A stretch of DNA of 64,000 nt. Source: Bacteroides intestinalis. Its GTDB lineage: Bacteria; Bacteroidota; Bacteroidia; Bacteroidales; Bacteroidaceae. Position numbers and translations under genes: made by a program. Where the stretch lies: contig NZ_QRZF01000004.1 in assembly GCF_003464595.1 (NCBI RefSeq), positions 124,001-188,000 on the forward strand. Reading direction: 5' to 3'. The number at the start of each line of letters is the position of its first letter. Within the stretch, counting starts at the first letter, position 1. Shown here piece by piece: positions 1-64,000 of this stretch. The notes below the pieces were generated by a model. The model searched no databases, was not told the origin of the DNA, and saw nothing but the letters and a program-made list of their open reading frames with translations.

Positions 1-2804
1 CGCTCTCCCTGCGCTATCCACCACGTTTTACCCAGGCATCCACCTGTGAAGAAGCGTTGGCACAACTTTCCACCGTACCGTTCGACCTCATCATCTGCAT
101 GCCGGGTACGGGAGATAACGACAGTTTCGATGTAGCACGCCACATCAAGGGCCTGTACGAGCATATCCCCATGGTGATACTGACTCCTTTCAGTCACGGC
201 ATCACCAAGCGTATTGCCAATGAAGACCTGAGCCCCTTCGAATATATCTTCTGTTGGCTGGGAAATACCGATTTGCTGGTGTCTATCATCAAACTGATAG
301 AGGATAAAATGAACCTGGAACACGATGTAAACGAAGTCGGTGTACAAGTGATTCTGGTAGTGGAAGATGGTATCCGGTTCTACTCATCCATCTTGCCCAA
401 CCTGTATAAATTCGTACTGAAACAAAGCCAGGAATTCAGTACCGAAGCATTGAATGCCCACCAACGGACACTGCGTATGCGTGGACGTCCGAAGATCGTG
501 CTGGCGCGTACCTATGAAGAAGCTACCGGTATCTACGAGAAATACAAGAATAATATATTAGGAGTGATTACCGATGTTCGCTTCCCGCGTGTGGAACGTG
601 GCGAAAAGGATGGACTGGCAGGTATCAAGCTGTGCGCCGCCATCCGTAAGGAAGATCCGTTCGTGCCGCTCATCATCCAGTCGTCCGAATCGGAAAATGC
701 ACTGTATGCATCCAAATACGGTGCCGCCTTCATCGACAAGAACTCCAAGAAGATGGATGTGGACCTGCGCCGCATCGTATCGGACAACTTCGGTTTCGGC
801 GATTTCATTTTCCGCAATCCCGATACGCTGGAAGAGATAGCCCGCGTAAAGAATCTGAAAGAATTGCAGAATATCCTCTTTGCCGTACCTGCAGAGTCGT
901 TCCTCTACCATATCAGCCGTAACCACGTCAGCCGCTGGCTCTACTCACGCGCCATGTTCCCGGTGGCAGAGTTCCTGAAACCTATCACTTGGAACAGCCT
1001 GCAAGACGTGGATGCCCACCGCAAGATCATCTTCGAAGCCATCGTAAAATACCGCAAGATGAAGAACCAGGGTGTGGTAGCTGTGTTCAAGCGTGACCGC
1101 TTCGACCGTTACTCCAACTTTGCCCGTATCGGCGATGGTTCATTGGGAGGCAAAGGTCGTGGATTGGCTTTTATTGACAACATGGTGAAGCATCATCCCG
1201 AATTTGAAGAGTTCGATAATGCCCGCGTTGCCATCCCTAAGACAGTGGTACTCTGTACCGATGTCTTCGACGAGTTCATGGAGACAAACAACCTGTATCA
1301 GGTAGCCCTCTCCGATGCTGATGACGACTTAATCCTGCGCTACTTCCTGAAAGCCAAACTACCCGATCGGTTGGTGGAAGACTTCTTCACCTTCTTCGAT
1401 GTAGTGAAGTCACCGCTTGCCATCCGCTCGTCTTCCTTGCTCGAAGATTCGCACTATCAGCCCTTCGCCGGAATCTATAATACTTATATGATTCCGTATC
1501 TGGATGATAAATACGAAATGCTCCGGATGCTGTCCGACGCCATCAAAGGTGTATATGCTTCGGTCTATTTCCGCGATAGCAAGGCGTATATGCAGGCCAC
1601 AAGCAATGTCATCGACCAGGAAAAGATGGCTGTCATCCTGCAAGAGGTAGTCGGCAACCAATATGGCGACCGTTATTATCCCAGTATGTCCGGCGTGGCA
1701 CGTTCACTCAACTATTACCCCATCGGTGATGAAAAGGCCGAAGAAGGTACAGTAAACCTCGCCCTCGGTCTTGGCAAGTACATCGTAGACGGTGGCATGA
1801 CGCTCCGTTTCTCTCCCTATCATCCGCATCAGATTCTGCAAACCAGCGAAATGGAGATAGCCCTGAAAGAGACGCAAACCCGTTTCTACGCCCTCGACCT
1901 GCGCAATGCCGGACACGATTTCTCTATGGACGATGGCTTTAACCTGCTGAAACTACACGTGAAAGAGGCGGAAAAGGATGGAGCACTGAACTACATAGCC
2001 TCCACCTACGACCCTTACGACCAGATTATCCGCGACGGTCTTTATCCCGGTGGGCGCAAGGTAATCACTTTCGCCAACATCCTGCAACATGATGTTTTCC
2101 CGTTGGCACGTATCCTGCAACTGGTATTGAAGTACGGTGAGCAGGAAATGCGCCGCCCCGTCGAGATAGAGTTTGCCGCCACCATGAGCCGCGAACAAGA
2201 TAAATCGGGCACTTTCTACTTGTTGCAAATACGTCCTATCGTAGACACCAAAGAAATGCTGGACGAAGACCTCACCGCCATACCGGATGAGAAAACCCTA
2301 CTCCGCTCCAACAACTCGCTGGGTCATGGCATTATGAATGATATCTATGACGTCGTCTACGTGAAGACGGATGACTACAGTGCATCGCACAATCAGGAGA
2401 TTGCCTGGGAGATAGAGAAGCTGAACCAGCAATTCCTGGACGAAGGGCGAAACTATGTCCTCGTCGGTCCCGGACGCTGGGGAAGTAGTGACACCTGGCT
2501 TGGCATCCCCGTGAAGTGGCCGCACATCAGCGCCGCCCGCGTCATTGTGGAAGCCGGACTGACGAATTACCGTGTAGACCCCAGTCAGGGAACCCATTTC
2601 TTCCAGAACCTAACGTCATTCGGCGTAGGGTATTTCACCATCAATGCATTTATGAACGACGGTGTATACAACCAGGAATTCCTGAATGCCCAACCTGCCG
2701 TGCACGAGACGAAATACCTGCGGCACGTACATTTCGAACAACCTGTAACAGTAAAGATGGATGGCAAGAAGAAGCTGGGAGTAGTACTGATGCCCGAAGA
2801 ATAA
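1..2804 (+). CDS. Receiver-like + PPDK_N (ATP-grasp) fusion protein, 5'-truncated
   Basis: The frame is open from base 3 through the first ATG/TTG codons, so the true start lies upstream of the window. The visible order is: a degenerate receiver-like segment (to about nt 300); a second receiver fold with an acidic pair (VVEDG) and a candidate phospho-acceptor Asp in ITDVRFP (nt ~573); then a pyruvate-phosphate-dikinase N-terminal ATP-grasp domain with GGKGRGLAF (nt ~1150), AIRSSSLLEDS (nt ~1430) and LLQIRPIV (nt ~2225). About 180 residues follow with no recognisable phosphohistidine swivel domain (no TxGGxxSH) and no PEP-binding barrel. Such proteins tend to be named phosphoenolpyruvate synthase, but the visible part lacks the PEP half of that enzyme. 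I infer an ATP-dependent phosphotransferase or regulator; the substrate is unknown. Confidence 0.8.
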   Translation, partial: LSLRYPPRFTQASTCEEALAQLSTVPFDLIICMPGTGDNDSFDVARHIKGLYEHIPMVILTPFSHGITKRIANEDLSPFEYIFCWLGNTDLLVSIIKLIEDKMNLEHDVNEVGVQVILVVEDGIRFYSSILPNLYKFVLKQSQEFSTEALNAHQRTLRMRGRPKIVLARTYEEATGIYEKYKNNILGVITDVRFPRVERGEKDGLAGIKLCAAIRKEDPFVPLIIQSSESENALYASKYGAAFIDKNSKKMDVDLRRIVSDNFGFGDFIFRNPDTLEEIARVKNLKELQNILFAVPAESFLYHISRNHVSRWLYSRAMFPVAEFLKPITWNSLQDVDAHRKIIFEAIVKYRKMKNQGVVAVFKRDRFDRYSNFARIGDGSLGGKGRGLAFIDNMVKHHPEFEEFDNARVAIPKTVVLCTDVFDEFMETNNLYQVALSDADDDLILRYFLKAKLPDRLVEDFFTFFDVVKSPLAIRSSSLLEDSHYQPFAGIYNTYMIPYLDDKYEMLRMLSDAIKGVYASVYFRDSKAYMQATSNVIDQEKMAVILQEVVGNQYGDRYYPSMSGVARSLNYYPIGDEKAEEGTVNLALGLGKYIVDGGMTLRFSPYHPHQILQTSEMEIALKETQTRFYALDLRNAGHDFSMDDGFNLLKLHVKEAEKDGALNYIASTYDPYDQIIRDGLYPGGRKVITFANILQHDVFPLARILQLVLKYGEQEMRRPVEIEFAATMSREQDKSGTFYLLQIRPIVDTKEMLDEDLTAIPDEKTLLRSNNSLGHGIMNDIYDVVYVKTDDYSASHNQEIAWEIEKLNQQFLDEGRNYVLVGPGRWGSSDTWLGIPVKWPHISAARVIVEAGLTNYRVDPSQGTHFFQNLTSFGVGYFTINAFMNDGVYNQEFLNAQPAVHETKYLRHVHFEQPVTVKMDGKKKLGVVLMPEE

Positions 2805-2832
2805 TTTCTGTTCTCATTCAAAGAGAATATGA

Positions 2833-3741
2833 TTAGTGATGGACATTCAGTTCTATCACCACCACCTCGCTGGGGGCAAACATGCGGATATTCTTATTGG
2901 AAGTCCCCAGACCATTGGTAATAATCATCGGTATTCCTTGGGAATTGCGCTTCAGTCCGCCACGAAACCGCTGTCCGTAGTGCGAAGGAAGAATGGGAGC
3001 ATAAAGCCCGAACAGCGTCACCTGCCCACCGTGTGTATGTCCAGCGAGGACAAGGTCGGTATTCGTTATGGCAACATCCTCGGCATAGTCGGGCGTATGC
3101 GTCAGCAGAATCACGAAATCATCAGGTGAAAGGGCGAGCGTAGGAGATACACCATTCTTCTGCAGATCGAAAGGATTGCGAACGCCGGCTATCAGAATCT
3201 CCGCCCCGTCCCGCTTCAGTGTATCCACGCGGTGCTCCAGCAAATGAATGTTGTGTGCCTCCAGTTGGCGCACAATGTCGGCGTAGCAAGCCTCATAGTC
3301 GTTGTTGCCCAGCACCACGTAAGTACCCATCGGCACCTTCACCGCAGCCAGGGCGGAGATGACGGGCGCCACATACTCACATCCCTCGTGCAGGTCGCCA
3401 CCCACCAGCAGCACGTCTGCCCGCTGGTCATTGAGCAAGCGGACCAAGTTCTCAAGACCCTTCTCCTTGAAAAGACTCTTGTAGTGCAAATCCGAAATGA
3501 AAGCAATGCGGAAACCGTCGAAAGCGGCAGGCACGTCGGGGTGGCTGAACTGGTACGTCCGCACCCGGCTGATGCCCCGGTAGCCGGAACCTGCCTTTGA
3601 AGAGGTTATTTCTGTATCGACGAGTCGGATACTGTCCGCTGCCGAAGTCTCCGGCGGCAGAGAAGGAAGCACGTACTGGTTCGATCTACAAGAAGAGAGA
3701 AACAGTACTCCAAGAATCACATAGAGGAATTTCTTCATCAT
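2833..3741 (-). CDS. Calcineurin-like metallophosphoesterase, lipoprotein
   Basis: A signal peptide ends in a lipobox (LFLSSC), so the protein is probably membrane-anchored outside the cytoplasm. The metallophosphoesterase motifs appear in order: ISDLHYKS, GGDLHEG, GNNDYE, LTHTPDY and GHTHGGQ. Together these form a two-metal phosphoesterase site. The overall pattern resembles the YkuE/YaeI-type phosphodiesterase group, whose members act on lipids or nucleotides; the substrate here is unknown. No acidic residues follow the lipobox Cys, so periplasmic retention is more likely than surface display. The longest reading frame begins with TTG at 3747; the ATG at 3741 (MMKKFLYV) is a better start. 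It is divergent from menA, with back-to-back promoters. Confidence 0.85.
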   Translation of the reverse strand: MMKKFLYVILGVLFLSSCRSNQYVLPSLPPETSAADSIRLVDTEITSSKAGSGYRGISRVRTYQFSHPDVPAAFDGFRIAFISDLHYKSLFKEKGLENLVRLLNDQRADVLLVGGDLHEGCEYVAPVISALAAVKVPMGTYVVLGNNDYEACYADIVRQLEAHNIHLLEHRVDTLKRDGAEILIAGVRNPFDLQKNGVSPTLALSPDDFVILLTHTPDYAEDVAITNTDLVLAGHTHGGQVTLFGLYAPILPSHYGQRFRGGLKRNSQGIPMIITNGLGTSNKNIRMFAPSEVVVIELNVHH

Positions 3742-3773
3742 ATACAAGCAGTATTTTCTTCATAACACAGACA

Positions 3774-3800
3774 CAAAGATAGGCATTTTCAGTATCTTTG
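3774..3800. promoter_or_regulatory. Divergent promoter pair (phosphoesterase / menA)
   Basis: Two perfect TATCTTTG boxes match the Bacteroides -7 consensus TAnnTTTG. One is on the minus strand (3774-3781) for the phosphoesterase and one on the plus strand (3793-3800) for menA. Only 11 bp separate the boxes, so RNA polymerase probably cannot occupy both at once. No clear -33 TTTG is visible for either. Confidence 0.6.
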
Positions 3801-3847
3801 TTGCAAGAATCGGTAAACAAGCATTCACCCTAAACTAAAAACGGAAT

Positions 3848-4759
3848 ATGAAAGAGATTAAACTGAATTCACCTTATGCCTGGTTTCTCGCCGCCCGTCC
3901 CAAGACCTTGACGGGAGCCATCATCCCCGTACTGCTGGGTAGTGCCCTGGCTTTCAGCGACGGAGAGTTCAAGACCCTGCCCGCCCTGCTGTGCGCCCTC
4001 TTCGCCTGCGGCATGCAAATTGCCGCAAATTTCATCAATGACCTTTTCGACTTTCAGAAAGGCACCGACCGTAAAGATCGTCTGGGTCCGCCACGTGCTT
4101 GCGCCGAAGGCTGGATTACTCCGGGAGCCATGAAACTTGGCATCGGCTGCGCATTGCTGCTGTCGTGCCTGGCAGGACTGGCACTGCTCTTCACCGTCTG
4201 GGGACAACTGCCCCACGGAGGCTGGGAACTGGTGGCACTGGGAGTAGTATGTATCCTGTTTGCCTTCCTCTACACCACGCTGCTCTCCTATCTGGGCTGG
4301 GGCGATGTGCTGGTGCTGGTCTTCTTCGGCTTCGTGCCCGTATGCGGCACCTACTACGTGCAAGCCTACACGCTGAATATGGACGTGTTGGTACTGTCGC
4401 TCGTCAGCGGTCTGGCCATAGACACCCTGCTGATGGTGAACAACTATCGCGACCGCGAGCAAGATACCGTGAGTGGCAAGTGCACGCTAGTGGTGCGCTA
4501 TGGCCGGAAGTTCGGTGAAAATATGTATTTGGGGCTGGGCATTGCCGCCACGCTGCTCTGTCTCTGGTTTGTAAATACCGGCCGACTGACGCTGATCGAG
4601 TTTATCTGGGCCCCCTGCGTCTACCTCTGCATGCACGCCCTGACGTGGCGCAAGATGGTGAACATCCGCAGTGGTAAAGGGCTGAACCGTATCCTGGGCG
4701 AGACTTCACGCAACATGCTATTTCTGGGCATACTGCTGGCCGTAGCACTGGCTGCATAA
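3848..4759 (+). CDS. menA: 1,4-dihydroxy-2-naphthoate polyprenyltransferase
   Basis: This UbiA-family membrane prenyltransferase attaches a polyprenyl tail to 1,4-dihydroxy-2-naphthoate in menaquinone synthesis at the inner membrane. The first Asp-rich motif is in NDLFDFQKGTDRKDR (residues ~62-76), with the MenA-type LGPPRA after it. The second Asp-rich loop is NNYRDREQD (~198-206). About eight hydrophobic segments fill the 303 residues, the usual MenA length. The N-terminal WFLAARPKTL also fits MenA. It is transcribed alone and ends 22 bp before a phased palindrome array that separates it from convergent rfbB. Confidence 0.93.
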   Translation: MKEIKLNSPYAWFLAARPKTLTGAIIPVLLGSALAFSDGEFKTLPALLCALFACGMQIAANFINDLFDFQKGTDRKDRLGPPRACAEGWITPGAMKLGIGCALLLSCLAGLALLFTVWGQLPHGGWELVALGVVCILFAFLYTTLLSYLGWGDVLVLVFFGFVPVCGTYYVQAYTLNMDVLVLSLVSGLAIDTLLMVNNYRDREQDTVSGKCTLVVRYGRKFGENMYLGLGIAATLLCLWFVNTGRLTLIEFIWAPCVYLCMHALTWRKMVNIRSGKGLNRILGETSRNMLFLGILLAVALAA

Positions 4760-4780
4760 ACGCAGCAGGCATCCGGATTC

Positions 4781-4881
4781 ATCCCATGAGACAAAAAAAA
4801 TCATCCCGTGAGGCGAAAAATTCCGTCTCACGGGATAAAAAAAATCATCTCATGAGACTATTTAAGATCGTCTCATGAGAT
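4781..4881. repeat. Five-copy palindromic array, 22-bp period, A-tract spacers
   Basis: Five 12-bp words related to ATCTCATGAGAC start at 4781, 4803, 4825, 4847 and 4870, so steps are 22, 22, 22 and 23 bp. The third and fifth are inverted. The centre TCTCATGAGA is itself a perfect palindrome. The spacers are about 10 bp and mostly runs of A. As RNA, 4803-4814 can pair with 4825-4836 (one mismatch) and 4847-4858 pairs perfectly with 4870-4881, giving two hairpins between the convergent menA and rfbB stop codons. It may act as a bidirectional terminator, a binding array, or both. Confidence 0.8.
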
Positions 4882-4888
4882 GAAATTA

Positions 4889-6028
4889 TCATCTTTTACC
4901 GTACATCTTCTCGTAATAGTGCTGGTAGTCGCCGCTGGTTACTTCTTCCACCCACGCCTGGTTATTCAGATACCACTCAATGGTCTTCACGATACCGTCT
5001 TCGAACTTCGTTTCGGGATACCAGCCCAGAGCAGCGGTAATCTTTGCCGGGTCGATGGCATAGCGCTGGTCATGACCGAGACGGTCCTTCACGAAAGTAA
5101 TCAGGTCTTCATTAATCCAGCTGATGTCAATCTGGCCATCTTCGCCTTTCGTCTTCTTCTTCAGGACTTCGCGATATTCGGGCTTCTCCGTCATCAGGCG
5201 GTGGATGGTGGCAATAGTCAGCTTCACGATTTCAAGGTTGGTCTTTTCGTTATGGCCACCTACGTTGTACACTTCACCTTCCACACCTTCGCGAACCACC
5301 AGGTCGATAGCTTTGCAATGGTCTTCCACATAAAGCCAGTCGCGCACATTGCTGCCGTCACCGTAGACAGGAAGTTTCTTTCCTTCCAAAATATTCTTGA
5401 TAATAAGCGGGATCAGCTTTTCAGGGAAGTGATACGGGCCGTAGTTATTGGAACAGCGGGTAATGGTCACCGGCATTTTATAGGTATCATGGTAAGCCAT
5501 AACCACCATGTCGGCGCTGGTCTTGGAAGCACTGTACGGACTATGCGGACAAAGCGGGGTTTGCTCCGTGAAGTAGCCGTCGGCACCCAACGAACCGTAC
5601 ACTTCATCCGTAGACACCTGATGGTAGCGCACACCCTTGCGCCAGGTAGGATAGCCATTCTCATCCTTACCCGTCACCCAGGCACGGCGGGCTGCATCCA
5701 GCAGGTTCTGCGTACCCAGAATATTAGTAACCAGGAAGAGCTGCGGGTTCTCAATGCTGCGGTCTACGTGACTCTCGGCAGCAAAGTTCACCACGTAGTC
5801 GAATTTAAATTTGGCAAACAGTTCGTCGGCAAGTATCCGGTCGCAGATGTCACCTTTTACAAAGAAACAGCGTTCGTCATCAATGTCTTTAGCGATGGTT
5901 CCAAGGTTTCCGGCATAGGTTAAAGCATCAAGTATCACAAGCTGCACGTCATCATGCTTTGCCAGGATGTACTTGATATAGTTCGCGCCGATAAATCCGG
6001 CAGCACCGGTTACAAGATAAGTCTTCAT
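4889..6028 (-). CDS. rfbB: dTDP-glucose 4,6-dehydratase
   Basis: Extended SDR enzyme converting dTDP-glucose to dTDP-4-keto-6-deoxyglucose, the second step toward dTDP-rhamnose and related deoxysugars for surface polysaccharide. The NAD-binding GAAGFIGANY is at residues ~8-17. The VSTDEVYGSLG motif and the YSASKTSADM active-site segment (YxxxK) follow, then NNYGPYHFPEKLIPL. At 379 residues it is slightly longer than the usual ~350. It lies 33 bp downstream of rfbA in one operon. No rfbC or rfbD follows, so later steps must be encoded elsewhere. The short AT-rich gap between the two genes shows no promoter box. Confidence 0.95.
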   Translation of the reverse strand: MKTYLVTGAAGFIGANYIKYILAKHDDVQLVILDALTYAGNLGTIAKDIDDERCFFVKGDICDRILADELFAKFKFDYVVNFAAESHVDRSIENPQLFLVTNILGTQNLLDAARRAWVTGKDENGYPTWRKGVRYHQVSTDEVYGSLGADGYFTEQTPLCPHSPYSASKTSADMVVMAYHDTYKMPVTITRCSNNYGPYHFPEKLIPLIIKNILEGKKLPVYGDGSNVRDWLYVEDHCKAIDLVVREGVEGEVYNVGGHNEKTNLEIVKLTIATIHRLMTEKPEYREVLKKKTKGEDGQIDISWINEDLITFVKDRLGHDQRYAIDPAKITAALGWYPETKFEDGIVKTIEWYLNNQAWVEEVTSGDYQHYYEKMYGKR

Positions 6029-6061
6029 GTACTTAATTTTTAATTATCAATTATTAATTGT

Positions 6062-6934
6062 TCATCGGTGGGAGTTGGCGAGTTCCATCAGGTAGGTGCC
6101 ATATTCCGTTTTGCCAAGTTGTTCACCAAGACGGTAAAGCTGGTCGGCATCTATCCAACCCTTACGCCAGGCTATCTCTTCGATGCAGCTGACGCGGAAG
6201 CCCTGACGGTTCTGTATGGTAGCCACAAAGTTGCTTGCTTCCAGCAGGCTGTCACAGTTTCCGGTATCGAGCCATGCAAAACCACGACCGAAGATTTCGA
6301 CTTTCAACGTGCCCTCGTCCAGATACAGACGATTCAAATCCGTAATTTCATATTCGCCACGGGCGGAAGGTTTCAGGGCGGCAGCCTTGGCAGTAACGGT
6401 AGAGTCGTAGAAATACAGACCGGGCACTGCATAGTTGCTCTTGGGCTGTGCAGGTTTCTCTTCGAGGGAAATCGCTTTTCCGTCGGCATCAAATTCCACC
6501 ACACCATAAGCACGAGGGTCCTTCACATAATATCCGAAGATGCATGCACCTTTTTCAATGGAGGCAGCACGTTTCAGCATGGCAGAGAAGCCCTGTCCGT
6601 AGAACATGTTATCACCCAGAATGAGACATCCCGGCTCACCGTTCAGAAACTCGGCCCCCAGCACGAAAGCCTGAGCCAGTCCGTTAGGCTGCTCTTGTAT
6701 CTTATAAGCAAAGGACATTCCAAGCTCTTCACCCGTACCCAGCAATTCGCGAAACATGGGCAAGTCACGTGGAGTGGAGATAATCAGCACTTCGCGTATC
6801 CCCGCCAACATAAGCGTGGAAAGCGGATAATAAATCATTGGCTTGTCATAAACCGGCATAATCTGCTTGGAAATAGCCTTAGATAAGGGGTAAAGACGGG
6901 TGGCGCTACCACCGGCAAGAATAATTCCTTTCAT
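6062..6934 (-). CDS. rfbA: Glucose-1-phosphate thymidylyltransferase
   Basis: Cytoplasmic enzyme joining dTTP and glucose-1-phosphate to give dTDP-glucose, the entry step of dTDP-deoxysugar synthesis. The N-terminal signature [19 protein letters not shown] is complete. [19 protein letters not shown] and [10 protein letters not shown] are present, as is [20 protein letters not shown], which contributes to the sugar pocket. The 290 residues match the RmlA family. It is the first gene of an rfbA-rfbB operon. Two -7-like boxes lie upstream on the same strand. Confidence 0.96.
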
Positions 6935-6959
6935 ATTTCAGTTCTTTTTTCGGTTGATA

Positions 6960-7031
6960 CAAATATAGAATAAAATAAGAAGGAGGACAACGCCCCACGG
7001 CTCTCGGTGATCTATTCAGGCTACAAAGATA
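6960..7031 (-). promoter_or_regulatory. Candidate rfbAB promoters
   Basis: Two minus-strand boxes fit TAnnTTTG upstream of rfbA: TATATTTG at 6960-6967, 26 bp before the start codon, and TATCTTTG at 7024-7031, about 90 bp before it. Either or both could be used. Confidence 0.45.
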
Positions 7032-7082
7032 ATGCAAACGGAATGCAGTACAAAATAATTTAAATTATTTTTAGGAGCTTTC

Positions 7083-7574
7083 TCACCCTGCGAGTTCTAT
7101 CACTTCAAGATCCTTGAACACCCCATTGTCCACAATAAAGCGTACCATGGTACGTACTTTATGGAATCCGGAGATACCTGCAGCACCGGGATTGATGTGC
7201 AGCATATCGAGCGTTTTGTCATACTTTACCTTTAGTATATGGGAGTGTCCACTGATGAAAAGCTTAGGCGGACGCACCAGGATACTGCCCCGTATGGAAG
7301 GATCATAATTACCGGGATAACCGCCGATATGCTTTATCAATACCTCGGCACCATCGACCGTGAAACGGTTGATTTGCGGATAGACCTGACGGATGTCTTG
7401 CCCGTCGATGTTACCATACACGGCACGGAAAGGCCGGAATGCCTCCAGCTTCCGGGCCACCTCCAGCGAGCCGATGTCACCGGCATGCCAGATTTCGTCA
7501 CACGTCTCGAAATATTGCAGATATTTTTCATCCCAATAGCCGTGTGTATCGGATAATAAACCAACTTTTGTCAT
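7083..7574 (-). CDS. YfcE/MJ0936-family phosphodiesterase
   Basis: Small cytoplasmic calcineurin-like phosphoesterase. Motifs in order: LLSDTHGYWDEK, HAGDIGS, VYGNIDGQD, IKHIGGYPG and ISGHSHILK, then HINPGAAG. This is the compact single-domain YfcE type, usually active on phosphodiesters with Mn2+ or similar metals; the substrate here is unknown. The longest reading frame starts at 7649, inside ppk, but MTKVGLLSD at 7574 starts right at the first beta-strand. It also lies just after a minus-strand TACCTTTG box (7595-7602), so I use it (164 residues). Confidence 0.85.
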   Translation of the reverse strand: MTKVGLLSDTHGYWDEKYLQYFETCDEIWHAGDIGSLEVARKLEAFRPFRAVYGNIDGQDIRQVYPQINRFTVDGAEVLIKHIGGYPGNYDPSIRGSILVRPPKLFISGHSHILKVKYDKTLDMLHINPGAAGISGFHKVRTMVRFIVDNGVFKDLEVIELAG

Positions 7575-7594
7575 CTTTCTTTTGTTTATCTGTG

Positions 7595-7612
7595 CAAAGG
7601 TAACTATATTTG
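7595..7612. promoter_or_regulatory. Divergent promoter pair (phosphodiesterase / ppk)
   Basis: A minus-strand TACCTTTG (7595-7602) and a plus-strand TATATTTG (7605-7612) lie two bases apart between the phosphodiesterase start (7574) and the ppk start (7632). Both leaders would be very short. Confidence 0.5.
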
Positions 7613-7631
7613 GGCAAATCTTGATGAAACC

Positions 7632-9755
7632 ATGGAAAACCAATATCAATATTTTAAACGGGACATCAGTTGGCTGTCATTCAACTACCGTGTCCTGCTG
7701 GAAGCGGAAGATGATACTCTTCCACTATATGAACGCATTAACTTTATATCCATTTATTCTTCCAACCTGGAAGAATTCTACAAAATACGCGTTGCCGACC
7801 ATAAGGCAATAGCTACCGGTGCCGCGCAAAGTGACGAGGAAACAGTACAATCGACCATCGAACTGGTAGACGCAATCAATCTTGAAGTGAACCGCCAGAT
7901 GGAGGACCGTATCCGCATCTATGAACAGAAAATACTTCCTGCCCTGAAGAAAAACCATATCATCTTTTATCAGAGCCGCAACGTAGAACCGTTTCATCGT
8001 GACTTTGTACGGCGCTTTTTCCGGGAAGAAATCTTCCCTTTCCTGCAGCCCGTACCTGTTTCCAAAGATAAGGTAATCTCTTTCCTGAGAGATAACCGCC
8101 TGTATCTGGCCGTACGCCTGTTTCCGAAAGGGAAGGAGGTAACAAGGGAAAAAGTTGACAAGGAGACAAGGGAAGAAGGAGACAAGGGAGAATCTCCTTG
8201 TCAACTCTCCCCTCAGTACTTTGTGATGAAGCAGCCCTACAGCAAAGTACCCCGTTTCATCGAACTGCCCAAAGTGGGGAACAACTATTACCTGATGTTC
8301 ATCGAAGATATCATCAAGGCCAATCTGGATGTGATCTTTCCCGGTTATGATGTGGACAGCAGTTATTGTATCAAGATTTCGCGCGATGCGGATATACTGA
8401 TAGACGATGCCGCCAATACTTCCGAAATCATAGAACAGGTGAAGACCAAGGTGAAAAAGCGCAAGATAGGAGATGTCTGCCGCTTTGTGTACGACCGTGC
8501 CATGCCGCAGGACTTCCTCGACTACCTGATAGACGCTTTCCATATTGACCGCCGTGAACTGGTTCCGGGTGATAAACACCTGAACCTGGAAGACTTGCGG
8601 CATCTGCCCAATCCGAATCCGAATATCCATCCCATCCGGAAACCGCAACCGATGAAGCTGACATGCCTCAACGAACGGGAGTCCATTTTCCAATATGTAG
8701 AGAAGAAGGATCTGTTATTACATTACCCTTACCACTCCTTCGAGCACTTCATCCACTTCCTGTACGAGGCGGTGCACGAACCTACCGTACGCGAAATCAT
8801 GGTAACCCAATACCGGGTGGCGGAAAACTCCGCTGTTATCAATACCCTGATAGCTGCCGCCCAGAATGGGAAGAAAGTCACGGTCTTCGTGGAACTGAAA
8901 GCCCGCTTCGATGAAGAGAACAACCTTACCACCGCCGAAATGATGAAAGCATCGGGTATCAATATTATATATAGTATACCCAAATTGAAAGTACATGCCA
9001 AAGTCGCCCTCGTCCTGCGCCGTGACAAAGAGGATAAGAAACTGACCAGCTATGCGTACATCAGCACCGGGAATTTCAATGAAAAGACTGCCACACTGTA
9101 TGCCGACAGCGGACTGTTCACCTGCAATCCCATCATCGTCAACGACCTTCACAATCTGTTCCGCACCTTGCGGGGGAAAGAGAATCCTGTATTCCACCGG
9201 TTACTGGTGGCACGCTTCAACCTTATACCGGAACTGAACCGCCTCATCGATCATGAAATACAACTGGCAAGGAAAGGTAAGGAAGGCCGGATCATTCTTA
9301 AAATGAACGCGCTGCAGGACCCCACCATGATAGACCGCCTGTATGAAGCCTCACAGGCCGGTGTGGAAATAGACCTGATCGTACGCGGCATTTGCTGCCT
9401 GATACCGGGACAAGAATACAGTCGTAACATTCGTGTAACACGTATTGTGGATACATTTCTGGAACATGCCCGTATATGGTACTTCGGTAATGGTGGCAAT
9501 CCGAAGCTCTTCCTCGGTTCACCGGACTGGATGCGGCGTAACCTGTACCGCCGCATTGAAGCCATCACTCCTATATTGGACCCCGATGCCAAGCAGGAGC
9601 TGATAGATATGCTTTCCATCCAGCTTTCGGACAAGCGCAAGGCCTGTTTCGTAGATGAAAACCTACATAACTGCTGGAAATCGGCCCATCCGCAGAAAGA
9701 AAAAGTACGTTCGCAGTATACCTTTTATGAATACTTGAAAGAGAAACTTGAATAA
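7632..9755 (+). CDS. ppk: Polyphosphate kinase 1
   Basis: Reversibly polymerises the gamma-phosphate of ATP into inorganic polyphosphate. The N-terminal domain begins FKRDISWLSFNYRVLLEA. The PLD-like catalytic half carries the autophosphorylated His in LKVHAKVALV (His ~455), followed by STGNFNEKTA, a conserved PPK motif. The 707 residues are typical. An unusual Lys/Glu-rich stretch at residues ~169-193 (KEVTREKVDKETREEGDKG) is encoded by an octamer-repeat hairpin and looks inserted into a variable linker. The next gene is a phosphate carrier, so this is a phosphate uptake and storage pair. Confidence 0.96.
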   Translation: MENQYQYFKRDISWLSFNYRVLLEAEDDTLPLYERINFISIYSSNLEEFYKIRVADHKAIATGAAQSDEETVQSTIELVDAINLEVNRQMEDRIRIYEQKILPALKKNHIIFYQSRNVEPFHRDFVRRFFREEIFPFLQPVPVSKDKVISFLRDNRLYLAVRLFPKGKEVTREKVDKETREEGDKGESPCQLSPQYFVMKQPYSKVPRFIELPKVGNNYYLMFIEDIIKANLDVIFPGYDVDSSYCIKISRDADILIDDAANTSEIIEQVKTKVKKRKIGDVCRFVYDRAMPQDFLDYLIDAFHIDRRELVPGDKHLNLEDLRHLPNPNPNIHPIRKPQPMKLTCLNERESIFQYVEKKDLLLHYPYHSFEHFIHFLYEAVHEPTVREIMVTQYRVAENSAVINTLIAAAQNGKKVTVFVELKARFDEENNLTTAEMMKASGINIIYSIPKLKVHAKVALVLRRDKEDKKLTSYAYISTGNFNEKTATLYADSGLFTCNPIIVNDLHNLFRTLRGKENPVFHRLLVARFNLIPELNRLIDHEIQLARKGKEGRIILKMNALQDPTMIDRLYEASQAGVEIDLIVRGICCLIPGQEYSRNIRVTRIVDTFLEHARIWYFGNGGNPKLFLGSPDWMRRNLYRRIEAITPILDPDAKQELIDMLSIQLSDKRKACFVDENLHNCWKSAHPQKEKVRSQYTFYEYLKEKLE
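8137..8210 (+). repeat. Octamer-word hairpin inside ppk
   Basis: Seven consecutive octamers of type AGGNNACA/AGGGAANA run from 8137 to 8192 and include AGTTGACA then AGGAGACA. They are followed by an inverted arm. Perfect 13-bp arms GTTGACAAGGAGA (8154-8166) and TCTCCTTGTCAAC (8193-8205) can pair. The same octamers AGTTGACA and AGGGGACA build the intergenic hairpin at 57932-58022. The reading frame stays open through the repeat. Confidence 0.75.
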
Positions 9756-9839
9756 CATTGTAACATTTCTGTAATATGTATGACACTTCTCTGCAACACG
9801 GTTTCCGTTCCTTTGCAGCCAGAAATAAAATACATCATT

Positions 9840-12083
9840 ATGGAAACTATTTATCTATGCATTGTCATCTTCCTGTTCGTCCTTGCGGTGTTCGACCTCA
9901 TCGTGGGCGTCAGTAATGATGCGGTCAATTTCTTGAATTCCGCTGTCGGAGCAAAGGCAGCTTCTTTCAAAACCATGCTTTTTATTGCCGGAGTGGGCGT
10001 ATTCATCGGGGCAGCAATGTCCAACGGCATGATGGACATTGCCCGGCACGGCATCTACCAACCACAACATTTCTATTTTGCCGAGATCATGTGTATCCTG
10101 CTGGCAGTCATGTTAACCGATGTTGTGCTGCTGGATGTCTTCAATACTATGGGGATGCCTACTTCCACTACAGTATCCATGGTATTCGAGTTACTGGGTG
10201 GTACCTTTGCCCTGGCACTTATCAAAGCGCACAGTAATGATGCAATCGGCTTGGGCGATCTGATTAATACGGACAAAGCCCTATCCGTTATCATGGGTAT
10301 TTTCCTTTCCGTAGCCATCGCCTTCTTCTTCGGTATGCTGGTACAATGGCTGGCACGTGTCATCTTCACTTTCAACTATACCAAAAAGATGAAGTACAGC
10401 ATCGGAATCTTCGGTGGTATCGCCGCCACTTCCATCATTTACTTCATGCTCATCAAAGGATTAAAAGACAGTTCATTCATGACAGCTGATAACAAGCATT
10501 GGATACAGGACAACACTGGAATGCTTATCAGCTGTTTCTTTATATTCTTCACCATACTGATGCAAGTGCTTCACTGGTTGAAGGTAAATGTTTTCAAAGT
10601 TGTTGTGTTATTGGGTACCTTCGCCCTTGCCCTCGCCTTTGCCGGCAATGACCTGGTCAACTTTATCGGTGTACCTCTTGCCGGATATTCTTCATTTATA
10701 GATTATACAGCCAATGGAGCAGGTGCAGGACCGGACGGCTTCCTGATGACTTCGCTTCTCGGTCCGGCTAAAACACCCTGGTACTTCCTCTTCGGTGCAG
10801 GTGCCATCATGGTTTACGCCCTTTGCACTTCTAAAAAAGCGCATAACGTTATTAAGACTTCCGTTGATCTCTCCCGCCAGGATGAAGGTGAAGAAAACTT
10901 CGGTAGTACCCCTATCGCCCGTACCCTGGTAAGATTTAGCCTTACATTATCCAATGGTATCTCCAAAATAATGCCTGAACGCAGCAAACGGTGGCTCGAT
11001 ACCCGTTTCCGCAAAGATGAAGCTATCATCGCAGACGGTGGCGCATTCGACCTGGTACGCGCTTCGGTAAACCTTGTATTGGCAGGCTTGCTCATTGCAC
11101 TGGGTACTTCACTGAAACTTCCTCTTTCTACTACTTACGTAACTTTCATGGTTGCCATGGGTACCTCTCTCGCCGACCGTGCCTGGGGACGTGACACCGC
11201 CGTATTCCGTATAACAGGTGTGCTGAGCGTTATCGGTGGCTGGTTCATTACGGCCGGTGCTGCATTTACCATCTGTTTCTTTGTTGCTCTGATTATCCAT
11301 TTCGGCGGCACGGTTGCCATCGTTGCCCTGATTGGCCTGGCGGTATTCTCTCTGATCCGCAGTCAGGTGATGTACAAGAAACGCAAAGCTAAAGAAAAAG
11401 GTAACGAAACCATCAAGCAACTGATGCAGAGTAGCAGTAACGAAGAAATTCTGGAACTGCTGCGTAAACATACCCGTGAAGAGTTAGTAAAGATACTGGC
11501 GTTTACCGAAGAAAACCTAGAACGTACCGTAACCGCATTCTTACACGAGAACCTGCGCGGATTACGTCGTTCCATGGGGTCTGTGAAATTTGAGAAACAA
11601 CTCATCAAGCAAATGAAACGTACCGGCACTCTTGCCATGTGCCGCCTGGATAACAATACAGTATTGGAGAAAGGGCTTTACTATTATCAAGGCAACGATT
11701 TTGCCAGCGAACTGGTATATAGCATCGGACGCCTCTGCGAACCGTGCCTCGAACATATCGATAATAACTTCAAACCGCTGGATGCCATTCAGAAAGGAGA
11801 ATTCTCTGATGTAACGGAAGACATCGTCTACTTGTTACAAGTCTGCCGCCATAAGATGGAGAATAATGATTATGAAGATTTTGAGAATGAACTCCGGAAA
11901 GCGAATGACCTGAACGGACAGCTATCGCACCTGAAACGGGAAGAATTGCAACGCATTCAGAGCCAGTCCGGCAGTATCAAAGTCAGCATGGTATACCTGA
12001 CTATGATACAGGAAGCACAAAATGTTGTTACTTACACTATTAACCTGATGAAGGTAAGCCGTAAGTTCCAACTGGCTGAATAA
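9840..12083 (+). CDS. PiT-family inorganic phosphate transporter
   Basis: Inner-membrane phosphate carrier with about 10-12 hydrophobic segments. Both PiT signature repeats are visible: VGVSNDAVNFLNSAVGAKA near the N-terminus and AFAGNDLVNFIGVPLAG in the middle. After the last membrane segment comes a cytoplasmic region of about 200 residues, helical and charged, that may be regulatory (PhoU/DUF47-like placement). I use the ATG at 9840 (METIYLC), because the longer frame from 9780 adds a non-hydrophobic N-terminus. It lies 84 bp after ppk in the same direction and a hairpin terminator follows. Confidence 0.9.
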   Translation: METIYLCIVIFLFVLAVFDLIVGVSNDAVNFLNSAVGAKAASFKTMLFIAGVGVFIGAAMSNGMMDIARHGIYQPQHFYFAEIMCILLAVMLTDVVLLDVFNTMGMPTSTTVSMVFELLGGTFALALIKAHSNDAIGLGDLINTDKALSVIMGIFLSVAIAFFFGMLVQWLARVIFTFNYTKKMKYSIGIFGGIAATSIIYFMLIKGLKDSSFMTADNKHWIQDNTGMLISCFFIFFTILMQVLHWLKVNVFKVVVLLGTFALALAFAGNDLVNFIGVPLAGYSSFIDYTANGAGAGPDGFLMTSLLGPAKTPWYFLFGAGAIMVYALCTSKKAHNVIKTSVDLSRQDEGEENFGSTPIARTLVRFSLTLSNGISKIMPERSKRWLDTRFRKDEAIIADGGAFDLVRASVNLVLAGLLIALGTSLKLPLSTTYVTFMVAMGTSLADRAWGRDTAVFRITGVLSVIGGWFITAGAAFTICFFVALIIHFGGTVAIVALIGLAVFSLIRSQVMYKKRKAKEKGNETIKQLMQSSSNEEILELLRKHTREELVKILAFTEENLERTVTAFLHENLRGLRRSMGSVKFEKQLIKQMKRTGTLAMCRLDNNTVLEKGLYYYQGNDFASELVYSIGRLCEPCLEHIDNNFKPLDAIQKGEFSDVTEDIVYLLQVCRHKMENNDYEDFENELRKANDLNGQLSHLKREELQRIQSQSGSIKVSMVYLTMIQEAQNVVTYTINLMKVSRKFQLAE

Positions 12084-12108
12084 CAGAATATCAATTTCAG
12101 ACATAACG

Positions 12109-12146
12109 AAATGAGCCCTGCAACGTTAGTTTTGCAGGGCTCATTT
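12109..12146. terminator. Bidirectional terminator, PiT / cca
   Basis: Perfect 15-bp arms (AAATGAGCCCTGCAA at 12109-12123 and its complement at 12132-12146) with an 8-base loop and flanking T/A runs. It sits between two convergent genes. Confidence 0.85.
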
Positions 12147-12166
12147 TATTTTTATCAACTCAGAAG

Positions 12167-13597
12167 TTAAGGACGTTTTAATCCCATTTTTGCTGCCCGT
12201 TCCATCATAAAAGCCCGTGCTGCTTCGTATTCATTGGGAATCACTCCATCCAGAATAGCATCTTTAATGGCACTTTTCAAAGCCCCTACTTCCCGGCAGG
12301 GTTCCAGATTGAAAGTTTCCATAATCTCCTCTCCACTGACAGGCGGCTGAAAATTGCGGACGCGGTCACGCTCTTCAAGGTCTTTCAATTTCTGGCGTAC
12401 CAACTGGAAGTTATTCAGGAATCGCTGCTTACGCTCCATGTTTTTAGAAGTAATGTCAGCTTCACACAATGTCATCAAATCATCAATATCATCTCCGGCT
12501 TCAAAAAGAAGGCGACGCACAGCAGAATCGGTCACCACATCGTCTGCTATCACGATAGGACGCATATGCAGACTCACCAACTTCTGTACATACTTCATCT
12601 TTTCATTCATCGGCAACTTCATCTTCCGGAAAATCTCAGGAACCATCTTCTCACCAATGAAGTTATGATTATGGAAAGTCCAACCTGCACGAGGTTCCCA
12701 ACGTTTAGTAGCGGGTTTGGCTATATCATGCAGCAGTGCAGCCCATCGTAACCAAAGATTATCCGTTTTACGACTGATGTTATCAAGTACTTCCAATGTG
12801 TGATAGAAATTGTCCTTATGTGCCCGCCCATTACGTGTTTCCACACCTTGAAGGGCAGCCAGTTCCGGAAAAATAAGGGACAACAAACCGGAACGATCCA
12901 GGTCTATAAACCCTTTAGAGGGAACCGGAGAAAGTATTATCTTATTAAGTTCGTCGGCAATACGCTCCTTGGAGATAATGGATATACGCCCACAGTTACG
13001 GCACAAAGACTCAAATGTAGTATCATCAATATAAAAGTTCAGCTGGGTGGCAAAACGGATACACCGCATCATGCGCAACGGGTCATCGCTGAACGTGATA
13101 TCCGGGTCAAGAGGAGTACGGATCGTCTTCTCTTTCAGGTCTTCTATACCACCGAAGGGGTCTACCAATTCTCCGAACCGGCTCTGATTCAGGCAGACAG
13201 CCAATGCATTGATCGTAAAATCCCGCCGATTCTGGTCATCTTCCAATGTACCGTCTTCAACGATGGGCTTACGGGAATCGCGTTGATAAGACTCCTTGCG
13301 TGCACCAACAAATTCCACTTCTATACCACGGTATTTTACCTGTGCGGTACCAAAATTCTTAAACAGGGCTACGTGTGCTCCACGTCCCAGGTGTTTACCC
13401 AACGCTTCGGCCATCTCTATACCACTACCTACTACTACAACATCAATATCCTTAGAAGGGCGTTGCAGGAAAATATCGCGCACATATCCACCGACTACAT
13501 AACATTCCAATCCTAATTCATCTGCTGTCTCGGATATCCGTTTGAATATATCGTCGCTGAAATGCTGTTTCAGTTCTTCTGCCGTCAATTCTATCAT
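12167..13597 (-). CDS. cca: CCA tRNA nucleotidyltransferase with HD domain
   Basis: Class II nucleotidyltransferase adding or repairing the 3' CCA of tRNAs. The head domain has [21 protein letters not shown] (the GG and the DxD metal ligands), followed by RRDFTINAL and [17 protein letters not shown]-terminal HD domain (LLHDIAKP at ~residue 290) suggests phosphohydrolase activity as well. The 476 residues match Bacteroidota homologues. The tRNA-Ser in this window has no encoded CCA, consistent with a need for this enzyme. A minus-strand TATCTTTG lies at 13853-13860, which would give a leader of about 250 nt. Confidence 0.93.
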
Positions 13598-13907
13598 ACT
13601 ATACTTTTTAAAATAATTATTTAGTTTTCATCGGAGAAAGCATCCCTGTTTTTGGTCTATATTCCCAGCTTCTCCTCTCCCAATCCTTATCTGAACCCTA
13701 TCATCTCCGTAGTAGCTCCGTGTCTATACACTTGGACTTGGTATGGAGTTGGTACGGACTTAATACGGAGTTGGTACGGCCCGGATATTAGATTGTTCTA
13801 AATTTCCGATATTTCCGGAAAACTAAAATACTATTTATATATTTTCAGAGTGCAAAGATACGGATATTATTTCTAATTTTGTCCTCACTAACAGAACAAC
13901 AGTAATT
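13598..13907. other. Intergenic region cca / lipoprotein
   Basis: About 310 bp between divergent genes. It holds an 11-bp-period word array (13705-13785), a minus-strand TATCTTTG at 13853-13860 and a plus-strand TAATTTTG at 13874-13881. I see no gene in it. Confidence 0.6.
13705..13785. repeat. 11/22-bp-period word array with inverted arms
   Basis: The left arm carries CTCCGT at 13705 and 13716. The right arm carries TATGGAGT, TACGGACT, TACGGAGT and TACGGCCC at 13742, 13753, 13764 and 13775. All steps within an arm are exactly 11 bp, and the left words are reverse complements of the right ones. The larger unit (TATGGAGTTGG then TACGGACTTAA) repeats at 22 bp. Confidence 0.7.
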
Positions 13908-14738
13908 ATGAAGAAAGTGACACTTCTTGCGTGCCTCTGCTGCACGCTCTTATCTTGTGAGAATGTAGAGAAGAAAGCAAGTGAGAAACTGCAAACAGCC
14001 CGCGCAGCCTTCGAACGGGGAGACTTTAGCGAAGCGAAAATGCAAATAGACAGCATTAAGATACTATATCCCAAGGCTTTTGAAGCCCGTCGGGAGGGCA
14101 TTGGATTAATGCAGCAGGTGGAACTGAAGGAGCAGGAAAAAACACTTGTTTACCTGGATAGCCTACTTCAACAAAAACAAGGAGAACTGGATGCCCTGAA
14201 GGGTAAATTCACTCTTGAAAAAGATGCAGAATACCAGAAGATAGGTAACTATCTGCATCCATCACAGGTAATAGAAAAGAACCTGCACCGTTCATACCTC
14301 CGTTTTCAGGTAAACGAAACCGGGCAAATGAGCATGACTTCCATTTATTGCGGTCCCAGCAATATTCACCATATAAGTGTAAAAGTAGTCGCTCCTGATG
14401 GCAGTTTTGCTGAGACTCCTGCTTCCAAGGATAGTTATGAGACCACCGATTTGGGAGAGAAAATAGAAAAGGCGGACTTCAAAATGGGAGAAGATGGTAA
14501 TGTAATGGGATTCCTCTACTTGAATAAGGACAAGAATATCAAAGTGAACTATCAGGGCGAACGCCCCTACTCCACCACGATGACTCCGGCAGACCGCCAG
14601 GCATTGGCAGGGGTTTATGAACTGGCACAGATACTTTCATCCATCACTCAGATAAAGAAAGAAATGGAAGAGGCGAATCTGAAGGTAGAGTTCGTGAAAC
14701 GGAAGATGCAGGAAAGAGAAAACAAGGAAATGGAATAA
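13908..14738 (+). CDS. Coiled-coil lipoprotein of unknown function
   Basis: I do not recognise a family. A short signal peptide ends in a lipobox (TLLSC, Cys ~17). The next ~110 residues are helical and charged (ENVEKKASEKLQTARAAFERG, then LYPKAFEARREG), with the look of a TPR-like or coiled-coil segment. The middle (residues ~125-210) looks beta-rich, and the last 40 residues form another coiled coil (ITQIKKEMEEANLKVEFVKR). It is a single gene with its own TAATTTTG box and a strong terminator. Confidence 0.8.
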   Translation: MKKVTLLACLCCTLLSCENVEKKASEKLQTARAAFERGDFSEAKMQIDSIKILYPKAFEARREGIGLMQQVELKEQEKTLVYLDSLLQQKQGELDALKGKFTLEKDAEYQKIGNYLHPSQVIEKNLHRSYLRFQVNETGQMSMTSIYCGPSNIHHISVKVVAPDGSFAETPASKDSYETTDLGEKIEKADFKMGEDGNVMGFLYLNKDKNIKVNYQGERPYSTTMTPADRQALAGVYELAQILSSITQIKKEMEEANLKVEFVKRKMQERENKEME

Positions 14739-14761
14739 AGAATTTCCGAATTTTATAACAT

Positions 14762-14797
14762 AAAGCGGAACAACCTCTTACGAAGTTGTTCCGCTTT
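14762..14797. terminator. Terminator, lipoprotein / response regulator
   Basis: Perfect 13-bp arms AAAGCGGAACAAC (14762-14774) and GTTGTTCCGCTTT (14785-14797) between convergent genes. It probably serves both strands. Confidence 0.85.
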
Positions 14798-14838
14798 CTA
14801 TTATATTATAAATAAAATCCTTAAAGGGTTTCTTATAC

Positions 14839-15240
14839 TTACCACTGTAATTGCGGCAGGAACTTGCTCAGGCAAGTACGCAATGCACTCAACGTAATGG
14901 GTTTCACCAATACTTCCGAGGCACCGGCAGCCATTGCATTTTCACGGTCGGCCGTAAAAGCATAGGCAGTCTGCATAATGATAGGAAGTTCTTTCTCTTC
15001 TTCGCGGATAATTTTAGTCGCTTCCAGACCATTCATGATAGGCATTTTGATATCCATAAGGATAGCAGCTGTCTTTCCACGGTTCTCTTTGAACAGATTA
15101 ACCATCTCTTCACCGTTCTTTGCCCACAATATCTCGCATTTCTTGCCAATAATAGCTTTTATCAGTTTAAAGTTGCTATCATCGTCTTCCGCTACCAGTA
15201 TCAGCGGACGGTAATCTTCTGACAAATTCCCTGTTTCCAT
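14839..15240 (-). CDS. Single-domain response regulator (CheY-like)
   Basis: A stand-alone phosphorylatable receiver domain. The acidic pocket is VAEDDDSN (residues ~16-23), the phospho-acceptor Asp is in ILMDIKMPIMNG, the switch Thr is in MQTAYAFT and the conserved Lys is in VLVKPITLSAL. No output domain follows, so it must act by protein contact or in a phosphorelay, probably with a hybrid histidine kinase encoded elsewhere. The ORF can start at TTG 15246, but the ATG at 15240 (METGNLSEDY) is preferred. Its -7 box is divergent from that of the ABC-F gene. Confidence 0.88.
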   Translation of the reverse strand: METGNLSEDYRPLILVAEDDDSNFKLIKAIIGKKCEILWAKNGEEMVNLFKENRGKTAAILMDIKMPIMNGLEATKIIREEEKELPIIMQTAYAFTADRENAMAAGASEVLVKPITLSALRTCLSKFLPQLQW

Positions 15241-15266
15241 GACCAATGTATTTTTGTTTAATGAGG

Positions 15267-15303
15267 CAAAGATATAAAAAATAATATAAATGTACTATCT
15301 TTG
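15267..15303. promoter_or_regulatory. Divergent promoter pair (response regulator / ABC-F)
   Basis: A minus-strand TATCTTTG (15267-15274) and a plus-strand TATCTTTG (15296-15303), both perfect -7 boxes, with 21 bp between them. The expression of the two genes may interfere. Confidence 0.6.
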
Positions 15304-15325
15304 TGCCTCAATTTAAAAATAGAGT

Positions 15326-16960
15326 ATGATTTCAATAGACGGACTGGCCGTAGAATTTGGCGGCACCACCTTATTCAGTGATATCTCCTTCGTTATTAAT
15401 GAGAAAGACCGCATCGCCCTGATGGGAAAAAACGGAGCGGGGAAAAGTACCTTACTGAAAATTCTGGCAGGAGTACGCCAACCTACCCGGGGCAAAATTT
15501 CAGCACCCAAAGACAGTGTAATCGCTTATCTGCCGCAGCACCTGATGACGGAAGACGGACGGACTGTGTTTCAGGAAACAGCACAGGCTTTTTCGCATCT
15601 GCATGAGATGGAAGCAGAAATAGAACGCCTCAACAAGGAGTTGGAAACTCGTACCGACTACGAAAGCGACAGTTATATGGAACTGATTGAAACAGTTTCT
15701 GCCCTGAGTGAGAAATTCTACTCCATCGACTCCACCAACTATGAGGAAGATGTGGAAAAAGCTTTGTTAGGACTCGGCTTCACGCGCGAAGATTTCGACC
15801 GCCAGACCAGTGACTTCAGCGGCGGATGGCGTATGCGCATCGAACTTGCCAAGTTGCTGCTGCAGAAACCGGATGTGTTGTTACTGGATGAGCCTACCAA
15901 TCACCTCGATATTGAAAGTATCCAGTGGCTGGAAGATTTCCTCATCAATAATGGTAAGGCTGTCATCGTCATCAGCCACGACCGCAAATTTGTGGATAAC
16001 ATCACTACCCGTACTATTGAAGTGACAATGGGACGGATTTATGACTATAAAGTAAATTATTCCAAATATCTGGAACTCCGCAAAGACCGTCGCGAACAAC
16101 AGCAAAAGGCGTATGACGAACAGCAGAAGTTTATAGCCGAAACCAAGGAATTCATCGAACGCTTCAAAGGCACTTATTCCAAAACTCTGCAAGTGCAGAG
16201 CCGCGTAAAGATGCTGGAGAAACTGGAACTTCTGGAAGTGGATGAAGAAGATACTTCGGCATTGCGATTGAAATTCCCGCCATCACCACGCTCGGGTAAC
16301 TATCCTGTAACCATGGAAAACGTAGGTAAAACCTATGGTGACCATGTAGTATTCAAGAATGCTACGCTGACTGTGGAACGGGGAGACAAATTAGCCTTTG
16401 TCGGTAAGAACGGTGAGGGTAAGTCTACGCTGGTGAAGTGTATCATGAAAGAGATTGAGCACGATGGTACACTGACGCTCGGGCACAATGTACAGATCGG
16501 TTATTTTGCACAGAACCAGGCGTCTATGTTGGATGAGAACCTTACGGTATTCCAGACGATTGACGATGTGGCAAAAGGAGAAATACGTAACAAGATACGC
16601 GACTTGCTGGGTGCTTTTATGTTTGGCGGCCCTGAACAATCCATGAAAAAGGTGAAAGTGCTTTCCGGTGGAGAACGTACGCGACTTGCTATGATTAAGT
16701 TACTGCTGGAACCAGTGAACCTGTTGATTCTGGATGAGCCGACGAACCACCTGGACATGAAAACTAAAGATATCCTGAAGCAAGCTTTACTGGATTTTGA
16801 CGGTACACTGATCGTTGTAAGCCACGACCGTGACTTCCTGGACGGACTGGTTACGAAGGTCTATGAATTCGGCAACAAGCAAGTGAAAGAACACCTGAGT
16901 GGCATCTACGAATTCCTGGAAAAGAAGAAAATGGAGTCGCTCCGCGAACTGGAAAGGTAA
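15326..16960 (+). CDS. ABC-F family ATPase
   Basis: Soluble protein with two ATP-binding cassettes and no membrane domain. Cassette 1 has Walker A GKNGAGKST (~residue 35), signature FSGGWRMR and Walker B VLLLDEPTNHLD. Cassette 2 has GKNGEGKST, LSGGERTRLA and LLILDEPTNHLD. A charged inter-cassette linker (KDRREQQQKAYDEQQKFIAE) matches the ABC-F P-site tRNA-interaction motif region. Family members bind the ribosomal E site and regulate translation or give antibiotic protection. Its length (544) and compact linker fit the housekeeping YbiT-like branch better than known resistance proteins, but that is inference. Confidence 0.9.
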   Translation: MISIDGLAVEFGGTTLFSDISFVINEKDRIALMGKNGAGKSTLLKILAGVRQPTRGKISAPKDSVIAYLPQHLMTEDGRTVFQETAQAFSHLHEMEAEIERLNKELETRTDYESDSYMELIETVSALSEKFYSIDSTNYEEDVEKALLGLGFTREDFDRQTSDFSGGWRMRIELAKLLLQKPDVLLLDEPTNHLDIESIQWLEDFLINNGKAVIVISHDRKFVDNITTRTIEVTMGRIYDYKVNYSKYLELRKDRREQQQKAYDEQQKFIAETKEFIERFKGTYSKTLQVQSRVKMLEKLELLEVDEEDTSALRLKFPPSPRSGNYPVTMENVGKTYGDHVVFKNATLTVERGDKLAFVGKNGEGKSTLVKCIMKEIEHDGTLTLGHNVQIGYFAQNQASMLDENLTVFQTIDDVAKGEIRNKIRDLLGAFMFGGPEQSMKKVKVLSGGERTRLAMIKLLLEPVNLLILDEPTNHLDMKTKDILKQALLDFDGTLIVVSHDRDFLDGLVTKVYEFGNKQVKEHLSGIYEFLEKKKMESLRELER

Positions 16961-17037
16961 ACGTTCCTTAACAGGGCTTCTGCAACTTTTCTTGCGTCAT
17001 ATTGTTTTATTTTCATAAACCTCTAACTACGAGAATA

Positions 17038-18426
17038 ATGAAGCGATATGACGCAATAATAATAGGATTTGGCAAAGGTGGGAAATTACTGGCAGCCGAA
17101 TTAGCCAACCGCAACTGGAAAGTGGCGGTTATAGAACGTTCCCCTGAAATGTATGGTGGAACTTGTATAAACGTAGGATGTATCCCTACTAAAACCATGA
17201 TACACGAAGCAGAGTTTGCTGAACGTATCTATCAGGACGACTATATAAAACAATCCAAGTTATATTCCCTTGCCCTGAAACGCAAAGATAAGTTGGTCAC
17301 GTTCCTACGGGAGAAGAATGTCGAGAATCTGACAGGTAACCCTAATATCACATTGTATGACGGAACCGCTTCTTTTGTATGCGAAGATACGGTGAAAGTA
17401 ACTCTTACACCCGGAAAGGATGAAGAGTCTTTCGAACTGGAAGGAAAAGAAATATTTATCAATACCGGTTCTACACCTATCCTGCCGGATATAGACGGAT
17501 TAAGAGATAGTAAATATGTATATACCAGTGATACACTGCTTCATGCAGATGTTCTTCCCCAACATTTACTAATCATAGGCAGTGGTGCCATCGGACTGGA
17601 ATTCGCAACCATGTATGCCGGATTCGGCAGTAAGGTCACTATCCTGGAAGCCGGTAAACGTTTTCTGCCGAAAGCAGACCGGGAGATTGCCGAATACATG
17701 CAGGAAAGTTTAAAAAGGAAAAATATAGAGATACGCCTGAATGCCCGTGTGCAGTCATTGCATGATACAGCAGACGGTATTACAGCCGCCTATACGGATG
17801 CCTCGGACGGTACACCCTATTTTCTGGAAGGAGATGCCCTGCTCATTGCAACAGGCCGTAAACCGATGATGGATGATCTGCATCTGGAAAAAGCCAGAGT
17901 GCAAATCAATGCACAGGGAGCAATAGTTGTAAATGAACAATTACGCACTACTGTACCACATATCTGGGCTTTGGGAGATGTGAGAGGTGGAGAAATGTAT
18001 GATTACCTTTCCATCGATGACTCCCGCATTATCCTGAACCATTTATTCGGTAACAAGGAACGCTCTATCGACGACCGCAATCCTGTGCCTTACGCCATCT
18101 TCACAGATCCCCCGATGGCACATATCGGTCTGACAGAGGAAGATGCTGTGAAACGGGGTTATCCCATCAAGATTTCACGTTTGCCAGCCTCAGCTATTCC
18201 GCGGGCACGTACTTTGCAGAATATGGATGGAATGCTAAAAGCTATCGTAAATACGGATACAGAGAAAATTCTGGGCTGTTCCCTTTTCTGTATAAATGCA
18301 CCGGAGCTTATCAATCTGGTAGCATTTGCCATAAAGACCGGACAGAAATCTTCTGCTTTACGTAACTTTATATTCACCCATCCCAGTATGAGTGAAGGTT
18401 TAAATGGATTATTCAAGGCTTTTTAA
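17038..18426 (+). CDS. Pyridine nucleotide-disulfide oxidoreductase, RclA-like
   Basis: FAD-dependent class I disulfide oxidoreductase. The N-terminal FAD motif is IIIGFGKGGKLLAAELANR. The redox-active Cys pair is in GGTCINVGCIPTK (residues ~39-51). The second nucleotide-binding motif is IIGSGAIGLEFATMYAGFG, followed by the second FAD motif IWALGDVRGG. The C-terminal dimerisation domain ends FIFTHPSMSEGLNGLF. It has no heavy-metal (HMA) domain and no lipoamide operon around it. The closest described type I know is RclA, induced by reactive chlorine and copper-linked, which fits its place just before a metal efflux operon. The start is ATG 17038. Confidence 0.8.
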   Translation: MKRYDAIIIGFGKGGKLLAAELANRNWKVAVIERSPEMYGGTCINVGCIPTKTMIHEAEFAERIYQDDYIKQSKLYSLALKRKDKLVTFLREKNVENLTGNPNITLYDGTASFVCEDTVKVTLTPGKDEESFELEGKEIFINTGSTPILPDIDGLRDSKYVYTSDTLLHADVLPQHLLIIGSGAIGLEFATMYAGFGSKVTILEAGKRFLPKADREIAEYMQESLKRKNIEIRLNARVQSLHDTADGITAAYTDASDGTPYFLEGDALLIATGRKPMMDDLHLEKARVQINAQGAIVVNEQLRTTVPHIWALGDVRGGEMYDYLSIDDSRIILNHLFGNKERSIDDRNPVPYAIFTDPPMAHIGLTEEDAVKRGYPIKISRLPASAIPRARTLQNMDGMLKAIVNTDTEKILGCSLFCINAPELINLVAFAIKTGQKSSALRNFIFTHPSMSEGLNGLFKAF

Positions 18427-18459
18427 TAACTAACATTTGGTAATTAAGTCGTTAACCTC

Positions 18460-18467
18460 TATCTTTG
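18460..18467 (+). promoter_or_regulatory. Promoter of the metal efflux operon
   Basis: Perfect -7 box TATCTTTG, with a TTTG ending at 18439 and about 20 bp between, as expected for a Bacteroides -33/-7 pair. It lies 20 bp before the start of the small His/Cys-rich gene. Confidence 0.65.
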
Positions 18468-18487
18468 TCCGCAATTAGAAAATTAAG

Positions 18488-18901
18488 ATGCAGAAGAAAC
18501 GGTATATAACATTTTTCCTAATGTTCATCAGCATGGTTATGCTGGTAGTACCGGTTATTCCTCACCACCACCACAACAACGGGTTGATATGCATGAAGAA
18601 TGATATAGCTCCCGATTGTTGCGGACAACAACACAACTCGGATAACGAACATTGCTGTTGCGATACGGGATGTGTAACGACTCATTTCTTCCAGCAAACT
18701 CCCAGTTCGGACAATGGATGGGCACATCCGGACTTTCCGCTGGTTATTACACTGTTTTCCGAACCACTCCTCAGATTATTAGTCCTGCCCGAAGAAAGCG
18801 GGCAAAGACAGGACTGCATATATCAGGAGTCACTTCATGGCACGTATCTTACACGTGCCACAGGACTTCGCGCACCTCCGTGTGTTCTTACTTTATCGTA
18901 A
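18488..18901 (+). CDS. Small His/Cys-rich membrane or secreted protein
   Basis: 137 residues. The N-terminal hydrophobic helix is followed at once by PHHHHNN, then a Cys/His cluster (CCGQQHNSDNEHCCCDTGC). The sequence suggests metal binding outside the cytoplasmic membrane. A second hydrophobic stretch (PLVITLFSEPLLRLLVL) lies near residue 95. The end carries GLRAPP, also found (SLRAPP) at the end of the small protein at 36683-37018. Both genes lead metal- or TonB-transport operons, so I infer an accessory role in metal sensing or handover. No characterised function is known to me. Confidence 0.75.
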   Translation: MQKKRYITFFLMFISMVMLVVPVIPHHHHNNGLICMKNDIAPDCCGQQHNSDNEHCCCDTGCVTTHFFQQTPSSDNGWAHPDFPLVITLFSEPLLRLLVLPEESGQRQDCIYQESLHGTYLTRATGLRAPPCVLTLS

Positions 18902-18940
18902 AGTCTGCAACTTTATTGCAGGCTTTTATCTCTAATTTTG
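18900..18940 (+). promoter_or_regulatory. Hairpin plus internal promoter before the RND adaptor
   Basis: An 11-bp hairpin (AAAGTCTGCAA 18900-18910, TTGCAGGCTTT 18916-18926, one G-U pair) begins at the stop codon of the small gene. A TAATTTTG -7 box follows at 18933-18940, 36 bp before the adaptor start. This would let the efflux genes be partly uncoupled from the small leader gene. Confidence 0.5.
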
Positions 18941-18975
18941 CACACAGATAAAAGTAAGAACATAAAAATATCATC

Positions 18976-20217
18976 ATGAAAAAAATTCTTTTTATGGGAG
19001 TCATGGGTCTATTCCTATTGGGTTCCTGCAATAGTAAATCCGGCGACGGACACGAAGGTCATAATCATGAAACAGAAAAGCATGAGCACGAAGGTTGTGA
19101 TCATGATCATGAGGGCGAAGACCACAATCACGAAGGTGACGAACACAACCACGATGGACATGACCACGGTGAAGTAGCAGCAGCCGGACATAGTGACGAA
19201 ATCATTCTGCCGCCCGCCAAGGCGCAGGCTGCCGGAGTAAAATCCAATGTTGTAGAACCGGGAATTTTCCATCAAGTTATAAAAACCAGCGGCCAGGTAA
19301 TGGCAGCACAAGGAGACGAAAGCGTTGCTGTAGCAACAGTGGCAGGTGTAGTAACTTTCCGTGGAAAAGTTATCGAGGGCATGAGTGTCAGCAAAGGTAC
19401 ACCGCTGGTTATATTGTCTTCTAAAAATATGGCGGATGGTGACCCTGTAGAACGGGCACGCATCGCTTATGAAGTATCCAAAAAAGAATACGAGCGTATG
19501 AAATCCCTTGTAGGAAATAAGATTGTTTCTGAAAAGGATTTCGCTCAGGCTGAACAAGCGTATGAGAATGCACGTATCAGCTACGAAGCCGTAGCCAAAA
19601 ACAGTTCGGCAAGCGGACAAGCCGTGGTTTCCCCCATCAGCGGATATGTAAAAAGCCTGTTAGTGAAAGAAGGCGATTACGTAGCGGTGGGACAACCGTT
19701 AGTCAGCATTACGCAAAACCGCAAATTATTCTTGCGTGCTGACGTTTCAGAGAAATATTACCAATATCTTCGTACTATCGGTTCTGCTAACTTCTGCACT
19801 CCTTACAATAATAAGGTATACACATTGAAAGACTTAGACGGACGTCTTCTCTCCTATGGCAAGGCTTCGGGCGGAGACGGTGGATATTATGTACCTGTAA
19901 CCTTTGAATTTGACAACAAAGGTGATATCATCCCCGGTTCGTTTGTAGAAATCTTCTTATTGTCTTCCCCTATAGAAAATGTAATATCCCTGCCCCATTC
20001 AGCATTGACTGAAGAGCAAGGCAGTTTCTTTGTCTACCTGCAACTGGATGAAGAAGGATATAAGAAACAACTCGTCACTCTTGGAGCCGATAACGGTGAA
20101 AGCGTACAAATTCTCTCAGGTGTAAAAGCAGGAGACCGCGTGGTAACCGAAGGAGCTTATCAGGTGAAACTGGCAAGCGCTACAAATGCGATACCGGCAC
20201 ACAGTCACGAACACTAA
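18976..20217 (+). CDS. RND efflux periplasmic adaptor, CusB/CzcB type
   Basis: Membrane-fusion protein bridging the RND pump and the outer-membrane channel. The lipoprotein signal ends LFLLGSC. Residues ~24-65 are very rich in His and acidic residues (HEGHNHETEKHEHEGCDHDH and more), a likely metal-capture segment. Then come a barrel-sandwich lipoyl half (VAGVVTFRGKVIEGMSVSKG), a helical hairpin (~150-210), the second lipoyl half (VVSPISGYVKSLLVKEGDYV) and a beta-barrel with a membrane-proximal domain ending SGVKAGDRVVTEGAYQVK. The His-rich tail suggests Zn, Cu, Ni or Co; the metal cannot be fixed from sequence. It is the second gene of a four-gene operon. Confidence 0.88.
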   Translation: MKKILFMGVMGLFLLGSCNSKSGDGHEGHNHETEKHEHEGCDHDHEGEDHNHEGDEHNHDGHDHGEVAAAGHSDEIILPPAKAQAAGVKSNVVEPGIFHQVIKTSGQVMAAQGDESVAVATVAGVVTFRGKVIEGMSVSKGTPLVILSSKNMADGDPVERARIAYEVSKKEYERMKSLVGNKIVSEKDFAQAEQAYENARISYEAVAKNSSASGQAVVSPISGYVKSLLVKEGDYVAVGQPLVSITQNRKLFLRADVSEKYYQYLRTIGSANFCTPYNNKVYTLKDLDGRLLSYGKASGGDGGYYVPVTFEFDNKGDIIPGSFVEIFLLSSPIENVISLPHSALTEEQGSFFVYLQLDEEGYKKQLVTLGADNGESVQILSGVKAGDRVVTEGAYQVKLASATNAIPAHSHEH

Positions 20218-20222
20218 AGATT

Positions 20223-20310
20223 ATGATGAATGATAAATTATGAATTATGAATTGACCGCGCCATCACGCCGTGAGGTAATTCATAATTAATAATTCATAA
20301 TTAATAATTA
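20223..20310. repeat. Heptamer-word hairpin between adaptor and RND pump
   Basis: The left arm is four and a half heptamers (ATGATGA, ATGATAA, ATTATGA, ATTATGA, ATT; 20223-20253). The core is about 24 bp and GC-rich (20254-20277). The right arm is inverted heptamers AATTCAT/AATTAAT (20278-20310). It fills nearly the whole gap inside the operon, so it is transcribed and could shift expression between adaptor and pump. Confidence 0.75.
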
Positions 20311-20316
20311 AATCAC

Positions 20317-23300
20317 ATGTTAAACAAGATTATACATTTCTCACTTCATAACCGCATCCTGGTGCTTGTGGCCTCGGTGTTGTTACTGATAGGCGGAACT
20401 TACACCGCCATGCACACGGAAGTGGACGTATTTCCAGATCTCAATGCACCTACGGTTGTCATCATGACTGAGGCAAACGGTATGGCGGCAGAAGAAGTGG
20501 AACAACTCGTCACATTTCCTGTTGAAACAGCAGTGAACGGTGCAACAGGTGTGCGCCGCGTACGTTCTTCATCTACCAATGGATTTTCAGTAGTATGGGT
20601 AGAATTCGATTGGGATACGGATATTTATCTGGCCCGACAGATTGTAAGCGAGAAGCTGGCTGTTGTAAGCGAAAGCTTACCTACCGGTGTAGGTAAACCA
20701 ACACTGGGTCCACAATCGTCCATTCTGGGCGAGATGCTGATTATCGGTCTGACTGCCGACTCTACCTCTATGCTTGACCTGCGTACAATAGCTGACTGGA
20801 CCATCCGTCCACGCTTACTCTCTACAGGCGGTGTGGCACAGGTAGCGGTACTGGGTGGTGATATAAAGGAATATCAGATACAATTAGATCCGGAACGGAT
20901 GCGGCATTACGGCGTTACGTTGAATGAGATTATGACCGTGACCCGTGAAATGAATCTGAACGCAAACGGTGGTGTGCTATATGAATATGGCAACGAATAC
21001 ATTGTACGTGGAGTACTTTCTACCGATCGGGTAGATCAACTGGCACGTGCTGTGGTACGTGGTGGAACCGCTTCGGGCAGTGCTCCTATTCTGTTGGAAG
21101 ACATTGCAGACGTACACATCGGAGCAAAATTACCCAAACTGGGTACAGCATCGGAACGGGGTAAAGCTGCCGTATTGTTGACTGTAACCAAGCAGCCGGC
21201 CACCAGCACGTTGGAATTAACGGATAAACTGGAAGCATCCCTGAAAGATTTACAGAAAAATCTGCCACCGGATGTAAAGGTCAGCACAGATATTTTCCGA
21301 CAAAGTCGCTTTATCGAAAGCTCCATCGGAAACGTACAGAAGTCCTTGTTCGAAGGAGGTATCTTCGTGGTGATTGTACTATTCCTGTTCCTTGCAAATG
21401 TACGTACAACAGTGATCTCATTGGTTACACTACCACTTTCATTGATTACTTCACTGGTGACGCTGCATTATATGGGATTCACAATCAACACAATGAGTCT
21501 CGGTGGTCTTGCCATCGCTATCGGTTCGTTAGTGGATGATGCCATTGTGGACGTGGAAAACGTATATAAACGACTCCACGAAAACAAGTTGAAACCTGTG
21601 GAAGAACGACTTTCCATATTGGAAGTGGTATTCAACGCATCGAAAGAAGTACGTATGCCTATCCTGAACTCTACGCTGATTATCGTAGTTAGTTTCGTGC
21701 CGTTATTCTTCCTCACAGGTATGGAAGGCCGCATGCTGGTTCCGCTGGGTATTGCGTTTATTGTAGCATTGGCTGCTTCTACGGTAGTGGCACTGACGGT
21801 TACACCGGTACTTTGCTCTTATCTTTTGGGAAAAGACAAGAAGAAGGAAGAGAAAGAAAGCAGTGACTCGTATGTAGCACGTAAAATGAAACAATGGTAT
21901 GGCGCTGCACTGGCTTTCGTACTGGGACATAAGAAGATTGTATTGGGCAGTACTATCGGTTTGTTCGTAGTAGCCTTGGTATGTTTCTTCACATTAGGCC
22001 GTTCGTTCCTGCCACCTTTCAACGAAGGTTCGTTTACTATCAACATATCTTCTTTGCCGGGTATCTCGCTGGAAGAAAGTGACAAGATGGGACATCGTGC
22101 AGAGGAATTGCTACTCAGTATTCCTGAAATACAAACCGTTGCCCGCAAGACCGGACGTGCCGAACTGGACGAACATGCACTTGGAGTGAATGTTTCCGAA
22201 ATAGAAGCTCCGTTCGAACTGAAAGACCGTTCACGTAGTGAAATGGTTGCTGAAGTACGTGAGAAGTTGGGTACTATCGTAGGAGCAAACATAGAAATCG
22301 GACAACCTATCAGTCATCGTATCGATGCTATGCTTAGCGGTACGAAAGCAAACATTGCTATTAAACTGTTTGGTGATGACCTGAACCGCATGTTTACTTT
22401 GGGTAATGAAATCAAAGGTGCCATCCAGGATATCCCGGGCATTGCCGACCTGAATGTGGAGCAACAAATAGAACGTCCTCAGCTTATCATTTCGCCCAAG
22501 CGGGAAATGTTGGCTAAGTTTGGTATCTCATTACCGGAATTCTCTGAGTTCGTGAATGTCTGCCTTGCAGGCGAAACCGTATCACAGGTTTACGAACAAG
22601 GCAAAAGTTTTGACCTCACTGTACGTGTACGTGATGACCTTCGCGACGAAATGGAGAAGATACGCAACTTGATGATAGATACCAGCGACGGAAAGAAAAT
22701 ACCATTGAACTACATCGCCGAAGTGCGTTCTGCAATGGGACCGAATACTATCAGCCGCGAGAACGTGAAACGTAAAATTGTGATCTCTGCCAATGTTGCC
22801 GACCGTGATTTGCGCAGTGTGGTGAATGACATTCAGGCTCGCGTGGACAAAGACATCAAGTTACCGGAAGGATATCACCTGGAATATGGCGGTCAGTTTG
22901 AAAGTGAACAGGCGGCAAGCCGCACCTTATTACTCACATCGCTGATGAGTATTGCAGTGATCTTCTTACTGCTTTATCATGAATTCCGCAGTGTCAAAGA
23001 GAGTGCAATTATACTTATCAACCTGCCATTGGCATTGATTGGTGGTGTGTTTGCCTTGCTGATGACAACCGGAGAGGTGAGTATTCCGGCTATTATCGGG
23101 TTCATTTCACTATTCGGTATCGCTACCCGAAACGGTATGCTGCTGATCAGCCACTACAATCATTTACAACAGGAAGAGGGAATGAATGTGTACGACAGCG
23201 TGATTCGTGGTTCAATGGACCGTTTGAATCCGATTCTGATGACAGCATTGTCTTCTGCTCTTGCACTTATTCCGCTGGCACTGGGAGGTGATTTGCCGGG

Positions 23301-23457
23301 TAATGAAATTCAAAGCCCGATGGCTAAAGTTATCCTTGGCGGTCTTTTAACTTCCACCTTCTTGAACGGTTTCATCATTCCGATTGTTTATCTGATGATG
23401 CACCCCCAAAAACAACCATTAACAATATCAAACAATGAAACGAATTCTTATATTTAG
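20317..23457 (+). CDS. Heavy-metal efflux RND pump, CusA/CzcA family
   Basis: Proton-driven inner-membrane pump of 1046 residues, the family's usual size. It has the RND pattern: a first membrane helix, a large periplasmic loop, six helices, a second loop and six more helices. Heavy-metal-RND hallmarks are EVDVFPDLNAPTVVIMTEANG near the start, GSLVDDAIVDVENVYKR in helix 4 (paired Asp of the proton relay) and GFISLFGIATRNGMLLISHY near the end. The first loop contains the porter domains. It overlaps the outer-membrane channel gene by 23 bp, so the two are probably translationally coupled. Metal specificity (Cu/Ag versus Zn/Co/Cd) is not certain. Confidence 0.93.
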   Translation: MLNKIIHFSLHNRILVLVASVLLLIGGTYTAMHTEVDVFPDLNAPTVVIMTEANGMAAEEVEQLVTFPVETAVNGATGVRRVRSSSTNGFSVVWVEFDWDTDIYLARQIVSEKLAVVSESLPTGVGKPTLGPQSSILGEMLIIGLTADSTSMLDLRTIADWTIRPRLLSTGGVAQVAVLGGDIKEYQIQLDPERMRHYGVTLNEIMTVTREMNLNANGGVLYEYGNEYIVRGVLSTDRVDQLARAVVRGGTASGSAPILLEDIADVHIGAKLPKLGTASERGKAAVLLTVTKQPATSTLELTDKLEASLKDLQKNLPPDVKVSTDIFRQSRFIESSIGNVQKSLFEGGIFVVIVLFLFLANVRTTVISLVTLPLSLITSLVTLHYMGFTINTMSLGGLAIAIGSLVDDAIVDVENVYKRLHENKLKPVEERLSILEVVFNASKEVRMPILNSTLIIVVSFVPLFFLTGMEGRMLVPLGIAFIVALAASTVVALTVTPVLCSYLLGKDKKKEEKESSDSYVARKMKQWYGAALAFVLGHKKIVLGSTIGLFVVALVCFFTLGRSFLPPFNEGSFTINISSLPGISLEESDKMGHRAEELLLSIPEIQTVARKTGRAELDEHALGVNVSEIEAPFELKDRSRSEMVAEVREKLGTIVGANIEIGQPISHRIDAMLSGTKANIAIKLFGDDLNRMFTLGNEIKGAIQDIPGIADLNVEQQIERPQLIISPKREMLAKFGISLPEFSEFVNVCLAGETVSQVYEQGKSFDLTVRVRDDLRDEMEKIRNLMIDTSDGKKIPLNYIAEVRSAMGPNTISRENVKRKIVISANVADRDLRSVVNDIQARVDKDIKLPEGYHLEYGGQFESEQAASRTLLLTSLMSIAVIFLLLYHEFRSVKESAIILINLPLALIGGVFALLMTTGEVSIPAIIGFISLFGIATRNGMLLISHYNHLQQEEGMNVYDSVIRGSMDRLNPILMTALSSALALIPLALGGDLPGNEIQSPMAKVILGGLLTSTFLNGFIIPIVYLMMHPQKQPLTISNNETNSYI

Positions 23458-24640
23458 TTTTATCACTTTTTTCCTATATGCGGAAATGCGTGCCCAGTCG
23501 GTCGACATAGACGAAGTGCTGCACCGCATTGAAGCGAACAATAAGGAGCTGCAGGCCAATGCGCAACTTATCACTTCACAGAAATTGGAAAACAAATCAG
23601 AGAACAATTTGCCTGATCCCACTCTCTCGTATGCCCATTTATGGGGTTCGGAAGATAAGAGTGAGACGATAGGTGAACTTGTTGTTTCCCAAAGCTTTGA
23701 TTTCCCTACCTTATATGCCACACGCGGAAAAGTAAACCGACTAAAAACCGGTGCGCTTGATGCACAGTCTGCCGCTTTCCGTCAACAATTGCTGTTGCAG
23801 GCTAAGGAGCTTTGTTTCGATATCATCATGTTACAGCATCAGCAAGTGATTCTGGATGAGCGTATGAAACAGGCTGAGGAACTCTCCGCATACTACAAGA
23901 AGCGTCTGGAAACAGGTGATGCCAATGTATTGGAAACAAACAAGATCAATCTGGAATTACTGAATGTACGTACAGAGTTCCGTGCTAATCAGACTGCACT
24001 TGATAATGCCTGGAAATCCCTCCTTGCACTCAATGGAGACCAGTCTTTGCAAGACAATGAACTGAGCAGTTTCCGCTCCATCAATGATTATCCGTTGCCG
24101 CTTCTTCCTAACAACTATGAACAGTTACGTTCGGAAGTGCTGGCAGCCGATCAGACTTTGCTGTCATTGAGTAGTGAAAGTGCTGCTGCCCGCAAACAGA
24201 TTTCTGCAAGCAAGCAAGGCTGGTTGCCTAAATTGGAACTGGGATATCGCCGTAATACTGAATCCGGTACTCCGTTCAATGGGATTGTAGTGGGTTTTTC
24301 TTTCCCACTGTTTGAGAACCGCAATAAGGTGAAGATAGCCAAAGCACAATCTCTGAATCTCGATTATCAGAAAGAGAACGCTACTTTCCAAGCTGAAGCG
24401 ACCTTAGCAAAACTGTACAGTGAAGCACAATCATTGCAAACCTCCATACAGGAATATAGGGAAGCATTCAGTTCACAACAAGATCTTGCATTGCTGAAAC
24501 AAGCCCTTACAGGTGGACAGATCAGCGTGATAGAATATTTTGTAGAAGTTTCTGTGATTTATCAAAGCAAGCAGAATCTGCTTACTTTGGAAAATCAGTA
24601 TCAGAAGGTGATGGCGCAGATATACAAGAGTAAACTGTAA
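23435..24640 (+). CDS. TolC-family outer-membrane channel, CusC/CzcC type
   Basis: Outer-membrane component of the tripartite metal efflux system. A signal peptide (LIFSFITFFLYAEMRAQ) precedes about 380 residues dominated by long helices with the internal duplication typical of the outer-membrane efflux fold: DIDEVLHRIEANNKELQANA opens the first half, and the second half begins near EQLRSEVLAADQTL. It lacks a lipobox. It starts inside the pump gene and is followed by a strong terminator. Confidence 0.88.
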   Translation: MKRILIFSFITFFLYAEMRAQSVDIDEVLHRIEANNKELQANAQLITSQKLENKSENNLPDPTLSYAHLWGSEDKSETIGELVVSQSFDFPTLYATRGKVNRLKTGALDAQSAAFRQQLLLQAKELCFDIIMLQHQQVILDERMKQAEELSAYYKKRLETGDANVLETNKINLELLNVRTEFRANQTALDNAWKSLLALNGDQSLQDNELSSFRSINDYPLPLLPNNYEQLRSEVLAADQTLLSLSSESAAARKQISASKQGWLPKLELGYRRNTESGTPFNGIVVGFSFPLFENRNKVKIAKAQSLNLDYQKENATFQAEATLAKLYSEAQSLQTSIQEYREAFSSQQDLALLKQALTGGQISVIEYFVEVSVIYQSKQNLLTLENQYQKVMAQIYKSKL

Positions 24641-24669
24641 GAATATATTCTTGCATTATAAAAGTAAAA

Positions 24670-24709
24670 CGAAGAATCAATTCCTTCAATTGTTAGAGTT
24701 GATTCTTCG
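24670..24709. terminator. Terminator, efflux operon / serpin
   Basis: Perfect 11-bp arms CGAAGAATCAA (24670-24680) and TTGATTCTTCG (24699-24709), followed by T-rich sequence. It lies between convergent genes. Confidence 0.8.
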
Positions 24710-24734
24710 CTTTCTTTATGAATAGCATAATAAA

Positions 24735-25982
24735 TTATAGTTTCGTAATCTTTCCCATAAAGAGTATGGCTCCCGTACTTTTTTCCTTAATCATAAAAGC
24801 AAAAGGACGATTCACTAAGAAGGGAATGGGAGAAGAAGGACCGACAGAATTTTCGAACATTCCTCCCACTGTAACCGCAGCGGCTTCGGTACCTTCCTCA
24901 TCTACATTTATATAAGTAAACTGTTGTAGAAGACCAATATATAACTCTGCATCGGATATATTGGTAAACTTTGCTTTATTGGGATCAAAAGCATCCTTCA
25001 TCCCCATAGTTATCATGTCCTCTTCCAGCTTTTTGTCATATTCTACTTTAAAACGAGGAAGTTTAACTTGTAACTCTTTTCCTGTCATATTCTTACTCCA
25101 CTGTTTCCAATTCTCATAATTCAGGCTGGATAAACTTTCATCCAAGATCTTATCTCCGGATGGTAACAATATCACCATACTAAAAGCTTCGTTACCATAG
25201 GGTAATTCTGCAATAGAGAAATCATCAGTCTGAGTGTAATTGAATGTTGCGGTCTGGTTCATCATAGCTACTTTCTGTTGATCGCCGTCAGTATTGGTAA
25301 AGTTCTCTTGTCCAGTAGCCGACTTATCAAACTGGCTTTTCCAGATACCTTTAAAATAAAGTGCATTAATCAGATACATACGAGCATCCACAGGCATTTC
25401 CTGAATAACCTCCTTTATACAATTATTAGTCTGATTCGCGCACCATTGGTTTATCACATCTTTGGCTGTCGGAGATGTAAAATCAAGTTCCTGTACTTGG
25501 GCATCGTACATTTTCTTATTCACATCAATAAAAGAGTCGTAAACCTTAAAACCTTCCTTTATCCAAATAGAATTGGCTATTCCGAGTTGGGTAGTATTAT
25601 CCAGATCCAATAAAACTGAAGTTAATTTTTGATTATAGTTATTCAGCTCATCAAGAGAGAAAGTAGTAGCAGGGAAGCCTAATACATCCTGCATCTCGGC
25701 AAGCGTATTATCAGTGGCCCCATTCGTAATCATGGATAAGCAAAGGGATGCACTCAATGGAGATACAAAAACATTAGGTTTCTCCTTTTCGGTACTGCAC
25801 ACCTGATAGAAGAAACGGAAAGCAAAGTCTGTACCTTTGTCCATTAAATCTTGCTCTGCACGGGTGAGATTGATGTCTTTACGTGGTTTAGGTTCAGGTT
25901 GAGAAGGGGTCTCATCATTCTGACAGGCTGCGAGGATACCGAGTAGGCTTAGCGCAACAATAGTTTTCTTTAGCATAAGCAT
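24735..25982 (-). CDS. Serpin (serine protease inhibitor), probably surface lipoprotein
   Basis: Full-length serpin of 415 residues. The signal peptide ends LAACQNDE; the acidic residues right after the lipobox Cys resemble the Bacteroidota surface-export signal. Serpin landmarks are NVFVSPLSASLCLSMITNGA, LYFKGIWKSQFD, LPYGNEAFSMVILLP and the C-terminal NRPFAFMIKEKSTGAILFMG. The reactive-loop hinge EGTEAAAVT has the small residues needed for insertion, so it should be inhibitory. Counting from the hinge Gly puts P1 near MFEN, but the loop looks about four residues long compared with antitrypsin, so P1 is uncertain. Target proteases could be host or bacterial. Confidence 0.92.
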   Translation of the reverse strand: MLMLKKTIVALSLLGILAACQNDETPSQPEPKPRKDINLTRAEQDLMDKGTDFAFRFFYQVCSTEKEKPNVFVSPLSASLCLSMITNGATDNTLAEMQDVLGFPATTFSLDELNNYNQKLTSVLLDLDNTTQLGIANSIWIKEGFKVYDSFIDVNKKMYDAQVQELDFTSPTAKDVINQWCANQTNNCIKEVIQEMPVDARMYLINALYFKGIWKSQFDKSATGQENFTNTDGDQQKVAMMNQTATFNYTQTDDFSIAELPYGNEAFSMVILLPSGDKILDESLSSLNYENWKQWSKNMTGKELQVKLPRFKVEYDKKLEEDMITMGMKDAFDPNKAKFTNISDAELYIGLLQQFTYINVDEEGTEAAAVTVGGMFENSVGPSSPIPFLVNRPFAFMIKEKSTGAILFMGKITKL

Positions 25983-26077
25983 TATAGTATTAGTTTTCTA
26001 TTAAGTTACTCTGTTAGAATAAATGCATAAATTTATGAAATACTGCATCCTATAATAAATAAAACATAAATCTTTTC

Positions 26078-26085
26078 TATCTTTG
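26078..26085 (+). promoter_or_regulatory. Promoter of the cobalamin operon
   Basis: Perfect -7 box TATCTTTG just before the riboswitch aptamer, giving a leader of about 250 nt to btuB. Confidence 0.65.
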
Positions 26086-26091
26086 CCCCTC

Positions 26092-26268
26092 GGTTTTGTT
26101 GGAGTATGCTTTTCAGTATGCTTCATGAAAAGGGAATTGGGTGTAACTCCCAAACAGTCCCGCTGCTGTGAACTCAAAGTCAAAGATTTACCAAACACCT
26201 ATGCCACTGCCGGTATTCGCACGGTGGGAAGGCGGTAAATCAGGAGTAAGTCAGAAGACCTGCAAAAC
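26092..26268 (+). ncRNA. Cobalamin riboswitch
   Basis: Classic B12 aptamer landmarks are in order: AAAAGGGAATTGGGTG (26129-26144), the AAACAGTCCCGCTGCTGTGA region ending near 26171, GCCACTG (26213-26219), GGTGGGAAGGCGG (~26222-26234) and the B12 box AGTCAGAAGACCTGC (26249-26263). Closing helix P1 is GGTTTTG (26092-26098) with CAAAACC (26262-26268). Binding of adenosyl- or other cobalamin should repress the downstream import genes. Short alternative hairpins at ~26274-26302 may be the expression platform; no strong T-run terminator is visible, so translational control is more likely. Confidence 0.93.
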
Positions 26269-26333
26269 CTATCATTCCTTATGTCTTCGAGGAAAGGACA
26301 TGAGATGTATATAGTTTTTATAGCATTTTGTTT

Positions 26334-28346
26334 ATGATAAGAGATAATCTATGTCGGTATGCCCGGCTACGGTTTTATTTGTCTTGCTTTGTATGTTGGC
26401 TTTGTGTCAGCCTGCAAGCACAACAAGTGGGAGACTCCATTACTGGAAAAGTGCATGCCATTCCGGAAGTGAGGATAAAAGGGCGGCGTGTGCCACCGGC
26501 TCTCTCAGCAACCGCCCCGCTCCAACAGATGAAGAAAACAGATATGGAACGTTTGGGAGTATCGGATGTGGCCGATGCAGTTCGTCATTTCTCGGGAGTC
26601 AGCGTTAAGGATTATGGTGGAATTGGTGGATTAAAGACTGTTTCTGTACGCAGTTTGGGAGCACAACACACAGCGGTCAGCTATGATGGAGTAACTGTCA
26701 GTGATTGTCAGTCAGGTCAGGTAGATATCTCCCGTTTCTCGTTAGACAATGTTTCTGAACTGGCACTCAGCATTGGTCAGAGTGATAATATTTACCAGAC
26801 AGCGAAGATGTTCGCCTCTGCCGGTGCTTTAAGTATCGAAACTGCACGTCCGGATTTCAGTGATAGACCTTTCCAGTTGCTTGCAAATATGAAAACCGGT
26901 TCTTACGGGCTTGCTAATCCTTCTCTATTTTATGCTCAGAAATTAAGTAACCGTTTCAGTCTTTCTGCCTATGCTGATTATTTACGGGCTGACGGTAACT
27001 ATCCTTTCAAAATGTGGAATGGGAATAAACTGATTGACTCTAAACGAAACAATAGTGATATAGAGACTTATCGGGCAGAATTAAATTTGTTTGTAACTCT
27101 GAATGAGAAACAGGATTTGAAAGCCAAAGTTTATCTCTTTGATTCGGAAAGAGGGTTACCCGGCGGAGTGATTTATGACAATCCATATGCTGCCGAAAGA
27201 CTATATGACCGTAATTACTTCGGCCAATTGAAGTATGAGAACCGATTCTCTGAGAAATGGAAGCTACAAGCAAGTGGAAAATTTAACTTCAGCTGGAACC
27301 GGGACTATAATAATGAATCTTCCGGTATTACAGACAATCGTTTCCGCCAGACTGAGACTTACTTATCCGCGACCTTATGGAGCGAACCAGTGAAAGGGTT
27401 ATCTTTCTCATTAGCACAGGATTTCGCCTATAACTATTTGTCAACGACTTTACAGAACAATCAATATCCGGAACGTTTCACCTATTTAACAGCAATAGCC
27501 ACACACTATAAAAGCAACCGATTTTCTGCTACCGCTTCCCTGCTGAATACTTATATTACAGAGAATGTACGGACAGGAAAAGCTGCTGCAGACCGTAAAC
27601 GCCTTTCCCCCGCTGTCAGCCTGTCGTGGAAACCTTTTGATTTTGGTCTACGTTTCAGAGCTTCATACAAAGATATCTTCCGTACGCCGACATTCAATGA
27701 TTTGTATTATCTGGTAATTGGCAACCATAATTTAAAGCCTGAAATTACCCGACAATTCAATGTAGGTATAACGTGGAGTTCTACTTCATTGGAATTTATC
27801 GACTATCTAAGCCTTTCAGTAGATGCTTATTATAATCGGGTGAAAGATAAAATCGTAGCAGTACCCACTATGTTTATCTGGAAGATGATGAATTTAGGTA
27901 AAGTCGAAACCATTGGTACGGACATTAACCTAGCAATTGAAAAAGAATTAGCAGAACATTATAAGTTATATCTCACAGGAACTTACAACTTCATGCAAGC
28001 GGAAGATATTACCGACCGTAATTCTAAAATATGGCGGAATCAGATTATATATACTCCGAAACATTCAGGTTCAGGAAGTCTGACTTTTGAGAACCCATAT
28101 GTCAACCTGACTTATAACATAATGTACGCTTCGGAACGCTATTCGATTGCCCAAAACATTCCGGAAAATCGTATTAAATCTTACACTGACCACAGTATAT
28201 CACTCTCGCATACCTTTAAATGGAAGAAGCAGTCTCTACGCATACAGCTGGATGCCTTGAACCTGAGTGATAAGAACTACGAAATAGTCCGCTTCTACCC
28301 GATGCCCGGACGCAACTACAAAGTAACAATCAACTATAAATTATAA
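26334..28346 (+). CDS. btuB: TonB-dependent cobalamin receptor
   Basis: Outer-membrane 22-strand barrel importing vitamin B12 with TonB energy. A signal peptide (FYLSCFVCWLCVSLQAQ) is followed by a plug domain with ADAVRHFSGVSVKDYGGIGG and VRSLGAQHTAVSYDG; the barrel ends with a C-terminal strand (YKVTINYKL). It is about 670 residues and has no CarboxypepD-like N-terminal extension, so it is BtuB-like rather than SusC-like. Placement after the cobalamin riboswitch gives the substrate. I use ATG 26334; the longer frame begins with TTG 26328. Confidence 0.92.
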   Translation: MIRDNLCRYARLRFYLSCFVCWLCVSLQAQQVGDSITGKVHAIPEVRIKGRRVPPALSATAPLQQMKKTDMERLGVSDVADAVRHFSGVSVKDYGGIGGLKTVSVRSLGAQHTAVSYDGVTVSDCQSGQVDISRFSLDNVSELALSIGQSDNIYQTAKMFASAGALSIETARPDFSDRPFQLLANMKTGSYGLANPSLFYAQKLSNRFSLSAYADYLRADGNYPFKMWNGNKLIDSKRNNSDIETYRAELNLFVTLNEKQDLKAKVYLFDSERGLPGGVIYDNPYAAERLYDRNYFGQLKYENRFSEKWKLQASGKFNFSWNRDYNNESSGITDNRFRQTETYLSATLWSEPVKGLSFSLAQDFAYNYLSTTLQNNQYPERFTYLTAIATHYKSNRFSATASLLNTYITENVRTGKAAADRKRLSPAVSLSWKPFDFGLRFRASYKDIFRTPTFNDLYYLVIGNHNLKPEITRQFNVGITWSSTSLEFIDYLSLSVDAYYNRVKDKIVAVPTMFIWKMMNLGKVETIGTDINLAIEKELAEHYKLYLTGTYNFMQAEDITDRNSKIWRNQIIYTPKHSGSGSLTFENPYVNLTYNIMYASERYSIAQNIPENRIKSYTDHSISLSHTFKWKKQSLRIQLDALNLSDKNYEIVRFYPMPGRNYKVTINYKL

Positions 28347-28362
28347 ACTAAAAACAGAAACT

Positions 28363-29430
28363 ATGAAGAAGTATTGGTATAAAACCGCCATGCTGGTTAT
28401 GGCATTAGGAGCATTTACCGCATGTAGTGATGATGACGGACCAAAAATTCCGGAAGGACCTATAGCGCCTGTTAATGGAGCATATGTTATTAATACAGGA
28501 AACTGGGGAGAGAATAATGGTACTATACAATGGTATGACAGGGATCTAAAGACAGTTAGTGCAGACTTGTTTGCAGCTGCCAACGGAGCAGGTATCGGCG
28601 ATGCACAAGACTTGTGTATATACGGTTCTAAAATCTATATCACATGTACCAATTCTGCCAAGATTGAAGTGGTAAACAGAGCTGACTTTACCCGCATCCA
28701 GACTTTGGCTCTCTCTAATGGCGTACAACCCATCAATCCACGATACATGACAGCTACCGGAGGAAATGTTTATTTCACCGCATATGATGGCACCGTATCA
28801 CGCTTGGACACCACGAGCCTCTCCATCACCGGAAAGATAGAAATAGGAGATCATCCGGAAGCATTGACTTCTGCAAATGGAAAACTTTATGTAAATCTGT
28901 CAAACTATAACGGAGATGGCACCGGCAAATACGTGGCAGTTGTCGATATCGCTACTTTCAAGAAGACAAAAAACATAGAAGTACTTCTCAATCCTTATGA
29001 TGTTTGTACAACCGGAGAAGACGGAAAGGTATATTTCATTTCATGTGGAGATTTCAGTGGAAATCCAGCTCAGACCTTGCAATGCATCGACCCGCAAACA
29101 GATCAAGTTACGGAAATATGTCCGGCCAGCAAAATGGCAATGAAGGATAACAAGATTTACATCATTTATGCAGAATATTACGAAAATGCTGCTCCTAAAA
29201 GCATTTCTGTATATGACATGAATACCAAACAAACTACGCAGTTTGCCAACTACAGCGATTTCTCCAATCCTGGTAATATTGTAGTCGACCCGGCTACAGG
29301 AGATGTAATTATCATCGATCAACCTTTCTCTGTTCTCAACGACATATATGTTTATGGTAGTGACGGCGTACTCAAAAAGAAATTGGAAACCGGATACTAT
29401 ACCACTAATATGCGCTTTGTAACTGAATAA
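28363..29430 (+). CDS. btuG: Surface cobalamin-binding beta-propeller lipoprotein
   Basis: A lipoprotein signal ends FTACSDDDG. The SDDD after the lipobox Cys matches the Bacteroides surface-export signal. The remaining ~325 residues form repeated beta-blades of YncE/DUF5074 type (VYFTAYDGTVSRLDTT, KLYVNLSNYNGDGTGKYVAV, DVIIIDQPFSV). In Bacteroides, BtuG is a surface propeller that binds B12 very tightly and caps BtuB; the gene order btuB-btuG and the riboswitch support this name. It starts 16 bp after btuB. Confidence 0.85.
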   Translation: MKKYWYKTAMLVMALGAFTACSDDDGPKIPEGPIAPVNGAYVINTGNWGENNGTIQWYDRDLKTVSADLFAAANGAGIGDAQDLCIYGSKIYITCTNSAKIEVVNRADFTRIQTLALSNGVQPINPRYMTATGGNVYFTAYDGTVSRLDTTSLSITGKIEIGDHPEALTSANGKLYVNLSNYNGDGTGKYVAVVDIATFKKTKNIEVLLNPYDVCTTGEDGKVYFISCGDFSGNPAQTLQCIDPQTDQVTEICPASKMAMKDNKIYIIYAEYYENAAPKSISVYDMNTKQTTQFANYSDFSNPGNIVVDPATGDVIIIDQPFSVLNDIYVYGSDGVLKKKLETGYYTTNMRFVTE

Positions 29431-29434
29431 CAGC

Positions 29435-30571
29435 ATGAAACAAATTTCTTTCTTTCTAACCCTTTGGGTGACAGTGTTACTTCTTTCCGCCTGTGGCGGA
29501 AAGAACAGCACTGCTTCCGGTTCTGCACAAGGAGACACCATCCCGCTGCACTACTCCTCTAATCTTTCTCTGATAGATTACGAAGATTACATCGTTGCGC
29601 AGCTACGCAATCCCTGGGATACAGCAAAGATACTACACACCTATGTATTAGTAGACAAAAACCAGCCGTTACCCCAAGAACTGCCTCAAGGCACCCTTGT
29701 CCGAACTCCACTTAGTAAAGCCATCATTTACTCATCCGTTCATTGCAGCTTGCTGAAAGACTTTGGTGCTTTGAATAGCATCGGTGGCGTATGCGACTTG
29801 AAGTATATCAAACTACCGGAAATAGAGGAGGGATGTCGAAACGGAACCATCGCTGATGTAGGTGATGGAATGAATCCCAATATTGAGAAAATCATAGACT
29901 TGCATCCCGATGCCATCCTCCTTTCTCCTTTTGAAAACAGCGGTGGATACGGACGCGTAGAGAAACTGAATGTACCCATCATTGAATGTGCCGACTATAT
30001 GGAAACCTCTTCATTGGGACGTGCCGAATGGATACGTTTCTACGGTTTATTATTTGGCAAGAAAACAGAAGCAGATGCTATGTTTGCTGCGGTAGAAAGA
30101 AACTATAAGGATTTGCAAGAATTAGTAAAGCCTATCTCTTTTGCCCCCTCCGTGATGTGTGATCTGAAAACAAGCTCTACCTGGTACACTCCGGGTGGTA
30201 ACAGTACCATCGCCAAACTATACTCTGATGCAGGTGCCAACTATATTTTCAGAGAAGATACACATAGCGGCTCACTCCCCTATCCTTTCGAAGTTATCTT
30301 TGAGAAAGGTCAACAAACGGATTTCTGGCTGATACGCTACAATCAACCCGTAGATAAAACATACGGAGAACTTGAAAAAGAGTTTGCCCCTTATGCAGGT
30401 TTCCGTCCCTTCAAAGAACGGAATATCTACGGATGCAATACTAACCGGGTTCCTTTTTATGAAGAAACACCTTTCCATCCGGACTGGTTATTGAAAGATT
30501 TAATTAAGATATTTCATCCTTCACTGTTGGAGGGGTATGAACTGAGATATTACAATAAATTAGCAGAGTAA
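29435..30571 (+). CDS. btuF: Cobalamin ABC transporter substrate-binding lipoprotein
   Basis: Periplasmic-binding protein of the metal/B12 class (two lobes joined by one long helix). The signal ends LLLSACGG with no acidic residues after Cys, consistent with periplasmic-side anchoring. Motifs include SSVHCSLLKDFGALNSIGGV, NIEKIIDLHPDAILLSPF and WYTPGGNSTIAKLYSDAGAN. At 378 residues it is longer than E. coli BtuF (~266), as is common in Bacteroidota. It starts 4 bp after btuG and 20 bp before the permease, all under the riboswitch. Confidence 0.87.
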   Translation: MKQISFFLTLWVTVLLLSACGGKNSTASGSAQGDTIPLHYSSNLSLIDYEDYIVAQLRNPWDTAKILHTYVLVDKNQPLPQELPQGTLVRTPLSKAIIYSSVHCSLLKDFGALNSIGGVCDLKYIKLPEIEEGCRNGTIADVGDGMNPNIEKIIDLHPDAILLSPFENSGGYGRVEKLNVPIIECADYMETSSLGRAEWIRFYGLLFGKKTEADAMFAAVERNYKDLQELVKPISFAPSVMCDLKTSSTWYTPGGNSTIAKLYSDAGANYIFREDTHSGSLPYPFEVIFEKGQQTDFWLIRYNQPVDKTYGELEKEFAPYAGFRPFKERNIYGCNTNRVPFYEETPFHPDWLLKDLIKIFHPSLLEGYELRYYNKLAE

Positions 30572-30591
30572 AATCTGCGTTCTATTTCAGA

Positions 30592-31623
30592 ATGAAAGCA
30601 AAAGGATATATATATGGTATAGCACTGTCGGTCCTCATTCTCGTATTGATGGCTGCCAATCTCTGGTTCGGTTCAATCAATATCCCCGCCGGAGCAGTGT
30701 GGAATACCCTCACAGGAAATGAAGTAGAAAAAGCCAGCTGGACTTTTATCATCTGGGAGTCTCGCTTGCCACAAGCCGTCACGGCACTACTATGTGGTGC
30801 CGCACTCGCAGCTTCGGGACTAATGCTGCAAACGGCATTCAACAACCCACTGGCAGGTCCGTCCATCCTGGGTATTAACTCAGGGGCAAGCCTTGGCGTC
30901 GCATTGGTGATGCTGGCCGGTGGAGGAAGCATTGCTACAGGGGTATTCACCTTATCCGGTTTCTTCTCCGTGATACTCGGTGCCTTCATCGGGTCGATGG
31001 TGGTAATGGGACTTATCCTCTTCTTTTCTACACTGATAAAAAGCAATATCATGCTGCTGATTACAGGTATCATGATCGGTTATATCACTTCGTCCGCTAT
31101 TTCATTGCTCAACTTCTTTGCGACTGCCGAAGGGGTACATTCTTATATGATATGGGGCATGGGAAACTTTGGAGGGGTCTCGTTGCAACAACTCCCCTAT
31201 TTCTCTATTTTCTGTCTGGCAGGTTTGTTACTTTCCATCTTGCTTATCAAACCTCTGAATGCCCTGCTACTGGGTACGCGCTATGCTGAAAACTTAGGAG
31301 TAAACATCCGTCGCACAAGAAATCTGCTACTGATTGCTACCGGACTACTGACAGCTGTCACCACTGCTTTCTGCGGACCTGTTGCTTTCATCGGTCTGGC
31401 CGTTCCTCATATCTCCCGCCTGATGTTGGGCACGTCCAATCATAATTCACTGCTTCCCGTCACTTTGCTGACAGGTGGTGTGATTGCTTTGCTCTGCAAT
31501 CTGATCTGCATTCTTCCGGGCGAAGCAGGTATTATTCCTCTCAATGCGGTAACCCCAGTACTGGGTGCGCCTGTTATCATTTATGTCATTGTCAACCAAC
31601 GTAAAATACAATACTTCAACTGA
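30592..31623 (+). CDS. btuC: Cobalamin ABC transporter permease (FecCD family)
   Basis: Ten-helix inner-membrane permease. FecCD landmarks are WESRLPQAVTALLCGAALA, LQTAFNNPLAGPSILGINSG and GPVAFIGLAVPHISRLMLG, followed by the coupling region near NHNSLLPVTLLTGG. The 343 residues match the family. Its stop overlaps the ATPase start by one base (TGATG), indicating coupled translation. The cobalamin assignment rests on operon context. Confidence 0.9.
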   Translation: MKAKGYIYGIALSVLILVLMAANLWFGSINIPAGAVWNTLTGNEVEKASWTFIIWESRLPQAVTALLCGAALAASGLMLQTAFNNPLAGPSILGINSGASLGVALVMLAGGGSIATGVFTLSGFFSVILGAFIGSMVVMGLILFFSTLIKSNIMLLITGIMIGYITSSAISLLNFFATAEGVHSYMIWGMGNFGGVSLQQLPYFSIFCLAGLLLSILLIKPLNALLLGTRYAENLGVNIRRTRNLLLIATGLLTAVTTAFCGPVAFIGLAVPHISRLMLGTSNHNSLLPVTLLTGGVIALLCNLICILPGEAGIIPLNAVTPVLGAPVIIYVIVNQRKIQYFN

Positions 31624-32624
31624 TGGAGAAAGCTGTTATCACCGCAAGCGATTTATGCATCGGCTACCGCCAAGGAAAGCAAGAGAAACGGATACATGAG
31701 CATCTCTCCTTCCGGCTCTACCCAGGAGAACTGACTTGTCTGCTGGGAGCTAACGGAACCGGCAAATCAACTCTGCTCCGCACTTTGGCTGCTTCACAAC
31801 CAGTGCTGTCGGGAGAATTACTTGTACAGGAAAAGCCTTTGTCAGCCTATTCCGAGAAAGAACGTTCACGTACCATTGGCGTAGTACTAACAGACAAAAC
31901 ACAGGCAGGCGGACTGACTGTATATGAGTTGGTAGCCTTAGGACGACAACCTCATACGGGCTTCTTCGGAAGACTGAGCAAAACGGATCATTCTATCATT
32001 GAAGAAGCTCTGGAAGCCGTAAGCATCAGCCATAAATCCCACAGTTATACCGCAGAGCTATCAGATGGGGAACGGCAAAAGGTCATGATTGCCAAGGCAT
32101 TGGTACAAGAGTGTCCGCTCATTCTGCTGGATGAACCGACAGCGTTCCTGGATGTAGTAAGTCGCATCGAAATTATGACGTTGCTTCATCGTCTGGCAGT
32201 AGAACAAAAGAAAGCAATTCTGCTGTCCACTCATGATATAGAACAGGCATTGGTACTGGCAGATAAACTTTGGTTACTTTCCAAAGAAAACGGACTGCAA
32301 TGCGGAGTAACAGAAGATATGATTCTGAGTCACCGGATGGACGGCCTGTTCTCCCGTAACGATATCCGGTTTGATTATGCGCACGGGGTATATTATCCCA
32401 GAGTGGACAGCCACCGCCGTATCAGTGTAGAAGCCAATGATGAAGTATTGCTGCACTGGACAACAAACGCACTCAATCGTCATGGATACGCTTGTCATCC
32501 TGTTTCTTCACCGGAAACCAACGAATCACCGCGTTTGCAGGTTTTAGCTGCCGACCACTTCATATTACACACAGAGGAACAGAACGAATATCATTCTTTT
32601 GAACAGTTGCTTGCAAACATCTGA
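31623..32624 (+). CDS. btuD: Cobalamin ABC transporter ATPase
   Basis: ATP-binding subunit. Walker A is GANGTGKST (~residues 39-47), the signature is LSDGERQK (Asp in place of the second Gly, a known variant) and Walker B is ILLDEPTAFLDV with STHDIEQAL behind it. About 100 extra residues follow the nucleotide-binding domain (from ~235), with no family I recognise; they could be a regulatory tail. Its stop codon directly abuts the stop codon of the convergent methyltransferase, with no intergenic base. Confidence 0.9.
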   Translation: MEKAVITASDLCIGYRQGKQEKRIHEHLSFRLYPGELTCLLGANGTGKSTLLRTLAASQPVLSGELLVQEKPLSAYSEKERSRTIGVVLTDKTQAGGLTVYELVALGRQPHTGFFGRLSKTDHSIIEEALEAVSISHKSHSYTAELSDGERQKVMIAKALVQECPLILLDEPTAFLDVVSRIEIMTLLHRLAVEQKKAILLSTHDIEQALVLADKLWLLSKENGLQCGVTEDMILSHRMDGLFSRNDIRFDYAHGVYYPRVDSHRRISVEANDEVLLHWTTNALNRHGYACHPVSSPETNESPRLQVLAADHFILHTEEQNEYHSFEQLLANI

Positions 32625-34070
32625 TTAAGATTTCAGTAGCATCAGTATCTCATCCGGCAAGTATCCGCTCCGGATGCGCCACTCCTGCGGGTAAAGGTTA
32701 TTAGCCCGGTTACCGATATTCTTCACAAAGCCCAGAGGAACATCCTTATACGTCAACAGCACATAACCACGTGGAGCAGTGCCGGAAAGTACAATGGCTT
32801 CCTTACGCAAATAAGCAATAGCCTGTTCATAAGAGATCTCTTCACGGGGAAAAGCATCGGAAACCTGTACAGTACTCATGGCAAGAGCATGATTGGGAAT
32901 CAAGTCTTTTCCTTTCACTTCGGCAAGGGTAACACCTGCCTGAACAACACGAAGCGATTGTTGGAGGACGGATAATTCGGATATATATTCTTTAGGGAAA
33001 GCTGTAATATTCATTCCATTTGCAGAAACTTCATAGTCCTCTGCCGAAAGGAGCCAGGCACGTGCAGCCAATAATTGTTCCTTAGATGCTCCGGCGTTAA
33101 CTTTAGAGCTACCCGTTTTTTTCTTTCCTTGTGAAGAAACGGATTTGTAGCGGATTTGTGTTTCCTCTCCTTCCGGTTTACGAAGCACGGCAAGGAAAAA
33201 GCCTTCACCCTTTGTACGGTGAGGCAGGAAACGATATACAGGAAAATCTTCACCTGCAAGCAAGTTTCCGGTAATGTTCCACGCTACCGGAGCATCTACA
33301 GGAAGTATCTCTGCACCGAATTCATCGTGCATCCAACGGATATTCTCTTCATCTTCCTTCGTGTTATACGTACAAGTGCTATAGACAAGCAACCCACCGG
33401 GTTTCAGACTGGGCCATATATCAGAGATGATACGTCGCTGGCGTTGCCAGCAGATTTCCACATTCTCCGGACTCCACTCGCTGACGGCAACAGGATCTTT
33501 ACGGAACATGCCTTCACCGGAACAGGGTACATCGGTCAGGATAACATCGAAGAAGTCTTCCAGACCGGCGAAGTCTGCCGGATCATTATTGGTCACCACG
33601 ACACCCGGATGCCCCCACTTCGTCAGATTCTCCGCCAGGATTTGCGAACGGTTACGAATCACTTCGTTTGCTACCAGCAGGCTACCCTCGGGCAGTACAC
33701 TGCAAGCATGAGTAGATTTCCCGCCGGGAGCAGCGCAAAGGTCAAGCATTACGGAAGGTGTTTCGCCGATATATTGCTTTAGTGCCTGCTCCACAAACAT
33801 GGAAGATGCTTCCTGTACATAATAACATCCGGCATGAAACAACGGATCAAAGGTAAACGTCAATCGACGGTCGAGATAGTAACCTGTTGCCGACCAAGGC
33901 ACACGGTCGGAAGAGGCATGAAAAAGACTGAATGAAGAACCGGGTAGTTTTTCTTCATTCAGTCGGATGCTTACGGGCTGTTCGTCATTCAAGGCATCAG
34001 CCAGTTTGTTATATTCTTCATCTCCCAAGAGGGGACGGGTACGGTCTGCAAAAGATACGGGTAAGTCCAT
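32625..34070 (-). CDS. RNA cytosine-C5 methyltransferase, NOL1/NOP2/Sun (RsmF-like)
   Basis: SAM-dependent m5C methyltransferase of rRNA or tRNA. The SAM site is LDLCAAPGGKSTHA. Motif IV is DVPCSGEGMFRKDP and motif VI is YSTCTYNTKEDEENI, giving both catalytic Cys residues. A C-terminal RNA-binding extension resembling the RsmF tail is present. The frame can be read from 34199, but the preceding 129 bp hold a conserved promoter module with its -7 box at 34093-34100, so translation must begin downstream of it. ATG 34070 (MDLPVSFADRTRPLLG) gives 481 residues. It is tail-to-tail with btuD. Confidence 0.9.
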   Translation of the reverse strand: MDLPVSFADRTRPLLGDEEYNKLADALNDEQPVSIRLNEEKLPGSSFSLFHASSDRVPWSATGYYLDRRLTFTFDPLFHAGCYYVQEASSMFVEQALKQYIGETPSVMLDLCAAPGGKSTHACSVLPEGSLLVANEVIRNRSQILAENLTKWGHPGVVVTNNDPADFAGLEDFFDVILTDVPCSGEGMFRKDPVAVSEWSPENVEICWQRQRRIISDIWPSLKPGGLLVYSTCTYNTKEDEENIRWMHDEFGAEILPVDAPVAWNITGNLLAGEDFPVYRFLPHRTKGEGFFLAVLRKPEGEETQIRYKSVSSQGKKKTGSSKVNAGASKEQLLAARAWLLSAEDYEVSANGMNITAFPKEYISELSVLQQSLRVVQAGVTLAEVKGKDLIPNHALAMSTVQVSDAFPREEISYEQAIAYLRKEAIVLSGTAPRGYVLLTYKDVPLGFVKNIGNRANNLYPQEWRIRSGYLPDEILMLLKS

Positions 34071-34090
34071 GTGCCAAATTGTTTTATGTC

Positions 34091-34168
34091 CGCAAAGGTA
34101 ATGCAAATCGAATGCATAACTTTCATGCTTGCATAAAAAAGTTATGCTGAGATGTAGCTTATCTTCTT
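34091..34168 (-). promoter_or_regulatory. 78-bp palindrome-promoter module, copy A
   Basis: Read on the minus strand, this copy is about 88% identical by eye, without gaps, to 42605-42682. It contains AAGAAGATAAGCT, then the inverted repeat AACTTTTTTATGC / GCATGAAAGTT, then ATTTGCATTACCTTTGC. The last part includes the -7 box TACCTTTG (34093-34100). It should drive the methyltransferase gene from about 34085. Confidence 0.75.
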
Positions 34169-34211
34169 CAAAGGAACATAAAAAGGCAATACAAGACAAA
34201 CCCGCCGGGCA

Positions 34212-36635
34212 CTAAAAACTAAGCTTGACGCCCGCAAAGTAGGAACGGGGCGCTCCCGGGCCATAAATGTAACCGGAATCACGAGTGGCTCCTTTATCAA
34301 AATCTTTCTGATAAGAGTTGAATATATTTTGTACTCCTACGTTGAATTGCAGGCACATGCCGGAGAAATCTATATCATAAGCGACTTTGGCACCCAGTTC
34401 AAAGAAATCCGGGCTTTTCACCAATAAGTCTGCCGTACCATCTACTTCGGACATCAGGTGAGGCACATACATTCGCCCGGTATAATTACCGTTCAAGGCC
34501 ACCGACAATGCCTTTGTGGGATTGAAAGTGGCAGTAAAATAGCCATAAACATCGGGGGTACGCAATATCCGGTCGCTATATCGTTCTTTGTCAGACAGGT
34601 GCTCTTTGTCTGCGCTCCACTCCTCGGGAGAGTCGTACAGACTGCGTTGCACGGTCAGTCCCGCCTGCAACTGGATTTTATCACGCCAGGCAATCTTTCC
34701 TTCCAATGTACCGCCATATACTTTTGCACCGGAACCGTTGACACGGGTTTGTATCAGATATCCGCTACCGTTCGGATCTTCTACCGGTGCTGTCAGTACA
34801 AACGGATCGGAGAGTTTCGTAAAGAAACCTTCTACTAACAGATTTGCCTGAAAGTCACCGAAATAGTGATACCAGTCCATCGAAGCATTCACGCTGCGCG
34901 AACGTTCCTCTTTCAGATCTTTGGCACGGACGATGGAAATCAATTCGCCTCCCACGTTGCTAATATGCAGGTCTTCGTCGAAAGCCTGCGGAGCACGAAA
35001 ACCTTCGGCATAACTGAAACGGATATTTATATCTTGTGTAGGATTGTAGCGGATATTGGCACGAGGACTGAAGATGGCTTTATTCATAATACTGTTCTTA
35101 TCCAGACGTCCGCCTATCAGGAAACTCCATTGCTCACTTTTCCATTCATTCTGCGCGTAGGCACTTGCTATGTTCACTATTTGCTTCAAGGGATCGGGCG
35201 TATACTTATCAATCAACTGTTGCAGACGGTCTCCTGTTGCAGTAGGATCTTCCGCCAGGGCAGCATCGCGGTATTTTTGCATGTCTGTTGCCTTGTCATC
35301 CAGATTATCATGATTAAATTCCACACCCCCCGTCAAGTCGGAAGGCATGAAGAAGAGCTTATCAAAATGATAGATATACTGAGCACCCAATACGCCGGTA
35401 AAGTCTGTGGTATGCCCATAGGCACTGTAATAACTGTCGCGCACGATATGCTGGGCAGAGGCATAAGCATTGAACGAATGTTTCTGATCCTTGGAAAAGG
35501 CACTGAATTTCAATCCGCCCGTATTGATGGAATGTTCAATCTGTTCCACCAGTCCGGGCTTGCCGGAACCATTCAGATTGGCATCTTCGGCAATGTGAGG
35601 TGGCAGATCAAAGCGGTTACCACCACGACGAAACTCTTCCATGTGATGATATTCCAGATTCAGTTTGGAATAGGGGCTCAATCTATAATAAGCGTTTACG
35701 CCTACTGTCTGGTTCTTCAACTTGGGCAATTCGGAGAAGCCGTCCCCATTGGAATCCCATGCCGAACGCTGGCGGTTCTGCCCGTAGATGTAGGCTCCCA
35801 TTTTGTTATCCGAAGACACAAGGGAAAGGTTGAGCGTGGTATTATTATCAAACGAACCGGAGCCATTGAAATTGGAGATGGAGTGGGCAAACGAACCGGA
35901 GTTGCGGAGAGGTTCTTTCGTAATGATATTCACCGTTCCGGCAATGGCGGAAGAACCGAATAGGGCCGAGCCACCTCCACGCACCACTTCCACACGCTCT
36001 ATCATGTTGGCGGGAATTTGTTCCAGACCGTAGACACCTGCCAATGCAGAGAAGATAGGGCGGGAATCGATCAATATCTGTGTATATTTTCCGTCCATAC
36101 CATTGATACGTACCTGAGAGTAACCACAATTCTGGCAATCATTTTCTACACGTACACCCGGCTGGAATACGAGTCCCTGTGATAAGGTGTGCGAATTGGT
36201 CATATCGAATAGTTTCGGTGTAACGACTTTTACCAAGGTAGGTGCCAGTCGGCGGGCAGTTTCATTACGATTGGCTGTAACAACTACGCCATCCAGAGCT
36301 ACCATGTCTTCTTCCAGTTCGAAGTTTTCTTCCAGTGTCTTGCCTCGTTTCAGGGTTACTTTTCGTTCTTGTGGCTTATAACCTACGGCACTGACGGAGA
36401 GTATGAACTCACCTTCCGGAAGGTTCTTCAAAAAGTAGTGTCCGGTGCCATCAGTCATGGTTCCAATAGTGGTCCCTTTCAGGGCTACTGTCATATAAGG
36501 AAGGTGTTCTCCTGTTTTTTTCTCTAGTACGTGGCCGATGATATTGGCATCGGATTTATTTAAATCAATGGCATAAACGGTGTGGGAGAGCAATGTACAC
36601 ATTACTCCCACCACGAAAAAGATATATTTTTTCAT
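34212..36635 (-). CDS. TonB-dependent outer-membrane receptor with carboxypeptidase-like domain
   Basis: 807 residues: signal peptide, a CarboxypepD_reg-like Ig domain (~28-110, IIGHVLEKKTGEHLPYMTVA), a plug domain with VRINGMDGKYTQILIDSRPI and VEVVRGGGSALFGSSAIAG, then the barrel. The plug contains a Cys pair, DCQNCGYSQ, not usual in SusC-like receptors. No SusD partner is adjacent, so glycan import is unlikely. The gene upstream encodes a small His-containing membrane protein related to the one heading the metal efflux operon, so a metal or metal-chelate ligand is the best guess. Confidence 0.88.
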   Translation of the reverse strand: MKKYIFFVVGVMCTLLSHTVYAIDLNKSDANIIGHVLEKKTGEHLPYMTVALKGTTIGTMTDGTGHYFLKNLPEGEFILSVSAVGYKPQERKVTLKRGKTLEENFELEEDMVALDGVVVTANRNETARRLAPTLVKVVTPKLFDMTNSHTLSQGLVFQPGVRVENDCQNCGYSQVRINGMDGKYTQILIDSRPIFSALAGVYGLEQIPANMIERVEVVRGGGSALFGSSAIAGTVNIITKEPLRNSGSFAHSISNFNGSGSFDNNTTLNLSLVSSDNKMGAYIYGQNRQRSAWDSNGDGFSELPKLKNQTVGVNAYYRLSPYSKLNLEYHHMEEFRRGGNRFDLPPHIAEDANLNGSGKPGLVEQIEHSINTGGLKFSAFSKDQKHSFNAYASAQHIVRDSYYSAYGHTTDFTGVLGAQYIYHFDKLFFMPSDLTGGVEFNHDNLDDKATDMQKYRDAALAEDPTATGDRLQQLIDKYTPDPLKQIVNIASAYAQNEWKSEQWSFLIGGRLDKNSIMNKAIFSPRANIRYNPTQDINIRFSYAEGFRAPQAFDEDLHISNVGGELISIVRAKDLKEERSRSVNASMDWYHYFGDFQANLLVEGFFTKLSDPFVLTAPVEDPNGSGYLIQTRVNGSGAKVYGGTLEGKIAWRDKIQLQAGLTVQRSLYDSPEEWSADKEHLSDKERYSDRILRTPDVYGYFTATFNPTKALSVALNGNYTGRMYVPHLMSEVDGTADLLVKSPDFFELGAKVAYDIDFSGMCLQFNVGVQNIFNSYQKDFDKGATRDSGYIYGPGAPRSYFAGVKLSF

Positions 36636-36682
36636 GTAGTTCTAATTTTTAATGGATTTTAATAAAGGGGGGATTCCTATTG

Positions 36683-37018
36683 TCAATGAACTACAGGTGG
36701 TGCACGCAAGCTGATGCCGCAACGAACTCGCACGCACTTGATATGTTCCACAGCCGGAACACTCAGTACACGCAATAAAACAAGGAGAGCCGATGCGACA
36801 AAAAGAATAGCAGGCAGAGAAGAAGCTACAAAAGAAGAAAGGAAGAATATCGTTTCAACCTGTGCTTCGGTATGGCTATGTTCACCTTTGAAGGGATGGG
36901 AATGCACAATAATTACCCCATTTACCACATGCGAGTGAGTAAACAGCGTAATTCCCCCTAAATATGCAATAAATAATAAAGGAAGGAACCATTTCAGTAT
37001 ATTCCGTAACTTCTCCAA
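36683..37018 (-). CDS. Small His-rich membrane protein (LRAPP tail)
   Basis: 111 residues. An N-terminal helix (LKWFLPLLFIAYLGGITLF) is followed by a His-rich loop (THSHVV, VHSHPFKGEHSHTEAQ), a second hydrophobic region (~60-90) and the tail SLRAPPVVH. Layout and tail resemble the 137-residue protein at 18488-18901. It is the first gene of a two-gene operon with the TonB receptor, 47 bp apart. The HxH motifs outside the membrane suggest metal binding. Function unknown. Confidence 0.75.
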   Translation of the reverse strand: MEKLRNILKWFLPLLFIAYLGGITLFTHSHVVNGVIIVHSHPFKGEHSHTEAQVETIFFLSSFVASSLPAILFVASALLVLLRVLSVPAVEHIKCVRVRCGISLRAPPVVH

Positions 37019-37627
37019 AAGCGTTTTTAATATAAGTTTGCGAAAGTAACACTAATTACAATAAGAAGCAACCGGATTTAGGTGTTTTAACCGGATATGG
37101 AGTAAAATACCTATAACTGATGAGTACAAGAAGTCCGATATTACATTGGCATTAAGCAAAGCAGACTCATATTGGAAAAGGAAGGAATAAAAGAGTGATA
37201 GGGTGATAAAGTGATAAAGTGGCTGCGCTATATATCGCAGGGATTTGTCAGAATTTATCAATAGCAACATGAACTTTTGTAACTTTCTGATTATCAGCAT
37301 TGTTAAACCATGCCCTATTCAGTATACGACTGAACTCTATTAAGTATACGACTGAATGGCATTCACTATACGACTGAATTAGGTTCAGTATACGACTATT
37401 TTAGGAACATATATCATTTGTAAACAATATACACCACTATCCTGTTTTTTAGTTCATAACCCGAAAGAAATGAATACTTAATATCCCCCACCTTGCATAA
37501 ACCTACAATATCCGGCAAATAATTTCAGATAATACTGATTTTCTAAAAAAAATATCGTCTCTTTGCAACTTTCTAACTAACATGATACGTCTAACACACA
37601 AAGAAACAATAAAAGATAAAACAAAAT
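37019..37627. other. Long intergenic region with 22-bp array
   Basis: About 600 bp between divergent operons. It contains a run of GTGATAAA-like words (~37193-37221) and the exact 22-bp array at 37317-37404. An 82-codon minus-strand frame (37052-37300) has no recognisable features, and I do not call it. No perfect TAnnTTTG was found close to the sigma-operon start. Confidence 0.5.
37317..37404. repeat. Four-unit tandem array, exact 22-bp period
   Basis: Units start at 37317, 37339, 37361 and 37383. Each contains TATACGACTGAA or a close variant beginning at 37323, 37345, 37367 and 37389, and ends with 4 variable bases (the last unit diverges to TATACGACTATT). The spacing is exactly 22 bp each time. 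Confidence 0.85.
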
Positions 37628-37633
37628 ATGATT

Positions 37634-38269
37634 ATGAAACGAATAATTTTAGCACTCGTCGCCGCCATGACATTATGCTCACTGGTACAGGCAAGCAACA
37701 GAACGGTTACAGAAAACGACAGTCTGGGGAACAAAAAACGTGTAATTGAACTGCGCGATACTACCATCGACGGAAAGACTGTAACCGATACGCTCAGCAT
37801 CATGACCTACGAAGGCAGTAGTTCAGACAGCAAAAGCGATAAGGGATGGAAACACCACAACAGCAGTGGTTGGGACTGGGGCTTCGACTTAGACGGCAAA
37901 ACCTCTGAAACCATTATTTCAGTGACTGCCATCGTCTTCATCTTCGGTTTGCCGCTACTCATCGTCTTTACAGTATTCTTCTTCAACTACAAGAATCGAA
38001 AAGCCAAATACCGCCTTGCAGAGCAAGCACTCTCCAGTGGTCAACAATTGCCTGAAGACTTCTTCAAGAATGCGGAGAAAACAGAAGATATCCGTACCAA
38101 AGGCATCAAGAACATCTTTATCGGTGTCGGATTATTCATCTTCCTCTGGGCCATCACCGAGAACTTCGGAGTAGGCTGTGTCGGACTACTGATCATGTTC
38201 ACCGGATTCGGACAATTAGTAATCTACTATACGCAAGACTCTAATAAAAAGAACAATCGGGATAGATGA
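37634..38269 (+). CDS. Membrane protein heading an ECF sigma operon
   Basis: About 211 residues: signal peptide (IILALVAAMTLCSLVQA), a hydrophilic segment of ~70 residues outside the membrane (TENDSLGNKKRVIELRDTTI), then a transmembrane helix (VTAIVFIFGLPLLIVFTVFF), a cytoplasmic Lys/Glu-rich loop and two more helices near the C-terminus. I do not recognise a characterised family. Its stop overlaps the sigma factor start (ATGA), so translation is coupled and it may sense or regulate the sigma factor. ATG 37628 is an alternative start two codons upstream. Confidence 0.82.
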   Translation: MKRIILALVAAMTLCSLVQASNRTVTENDSLGNKKRVIELRDTTIDGKTVTDTLSIMTYEGSSSDSKSDKGWKHHNSSGWDWGFDLDGKTSETIISVTAIVFIFGLPLLIVFTVFFFNYKNRKAKYRLAEQALSSGQQLPEDFFKNAEKTEDIRTKGIKNIFIGVGLFIFLWAITENFGVGCVGLLIMFTGFGQLVIYYTQDSNKKNNRDR

Positions 38270-38814
38270 GCCAACTCAATGACATATCGTTAGTCGCACA
38301 GGTCGTGGTGTTTCGCAACACCAGGGCCTTCGACCAGTTAGTGAAGAAGTACCAGTCGCCCGTGCGACGGTTCTTCCTCAACTTAACTTGCGGCGACAAC
38401 GAATTGAGTGACGACCTGGCGCAGGACACATTTATCAAAGCCTACACCAACCTGGCTTCATTCAAAAACCTGTCCAATTTCTCCACCTGGCTTTACCGTA
38501 TTGCATATAATGTATTTTATGATTATCTTCGCAGTCGGAAGGATACAGCCGACCTCGACACCCGGGAAGTGGATACTCACTGGAATACCAGTCAGGATGA
38601 CGTAGGACAACAAATGGACGTTTACCAAGCACTGGCGACACTAAAAGAAATGGAACGAACTTGCATCACCTTGTTCTACATGGAAGATCAGAGCATCGAA
38701 AAAATTGCAGGTATCACGGGATGCCCGGCGGGAACAGTCAAAAGCCACCTCTCGCGGGCAAAAGAAAAAATGGCTACCTACTTAAAACAAAATGGTTATG
38801 ACGGAAACAACTGA
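38266..38814 (+). CDS. ECF-type RNA polymerase sigma factor
   Basis: 182 residues with sigma region 2 (AFDQLVKKYQSPVRRFFLN, then LAQDTFIKAYTNLASF and FSTWLYRIAYNVFYDYLR) and region 4 (LKEMERTCITLFYMEDQSIE, IAGITGCPAGTVKSHLSRAKE, a helix-turn-helix). Regions 1 and 3 are missing, as in ECF sigma factors. It overlaps a membrane protein gene upstream and a small membrane protein gene downstream; either could be the anti-sigma partner. No SusC-type receptor with an N-terminal signalling domain is adjacent. Confidence 0.92.
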   Translation: MSQLNDISLVAQVVVFRNTRAFDQLVKKYQSPVRRFFLNLTCGDNELSDDLAQDTFIKAYTNLASFKNLSNFSTWLYRIAYNVFYDYLRSRKDTADLDTREVDTHWNTSQDDVGQQMDVYQALATLKEMERTCITLFYMEDQSIEKIAGITGCPAGTVKSHLSRAKEKMATYLKQNGYDGNN

Positions 38815-39127
38815 TGATAAACTTTTGCAGCAATTCTTCTCTGACAATCGGAAAGAGATGGAAGATAACGGCTTCAGCCGTCGCGTGATGCACCACCTAC
38901 CCGACCGGTATTACCGGATTTCGCAGTTGTGGAGCTTGTTCTGCTTTACACTTGCCGTGGTGTTGTTCTTTGTTCTCGATGGTTTGCAACTGGTGCTGGG
39001 AGCTTTGCGCGAGACTTTCACCAGTGCCGTAGAAAGCGGTGCAGCGGAACTTGATCCTAAATCACTGATCATAGCGGCAATAGTACTTGTCTACTTAGGA
39101 TATCGCAAGATTTGTTCTTTAGCATAA
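38798..39127 (+). CDS. Small membrane protein, possible anti-sigma factor
   Basis: About 109 residues. The N-terminal ~40 residues are charged (LLQQFFSDNRKEMEDNGFSR, RVMHHLPDR), a layout found in short anti-sigma factors, followed by two hydrophobic segments (SLFCFTLAVVLFFVLDGLQL and SLIIAAIVLVYLGY). It starts inside the sigma gene, with an alternative ATG at 38792, so expression is coupled. No ZAS Zn motif (HxxxCxxC) is present. The anti-sigma role is inferred from position and topology. Confidence 0.75.
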   Translation: MTETTDDKLLQQFFSDNRKEMEDNGFSRRVMHHLPDRYYRISQLWSLFCFTLAVVLFFVLDGLQLVLGALRETFTSAVESGAAELDPKSLIIAAIVLVYLGYRKICSLA

Positions 39128-39177
39128 AGTTCACTTATCCCTTGCAATAAATCCGTTTGCCCTTACAATAATTTTAG

Positions 39178-39213
39178 TTAGTCCTTATCTGCTTTTTGCA
39201 GGTCAAGGGCTAA
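39178..39213 (+). terminator. Terminator of the sigma operon
   Basis: Stem TTAGTCCTT (39178-39186) with AAGGGCTAA (39205-39213), one G-U pair, and an inner CTGC/GCAG stem, followed by eight T. Confidence 0.85.
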
Positions 39214-39252
39214 TTTTTTTTAACTGAGCAAACATTTCTCACCAATAAATTG

Positions 39253-39260
39253 TATCTTTG
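39253..39260 (+). promoter_or_regulatory. Promoter of cls
   Basis: Perfect -7 box TATCTTTG, 38 bp before the TTG start of the phospholipase D-family gene. Confidence 0.6.
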
Positions 39261-39297
39261 TCGACTCAATTAGAAAACTAACTAAGCGTAAGAAGTT

Positions 39298-40536
39298 TTG
39301 AGAAGAATATTATTCATCATATTATCATCTGCATTATTTTTTATAGGAAATATTCACGCGCAAGTTGCTACCAGTGACTCGCTCGTGATGCATTATCTAC
39401 AACAACAAGGTATTCCGGTCACCGCCAACAATGAAGTAAAGCTACTGATGAGCGGACGGGAGAAGTTTCTTGACCTCTTCGAAGAAATACGCCACGCCAA
39501 ACATCACATCCATCTGGAATACTTCAATTTCCGCAATGACTCCATTGCCAATGCCCTGTTCGACCTGCTCGCTGTAAAAGTGCAGGAAGGTGTGGAAGTC
39601 CGTGCCCTCTTCGATGCTTTCGGCAATTGGTCGAATAATAAGCCGCTAAAGAAGCACCATCTGAAAGCAATCCGTGACCGAGGTATTGAAATTGTGAAAT
39701 TCGATCCGATTACCTTCCCGTGGATCAATCATGCCATGCACCGCGACCACCGGAAGATTGTAGTAATTGACGGGAAAATAGGATATACCGGTGGTATGAA
39801 CATCGCCGACTATTACATCACCGGGCGGCCTAAAATAGGTCAATGGCACGATATGCACATGCGCATCGAAGGAGATGCAGTACGTTATCTGCAAGGCATT
39901 TTCCTCACTATGTGGAACCAGGAGACTAAACAGCACATCGGTGGACCAGTTTACTTTCCGGACATACCGCAACTGCCCGACAGTATATCTGAAGAAATAG
40001 CAATAGTAGACCGTACACCACGGGAGACTCCCCGTTCTATCAGTCACGCCTATGCAGCATCCATTGCAGCGGCGCAACACAGTATACAGATTGTGAATCC
40101 TTACTTTGTACCAACCAAATCCATCCGGCAAGCCATCAAGCATGCATTAAAGAAAGGTACTGAAGTTGAAATCATGATACCTTCTGTTTCTGATATTCCT
40201 TTTACACCGGAAGCGTCTTTCTACATTGTGCACAAACTGATGAAGAAAGGAGCAAAAGTTTATCTCTTCAACGGAGGTTTCCACCACTCCAAGATTATGA
40301 TGGTGGACCAGAACTTCTGTACTGTAGGCACAGCCAATCTGAATAGCCGTAGCCTGCGCTATGACTTCGAAACAAACGCATTTATTTTCGATCCCACCGT
40401 CACTCATCAGTTGAATGATATGTTTGAACGGGACAAAAAGAATAGTACGCTATTGACTCCCGAAGTTTGGAAGAAACGTTCCGGATGGAAGAAGTTTGTA
40501 GGTTGGGTGGGTAACCTGATGACACCATTCCTTTAA
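39298..40536 (+). CDS. cls: Cardiolipin synthase / PLD-family phosphatidyltransferase
   Basis: 412 residues with two HKD motifs: HRKIVVIDGKIGYTGGMN (~residues 152-169) and HHSKIMMVDQNFCTVGTANL (~331-350). Together these form the phospholipase D site that condenses two phosphatidylglycerols, or the related head-group exchange. The N-terminus is a single cleavable-looking signal (ILFIILSSALFFIGNIHAQ), not the two membrane helices of E. coli ClsA, so the catalytic domain may be periplasmic. The start is TTG at 39298; the next ATG (39388) would remove the signal peptide, so TTG is preferred. Confidence 0.87.
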   Translation: MRRILFIILSSALFFIGNIHAQVATSDSLVMHYLQQQGIPVTANNEVKLLMSGREKFLDLFEEIRHAKHHIHLEYFNFRNDSIANALFDLLAVKVQEGVEVRALFDAFGNWSNNKPLKKHHLKAIRDRGIEIVKFDPITFPWINHAMHRDHRKIVVIDGKIGYTGGMNIADYYITGRPKIGQWHDMHMRIEGDAVRYLQGIFLTMWNQETKQHIGGPVYFPDIPQLPDSISEEIAIVDRTPRETPRSISHAYAASIAAAQHSIQIVNPYFVPTKSIRQAIKHALKKGTEVEIMIPSVSDIPFTPEASFYIVHKLMKKGAKVYLFNGGFHHSKIMMVDQNFCTVGTANLNSRSLRYDFETNAFIFDPTVTHQLNDMFERDKKNSTLLTPEVWKKRSGWKKFVGWVGNLMTPFL

Positions 40537-40571
40537 TTAGAAATAATTTATGCTATCTGCCGAAGTTTAAT

Positions 40572-40579
40572 TACCTTTG
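40572..40579 (+). promoter_or_regulatory. Promoter of thyA-folA
   Basis: -7 box TACCTTTG, 54 bp before the thyA start. Confidence 0.55.
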
Positions 40580-40632
40580 GCGAGGCTAAAAAGATGGCCA
40601 CTTTTGTTGTTTATAATTCGTAATCTGCAATC

Positions 40633-41427
40633 ATGAAACAATATTTAGACTTGCTCAATCGGGTATTAACCGAAGGCGTACACAAGGAAGACCGTACCGG
40701 AACCGGTACTATCAGCGTATTCGGACATCAAATGCGCTTTAATATGGACGAAGGCTTTCCCTGCCTCACTACCAAAAAACTACATCTCAAATCAATTATA
40801 TATGAATTGCTATGGTTCCTGAATGGAGATACCAATGCCAAGTATCTGCAAGATCATGGCGTTCGTATCTGGAACGAATGGGCGGATGAGAATGGTGAGT
40901 TAGGACATATTTACGGTTATCAATGGCGCTCCTGGCCTGATTATAAAGGTGGTTCCATCGACCAGATCAGTGAGGCTGTAGAAACAATTCTTCATAATCC
41001 GGATTCCCGACGCATCATTGTCAGTGCTTGGAATGTGGGGGATCTTGACAATATGAATCTCCCTCCTTGCCATGCGTTCTTTCAATTCTATGTGGCAAAT
41101 GGACGGTTAAGCCTTCAACTCTATCAACGTAGTGCGGACATTTTTCTTGGTGTGCCTTTCAATATTGCGTCTTATGCTCTACTGTTGCAGATGATGGCAC
41201 AGGTAACCGGATTGAAGGCAGGAGACTTCATTCACACGCTTGGTGATGCGCATATTTATCTGAATCATCTGGAGCAGGTGAAACTACAACTTTCCCGTGA
41301 ACCACGCCCATTGCCACAAATGAAAATAAACCCGGACGTGAAGAGTATCTTTGATTTCCAATATGAAGATTTCGAATTGGTAAATTACGACCCGCATCCG
41401 CATATTGCCGGTAAAGTTTCTGTTTAA
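40633..41427 (+). CDS. thyA: Thymidylate synthase
   Basis: Makes dTMP from dUMP with methylene-tetrahydrofolate, which is oxidised to dihydrofolate. Exactly 264 residues, as in E. coli ThyA. Conserved segments include [26 protein letters not shown], the catalytic Cys in [13 protein letters not shown], the dUMP-binding [20 protein letters not shown] and [15 protein letters not shown]. It lies 18 bp upstream of folA, which recycles the dihydrofolate it produces. Confidence 0.98.
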
Positions 41428-41445
41428 CAAATCATAAATCCAATC

Positions 41446-41934
41446 ATGGTTAGTATCATCGCCGCCGTAGACCGCAACTTAGGGATCGGCTTTCAAAATA
41501 AACTGTTATTCTGGCTTCCCAATGATTTGAAGCGTTTCAAGGCATTAACCACTGGAAACACAATAATCATGGGAAGAAAAACATTTGAATCCCTGCCTAA
41601 AGGTGCACTGCCCAATCGTAGGAACGTAGTACTTTCATCCAATCCTGCAACTCTGTGCCCCGGCGCAGAAGTATTTCCCACTCTCGAAGCAGCTTTGCAG
41701 AGCTGTCAACCGGAGGAACAAGTATATATTATTGGCGGTGCAAGTGTTTATAAGCAGGCAATGCCATTGGCTGATATGCTTTGTCTGACAGAAATCGCTG
41801 CCGAAGCACCTCAGGTAGATGCTTATTTCCCGGCTGTGGATCTTGCGATATGGCATGAAAAAAGCAGGGAATCTCATCTTGTTGACGAGAAACATCCCTG
41901 CTCCTATGCATTTGTGGATTATATCCGTAAGTAA
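41446..41934 (+). CDS. folA: Dihydrofolate reductase
   Basis: NADPH-dependent reduction of dihydrofolate to tetrahydrofolate. 162 residues with IIAAVDRNLGIGFQNKLLFW (substrate loop), LPNDLKRFKALT (the acidic active-site residue in PNDL), IIMGRKTFESLP and YIIGGASVYKQAM. Gly-Gly and TEI in the last third match the family. It is cotranscribed with thyA and is the expected trimethoprim target. It ends two bases before the stop codon of the convergent Lrp-type regulator. Confidence 0.97.
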   Translation: MVSIIAAVDRNLGIGFQNKLLFWLPNDLKRFKALTTGNTIIMGRKTFESLPKGALPNRRNVVLSSNPATLCPGAEVFPTLEAALQSCQPEEQVYIIGGASVYKQAMPLADMLCLTEIAAEAPQVDAYFPAVDLAIWHEKSRESHLVDEKHPCSYAFVDYIRK

Positions 41935-41936
41935 TC

Positions 41937-42413
41937 CTAATCTTCATCGACCTCCACCATGATCGGCATCTGCCGCTTAATGGCTTCATGGAAAGATATC
42001 AGTGTTTCAGTGCGCGCTAACCCCAATGGCTGTAATTTATCATGGATAATGCTCAGCAAATGGTGGTTATTACGTGCGTAAAGTTTGATAAACATATCAT
42101 ATTTACCTGTCGTAAAGTGGCATTCCACAATTTCCGGAATAGCTTCAAGCGCCTTTGTCACTGCGTCAAATGATTCCGGATCTTTCAGGTAAATGCCAAT
42201 ATAGGCACAAGTTTCATAACCGATCTTTTCCGGATCAATAACGTATTCCGATCCTTTTAAGATACCTAAATTCGTCAGTTTTTGTATGCGTTGATGTATG
42301 GCTGCGCCGGAAACATTACAAGCTCTTGCCACTTCCAGAAAAGGAATACGGGCATTATCTGCAATCAATTTCAGTATTTGCTCGTCTAAAGTATCCAATT
42401 GATGATGTCCCAT
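41937..42413 (-). CDS. Lrp/AsnC-family transcriptional regulator
   Basis: 158 residues: an N-terminal winged helix-turn-helix (LDEQILKLIADNARIPFLEV, ARACNVSGAAIHQRIQKLTN) and a C-terminal RAM ligand-binding domain (TCAYIGIYLKDPESFDAVTK, ECHFTTGKYDMFIKLYARN). Family members sense amino acids or other small molecules as octamers. No biosynthetic gene is adjacent, so the target is unclear; it could be global. A minus-strand TAACTTTG box is at 42473-42480. Confidence 0.92.
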   Translation of the reverse strand: MGHHQLDTLDEQILKLIADNARIPFLEVARACNVSGAAIHQRIQKLTNLGILKGSEYVIDPEKIGYETCAYIGIYLKDPESFDAVTKALEAIPEIVECHFTTGKYDMFIKLYARNNHHLLSIIHDKLQPLGLARTETLISFHEAIKRQMPIMVEVDED

Positions 42414-42472
42414 TTCTTAATTTATGATTAATAAATAACGATTGCTTTACCGTATTCTCATACAGTAATATG

Positions 42473-42480
42473 CAAAGTTA
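42473..42480 (-). promoter_or_regulatory. Promoter of the Lrp-type regulator
   Basis: -7 box TAACTTTG on the minus strand, about 60 bp before the start codon. Confidence 0.5.
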
Positions 42481-42542
42481 GCAAAATCTTTCCCAATTAA
42501 AATACGATTTATTACTTTTCTTGCTAAAAAATGAATAAACCC

Positions 42543-42682
42543 ACACTCGGCATTATTTTCTCATACAAGCATAAAAGTTCTGCGCTTAATTTGCATTATC
42601 TTTAAAGAAGATAAGCTGCATCTCGGCATAACTTTTTCATGCAAGCATGAAAGTTCTGCGCTCAATTTGCATTATCTTTGCC
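42543..42682 (+). promoter_or_regulatory. Tandem 78-bp palindrome-promoter modules, copies B and C
   Basis: Two direct copies with an offset of exactly 76 bp and no gaps. Both share GCATAAAAGTTCTGCG / GCATGAAAGTTCTGCG, then AATTTGCATTATCTTT. Only the downstream copy has the full inverted repeat AACTTTTTCATGC / GCATGAAAGTT and a perfect -7 box TATCTTTG (42673-42680). The upstream copy reads TATCTTTA. The downstream copy should drive the M64 peptidase gene at 42706. A third copy is at 34091-34168. Confidence 0.75.
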
Positions 42683-42705
42683 TATAACTATAAAATAAGA
42701 TTGTT

Positions 42706-43983
42706 ATGAAAAAATATCTTGTACTTGCATTATGCTTGCTGATACTAACAGTAGGCCATGCGCAAAACTACACTGAGTATTTTGCCGATAAGACATTGCG
42801 TGTTGATTATATCTTTACTGGAGACGCTTCTTCCCAGAATGTTTGTCTGGATGAACTATCCGTACTTCCATCATGGGCCGGAAGACGCCATCATTTGGCC
42901 GAACTACCTTTGCAAGGTAACGGACAAATTATCATGAAGGATTTGGAAAGCGGAAAGACAATCTATACGACTTCTTTTTCTTCTCTCTTTCAAGAATGGC
43001 TGGAAACAGATGAAGCTAAGGTCATCAGCAAAGGATTTGAAAATACATTCTTACTCCCCTACCCACTCCGCCCTGTGGAAATAGAAATAACACTGTTAAG
43101 TCCGAGAAAAGAAGTGCGCACACGTCTGAAACACACTGTTCGCCCGGATGATGTACTTATTCATCAAAAAGGAACTGCACATATCACTCCGCATAAATAC
43201 CTGTTAAAAAGTGGTGAAACTGACAAGTGCATCGATGTAGCCATCCTTGCCGAAGGATATATGCCTGCCGAGATGGAGGTATTCTATCAGGATGCAGAAA
43301 TCGCCTGTAAGAGTCTATTTTCACACGAACCATTCAAGAGTATGAAAGATCGCTTCAATATCGTAGCAGTTGCCAGTCCTTCTGATGACAGTGGTGTAAG
43401 TGTCCCCCGCTTAGGAGAATGGAAGCATACGGCTTTTAACTCGCATTTCAGCACATTCTATTCTGATCGTTACCTGACTACCCGCCGTGTCAAATCCATA
43501 CACGATGCTTTAGCCGGAATACCTTATGAACACATTATTATTCTCGCCAATACTGAAGAATATGGTGGTGGCGGTATCTATAATGCATATACTTTGACCA
43601 CTGCACACCATCCGATGTTCCGCCCTGTAGTTGTGCATGAATTTGGGCACAGCTTCGGAGGATTGGCCGATGAATATTTCTACGATGATGACGTTATGAC
43701 AGATACTTACCCATTGGATACAGAACCTTGGGAACAAAACATAAGTACTCGTGTAGATTTTGCTTCAAAATGGGAAGATATGCTTGTCAAAGGTACTCCT
43801 GTCCCTACTCCTGTCAACGAACAGGCAAAGTATCCGGTAGGAGTGTATGAAGGAGGTGGATATTCTGCCAAAGGGATATTCCGTCCTGCTGATAACTGCC
43901 GCATGCGTACCAATGAACATCCTACATTTTGTCCGGTATGCCAACGAGCATTGCAAAGACTAATTGATTTTTATACAAAATAA
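42706..43983 (+). CDS. Secreted M64-family metallopeptidase
   Basis: 425 residues with a cleavable signal peptide (VLALCLLILTVGHAQ). The N-terminal beta domain (~20-155) and the catalytic domain match the peptidase M64 (IgA-peptidase-like) layout: VAILAEGYMPAEMEVFYQD, FNIVAVASPSDDSGVS and the zinc site VVHEFGHSFGGLADEYFYDD (HEFGH, with a downstream Glu/Asp as further ligand). Related enzymes in gut Bacteroides are exported; the substrate here is unknown. It has its own duplicated promoter module. Confidence 0.9.
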   Translation: MKKYLVLALCLLILTVGHAQNYTEYFADKTLRVDYIFTGDASSQNVCLDELSVLPSWAGRRHHLAELPLQGNGQIIMKDLESGKTIYTTSFSSLFQEWLETDEAKVISKGFENTFLLPYPLRPVEIEITLLSPRKEVRTRLKHTVRPDDVLIHQKGTAHITPHKYLLKSGETDKCIDVAILAEGYMPAEMEVFYQDAEIACKSLFSHEPFKSMKDRFNIVAVASPSDDSGVSVPRLGEWKHTAFNSHFSTFYSDRYLTTRRVKSIHDALAGIPYEHIIILANTEEYGGGGIYNAYTLTTAHHPMFRPVVVHEFGHSFGGLADEYFYDDDVMTDTYPLDTEPWEQNISTRVDFASKWEDMLVKGTPVPTPVNEQAKYPVGVYEGGGYSAKGIFRPADNCRMRTNEHPTFCPVCQRALQRLIDFYTK

Positions 43984-44012
43984 TAAGAGAACTAAACTTT
44001 AAAGACCACATT

Positions 44013-44549
44013 ATGATCAGACTTCAACGTATCAGCACCGCTGATGGATTTTTGTATGAGTACATGGAACAGTTGATAACCGCTGCCTTCCCACCGGAAG
44101 AACACCGACCGTTAGAGGAGCTGCGCCTGTACACCGATAGCAGACCTCACTTCTATAACAATATTATTTTCCATCATGATACTCCTGTAGGATTCATTAC
44201 CTATTGGAATTTCGGCAAATTCTACTATGTCGAACATTTCGCCGTAGATCCAGCCCAGCGTAATGGCGGACATGGAAAGAAGGTTTTAAACCATTTATGC
44301 CAGTTGCTTCAACACCCTATTGTCCTGGAAGTGGAAATACCGGAAGAAGAAATGGCCCAAAGACGTATTAATTTCTATAAGCGCCAAGGATTCGTGCTCT
44401 GGGAAAAACCATATCTTCAACCTCCATACAGACCTACAGATGGATATCTTCCTATGTTGCTTATGGTCCATGGAGATTTAGAGTGTGAAAGGGATTTTGA
44501 AACAGTAAAAGACTCTATATACAGAGAAGTATATAATGTAAAGGGATAA
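44013..44549 (+). CDS. GNAT-family N-acetyltransferase
   Basis: 178 residues with the GNAT core: FYYVEHFAVDPAQRNGGHGK gives beta-4 and the acetyl-CoA pyrophosphate loop (Q/RxxGxG/A-like RNGGHGKK). INFYKRQGFVLWEKPYLQPP follows near the C-terminus. Substrate unknown. It is 29 bp after the M64 peptidase gene, so the two are probably cotranscribed, and a strong terminator follows. Confidence 0.85.
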   Translation: MIRLQRISTADGFLYEYMEQLITAAFPPEEHRPLEELRLYTDSRPHFYNNIIFHHDTPVGFITYWNFGKFYYVEHFAVDPAQRNGGHGKKVLNHLCQLLQHPIVLEVEIPEEEMAQRRINFYKRQGFVLWEKPYLQPPYRPTDGYLPMLLMVHGDLECERDFETVKDSIYREVYNVKG

Positions 44550-44550
44550 A

Positions 44551-44589
44551 AAATAAAGGGTGCCTATTTTGAATAAGCACCCTTTATTT
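44551..44589. terminator. Bidirectional terminator, GNAT / exbD
   Basis: Perfect 13-bp arms AAATAAAGGGTGC (44551-44563) and GCACCCTTTATTT (44577-44589), with T/A runs on both sides, between convergent genes. Confidence 0.9.
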
Positions 44590-44610
44590 TTTTATAGTTT
44601 GATTAACTTT

Positions 44611-45075
44611 TTACTGACGCGGTTGCGCAGAATAGTTAAGTTTCAATGCATAAGCTTTACGAAGAGCTTCTTTGATATCTGTTACGATACCCATTTTCGT
44701 ATCTTGGTCAACTTTCAAAGAAACAGTCATCTGAGGCTGATCTTCCTCCTTCATACTGGCACGTTCACCAATAATGTAGTCCTGAATTTCAGCAACTTCA
44801 GCATAGCTATCATTCAATTGGATACGGCTTTCATTACCTAGTTTCTTACGAAACTCAGCTGTAGGTTTTCCTACATAGATAAACGTAACCAAAGATTTCT
44901 TTTCCAGTTTTTCCAATTCTGTAGCTTGCGGAACCTTAAACTCAACCTTTAATGTTACCTCACGCATCGTTGTTACAATCATAAAGAAGAACAACAGAGT
45001 AAAGATAAGGTCAGGTAGAGAAGAAGTATTCAACGCAGGCATTTCGCGTTTACCAGTCTTATTAAATTTTCCCAT
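44611..45075 (-). CDS. exbD: ExbD/TolR biopolymer transport protein
   Basis: Single-helix component of the proton-driven ExbB-ExbD motor that energises TonB. 154 residues: a short cytoplasmic start, one transmembrane helix with the conserved Asp (SLPDLIFTLLFFFMIVTTMR) and a periplasmic domain. It is the last gene of a four-gene cluster and overlaps the preceding exbD by one base (TAATG). Two different exbD genes with one exbB is common in Bacteroidota. Confidence 0.92.
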   Translation of the reverse strand: MGKFNKTGKREMPALNTSSLPDLIFTLLFFFMIVTTMREVTLKVEFKVPQATELEKLEKKSLVTFIYVGKPTAEFRKKLGNESRIQLNDSYAEVAEIQDYIIGERASMKEEDQPQMTVSLKVDQDTKMGIVTDIKEALRKAYALKLNYSAQPRQ

Positions 45076-45668
45076 TACTTCTTTTCTCCGTACTTTTTAG
45101 GTTCTGCCTCAGAAATCTTCTGAGGATATACATCACGAATTGCTTTTTGTTGGTCTTCGTCCAAAGCAGCATAATTCTTACCAAACTTTTCCTGAGCCAA
45201 TTCTTCTCTCAACTCATTATAAGCAGCTACCAGTTCATTCTGAACCGCCAAATATGCCTTATAGGAAGATCCACGGTCGCAACGCAAAGAAACTACATGC
45301 TTTTCCGTAACCTGCATAGTGCCAAAGAAAGGTATCTCTTTTGCATGCTTTTCCGGTTTGGTTTCATCATTATACGGGTTAGCAATAAATTCTTTTGCCC
45401 TATCTCTCAATTGATCTACATTGATGTACTCTCCATTGGCCATGAGTTGGTCATTCATGTTCAAGAAGACTGTCATCACGTTACGCTCCTTAACCTTATC
45501 TGAATCATCATTCTTCTGGTCTTGTTCAGGCGGCGGCGGCAAACGTCTTGCCAAACCACGGTCCGTATCCATAGAAGTCGTAATCAAGAAGAAGATCAAC
45601 AATAGGAAAGCGATATCCGCTGTAGAACTTGAGTTTATATCAGGAACTTTTCTTTTTCCTTTTGCCAT
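45075..45668 (-). CDS. exbD: ExbD/TolR biopolymer transport protein, longer paralogue
   Basis: 197 residues. The transmembrane helix SSSTADIAFLLLIFFLITTS has the proton-path Asp. The periplasmic part is longer than in its neighbour and ends in a charged segment (QKAIRDVYPQKISEAEPKKY). A Pro-rich linker (RRLPPPPEQDQ) follows the helix. It lies 36 bp downstream of the small membrane protein gene and overlaps the next exbD. Having two kinds of ExbD suggests a heteromeric motor. Confidence 0.92.
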   Translation of the reverse strand: MAKGKRKVPDINSSSTADIAFLLLIFFLITTSMDTDRGLARRLPPPPEQDQKNDDSDKVKERNVMTVFLNMNDQLMANGEYINVDQLRDRAKEFIANPYNDETKPEKHAKEIPFFGTMQVTEKHVVSLRCDRGSSYKAYLAVQNELVAAYNELREELAQEKFGKNYAALDEDQQKAIRDVYPQKISEAEPKKYGEKK

Positions 45669-45704
45669 TGTAATTACTCCATTAGACTGAGTTTCCTCAA
45701 TCGA

Positions 45705-46190
45705 TTATGATAATTTCTTTTTAATACTACTGAAAAGCATTGCAAGAACAGTTGCTCCCAGTAAGAAATAAATAGTATACAAGAACATATCAGTTACCTT
45801 CAGCCAGAACGGAACATTATCAGTTCCACTATAGCCTGGGATATTCATTTGTTCACCACTACCCATAGACCATGCAACAATCATTACAACAACCAGTAAA
45901 ATAACACCGATTAATGATTTCAGTGCTCTTACAGGGTTATCTTTCAATGCGCTACCAAATTGCAGGATGAATGCAACTACCATCGCAACAACAGTCAAAG
46001 CAAACAAACCATACATTAAGTACAACAGACTTTCTGTCTGGGCAGGCTGCCACATTTCGGGATCAACACCCGCCAATACTGCATCGCCCTGAGCATCTCC
46101 ACCGAAGTAGAATATGCCCAATACTACTAAAATAGCGGCGAACAAAACATACAGTACGTAATATGATACTCTATATGATAATTTAGCCAT
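45705..46190 (-). CDS. Four-helix membrane protein within the exb cluster
   Basis: 161 residues with about four transmembrane helices: VSYYVLYVLFAAILVVLGIF, SLLYLMYGLFALTVVAMVVA, SLIGVILLVVVMIVAWSMG and DMFLYTIYFLLGATVLAMLF. I recognise no characterised function. It lies between exbB and exbD with short spacers (5 and 36 bp), so it is probably part of, or helps assemble, the TonB motor. Confidence 0.85.
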   Translation of the reverse strand: MAKLSYRVSYYVLYVLFAAILVVLGIFYFGGDAQGDAVLAGVDPEMWQPAQTESLLYLMYGLFALTVVAMVVAFILQFGSALKDNPVRALKSLIGVILLVVVMIVAWSMGSGEQMNIPGYSGTDNVPFWLKVTDMFLYTIYFLLGATVLAMLFSSIKKKLS

Positions 46191-46195
46191 TTCTC

Positions 46196-46999
46196 TTATT
46201 TTTTGTATTTCAAGTTATATTTGATAACCATGTCCAACAGAGTGATAGAAGAATCTTCCATTTCGCTGGTCAGAGCCTCGATCTTAGACAGGATATAGTT
46301 GTAGAATACCTGCAGAATCAAAGCAACGATCAAACCGAAGATAGTTGTAATCAAGGCAACTTTCATACCACCTGCTACAACCGTCGGAGAGATATCACCT
46401 ACTTGTTGGATCTTATCAAATGCTTGCACCATACCGATTACAGTACCCAAGAATCCCAAAGACGGAGCCATTGCGATGAACAGTGTGATCCAAGAGCAAC
46501 CTTTTTCCAAGTAACCAGCTTGTACACCACCGTAAGATACTACTGACTTCTCAACTACGTCAAGACCTTGATCAATTCTCAATAAGCCTTGGTAATAGAT
46601 AGAAGCGATAGGACCTCTTGTACTACGTGCGATGTCTTTAGCAGCTTCTACGTCGCCTTTTTCCAAAGCAGCTTCAATAGCAGCCAAGAATTTCTTTGTG
46701 TTGATTTCAGCCAAGCTCAGATAAATGATACGCTCGATACAGAATGCAAGACCGATAACCAAAGCGATAGCAACCAAACTCATGAAAGATGCAGTACCTT
46801 CAATAAATTTAGTTTTGATTTCCTTGTGAATACCACCTTCTTCTGCCTCTACAGTAGCATCACCAGCAGGAGCTGCTTGAGCTGCAGGAGCAGCTTGTTC
46901 TGTTTGTTCAGCTGCAGGAGCATCTTGAGCCTGAGCAAGTTGAGTTGAGCCAAATGTTAAGACTCCCATCACAGCAACAATTGCAAATAACTTTTTCAT
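46196..46999 (-). CDS. exbB: ExbB/MotA/TolQ proton channel
   Basis: Inner-membrane channel of the TonB motor. 267 residues with an N-terminal signal-like helix and an Ala/Pro/Glu-rich periplasmic segment (QDAPAAEQTEQAAPAAQAAP), then the three-helix ExbB core: SFMSLVAIALVIGLAFCIER, WITLFIAMAPSLGFLGTVIG and VALITTIFGLIVALILQVFY. A periplasmic N-terminal extension is a known ExbB variant. It is the first gene of the cluster. The tRNA-Ser lies just upstream. Confidence 0.93.
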   Translation of the reverse strand: MKKLFAIVAVMGVLTFGSTQLAQAQDAPAAEQTEQAAPAAQAAPAGDATVEAEEGGIHKEIKTKFIEGTASFMSLVAIALVIGLAFCIERIIYLSLAEINTKKFLAAIEAALEKGDVEAAKDIARSTRGPIASIYYQGLLRIDQGLDVVEKSVVSYGGVQAGYLEKGCSWITLFIAMAPSLGFLGTVIGMVQAFDKIQQVGDISPTVVAGGMKVALITTIFGLIVALILQVFYNYILSKIEALTSEMEDSSITLLDMVIKYNLKYKK

Positions 47000-47079
47000 T
47001 GTGTGTCTAATTTTTAAGATTAATTAATTAAATTGTTTATTATATTCATTTACTATTTTTGTTTTCTTCTTTCATACTG

Positions 47080-47167
47080 CGGAGAGACGGGGATTCGAAC
47101 CCCGGATACCCTTTAGAGGTATACACGCTTTCCAGGCGTGCCTCTTCAACCACTCGAGCATCTCTCC
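47080..47167 (-). tRNA. tRNA-Ser (anticodon GGA)
   Basis: 88 nt. The acceptor stem GGAGAGA (from 47167) pairs with TCTCTCC. The anticodon stem CACGC/GCGTG closes the loop CTGGAAA, so the anticodon is GGA, reading UCC and UCU. A long variable arm (TATACC...GGTATC) marks it as a class II serine tRNA. The T arm is CCGGG GTTCGAA TCCCCG. The discriminator G is followed by CAG, so CCA is not encoded. Confidence 0.97.
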
Positions 47168-47329
47168 AATAGACGCCTCTTTCAAAAACGGCTGCAAATT
47201 ACAAAAAAAATGCGAACCACAAGCGTTTTCAGCTACAAATGTATTCTTTTTTTCGTTCTTGCCCTTCATTCTCTCCGTTTTATCTTTAATAAAATCTCAA
47301 AATTAATAAACTTTAAAATCTTTACGATG

Positions 47330-48109
47330 TTATTTGAGCATTCCAAACACTTTTAAAGCATTTTCGGAAGTTACGCTTCCAACAGCCTCCGGAGACATCC
47401 GGTAGATATCAGAAACCTTCATTAAAGTATCCTTCACATAGGCACTTTCATTTCTCTTACCACGATTTGGAACCGGAGTAAGATAAGGGGAATCCGTTTC
47501 AAGAACAATCTTATTCAAAGATATTTTAGTCAAAACTTCCGGAAGGTGCGACTTTTTAAAAGTGACCACACCATTAATTCCAATTAGAAAATCTGAAAAC
47601 TCCAGAATTCGGACAGCTTCCTCATAAGTCCCCGTAAAGCTATGAAAGATTCCTTTCAAAGAAGTATTTTTGTAAGGTTCCAGCACCTTATATATATAAT
47701 CAAAGGCATCCCGGCAATGAATGACAACAGGAAGATCATATTCCAAAGCCCAATTAATCTGTTTATCTAATACAATTTGCTGTTCCTTCAGAAAAGTTTT
47801 ATCCCAATAAAGGTCCATACCAATCTCCCCTATTGCAATATACTTATTGGAAGACTTAAGTTCACGAGCCACAATCTCCAGCTCTTTTTCATAACCAGCA
47901 TCGACAGAAGTAGGATGCAGGCCTATCATAGGAAAGCAGTAACCTTTATAGGTATTACATGCAGACAACATTGAGTCGATTGTCGTACTGTCAATATTAG
48001 GCATAAAGATATGAGTGATTCCTGCAGAACGGGCACGCTCAATAACCTGTGGCAAATCTTCTGAAAATTCTTCTAAAAAAAGATGGGAATGTGTATCTAT
48101 CAATCTCAT
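47330..48109 (-). CDS. TatD-family metal-dependent hydrolase
   Basis: 259 residues, a TIM-barrel amidohydrolase with DTHSHLFLEEF (HxH metal ligands), AIGEIGMDLYWDKTF (Glu ligand), PVVIHCRDAFDYIYKVL, GIFHSFTGTYEEAVRIL and LETDSPYLTPVPNRGKRN. TatD/YcfH proteins are DNases or D-amino-acyl-tRNA deacylase-like hydrolases. It overlaps the upstream gene by 4 bp (ATGA), within an operon that also holds a polyprenyl synthetase. Confidence 0.92.
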   Translation of the reverse strand: MRLIDTHSHLFLEEFSEDLPQVIERARSAGITHIFMPNIDSTTIDSMLSACNTYKGYCFPMIGLHPTSVDAGYEKELEIVARELKSSNKYIAIGEIGMDLYWDKTFLKEQQIVLDKQINWALEYDLPVVIHCRDAFDYIYKVLEPYKNTSLKGIFHSFTGTYEEAVRILEFSDFLIGINGVVTFKKSHLPEVLTKISLNKIVLETDSPYLTPVPNRGKRNESAYVKDTLMKVSDIYRMSPEAVGSVTSENALKVFGMLK

Positions 48110-48819
48110 TCGTTTACTTCTTCTTTTCGTTTTTCACCAGTACGGTAATAATAAACTAAACCGTAATCACGGCACAAATCCAAACGTTTCTCATTTGGAG
48201 AAACATCTTCAAACTTCTTTTCCACTTGATTCCAAATATCCAAAATCAATTCATCTGCTGTAGCTCGCATAGCAGAAAGAGACTCTAAACTACGCGCAGT
48301 CAAAGTCTGCAGATTTTTTTGTCGGTCATAGCTATCTGTAAAGATATCATAATGCACCCTAACCTTGGCAATTGTGGGATTATATATAGGAATACCACCC
48401 TGCGAAGTTCTTTTAGCTTCTCCGTCTATGATTTTTCGTCCCCATTCTACCAATGCTGTTTCCGTTGATAAGTCCGGAACATTTGTGCTATCTCCCGGCA
48501 GACCATAATATGCTTTATGGGCAGCACGCACTTCCGAACGTATTACCGCTAAATTCAAGACCTGAATAAAATGAGAAACATACAAACGCGCCATCTTTAC
48601 ATTAGCCTGATGTTTATGACCAGCCTGCGACTGACGCTCAAAACATTGCAAATAATAAGACTGGGCTGCTTCAAATCTTGTCAAAAAATTCCGGGCCTCT
48701 GTCAACGTCTTCAGAGAAACTGCCAAATCATAAAGGTTCTGGACATCAGTTTTTGCAACCACTGCTTTCAGTGCCCGTATTCTCGCCTGATCTGTATTTG
48801 GTAATCTTCTATAAGGCAT
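48106..48819 (-). CDS. Conserved hypothetical protein
   Basis: 237 residues, soluble, mostly helical and basic, with no signal peptide or recognised domain. It begins YRRLPNTDQARIRALKAVVA and has a mid segment GGIPIYNPTIAKVRVHYDIF. It is tightly placed between the polyprenyl synthetase gene (18 bp) and tatD (4-bp overlap), so it is a real gene of that operon. The last 40 residues (VEKKFEDVSPNEKRLDLCRD) are charged. I do not assign a function. Confidence 0.8.
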   Translation of the reverse strand: MPYRRLPNTDQARIRALKAVVAKTDVQNLYDLAVSLKTLTEARNFLTRFEAAQSYYLQCFERQSQAGHKHQANVKMARLYVSHFIQVLNLAVIRSEVRAAHKAYYGLPGDSTNVPDLSTETALVEWGRKIIDGEAKRTSQGGIPIYNPTIAKVRVHYDIFTDSYDRQKNLQTLTARSLESLSAMRATADELILDIWNQVEKKFEDVSPNEKRLDLCRDYGLVYYYRTGEKRKEEVNE

Positions 48820-48837
48820 AATTCTAAAAAGACACTA

Positions 48838-49812
48838 TTAAACCTCTCTATGCATCAAATTCTCTATTATCCTTTTAAGTTCTTCTTTCTTTTCTTCTGC
48901 AACACTGACAGCTGCCAGACTTTCCATCGCACGATTACTATACTCCAACATTTGATTCTCGCAGATGGCTTTTACGCCAATCTGATTATAGAGTTCCGTC
49001 ACAGCAGCAATTTTTTCAGCAGGCTGAAAGTTTTCTGCAAGAATCCAGTGATTCAATTGGCTACGTTGGCTCGCATCAGCATGTTCAAGCGCCTTAATCA
49101 ACATATAAGTTTTTTTATTGCAAAGGATATCTCCACCAATATTTTTTCCAAAGACTTTGGCATTACCATAAACATCCAAAAGATCATCTTTCAGTTGGAA
49201 AGCAACTCCTATTTGCATTCCAAAATCATACAAACGGTCTGCATCTTCTGCTGAAGCACCTCCCAAACGGGCACCGATTCGCAAACTTGCAGCTAATAAA
49301 ACTGCTGTTTTCAGACGAATCATTTCCAGATATTCTTCCGCCGCGACATCATTTCTCTGCTCGAACTCCATATCCATTTGCTGACCTTCACATATTTCAA
49401 GGGCTGTTAGACTAAAAAGATCCATGACTTCCTTCAAAAAGGATGGAGAACATTCTGCCATAAATTGATAAGCTAAAATCAACATTGCATCGCCCGAAAG
49501 AATCGCGGTATTATCATTCCAGACTTTGTGGACCGTTTCTTTGCCTCTACGACGATCGGCACGATCCATCAAATCATCGTGAAGAAGGGTATAATTATGA
49601 TAAACTTCGATACCTGTAGCAGGAGCATAGATGCGAGTTACATCTTCCTGATACAAATTATAAGCCATCAACATTAATACCGGACGAATTCGCTTTCCAC
49701 CCATAGACAGAACATATTCCACCGGAGCATACAATCCCTTTGGAGTACGCGTAAACTGTAAATCAGTAATATGAGAATTAAATTTTTCGAGAAGCTCAGA
49801 AGCTGTAAACAT
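48838..49812 (-). CDS. Polyprenyl synthetase (trans-isoprenyl diphosphate synthase)
   Basis: 324 residues with both Asp-rich motifs: LLHDDLMDRADRRRGK (DDxxD, ~residues 77-92) and FQLKDDLLDVYGN (~210-222). GGKRIRPVLMLMA precedes the first motif. It extends allylic diphosphates with isopentenyl diphosphate. The residues just before the first motif include Tyr (HNYTLLHDDL), which bears on product length, but I cannot set the length from this. The product may feed the menaquinone tail used by MenA in this window. Confidence 0.92.
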   Translation of the reverse strand: MFTASELLEKFNSHITDLQFTRTPKGLYAPVEYVLSMGGKRIRPVLMLMAYNLYQEDVTRIYAPATGIEVYHNYTLLHDDLMDRADRRRGKETVHKVWNDNTAILSGDAMLILAYQFMAECSPSFLKEVMDLFSLTALEICEGQQMDMEFEQRNDVAAEEYLEMIRLKTAVLLAASLRIGARLGGASAEDADRLYDFGMQIGVAFQLKDDLLDVYGNAKVFGKNIGGDILCNKKTYMLIKALEHADASQRSQLNHWILAENFQPAEKIAAVTELYNQIGVKAICENQMLEYSNRAMESLAAVSVAEEKKEELKRIIENLMHREV

Positions 49813-49846
49813 AGTGATTATAAATTAAGGAGAATAGGAAGAATAA

Positions 49847-49875
49847 AAAGAGGCTGCTTTATCGGCAGCCTCTTT
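49847..49875 (-). terminator. Terminator of tonB
   Basis: Perfect 11-bp arms AAAGAGGCTGC (49847-49857) and GCAGCCTCTTT (49865-49875); on the minus strand a T-run follows. It separates tonB from the polyprenyl synthetase operon. Confidence 0.82.
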
Positions 49876-49893
49876 ATTTATATAGATAACGTA

Positions 49894-50580
49894 TTACTGC
49901 AATCTGAACATTACAGGCACTGTATATTTAACGCGTACAGGTTTACCGCGCTGCATACCGGGTTTCCACTTCGGCATAGTACCAATTACACGGAGTGCTT
50001 CTTTATCCAAATACGGGTCAACACCTCTTATGACTTTAGCGTCTACAATACTACCGTCCTTATTAACAACGAACTGTACTGTTACACGACCTTGAGTACC
50101 GTTTTCCTGTGCAATAGTAGGATATTTGATGTTCTTGCTCAAGAATTGCATCAAACCAGCCATACCACCATTCGGGAATTCAGGCATTTGTTCTACAACC
50201 TCAAAAATGGTTTGTTCTTCCGGTTCTTCTTCAACAACAGTTACAGGTACATACTTTACCTCTACTGCCTGACCTGTTTCTTCAGAAGAAGCAATAACTG
50301 TTTCTTCCACATCAGCATCATCAGCTACGATTTCCAACGTTTCGTTAATCGGAGCTACTTCTGGAGGAGGAGGAGCTACTTTTTCTTCCTGCTCAGTGAT
50401 AGGAACCATTTCTTCTTCAAAATAGAGATCAGTAAGGGCCTGGCTCGTATCGATCTTGATATCGCGCTTTGTCCATTCAAATGCTATAAACATAAAAGCC
50501 AGCACAATAACATAACCAATAAGCATCCAAGTCGATTTTTTGTTCTCCAAATCTGCTTTAGGTGTTTTCTTAATTTCCAT
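49894..50580 (-). CDS. tonB: TonB energy-transducing protein
   Basis: 228 residues: a single N-terminal membrane helix (WMLIGYVIVLAFMFIAFEWT), an acidic/Pro spacer (EEKVAPPPPEVAPINETLEI) and a C-terminal TonB domain (FLSKNIKYPTIAQENGTQGR, VTVQFVVNKDGSIVDAKVIR, MPKWKPGMQRGKPVRVKYTV). It carries energy from the ExbB-ExbD motor to receptors such as the two encoded here. It is separated from the exb cluster by about 3 kb and has its own terminator. Confidence 0.94.
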   Translation of the reverse strand: MEIKKTPKADLENKKSTWMLIGYVIVLAFMFIAFEWTKRDIKIDTSQALTDLYFEEEMVPITEQEEKVAPPPPEVAPINETLEIVADDADVEETVIASSEETGQAVEVKYVPVTVVEEEPEEQTIFEVVEQMPEFPNGGMAGLMQFLSKNIKYPTIAQENGTQGRVTVQFVVNKDGSIVDAKVIRGVDPYLDKEALRVIGTMPKWKPGMQRGKPVRVKYTVPVMFRLQ

Positions 50581-50760
50581 AATTATAATATTATTTTAAC
50601 GTGTTTCTCATTTTGGGCAAATATAGTACTTTTTCTGCAAAACGTTCATCCGTACTATCTTTTTTAAGACAATATGCACCCATTTTTGTTTTTTTTATCC
50701 TTCAAAAAGCACACCTGCGCTTTTGTGCCACAAATGTAACGAGATATTTTAAAAATACCG

Positions 50761-50768
50761 TATCTTTG
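50761..50768 (+). promoter_or_regulatory. Promoter of porQ
   Basis: Perfect -7 box TATCTTTG, 18 bp before the ATG at 50787. It lies inside the longer open frame, which therefore cannot all be coding. Confidence 0.65.
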
Positions 50769-50786
50769 GCAATAATTTTAAATGAA

Positions 50787-51752
50787 ATGTTGAAAAAGTC
50801 TTTTATTACGGTGCTACTACTACTGATTTTCTCCGTTTTACGTGCGCAAGACGGGACCAGCGCCTTTCAATTTTTAAAGCTTCCTTTTTCTGCCCACGCA
50901 TCGGCATTGGGTGGAGAAAACATTTCTATTATAGAAGACGATTTAACTATGGCTGTCCAAAATCCCGCCCTTCTTTCGTGTGTAGCGGATAAAACTCTCA
51001 ACCTGAATTATATGCTTTATATGGATGGTGTCAATGTTGGAGGAGCCGCATTTGCACGTACAGCAGGCGAGCGTTCCACCTGGGCGGTAACCGCTCAATA
51101 TGTAGATTACGGAGAGTTAAAAGAAACCACCGAAGAAAATATAGAAATCGGCACTTTCTCTGCCAAAGATATTTCCATATCGGGCATTTATACCTATGAT
51201 TTAAGTGATTATTGGAGTGGTGGTGTCCGCACAAACTTTATTTATTCTCATTATGATAAATACTCTTCATTCGCAATCGGCGTTGATTTGGGATTGAATT
51301 ACTATCATCAGGAGTCAGACTTTTCCGCTTCACTTGTTGCACGCAATTTGGGAGGACAACTGAAAGCTTTCGAAGAACGGCATGAAAAGCTACCCGTCGA
51401 CGTACAACTTGGTTTTAGCAAACGATTGGCACATGCTCCTTTCAGGCTCTCATTTACTCTACATGACCTGACACACTGGAGTACATCAGCCACAGCAGCA
51501 AACAATTTTGGAAAGAAATTGTTAAATCATATCGCCCTTGGCATTGATTTCCTCCCAACCAGCAATTTTTACCTGGCAGCCGGATATAACTTCCGCCGTG
51601 GAGAAGAAATGAAAATAAACGGCTCCAGCCATTGGGCGGGTTTTACTTGTGGCACAGGTATTCAGTTGAAACGGCTGAAATTGGGGATAGCATACGCTAA
51701 ATATCATGTGAGTTCATCCTCACTTATACTTAATTTGTCATATACCTTATAA
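50787..51752 (+). CDS. porQ: PorQ-like outer-membrane beta-barrel protein
   Basis: About 321 residues with a signal peptide (ITVLLLLIFSVLRAQ), then FLKLPFSAHASALGGENISI, an opening typical of the PorQ/PorV (UPF0164-like) barrels. Alternating hydrophobic strands continue to the end (LGIAYAKYHVSSSSLILNLS). In Porphyromonas, PorQ belongs to the type IX secretion system, but no other T9SS gene is visible here. The longer frame from 50601 is rejected because the -7 box lies within it and ATG 50787 begins the signal peptide. It is followed 23 bp later by cmk. Confidence 0.82.
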   Translation: MLKKSFITVLLLLIFSVLRAQDGTSAFQFLKLPFSAHASALGGENISIIEDDLTMAVQNPALLSCVADKTLNLNYMLYMDGVNVGGAAFARTAGERSTWAVTAQYVDYGELKETTEENIEIGTFSAKDISISGIYTYDLSDYWSGGVRTNFIYSHYDKYSSFAIGVDLGLNYYHQESDFSASLVARNLGGQLKAFEERHEKLPVDVQLGFSKRLAHAPFRLSFTLHDLTHWSTSATAANNFGKKLLNHIALGIDFLPTSNFYLAAGYNFRRGEEMKINGSSHWAGFTCGTGIQLKRLKLGIAYAKYHVSSSSLILNLSYTL

Positions 51753-51775
51753 TATATAAAATAGTATAACTCAAA

Positions 51776-52465
51776 ATGAAAAAGATAACTATCGCAATCG
51801 ACGGTTTTTCCTCCTGTGGAAAAAGTACCATGGCAAAAGATCTTGCCCGTGAAATAGGTTACATATACATAGACAGTGGCGCCATGTATCGTGCAGTCAC
51901 TTTATACAGTATAGAAAATGGCATCTTTAAAGGAAATGAGATTGATACGGAAAGACTTCAGAAAGAAATCGGTAATATTCATATTTCATTTCAACTAAAT
52001 CCGTCGACCGGACGTCCGGACACCTATCTGAACGGAGTAAATGTAGAAAATAAAATCCGTAGTATGGAAGTTTCTTCTCGCGTCAGCCCTATCGCAACTT
52101 TAGGCTTTGTACGCGAAGCAATGGTGGCACAACAACAGGTAATGGGTAATTCCAAAGGTATTGTCATGGATGGACGTGATATTGGAACTACGGTTTTTCC
52201 CGATGCAGAACTAAAAATATTTGTAACTGCCACCCCCGAGATCCGCGCACAACGTCGTTATGACGAATTGAAAGCCAAAGGACAAGAAGCCAGTTTTGAT
52301 GAAATACTTGAGAACGTAAAGCAACGGGATTATATTGATCAGAATCGTGAAGTAAGCCCACTTCGCAAAGCAGACGACGCATTGCTGTTAGATAACACAA
52401 CCATGACTATTTCTCAACAAAAAGAATGGTTACAAAAGCAATTCGATAAGACCATTAAGGGATAA
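51776..52465 (+). CDS. cmk: Cytidylate kinase
   Basis: Phosphorylates CMP and dCMP with ATP. 229 residues with the P-loop [49 protein letters not shown], the CMP-binding [18 protein letters not shown] and the lid segment [20 protein letters not shown]. All key motifs are intact. It is 23 bp after porQ and is followed by a 22-bp-period array before ispH. Confidence 0.96.
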
Positions 52466-52470
52466 AGGAA

Positions 52471-52558
52471 AAAGGGTGTAGCCTTATGCCTCAAAGGGTG
52501 TAGCCATCCAAAGCAAAGGGCGTAGTCATCCGAAGGAAAGGGTGTAGCCTTTCCGATG
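52471..52558. repeat. Four-unit tandem array, exact 22-bp period
   Basis: AAAGGGTGTAGCC or a near variant starts at 52471, 52493, 52515 and 52537, with steps of exactly 22 bp. The second half of each unit is more variable. The array begins 5 bp after the cmk stop and ends 35 bp before ispH, so it is probably transcribed. Confidence 0.85.
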
Positions 52559-52593
52559 ACCTATTTACAATCTCTATATCAACATATTATATT

Positions 52594-53466
52594 ATGGTAA
52601 AAGTAGAAATAGATGAGGGATCCGGCTTCTGCTTCGGTGTAGTCACTGCAATAAATAAAGCTGAAGAAGAACTAACCAATGGCGGTACTTTGTATTGTCT
52701 GGGAGATATCGTGCACAATAGCCGTGAAGTGGAGCGCTTGAAAGAGATGGGTCTCATCACTATCAATCATGATGACTTTAATCATTTGCACGATGCCAAA
52801 GTTTTGTTGCGTGCCCACGGAGAACCACCCGAAACTTATGAAATCGCACGTCGCAACAATATTGAAATCATTGATGCCACTTGTCCGGTAGTGCTCCGCT
52901 TGCAAAAGAAAATAAAACAAGAGTATACTCAGAAAGATACCGAGGACAAGCAAATCGTTATTTATGGAAAAACCGGTCATGCGGAAGTCCTTGGTTTAGT
53001 GGGACAAACTACCGGAGAAGCAATCGTCATAGAGAAACTGGAAGAAGCTAAAAAACTGGATCTCACCAAGAGCATCCGTTTATATTCGCAGACAACAAAG
53101 TCATTGGACGAATTCCAGAAAATCGTAGAATACATCAAGGAGCATATCTCGCCTGATGTCACATTCGAATATTATGATACCATCTGCCGGCAAGTAGCCA
53201 ATCGTATTCCGAACATACGGAAATTTGCCGCTTCGCACGATCTGGTATTCTTTGTAAGTGGCAAGAAAAGTTCCAATGGGAAAATGTTGTTCAGCGAATG
53301 CAAAAAAGTCAACCCTAATTCCCACTTGATAGACAGTGCTGAAGAGATAGACAGTTCTCTGCTGACTGGAGCTTCCTCTATCGGAGTATGCGGAGCAACC
53401 TCCACTCCCAAATGGCTAATGGAAGAAATTTCAAAGGCCATTCAATCACGACTTACAGGACAATAA
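52594..53466 (+). CDS. ispH: 4-hydroxy-3-methylbut-2-enyl diphosphate reductase
   Basis: Iron-sulfur enzyme of the last non-mevalonate (MEP) pathway step, giving IPP and DMAPP. The three cluster Cys are in GFCFGVVTAI (~13), DATCPVVLRLQ (~98) and DTICRQVANR (~200). Substrate-binding segments LRAHGEPPETYE, YGKTGHAEVLGLVG and VSGKKSSNGKMLFSECK are present. 290 residues, as usual. Its product feeds the polyprenyl synthetase in this window. Confidence 0.96.
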   Translation: MVKVEIDEGSGFCFGVVTAINKAEEELTNGGTLYCLGDIVHNSREVERLKEMGLITINHDDFNHLHDAKVLLRAHGEPPETYEIARRNNIEIIDATCPVVLRLQKKIKQEYTQKDTEDKQIVIYGKTGHAEVLGLVGQTTGEAIVIEKLEEAKKLDLTKSIRLYSQTTKSLDEFQKIVEYIKEHISPDVTFEYYDTICRQVANRIPNIRKFAASHDLVFFVSGKKSSNGKMLFSECKKVNPNSHLIDSAEEIDSSLLTGASSIGVCGATSTPKWLMEEISKAIQSRLTGQ

Positions 53467-53525
53467 GTCACCGTTTTGAAACAACAAATTAACGTTAAAT
53501 ATGAATCACGCCCTCAGCTTTTTGC

Positions 53526-53607
53526 TATCTTTGCCGAGCGAAAATAGGCTGTGTTTCGGCAAAATCAAAAAACATTTTGCTTTTGCTCTCAACTTGCACT
53601 ATTTTTG
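53526..53607 (+). promoter_or_regulatory. Two candidate pfkA promoters
   Basis: -7 boxes TATCTTTG (53526-53533) and TATTTTTG (53600-53607). The stretch before the second (CATTTTGCTTTTGCTCTCAA then CTTGCACTATTTTTGC) loosely resembles the 78-bp module at 42605-42682, with TCGGCA at its head, but the inverted repeat is lost. Confidence 0.5.
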
Positions 53608-53640
53608 CGGTGATTATTTAAACCAAACTAAAAGATTGTT

Positions 53641-54621
53641 ATGGGAACAGTTAAGTGCATAGGTATTTTGACATCCGGTGGTGATGCACCGGGAATGAAC
53701 GCTGCTATTCGTGCGGTAACACGTGCTGCTATTTACAACGGATTACAAGTAAAAGGTATATATAGAGGTTACAGAGGTCTGGTAACCGGTGAAATCAAAG
53801 AATTCAAAAGCCAGAACGTAAGTAATATTATACAATTAGGTGGTACTATCCTGAAAACTGCTCGTTGCCAGGAGTTCACTACTCCTGAAGGACGTCAGAT
53901 TGCATATGATAATATGAAAAAGGAAGGTATTGATGCCTTGGTTATCATTGGTGGTGACGGTTCATTGACGGGTGCACGTATTTTCGCACAAGAGTTTGAT
54001 GTACCTTGTATCGGATTACCCGGTACTATCGACAATGACCTGTACGGAACAGATACGACTATCGGTTACGATACAGCTTTGAATACCATTCTGGATGCAG
54101 TGGATAAAATCCGCGATACGGCAACTTCTCACGAACGTTTGTTCTTTGTGGAAGTAATGGGACGTGATGCCGGTTTCCTGGCTTTGAATGGTGCTATTGC
54201 CTCAGGTGCAGAGGCCGCTATCATTCCGGAGTTCAGTACGGAAGTCGATCAACTGGAAGAATTCATCAAAAACGGTTTCCGCAAATCCAAAAACAGTAGT
54301 ATTGTAATTGTTGCGGAAAGTGAACTGACAGGTGGAGCCATGCACTTTGCAGAGCGTGTAAAGAATGAATATCCTCAATACGATGTACGTGTTACCATCC
54401 TTGGCCACTTGCAGCGCGGTGGAAGCCCTACAGCTCACGATCGTATCCTTGCCAGCCGACTCGGTGCAGCAGCTATCGATGCCATCATGGATGGACAACG
54501 TAATGTAATGGTTGGTATCGAGCATGATGAAGTAGTATACGTTCCTTTCACAAAAGCTATCAAGAATGATAAGCCAATCAAGAAAGACTTGGTAAATGTA
54601 TTGAGAGAACTCTCTATTTAA
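53641..54621 (+). CDS. pfkA: ATP-dependent 6-phosphofructokinase
   Basis: Commits fructose-6-phosphate to glycolysis. 326 residues with [47 protein letters not shown] (the catalytic Asp), [13 protein letters not shown] and [17 protein letters not shown]. The residue after GGD is Gly (GGDGS), which is typical of ATP-using rather than pyrophosphate-using enzymes. A strong terminator follows. Confidence 0.96.
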
Positions 54622-54640
54622 ATAGGATATAGTGAAATAT

Positions 54641-54675
54641 AAAAAGGCGCGGATGAATTTCATCCGCGCCTTTTT
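54641..54675. terminator. Bidirectional terminator, pfkA / SDR
   Basis: Perfect 16-bp arms AAAAAGGCGCGGATGA (54641-54656) and TCATCCGCGCCTTTTT (54660-54675) between convergent genes. Confidence 0.92.
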
Positions 54676-54677
54676 CA

Positions 54678-55523
54678 TTATAGCCATTTTGCTACAATTT
54701 CTTCTGTCTTATCCCATAGTTCCTTCATCTGTACATGGTGAAAGAATTTCTCTGAGAGCTGTTTAGGATGGCAACTTACATTCAATGTTCCGGTACGTTT
54801 TCCCGCATCCTCATCCAGCAACAGACTGATGGCTGTTGCTGCTCCTTGGCGAGGCGTACGTATGAAAGGCCGGAAAAAGATATCCGTCAACGGATCAAAC
54901 CACATATGCATCGTAATGATTTTGGTGGAAACAATACCCGGATCAGCAGCATTGACAACAATTCCTTTTCCTTCCACCTTCTCCGATAGAGCTATTGTAA
55001 ACAAAGTTAATGCCAATTTCGTATTACTATAAATCGGAATACGCCAGAAAGCACCTTTCTTTCCACGCAAAAAGAAGTCAGGAAAATCCAGTCTACCGAT
55101 GGCATAAGTACAAGACACCATATTTACAATCCGGCTTCCCTCTTCCATCAATGGTAACAATTTACGAGTCAATAGATAGGGAGCTACATAATTGACACTC
55201 ACTGTACGTTCCAATCCATCTTCGGTAATATGACGTTTCGTTTCCATAGTACCGGCATTGTTCATTAACAAGGTGATAGCTTCTCCACGCTGAAGAAGTT
55301 CATTGGCAAAAGAAGCCGTAGAAGATAAAGAAGCAAGATTGACCGGTACTATTTCCAATGCTATATTTCCTGTTTCCCGCATTATTAACTGACGTTTCTC
55401 TTCTGCGATTTCTGGATCACGACACGCCATAATGACTTTATATCCGGCGGCAGCAACAGCGCGTGTAATCTCCATTCCCATACCGCCATCTGCTCCAGTT
55501 ATAACTGCAAGTTTCTGTTTCAT
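54678..55523 (-). CDS. Short-chain dehydrogenase, candidate 3-beta-hydroxysteroid dehydrogenase
   Basis: 281-residue classical SDR. Cofactor motif TGADGGMG (residues 9-16) with ACRD after strand 2, suggesting NADP(H). NNAG is at 88-91, Asn at 111, Ser at 137 (VSCTY) and YSNTK (Tyr165, Lys169), so the catalytic tetrad is complete. It resembles the retinol/hydroxysteroid dehydrogenase branch. It is the last gene of a three-gene operon, sharing one base with the flavoenzyme gene (TAATG). With a 5-alpha-reductase and an OYE-type reductase beside it, a 3-beta-hydroxysteroid or bile-acid dehydrogenase is the best inference; regiochemistry is not shown by sequence alone. Confidence 0.82.
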   Translation of the reverse strand: MKQKLAVITGADGGMGMEITRAVAAAGYKVIMACRDPEIAEEKRQLIMRETGNIALEIVPVNLASLSSTASFANELLQRGEAITLLMNNAGTMETKRHITEDGLERTVSVNYVAPYLLTRKLLPLMEEGSRIVNMVSCTYAIGRLDFPDFFLRGKKGAFWRIPIYSNTKLALTLFTIALSEKVEGKGIVVNAADPGIVSTKIITMHMWFDPLTDIFFRPFIRTPRQGAATAISLLLDEDAGKRTGTLNVSCHPKQLSEKFFHHVQMKELWDKTEEIVAKWL

Positions 55524-56743
55524 TATCCTTTTGCTTCTATTTTTGTAATTTCCCGCTTCAAGCCGGCCGGAAGTTCTTCATTCAAATGCTGATGACATGC
55601 CATTTCAATGGAATACATCCGTGCAATACAATAATTACTATGTTTACAATTACAACGTGCTTTCTCTTCTTCACGCATGCGGTTCACAAAACCCGGTTCA
55701 TTAAGCAGGGCACGCGCCATCTGCACAGCTTCAAAACCATCATTCAGTACCTCATCTATTTTTTCACGCGAAACTAAACCACCTACATATACCAATGGCA
55801 TCTTAATTCCTGCTCGGAACTTCATCGCATCTTCCAAGAAATAAGCCTCCTTGAAAGGAACGGTCGGTATCATCCACTTTCCTACCATTCGCACTCCATA
55901 CTTCAGCCACCAGCAATTCATATAATGAGTCATAGTACGGATAGGCATCCGACCACACATCACATACATAGGAGCCTTACTAACAAAGCCCCCACTTAAT
56001 ACTAATGCATGAGCTCCTGATTGCTCCAGGCGTTTTGCCACCTGCATAGTCTCATCCATTTCCATCCCGCCACGGAAACCATCACGCATATTCATTTTTA
56101 CCAATACAGCCATGTCCGTTCCGGCAGCTTTCATCACCTCCTCCATTACCATATCCATAAAACGCATCCGATTTTCCAAAGAGCCACCAAAGCAATCCTT
56201 ACGGCGATTCGTATAAGGAGAAAGGAACTGAGAAATCAAATATCCATGTCCGGCATGTATTTCAACAGCATCAAAGCCAGCCTCACGGGCCAGATTCACA
56301 GCACGGCCGTATGCACGTGCCATCTCCGGCAATTCCTCTTTTTTCAAGCCACGAACAAAAGTAGGTGAGTAAAGATTGAAACCGGTGGAAGCTCCGACAG
56401 GAGTAACACCACAGATACTTTTATGCGACATATTGCCACAATGTCCCAACTGGATAGCTACTGCTGCACCTTCGGCATGTACAGCATCAGTCAGTTCTTT
56501 TAATCCGGGGATAATTTCAGGCCGCATCCACAATTGGCGGTCGAACGACAAACCACTTTGAGTGACAGCTGCATAGGCCACAGTAGTCATTCCAACACCC
56601 CCAGCCGCAACTGAACGGTGATAGTCAAGCAACATTTGCGAAGGGGCATTACCCGGACACATACTTTCAAATGCCGCCGAACGGATAGTACGATTCCGTA
56701 AAGTCAGCGGACCAAAAGTTACAGGAGTAAATAACTTGCTCAT
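55523..56743 (-). CDS. Old-Yellow-Enzyme/BaiCD-like flavin oxidoreductase, candidate 5-beta-reductase
   Basis: 406 residues: an FMN TIM-barrel of the NADH:flavin oxidoreductase family (LFTPVTFGPLTLRNRTIRSA at the start, QLGHCGNMSHKS, then EIHAGHGYLISQFLSP at 161-176 and NRRKDCFGGSLENR). After the barrel four Cys occur as CxC-x5-C-x10-C (364, 366, 372, 383), close to the [4Fe-4S] pattern of 2,4-dienoyl-CoA reductase and BaiCD/BaiH. The C-terminal FAD/NAD domain of those enzymes (~640 aa) is absent. In described gut Bacteroidota clusters an enzyme of this class acts as a 3-oxo-delta4-steroid 5-beta-reductase (5BR). It starts 37 bp after the 5-alpha-reductase gene. Confidence 0.82.
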   Translation of the reverse strand: MSKLFTPVTFGPLTLRNRTIRSAAFESMCPGNAPSQMLLDYHRSVAAGGVGMTTVAYAAVTQSGLSFDRQLWMRPEIIPGLKELTDAVHAEGAAVAIQLGHCGNMSHKSICGVTPVGASTGFNLYSPTFVRGLKKEELPEMARAYGRAVNLAREAGFDAVEIHAGHGYLISQFLSPYTNRRKDCFGGSLENRMRFMDMVMEEVMKAAGTDMAVLVKMNMRDGFRGGMEMDETMQVAKRLEQSGAHALVLSGGFVSKAPMYVMCGRMPIRTMTHYMNCWWLKYGVRMVGKWMIPTVPFKEAYFLEDAMKFRAGIKMPLVYVGGLVSREKIDEVLNDGFEAVQMARALLNEPGFVNRMREEEKARCNCKHSNYCIARMYSIEMACHQHLNEELPAGLKREITKIEAKG

Positions 56744-56780
56744 GAGTATTATTTATGATTTGTGATTTATAAGTGAGAGA

Positions 56781-57542
56781 TTAATAGAGGAACGGAAAAA
56801 CACGTTTCCGGTTTCCCACCGCATCTCCAAACTCTTCTTTATAGCGATGCCAGATGGCATTGGCACGAGGAACCAGGTTAGCCACTGTCCACCACAGGAA
56901 AACCAGTCCGGAGAGCGACCAGGTCAATATAGCCCATCCTGCCCATTCTATAATTTCACCAAAGTAATTGGCAGAGGTGACATAACGATACATCCCCTGC
57001 GATGGAAGGTAATGCCGCGTATCTCCCGGTTTACGAAGATGGCGGATTACATAATCCGAATACCAGTTGATTCCCATTCCGGTAAAGAATAGCAATGCTC
57101 CAATAATAAACTGAGGAGTCATCAGCCACTCCGGTGTATAAAGAGTTTCAGGAGCCAGATAAAAAAGCCATTCTCCTTGCATAAAGCCATTCAGGAGGTT
57201 GAACAGCATTCCCATCATCATAATGGCAAGCGGCATACGGCTCTTTCCCTTCAGCAGGAAAGGAAACACAAAGGCGCGCTGGAAATAATGCAATTGGAAT
57301 AAGAGAAAGAAAATCAGGGGAGCAATTGAATTATATAGTGCTGAATTCCACCAAAGTAACAACATTACAATAAACACAGGTGCTTCCATCAGCATCCACG
57401 CCAATTTATTATTAATGGAAATGCCCCAAGATGCAGTGCGGAACATTCCATATCCCGCTTTGACAAAATAAAGTGCGATAAAAACAAACAGTGCGATGAT
57501 GCTCATTGCACCGAGAAATAGCTGAAAAGTCCCTTGTTCCAT
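56781..57542 (-). CDS. Steroid 5-alpha-reductase family membrane enzyme
   Basis: 253 residues with about seven membrane helices, the size of human SRD5A1/2. The match to SRD5A is strong: LMEAPVFIVM (Glu53, matching the SRD5A2 catalytic Glu57), LHYFQRAFVF (Tyr86, matching Tyr91), GINWYSDYVIRHLRKPGDT (157-175; NADPH site) and YVTSANYFGEIIEWAGWA (187-204), ending in RVFPFLY. It should reduce a delta4-3-oxosteroid to the 5-alpha (allo) product with NADPH. It is the first gene of an operon with an OYE-type reductase and an SDR, the known 5AR/5BR/3-beta-HSDH set of gut Bacteroidota. A -7 box lies 24 bp upstream. Confidence 0.9.
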   Translation of the reverse strand: MEQGTFQLFLGAMSIIALFVFIALYFVKAGYGMFRTASWGISINNKLAWMLMEAPVFIVMLLLWWNSALYNSIAPLIFFLLFQLHYFQRAFVFPFLLKGKSRMPLAIMMMGMLFNLLNGFMQGEWLFYLAPETLYTPEWLMTPQFIIGALLFFTGMGINWYSDYVIRHLRKPGDTRHYLPSQGMYRYVTSANYFGEIIEWAGWAILTWSLSGLVFLWWTVANLVPRANAIWHRYKEEFGDAVGNRKRVFPFLY

Positions 57543-57565
57543 ACTTGTTTCGATTTAAGTACGGG

Positions 57566-57573
57566 CAAAGATA
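57566..57573 (-). promoter_or_regulatory. Promoter of the steroid/bile-acid operon
   Basis: Perfect minus-strand -7 box TATCTTTG, 24 bp before the 5-alpha-reductase start, giving a very short leader. No clear -33 TTTG is seen. Confidence 0.6.
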
Positions 57574-57741
57574 TATAAAAAGGAGGAAAAAGAAAACTTC
57601 CTCCCCTTAATTAGTTTACAAAGACGTTAGCGAATTATTTCAAAAACAATGAATTTTAAAATCAAAGTGACAAGTTAGTGGTTTACGTCAGAAATGAGTA
57701 CAAAGTTACTTACAAAAGAAAATAGAACGAGACATAGTTGT

Positions 57742-57829
57742 ATACTTAGGGTATCTCAGTATCATACTTAGGGTACCTCAGTATCATACTTAGGGTACCT
57801 CAGTCGTATACTGAGATAGGGTTATTATA
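57742..57829. repeat. Four-unit array, exact 22-bp period, last unit diverged
   Basis: ATACTTAGGGTA(T/C)CTCAG starts at 57742, 57764 and 57786. The fourth unit at 57808 keeps ATACT and then GAGATAGGGT, still in 22-bp register. At the junction CTCAGT (57799-57804) and ACTGAG (57810-57815) form a small palindrome. Confidence 0.85.
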
Positions 57830-57931
57830 CGCCCCTAATAGTCAACTAGTTACAAAACCACTTTTAGCATCAATAAATCAGAACAAACAGTTTAGAAAAA
57901 ATGGTCTCATTACTATACGGTTTTGAGGGAA

Positions 57932-58022
57932 AGTTGACGAGTTAACAAGTTGACAAGGGGACAAGGTTCCATGCGGCACAGAAGCATTGCGCAGCCCCTT
58001 GTTCCCTTGTCAACTCGTCAAC
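57932..58022. repeat. Octamer-word hairpin with CCATGCGG/GCGCAGCCC core
   Basis: The left arm is octamers AGTTGACG, AGTTAACA, AGTTGACA, AGGGGACA (57932-57963). The core is CCATGCGG ... GCGCAGCCC (57969-57998). The right arm is the inverse of AGTTGACG, AGTTGACA, AGGGAACA (to 58022). It lies 36 bp past the gltA stop, so it may form a stable 3' structure for the TCA operon. The core is shared with 62969-63058. Confidence 0.78.
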
Positions 58023-58057
58023 TGGTTTCCTTCCTTTCTTTTCCGTTTTACTCCTAT

Positions 58058-59401
58058 TTATCGCTTCTTAATAGGTACATAAACCGTATCTTCGAGTACA
58101 TTTTTGTATGCCGGACGAATGATACGCTTACCTTCAAAGTTCAATTCTTCATTACGGTGTGCACACCAGCCAACGATACGAGCCATGGCAAACAACGGCG
58201 TAAAGATTTCCTGTGGTAACCCAATCATTTCATAAACAAAGCCTGAATAGAAATCAACGTTGCTCGATACCGTCTTTCCATTGTTCTTCACGCGACCGAA
58301 GGTTTCGATAGCACGTTCCTCCAAGAGCTCAAGGAAAGCAAATTCGCGCTCTTTACCTTTTTCCCGGGCAAGATCACGAGCCAGTTCTTTCAGTAAGATA
58401 GCACGTGGATCGGAAATCGTATAAACAGCATGTCCGATACCATAAATCAATCCGGTCTTGTTATAAACTTCCTTATTCAGCATACGGGTAAAGTAAGTGT
58501 CGATCTCATCCACACTTGTCCAGTCCTGAATATTCTCCTGTAAATGATGGAACATATCAGCCACCTGAATATTTGCACCGCCATGAAGCGGGCCTTTCAA
58601 CGAACCGATACCTGCGGCAATGGATGAGTATGTATCCGTTCCGGTAGAAGAAGTAACACGAACCGTGAAAGTGGAGTTATTACCACCACCATGCTCAGCC
58701 TGAAGCACCAACAAAAGGTCGAGCGTACGAGCATCCAGTTGTGTATAATTACGTTTCAGTATATAGAGGAAATTCTCGGCAATAGAAAGATTTTCCTGCG
58801 GATGGCGAATATGCAATGAACGACCGAAAGTGGCATGGCGCAACATATTATATGCATAAGCAATAATGGTCGGGAACTTGGAAATCAATTCTATGCTCTG
58901 GCGCATCAGGTTGTCGCGGGAAGTATCATCGGCAGCAGGGTCAAAACGATACATCTCAAGTACACTACGTGCCAGGATATTCATAATATTATTTCCTTCC
59001 AGTTCGATAATATTCATCTTGGTTTTCTGCTCCAACGGCATATTATCATTAATCAGTTCACGGAAAGAAGCCAACTCCTCCTTATCGGGCAAATTACCGG
59101 ACAGTAACAGATAAGCCACTTCTTCAAATCCGAAACGCTTCTCTTTAACAAAAGCATGAACAATATCCTCTACATCATAACCACGGTAGAACAACTTGCC
59201 CGGGATAGGTTTCAAGCCACCGCCCGGAACACGTTCATAACCCACTACATTACCAATTCTGGTGAGCCCGACCAACACACCCGTACCGTCTTCATTGCGC
59301 AAACCGCGCTTCACATCAAATTTGGAGAATAATTCGGTATCAATCCGAACCGCTTCCTTCATATCCTCGGAAAGCTTATAAACTAAATATTCCTTCTTCA
59401 T
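58058..59401 (-). CDS. gltA: Citrate synthase
   Basis: Condenses oxaloacetate and acetyl-CoA. 447 residues with LFYRGYDVEDIVHAFVKEKR, the His-bearing QAEHGGGNNSTFTVRVTSST, GPLHGGANIQV (second active-site His) and GIGHAVYTISDPRAILLKEL (third). RIVGWCAHRNEELNFEGKRI closes the sequence. It resembles the Bacteroidota citrate synthase with an extended N-terminus. It is the last gene of the acn-icd-gltA operon, 25 bp after icd. Confidence 0.94.
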   Translation of the reverse strand: MKKEYLVYKLSEDMKEAVRIDTELFSKFDVKRGLRNEDGTGVLVGLTRIGNVVGYERVPGGGLKPIPGKLFYRGYDVEDIVHAFVKEKRFGFEEVAYLLLSGNLPDKEELASFRELINDNMPLEQKTKMNIIELEGNNIMNILARSVLEMYRFDPAADDTSRDNLMRQSIELISKFPTIIAYAYNMLRHATFGRSLHIRHPQENLSIAENFLYILKRNYTQLDARTLDLLLVLQAEHGGGNNSTFTVRVTSSTGTDTYSSIAAGIGSLKGPLHGGANIQVADMFHHLQENIQDWTSVDEIDTYFTRMLNKEVYNKTGLIYGIGHAVYTISDPRAILLKELARDLAREKGKEREFAFLELLEERAIETFGRVKNNGKTVSSNVDFYSGFVYEMIGLPQEIFTPLFAMARIVGWCAHRNEELNFEGKRIIRPAYKNVLEDTVYVPIKKR

Positions 59402-59426
59402 TTTCGTATCGTTTTAATCGTTAGTA

Positions 59427-60575
59427 TTATTTTTCAATTCTTTCCACTATCTCCCGGGTAAAGGCAGAAGTGGACAAAGAGACACCGCCGGGCATGAAGC
59501 GCGCCAGATCAGCGGTAGCACGGGCATCAAGGAAACTTTGTTCCAGGGCATGTTCTATCAAGGAAGCAGATTCTTTCCAACCAAAGTATTCGAGCATCAT
59601 TACGGCAGACAGAATGATGGAACAGGGATTCACAATATCTTTGCCTGCAATATTCGGTGCTGTACCATGGGTGGCTTCAAAGATAGCATGTCCGGTCTGG
59701 TAGTTGATATTTGCTCCGGGAGCAATACCGATACCGCCCACCATGGCAGCCAACTGATCGGAAACATAATCTCCATTCAGATTAAGGGTAGCAATCACAG
59801 AGTATTCTTCAGGAATCAATAATGTATTTTGCAGGAAAGCATCCGCAATGCAATCTTTTATCACCAGCTTTCCGTCAGCCAATGCTTCTCCAAACTCACG
59901 TTCAGCCAACTCATAGCCCCACTTTTTGAAACCGCCTTCGGTAAACTTCATAATATTTCCCTTGTGTACCAATGTCACGGAAGGCAGATTATTCTCAAGT
60001 GCATACCGGCAGGCAGCCCGCACCAATCGTTCCGTTCCTTCTTTTGAAACAGGTTTCACACCGAAAGAAGATGTCTTGGGGAACCGTACTTTCTTCACCC
60101 CCATTTCATCGTGCAGAAACTTATAGAACTTCTCTGCCTCCGGTGTACCGGCTTCCCACTCGATACCTGCATAAATATCTTCCGTATTTTCACGGAATAC
60201 ACACATGTTCACCTTCTCCGGATGACGAACCGGAGAGTGAATGCCCTGAAACCAGCGAACCGGCCGCAGGCATACATACAAGTCCAGTGTCTGGCGTAAT
60301 GCCACGTTTAGTGAACGGATACCACCACCGACAGGTGTCGTCAGCGGACCTTTGATACCCACTTTATAATCGCGGAAAGCTTCCATCGTTTCGTCAGGTA
60401 ACCACAGGCCGCACTTTTCAAAAGCCCGTTCGCCTGCCCACACTTCCATCCATTCAATCTGCCGCCCGCCGCTATATGCCTTCTGCACGGCAGCATTTAC
60501 AATAGCTTGCATAGAAGGAGTAATTTCAACTCCTACCCCATCACCGGTAATAAAAGGTACTGTAATTTTATCCAT
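59427..60575 (-). CDS. icd: Isocitrate dehydrogenase (NADP-type)
   Basis: Oxidative decarboxylation of isocitrate to 2-oxoglutarate. About 382 residues with [40 protein letters not shown] (the Ser equals the regulated phospho-Ser of E. coli Icd), [17 protein letters not shown] and [19 protein letters not shown]. The last third contains [10 protein letters not shown] and [13 protein letters not shown]. The frame can be read from 60608, but that overlaps acn; [11 protein letters not shown] at 60575 begins 4 bp after the acn stop. Confidence 0.94.
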
Positions 60576-60579
60576 CTTT

Positions 60580-62823
60580 CTATCTTGCATTAAGAGCAGA
60601 ACCGGCACGGAACCAGCCTATCTGCTGTTCATTATACGTATGTTGAGCTTCGAAGCTATCCTTCGTACCATCTTCGTGGTGAAGGACAATCTTAAGATTA
60701 CGGCCGGGAGCAAAGTCCATCAATCCGATTACCGAGATTAAATCATGTTCCTGAATCTTATCATAATCGGCTTTATCCACAAAAGTCAATGCCAGCATAC
60801 CTTGTTTCTTTAGATTCGTTTCGTGGATACGGGCAAAACTCTTTGCCAGGATCACACGGACATTCAGGAAACGGGGCTCCATAGCGGCATGTTCACGACT
60901 GGAACCTTCACCATAGTTTTCTTCGGCTACTACAATGGAAGAAATCCCTTCGGACTTATACATCTTTGCCGTACCGGAAACCGGACCGTACGTATTAGTC
61001 GAACGATTCCAGACCCTGTTAGTTTCTCCATTGAAAGCATTCACAGCACCCATCAGCATATTGTCTGAGATATTCTCCAGATGTCCACGGAAACGAAGCC
61101 ACGGACCTGCCATCGAGATATGATCGGTAGTACATTTACCCTGTGCCTTAATCAGCAATGGCATATTAAGCAAATCAGTTCCTTCCCAGGCAGGGAATGG
61201 TTGTAGCAATTGGAGTCGTTGCGAATGAGGGTTCACATTGATTTCCGTCTTCTCACAGCCGGGAGCCATATACCCTTCACTACCTTCGGCAAATCCTTTC
61301 GGCGGCAATTCTTCACCCACAGGTTCGGATAGTTTTACTTTTTCACCTTCACGATTCACCAATACATCTGTCAGCGGGTTGAAACAAAGGTCTCCGGCAA
61401 TCGTCAGTGCCATCGTCAATTCGGGGGAAGCGACAAAGGCATACGTATTCGGATTACCGTCTGCACGTTTGGCAAAATTACGGTTGAAAGAGGTTACGAT
61501 AGAATTCTTGCGAGTAGGGTTATCTGTCTCACGTTTCCACTGACCAATACAGGGACCACAGGCGTTTGCCATAATTGTAGCACCGACTTTCTCAAAAGTA
61601 CCTATCATTCCATCCCGCTCTGCCGTAGCACGTATCCGTTCGGAACCGGGATTCACAATCAGGGGAGCGGCTACTTTCAGGTGCTTCTCTTCAACCTGGT
61701 GGGCCAGGGAAACGGCACGACTTAAATCCTGATAGGATGAATTGGTGCATGAACCTATCAATCCGACTTCCATCTTGCGCGGATAACCGTTAACCAATAC
61801 TTTTTCTGCAAACTCAGAAATAGGCGTAGCGGCATCTGGAGTAAAAGGACCATTAATATAAGGTTCCAGCCTGGAAAGGTCAATCTCAATTACCCGATCG
61901 TAATATTTCTCCGGGGCAATCATGATGTCGGCATCTGCACGAAGGTCACCTGCTACAGAATCAGCCATTTCTGCCACTTCCTCTCTTCCGGTAGCCATCA
62001 GATAAGTAGCCATACGATCATCATAAGGGAAAAGTGATGTGGTGGCACCGACTTCGGCACCCATATTACAAATAGTTGCCTTACCGGTAGCGGACAAAGA
62101 AGCTGTGCCCGGTCCAAAATATTCAATGATTGCATTTGTACCGCCTTTAACCGTCAGGATACCTGCCAACTTCAGAATCACATCTTTTGGAGCTGCCCAA
62201 CCGTTCAGTTCACCTTTCAGATGTACACCAATCAAACGAGGCATTTTCAATTCCCATTCCATGCCGGTCATCACATCCACCGCATCGGCACCACCGACAC
62301 CGATGGCAACCATACCCAAACCACCTGCATTGGGTGTATGAGAGTCAGTTCCTACCATCATTCCACCGGGAAAGGCATAATTTTCCAATACTACCTGATG
62401 AATAATACCCGCACCCGGCTGCCAGAAACCGATACCATATCGGGAAGAAACATCACGCAAGAAGTCGTATACTTCTTCGTTTGTCTTGGTAGCAGTGGCA
62501 ATATCTTCCCGGGCTCCTCTATAGGCCTGTATCAGATGGTCGCAATGTACTGTCGAAGGTACGGCAACTTGTTCGCGACCTGCATTCATAAATTGTAGCA
62601 ATGCCATTTGTGCGGTTGCATCCTGCATTGCTACACGGTCAGGACGGAAGTTTACATAATCCTCTCCCCTTTTGTAGTCTTTGATCCCCTTCTCATCAAA
62701 CAGATGAGTATACAAAATCTTTTCTGCTAATGTCAGCGGACGTTGCAGTACTGCCCGCACATGTTCCATTTTCCCCTTATAAGAAGCATAAAAGGCCTTT
62801 AACATAGTTACGTCATACACCAT
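60580..62823 (-). CDS. acn: Aconitate hydratase (mitochondrial-type)
   Basis: Iron-sulfur enzyme interconverting citrate and isocitrate. About 747 residues. Cluster and active-site motifs are [34 protein letters not shown] (first Cys), [13 protein letters not shown] (two more Cys) and [18 protein letters not shown]. The length and the domain order of three N-terminal domains, a linker and a swivelling domain resemble the eukaryotic mitochondrial aconitase rather than E. coli AcnA or AcnB. It is the first gene of the oxidative TCA branch operon. I use ATG 62823 ([12 protein letters not shown]); an upstream ATG at 62829 also exists. Confidence 0.94.
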
Positions 62824-62945
62824 AATCACATTTATTTTTTAGTTTTCCAATATTGTAAAGATTACAAATTAATATAATAAACAAACTAAAATCGTTAAAG
62901 GTTTAACAAATTAAAGCTTTTCTTCGTGCAAAAGCGAAGAATGAT

Positions 62946-62953
62946 TACCTTTG
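62946..62953 (+). promoter_or_regulatory. Promoter of the helicase gene
   Basis: -7 box TACCTTTG followed by GCG. It puts the hairpin at 62969-63058 inside the 5' leader of the helicase mRNA. Confidence 0.6.
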
Positions 62954-62968
62954 CGAAAAAACTATGCG

Positions 62969-63058
62969 ATTAGTGATTAGAGGTTAGTGATTAGTGATTA
63001 GCACCATGCGGAATATAGCGCAGCCCACTAATCACTTATCACCAATCACTAAACACTT
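62969..63058 (+). repeat. Heptamer-word hairpin with CCATGCGG/GCGCAGCCC core
   Basis: The left arm is heptamers ATTAGTG, ATTAGAG, GTTAGTG, ATTAGTG, ATTAG (62969-63001). The core is CCATGCGG, six A/T-rich bases, then GCGCAGCCC (63004-63026). The right arm has inverted heptamers CTAATCA, CTTATCA, CCAATCA, CTAAACA, CTT (63028-63058). The whole element sits 7 bp before the helicase start codon, so it forms the leader structure. Confidence 0.8.
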
Positions 63059-63065
63059 ATTATAT

Positions 63066-64000
63066 ATGAGCAATAACCTCCTTTCTCCAACCGACCATCT
63101 TCAGCGACAAGAACTCCTCCTGCGCATGGAATATGAATTCGAAAAAGAAGAATTCAAAAGGCAGACCGAAACCATGGGTATCGCCCGCAAGGTGAAACGG
63201 GGACTCTGTTGGTATCCTGCCACTCCCGGACGAAGTTACTACAATTCACTGAATCAATTAGTAATAGAAATTACACATGCGGAAGATACTGATATAGAAC
63301 ATAATTTCGAATTCGGGCGTCCCGTCTGTTTTTTCCGTAAAGGATACGACGAAAAGATTACATATTTCAACTCCATCGGTACCATTAGCTATGCCAACGA
63401 AACACGCATGGTTGTTGTGATGCCTGGTGCAGGTGCTATACTGGAAGTGCAATCTGCCGAAAACCTCGGAGTGCAGCTTTATTTTGATGAAACGTCCTAC
63501 CGCACTATGTTCGAAGCCCTCTCCGACGTAATTCGCGCCAAGGGCAATCGATTGGCAGAATTGAGAGATATTATGCTGGGAACTTTAAAACCCGGATTTC
63601 GTGAACTCTACCCTGTTCGTTTCCCCTGGCTGAATTCTACACAGGAAAATGCAGTGAATAAAGTGTTGTACTCCCGCGATGTTTCTATTGTACACGGGCC
63701 TCCGGGAACAGGGAAAACAACTACTCTCGTAGAAGCTATCTATGAAACATTACACCGCGAACCGCAAGTACTGGTTTGCGCCCAAAGTAATACAGCTGTC
63801 GACTGGATCAGTGAAAAACTCGTAGATCGTGGTGTGAATGTTCTGCGCATTGGTAATCCTACCCGAGTAAACGACAAAATGCTTTCTTTCACTTATGAGC
63901 GCCGTTTCGAAGGGCATCCGGCCTATTCTGAACTATGGAGTATCCGCAAAGCCATGCGTGAAATGGGCGGCAAGCATCGAGGCAGCTATGAGGAGCGTGA
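63066..64000 (+). CDS. UPF1/SMUBP2-like superfamily I helicase, 3'-truncated
   Basis: ATG 63066 opens a frame with no stop to the window end (311 full codons). An N-terminal region of ~200 residues (LQRQELLLRMEYEFEKEEFK onward) precedes helicase motif I VHGPPGTGKTTTLVEA (~residues 210-225) and motif Ia VLVCAQSNTAVDWI. This matches the AAA_11/UPF1-like SF1B family, which unwinds RNA or DNA 5' to 3'. Motifs II-VI lie outside the window. The role in Bacteroides is uncertain. Its leader contains the heptamer hairpin. Confidence 0.88.
   Translation, partial: MSNNLLSPTDHLQRQELLLRMEYEFEKEEFKRQTETMGIARKVKRGLCWYPATPGRSYYNSLNQLVIEITHAEDTDIEHNFEFGRPVCFFRKGYDEKITYFNSIGTISYANETRMVVVMPGAGAILEVQSAENLGVQLYFDETSYRTMFEALSDVIRAKGNRLAELRDIMLGTLKPGFRELYPVRFPWLNSTQENAVNKVLYSRDVSIVHGPPGTGKTTTLVEAIYETLHREPQVLVCAQSNTAVDWISEKLVDRGVNVLRIGNPTRVNDKMLSFTYERRFEGHPAYSELWSIRKAMREMGGKHRGSYEER

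Follow-up and report, generated by a model that had tools for sequence, protein, structure and literature searches.

A three-gene cassette on the minus strand of the window, the 64,000-nucleotide stretch of Bacteroides intestinalis DNA analysed here, is likely the steroid 5-alpha-reductase (5AR), 5-beta-reductase (5BR) and 3-beta-HSDH set of the B. intestinalis, B. cellulosilyticus and B. timonensis group, which would convert 3-oxo steroids to isoallo forms. Its three enzymes very probably change the shape of bile acids and other steroids by taking a hydrogen off C5 and putting it back on, followed by reduction at C3. The enzyme families, the conserved active-site residues, the operon layout and the conserved linkage of the cassette are observed directly. 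We infer expression and activity of this copy, its substrates and the 3-beta stereochemistry of gene 3. According to reviews, related gut bacteria carry similar cassettes, so the kind itself is not new. The remaining surprise is the middle enzyme, which looks like an iron-sulfur flavoenzyme minus the electron-supply half.

Organization of the cassette

As read in the window, all three minus-strand genes run uninterrupted from ATG to stop, with 253, 406 and 281 codons. Gene 1 (56781..57542) encodes a putative membrane 5AR of 253 residues, gene 2 (55523..56743) an Old Yellow Enzyme (OYE)-type flavoenzyme of 406 residues that is probably a 3-oxo-steroid 5-beta-reductase/dehydrogenase, and gene 3 (54678..55523) a short-chain dehydrogenase/reductase (SDR) of 281 residues that is probably a 3-beta-HSDH. 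The first-pass annotation had described tightly packed genes under one box, and the coordinates agree: a 37-bp spacer (56744-56780) separates genes 1 and 2, genes 2 and 3 overlap by one base (TAATG), and a single TATCTTTG box for all three genes (57566..57573, minus strand) lies ahead of gene 1 at positions -31 to -24 from its ATG. This box is of the Bacteroides type, for which we take TAnnTTTG to be the -7 consensus. In the window and in all seven Bacteroides loci whose upstream DNA is long enough (L002-L008), TAnnTTTG starts between -28 and -32. Of 31 upstream regions, 17 have it no more than 110 nt from the start, compared with 2.6 on average and never more than 7 when the regions were shuffled 500 times by mononucleotide. 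In this count the relatives are not independent and the nearest ATG is taken as the start; the 31 regions are the window and L002-L031, L001 being left out because of too little upstream DNA. At the other end, in the interval between gene 3 and pfkA, a perfect 12-bp hairpin (54646-54657 pairing with 54659-54670) with five A and five T at its flanks occupies 54641..54675. As judged from its sequence, it is a probable two-way terminator that could serve both the operon and the convergent pfkA.

Both the gene order and the place of the promoter are seen again in other Bacteroides. Among 99 sampled genomes of the genus, 5AR is present in 59, a close OYE orthologue (by a cut set by eye) in 56 and both in 55, and the two genes lie within 300 bp of each other in 53 of these 55 genomes, one of which has broken copies. 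Across 12 sets, the three proteins have correlated pairwise distances (r 0.81-0.93). Four of the 59 genomes with 5AR lack a close 5BR, so isomerisation of 5-beta bile acids need not be what the set does in every genome. Of 80 loci fetched, 11 carry the three genes in the order of the window, and every one of these is titled as Bacteroidota. Six loci carry 5AR and SDR with no adjoining OYE (L006, L010, L022, L101, L104 and L105), and a genome search for five of them (L006, L010, L101, L104 and L105) found no close OYE anywhere in the genome. Outside Bacteroides, the third gene can be an SDR of a second type, and a small number of genomes have 5AR-SDR but no 5BR. The same three genes in the order of the window are found in two loci titled Parabacteroides sp. 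(L009 and L017). Presence outside Bacteroides is patchy: of 18 genomes placed in one genus with L009, only L009's own has 5AR. Order-wide, a 5AR profile matched 61 of 198 genomes, many of them only at E 1e-4 to 1e-10.

Gene 1 and gene 3

Gene 1 is a steroid 5-alpha-reductase by family, as judged from its sequence and structure model. It matches Pfam PF02544 (E 7.2e-41), and its Steroid_dh domain scores 140.1 bits, above the curated cut-off of 22.6. Among PDB sequences, gene 1 matches PbSRD5A (7C83) at 196 bits and SRD5A2 (7BW1) at 143 bits, and the sole enoyl-CoA reductase among the hits, art-1, at 34 bits. On these hits and the folds listed, the reading of gene 1 as a fatty-acyl enoyl reductase is rejected; the closer kinship to enoyl reductases that the first-pass annotation had named as grounds for rejecting its reading is not seen. 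The structure model (pLDDT 92) fits 7C83 with a TM of 0.94 and, in the superposition on SRD5A2 that had been proposed as a check, 7BW1 with a TM of 0.86, the next fold among the matches listed reaching 0.53. Gene 1 is like the bacterial and human enzymes in fold and catalytic Glu/Tyr but is 40% and 32% identical to them, respectively, in structural alignment, and it sits in an operon with an OYE and an SDR. The close kinship to vertebrate SRD5A described earlier is to be read as this 32% identity to SRD5A2. Glu53, His85, Tyr86, Asn159, Asp163, Tyr193, Glu196, Glu199 and Arg226 do not vary among all 81 sequences, so that the catalytic pair claimed earlier, Glu53 and Tyr86, is nowhere lost, and the LRKPGDT segment, also claimed earlier, is present from residue 169. 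Glu53 and Tyr86 lie opposite SRD5A2 Glu57 and Tyr91 when counted by eye on the PDB alignment with an assumed chain offset of 4.

Gene 3 matches Pfam PF00106 (E 3e-27) and has all the classical SDR features, TGxxxGxG, Asn, Ser and Tyr-x3-Lys. Thr9, Gly10, Gly14, Gly16, Asn111, Ser137, Tyr165 and Lys169 are invariant in 15 of 15 sequences, and gene 3 is by sequence an SDR with an intact active site, as had been annotated. It is probably a 3-beta-HSDH, the 3-beta stereochemistry being assigned solely by analogy, from its place in the described cluster.

Gene 2, an Old Yellow Enzyme without its FAD/NAD half

Gene 2 is by sequence family an Old Yellow Enzyme. It matches Pfam PF00724 (E 2.7e-56), and Gln98, His163, His166, Tyr168 and Lys216 are present in 60 of 60 proteins, a count that excludes the partial protein L134 and matches below 350 bits. 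It had been described as a BaiCD-like FMN enzyme without the FAD/NAD domain. The OYE family and the missing domain stand: gene 2 shares the OYE barrel with 2,4-dienoyl-CoA reductase (1PS9), 2-naphthoyl-CoA reductase (6QKG), trimethylamine dehydrogenase (2TMD) and the BaiCD model, whereas these extend into an FAD/NAD half and carry FMN and [4Fe-4S], and gene 2 stops at residue 406 with the C-terminal FAD/NAD(P) half absent. Consistently, 119 of 120 homologues among the matches listed are 405-446 residues long, and the remaining one, of 636 residues, carries 5AR domains. Gene 2 scores 183.2 bits against the BaiCD equivalog NF041087, a 642-position model that it matches in two stretches (best at residues 2-260), and does not reach the cut-off of 825 bits. 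This rules out BaiCD proper.

The earlier description left unmentioned a conserved cysteine motif at residues 364-384 (Cys364, Cys366, Cys372 and Cys383-His384; 55592..55654, minus strand), a candidate [4Fe-4S] site. Cys366, Cys372 and Cys383 are present in 60 of 60 proteins, and a fourth Cys occupies position 364, 386 or 382 in 56 of them. Two results speak against an Fe-S site: the other four (L120, L122, L126 and L138) have no Cys at these three scored positions, although L120 and L138 have one a residue away, and among the best 120 homologues listed, four have neither Cys364 nor Cys386. The structure model has a pLDDT of 85, falling to 53-60 at residues 371-390, and VIA-align puts 2-naphthoyl-CoA reductase and TMADH at the top of its list and 1PS9 fifth. 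The barrel and C-terminal segment align to the end with the FMN/[4Fe-4S] OYE class (2,4-dienoyl-CoA reductase, NCR and TMADH). Among the 50 structures listed, only multidomain flavoenzymes are aligned to residue 405-406, and some single-domain OYEs (PETN/NEM reductases) align up to residue 386-388. When the last 107 residues alone were searched against PDB sequences, no hit was better than E 0.17, and matches to E 1e-40 in a profile search were plain OYEs only. Because of the conservation and the alignment end points, and with low local model confidence, gene 2 appears to resemble an iron-sulfur flavoenzyme shorn of its usual electron-supply half. Tentatively, and with the odds somewhat against it, gene 2 may be a steroid dehydrogenase with FMN and [4Fe-4S], reduced to half size by loss of its NAD(P)H-reading part. 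In bile-acid isomerisation, the two electrons released by C5 dehydrogenation would then pass through the Fe-S cluster to ferredoxin or another carrier, with 5AR using NADPH.

Predicted pathway and known systems

In the predicted pathway, gene 2, with FMN, would remove a hydride from C5 of a 3-oxo-5-beta-steroid such as 3-oxoLCA to give a 3-oxo-delta4 intermediate, or catalyse the reverse. Gene 1, in the membrane, would transfer a hydride from NADPH to the opposite face of C5, producing a flat 5-alpha (allo) 3-oxo steroid, and gene 3 would reduce the 3-oxo group to 3-beta-OH, yielding the isoallo product. Delta4-3-oxo hormones could also enter at the second step. The sequence of reactions and the part played by 5AR are taken by analogy from reviews of work on relatives. 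Li 2021 is reportedly also a source for the Bacteroidota isoalloLCA gene cluster. This 5AR/5BR/3-beta-HSDH cluster is described from Parabacteroides merdae, Odoribacter laneus and Bacteroides dorei (Sato 2021 as cited in PMC10382948; reviews PMC10672800, PMC11271093 and PMC12697870), and, by its published description, the window is like it in gene content, clustering, phylum and gut niche. A stepwise pathway is outlined in which 5BR acts first and oxidatively, converting 3-oxoLCA to 3-oxo-delta4-LCA, followed by 5AR and 3-beta-HSDH (PMC10672800), an order that the enzyme families of the window fit. The first-pass annotation had matched the set to these clusters, correctly as to the content reviewed, but had left out this first oxidative step; because of it, a 5-beta-3-oxo bile acid is a possible entry substrate besides 3-oxo-delta4. 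The neighbours described for 5AR are a predicted 3-beta-HSDH and an NADH:flavin oxidoreductase resembling BaiCD/BaiH, and it is termed a hypothesis that the OYE serves as 5-beta-reductase (PMC10382948). The review passages on the cluster make no mention of which cofactors the Bacteroidota 5BR carries or of any domain that it has lost. BaiP and BaiJ of Clostridium scindens likewise turn 3-oxo-delta4 bile acids into allo forms, but are described as urocanate-reductase-like or flavin-dependent (PMC10382948), whereas the window's enzyme belongs to the membrane SRD5A family.

Alternative explanations

The known substrates of SRD5A2 are hormones, and membership of gene 1 in the same family would suit a cassette that inactivates or converts host or dietary delta4-3-oxo hormones or sterols (progesterone, testosterone, cortisol or cholestenone) as its main substrates rather than bile acids. 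The six cassettes without an adjoining OYE, which require no 5-beta entry step, point the same way, as does ci2350, an OYE-type 5-beta-reductase of C. innocuum reported to reduce progesterone, cortisone and hydrocortisone (PMC12238238). However, reviews report bile-acid conversion by Bacteroidota, and disruption of 5AR in P. merdae is described as abolishing the formation of alloLCA derivatives (PMC10382948). A cassette mainly for hormones is therefore rather improbable, and the two uses are not mutually exclusive.

Old Yellow Enzymes are promiscuous, and gene 2 could be a general enone reductase that detoxifies xenobiotics or quinones and is only a passenger beside 5AR and SDR. Its best PDB sequence matches are YqjM-type ene-reductases (22-32% identity in structural lists), and the shortfall against the BaiCD cut-off is in keeping with such a role; yet the proximity of its orthologues to 5AR, the correlated divergence of the three proteins and the full conservation of its active-site residues make this unlikely. 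The wider superfamily of gene 1 includes TECR-like lipid enoyl reductases and SRD5A3-like polyprenol reductases, of which the weak art-1 match is a reminder, but the far higher scores and TM values for PbSRD5A and SRD5A2, together with linkage to OYE and SDR, make a non-steroid enzyme of either kind very improbable. The bile-acid and steroid 5AR/5BR/3-beta-HSDH set thus remains the preferred reading.

Implications

Reviews report that isoalloLCA promotes regulatory T cells and inhibits C. difficile. Knowing which Bacteroides have an intact cassette helps to predict isoalloLCA makers, and the mix of 5AR-5BR-SDR, 5AR-5BR-second-SDR and 5AR-SDR cassettes predicts differing product spectra among species. 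How the domain-truncated 5BR exchanges electrons is a directly testable question. If gene 2 is a half-size enzyme that passes electrons to such a carrier, the A/B-ring flip would couple two separate electron pools rather than form a closed NAD(P) cycle.

Organization of the operon

The three genes lie on the minus strand as uninterrupted reading frames, with the steroid 5-alpha-reductase (5AR) gene 1 at 57542-56781, the Old Yellow Enzyme (OYE) gene 2 at 56743-55523 and the SDR gene 3 at 55523-54678. As the first-pass annotation described, genes 1 and 2 are spaced by 37 bp in the window sequence, genes 2 and 3 overlap by one base (TAATG), and one box, TATCTTTG, precedes them. The box lies on the same strand at -31 to -24 relative to the gene 1 ATG. 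A TAnnTTTG box starts 28-32 nt ahead of the start codon in all eight Bacteroides upstream regions (window and L002-L008), and occurs within 110 nt in 17 of 31 upstream regions, several of them from close relatives, compared with a mean of 2.6 and a maximum of 7 in shuffles. A 12-bp hairpin flanked by A5 and T5 is read at 54646-54670, between the operon and the convergent pfkA. Upstream of the operon, the interval between gltA and gene 1 holds a 22-bp unit, ATACTTAGGGTAYCTCAGTATC, that is present three times in direct orientation (57742-57807; starts 57742, 57764 and 57786) and is a candidate regulatory or repeat element. Immediately 3' of gltA, whose reading frame ends at 58058, GTTGACGAGTTAACAAG (57933-57949) and CTTGTCAACTCGTCAAC (58006-58022) are the near-complementary arms of an inverted repeat (57933-58022).

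Identity of the 5AR and the SDR

Gene 1 belongs to Pfam Steroid_dh (7.2e-41). A PDB sequence search returned PbSRD5A (196 bits), human SRD5A2 (143 bits) and one enoyl-CoA reductase (34 bits) and nothing beyond these, scores that uphold the relationship to SRD5A proposed earlier. Its predicted model (pLDDT 92) reaches a TM of 0.94 against PbSRD5A (7C83) and 0.86 against SRD5A2 (7BW1), the next chains listed being at 0.53. Glu53, His85, Tyr86, Asn159, Asp163, Tyr193, Gly195, Glu196, Glu199 and Arg226, and hence the proposed catalytic Glu53 and Tyr86, are invariant in 81 of 81 homologues (the window and 80 loci, actinobacterial, myxobacterial, SAR86 and Heimdallarchaeota records included). The homologues in Heimdallarchaeota-titled records (L042:4164-4988 and L043:1043-1867) show 42% identity and keep the catalytic residues; others occur in SAR86, Polyangium and actinobacterial records. 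Two genomes, G122 and G240, have two strong separate 5AR copies apiece, and the one fetched from each (L140 and L137, respectively) has no OYE within 1.5 kb.

Gene 3 is a classical SDR with the complete active site ascribed to it, Asn111, Ser137, Tyr165 and Lys169 being invariant in 15 of 15 sequences; we infer its 3-beta specificity by analogy with the described cluster. Seven loci carry an SDR of another cluster, placed after the OYE in L011, L012, L013, L019, L024 and L026 and directly after the 5AR in L018. This second type shares 23-32% identity with gene 3-type SDRs among the eight best BLAST matches.

Linkage and chromosomal setting

Among the 80 loci fetched with gene 1, with OYE and SDR counted if encoded on the 5AR strand and scoring at least 100 bits, all three genes occur in order in 11, 5AR and OYE in 10 (separated by 1.6 and 2.4 kb in two cases), and 5AR with only a gene 3-type SDR in three (L006, L010 and L022). 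For L006 and L010, both from MAGs of unstated completeness, searches of the whole genome turned up no close OYE. Neither partner is present on the 5AR strand at this threshold in 56 loci, some on contigs too short to tell; 52 of these are at 51% identity or less, and 42 are not Bacteroidota by title.

Within the genus, the 5AR is present in 59 of 99 sampled genomes and a close OYE orthologue in 56, with 55 genomes having the two together. The two are less than 300 bp apart in 53 of these 55, counting G063, in which both genes are broken; in the other two, an opposite-strand gene separates them (G038) or they lie on two contigs. Four of the 59 have a 5AR without a close OYE, and a gene 3-type SDR adjoins the 5AR in all three that were fetched (L101, L104 and L105), the fourth (G036) being outside the fetched set. 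In an order-wide sample, OYE adjoins 5AR in 19 of 29 loci; where these short loci extend to the third gene, 4 have a gene 3-type SDR there and 8 the second type. Protein distances of the three genes correlate over 12 sets (r 0.89, 0.81 and 0.93; Mantel p at most 0.0005), as would be expected for genes inherited together. In G063, 5AR and OYE are each in two pieces; G089 has a second OYE copy split in two with stops and an intact set on another contig.

The nearest named relatives of gene 1 are in Bacteroides timonensis, at 97%, and in B. cellulosilyticus, at 96%, and gene 3 has a 99% match in a B. intestinalis MAG, which places the window in this group of species. With flanking genes named by reading of sequences rather than family search, pfkA is next downstream in eight of nine loci (window and L001-L008; L003 stops short of its position), and the upstream neighbour is a citrate synthase/isocitrate dehydrogenase block in six, L001 beginning at the operon and L006 and L008 having other upstream genes. 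Many copies in the genus sample again adjoin gltA or pfkA. A 5AR-SDR pair without OYE in L118 (genome G060) has another setting, adjoining a gene read as TonB-dependent receptor-like, and suggests that the cassette has moved.

Probable pathway and possible electron routes of gene 2

According to reviews, 5BR converts 3-oxoLCA to 3-oxo-delta4-LCA, 5AR yields 3-oxo-alloLCA and 3-beta-HSDH yields isoalloLCA (PMC10672800). The cluster that holds 5AR also encodes a predicted 3-beta-HSDH together with a BaiCD/BaiH-like flavin oxidoreductase, the latter hypothesised to be the 5-beta-reductase, and disruption of the P. merdae 5AR abolishes alloLCA derivatives (PMC10382948). Bacteroides and Parabacteroides strains are entered under both reductases (PMC12789469). 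Each of these steps has a fitting gene in the present operon: gene 1 would reduce on the 5-alpha face, gene 2 would perform FMN chemistry on the 5-beta face, and gene 3 would act on the 3-oxo group.

Like simple OYEs, gene 2 could swap hydride directly between its FMN and NAD(P)H. In our judgement, its C-terminal cysteines more probably than not hold an iron-sulfur cluster; provided that they do, electron transfer to ferredoxin or another carrier is a tentative suggestion. A 636-aa predicted protein (P0227) on a single 3.8-kb contig joins 5AR and OYE domains, and is either a natural fusion or a sequencing error. Descriptions of the cysteine motif or absent half of Bacteroidota 5BR, or of the second SDR type as third gene of the cassette, were not found in the accessible parts of the open-licence literature, and we do not claim that these features are unpublished.

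The finding of the first-pass annotation was right. Both this kind of cassette and what it makes have already been published, as has its presence in Bacteroides. The operon is a further example of this described type, with one mechanistic question attached, the electron route of gene 2.
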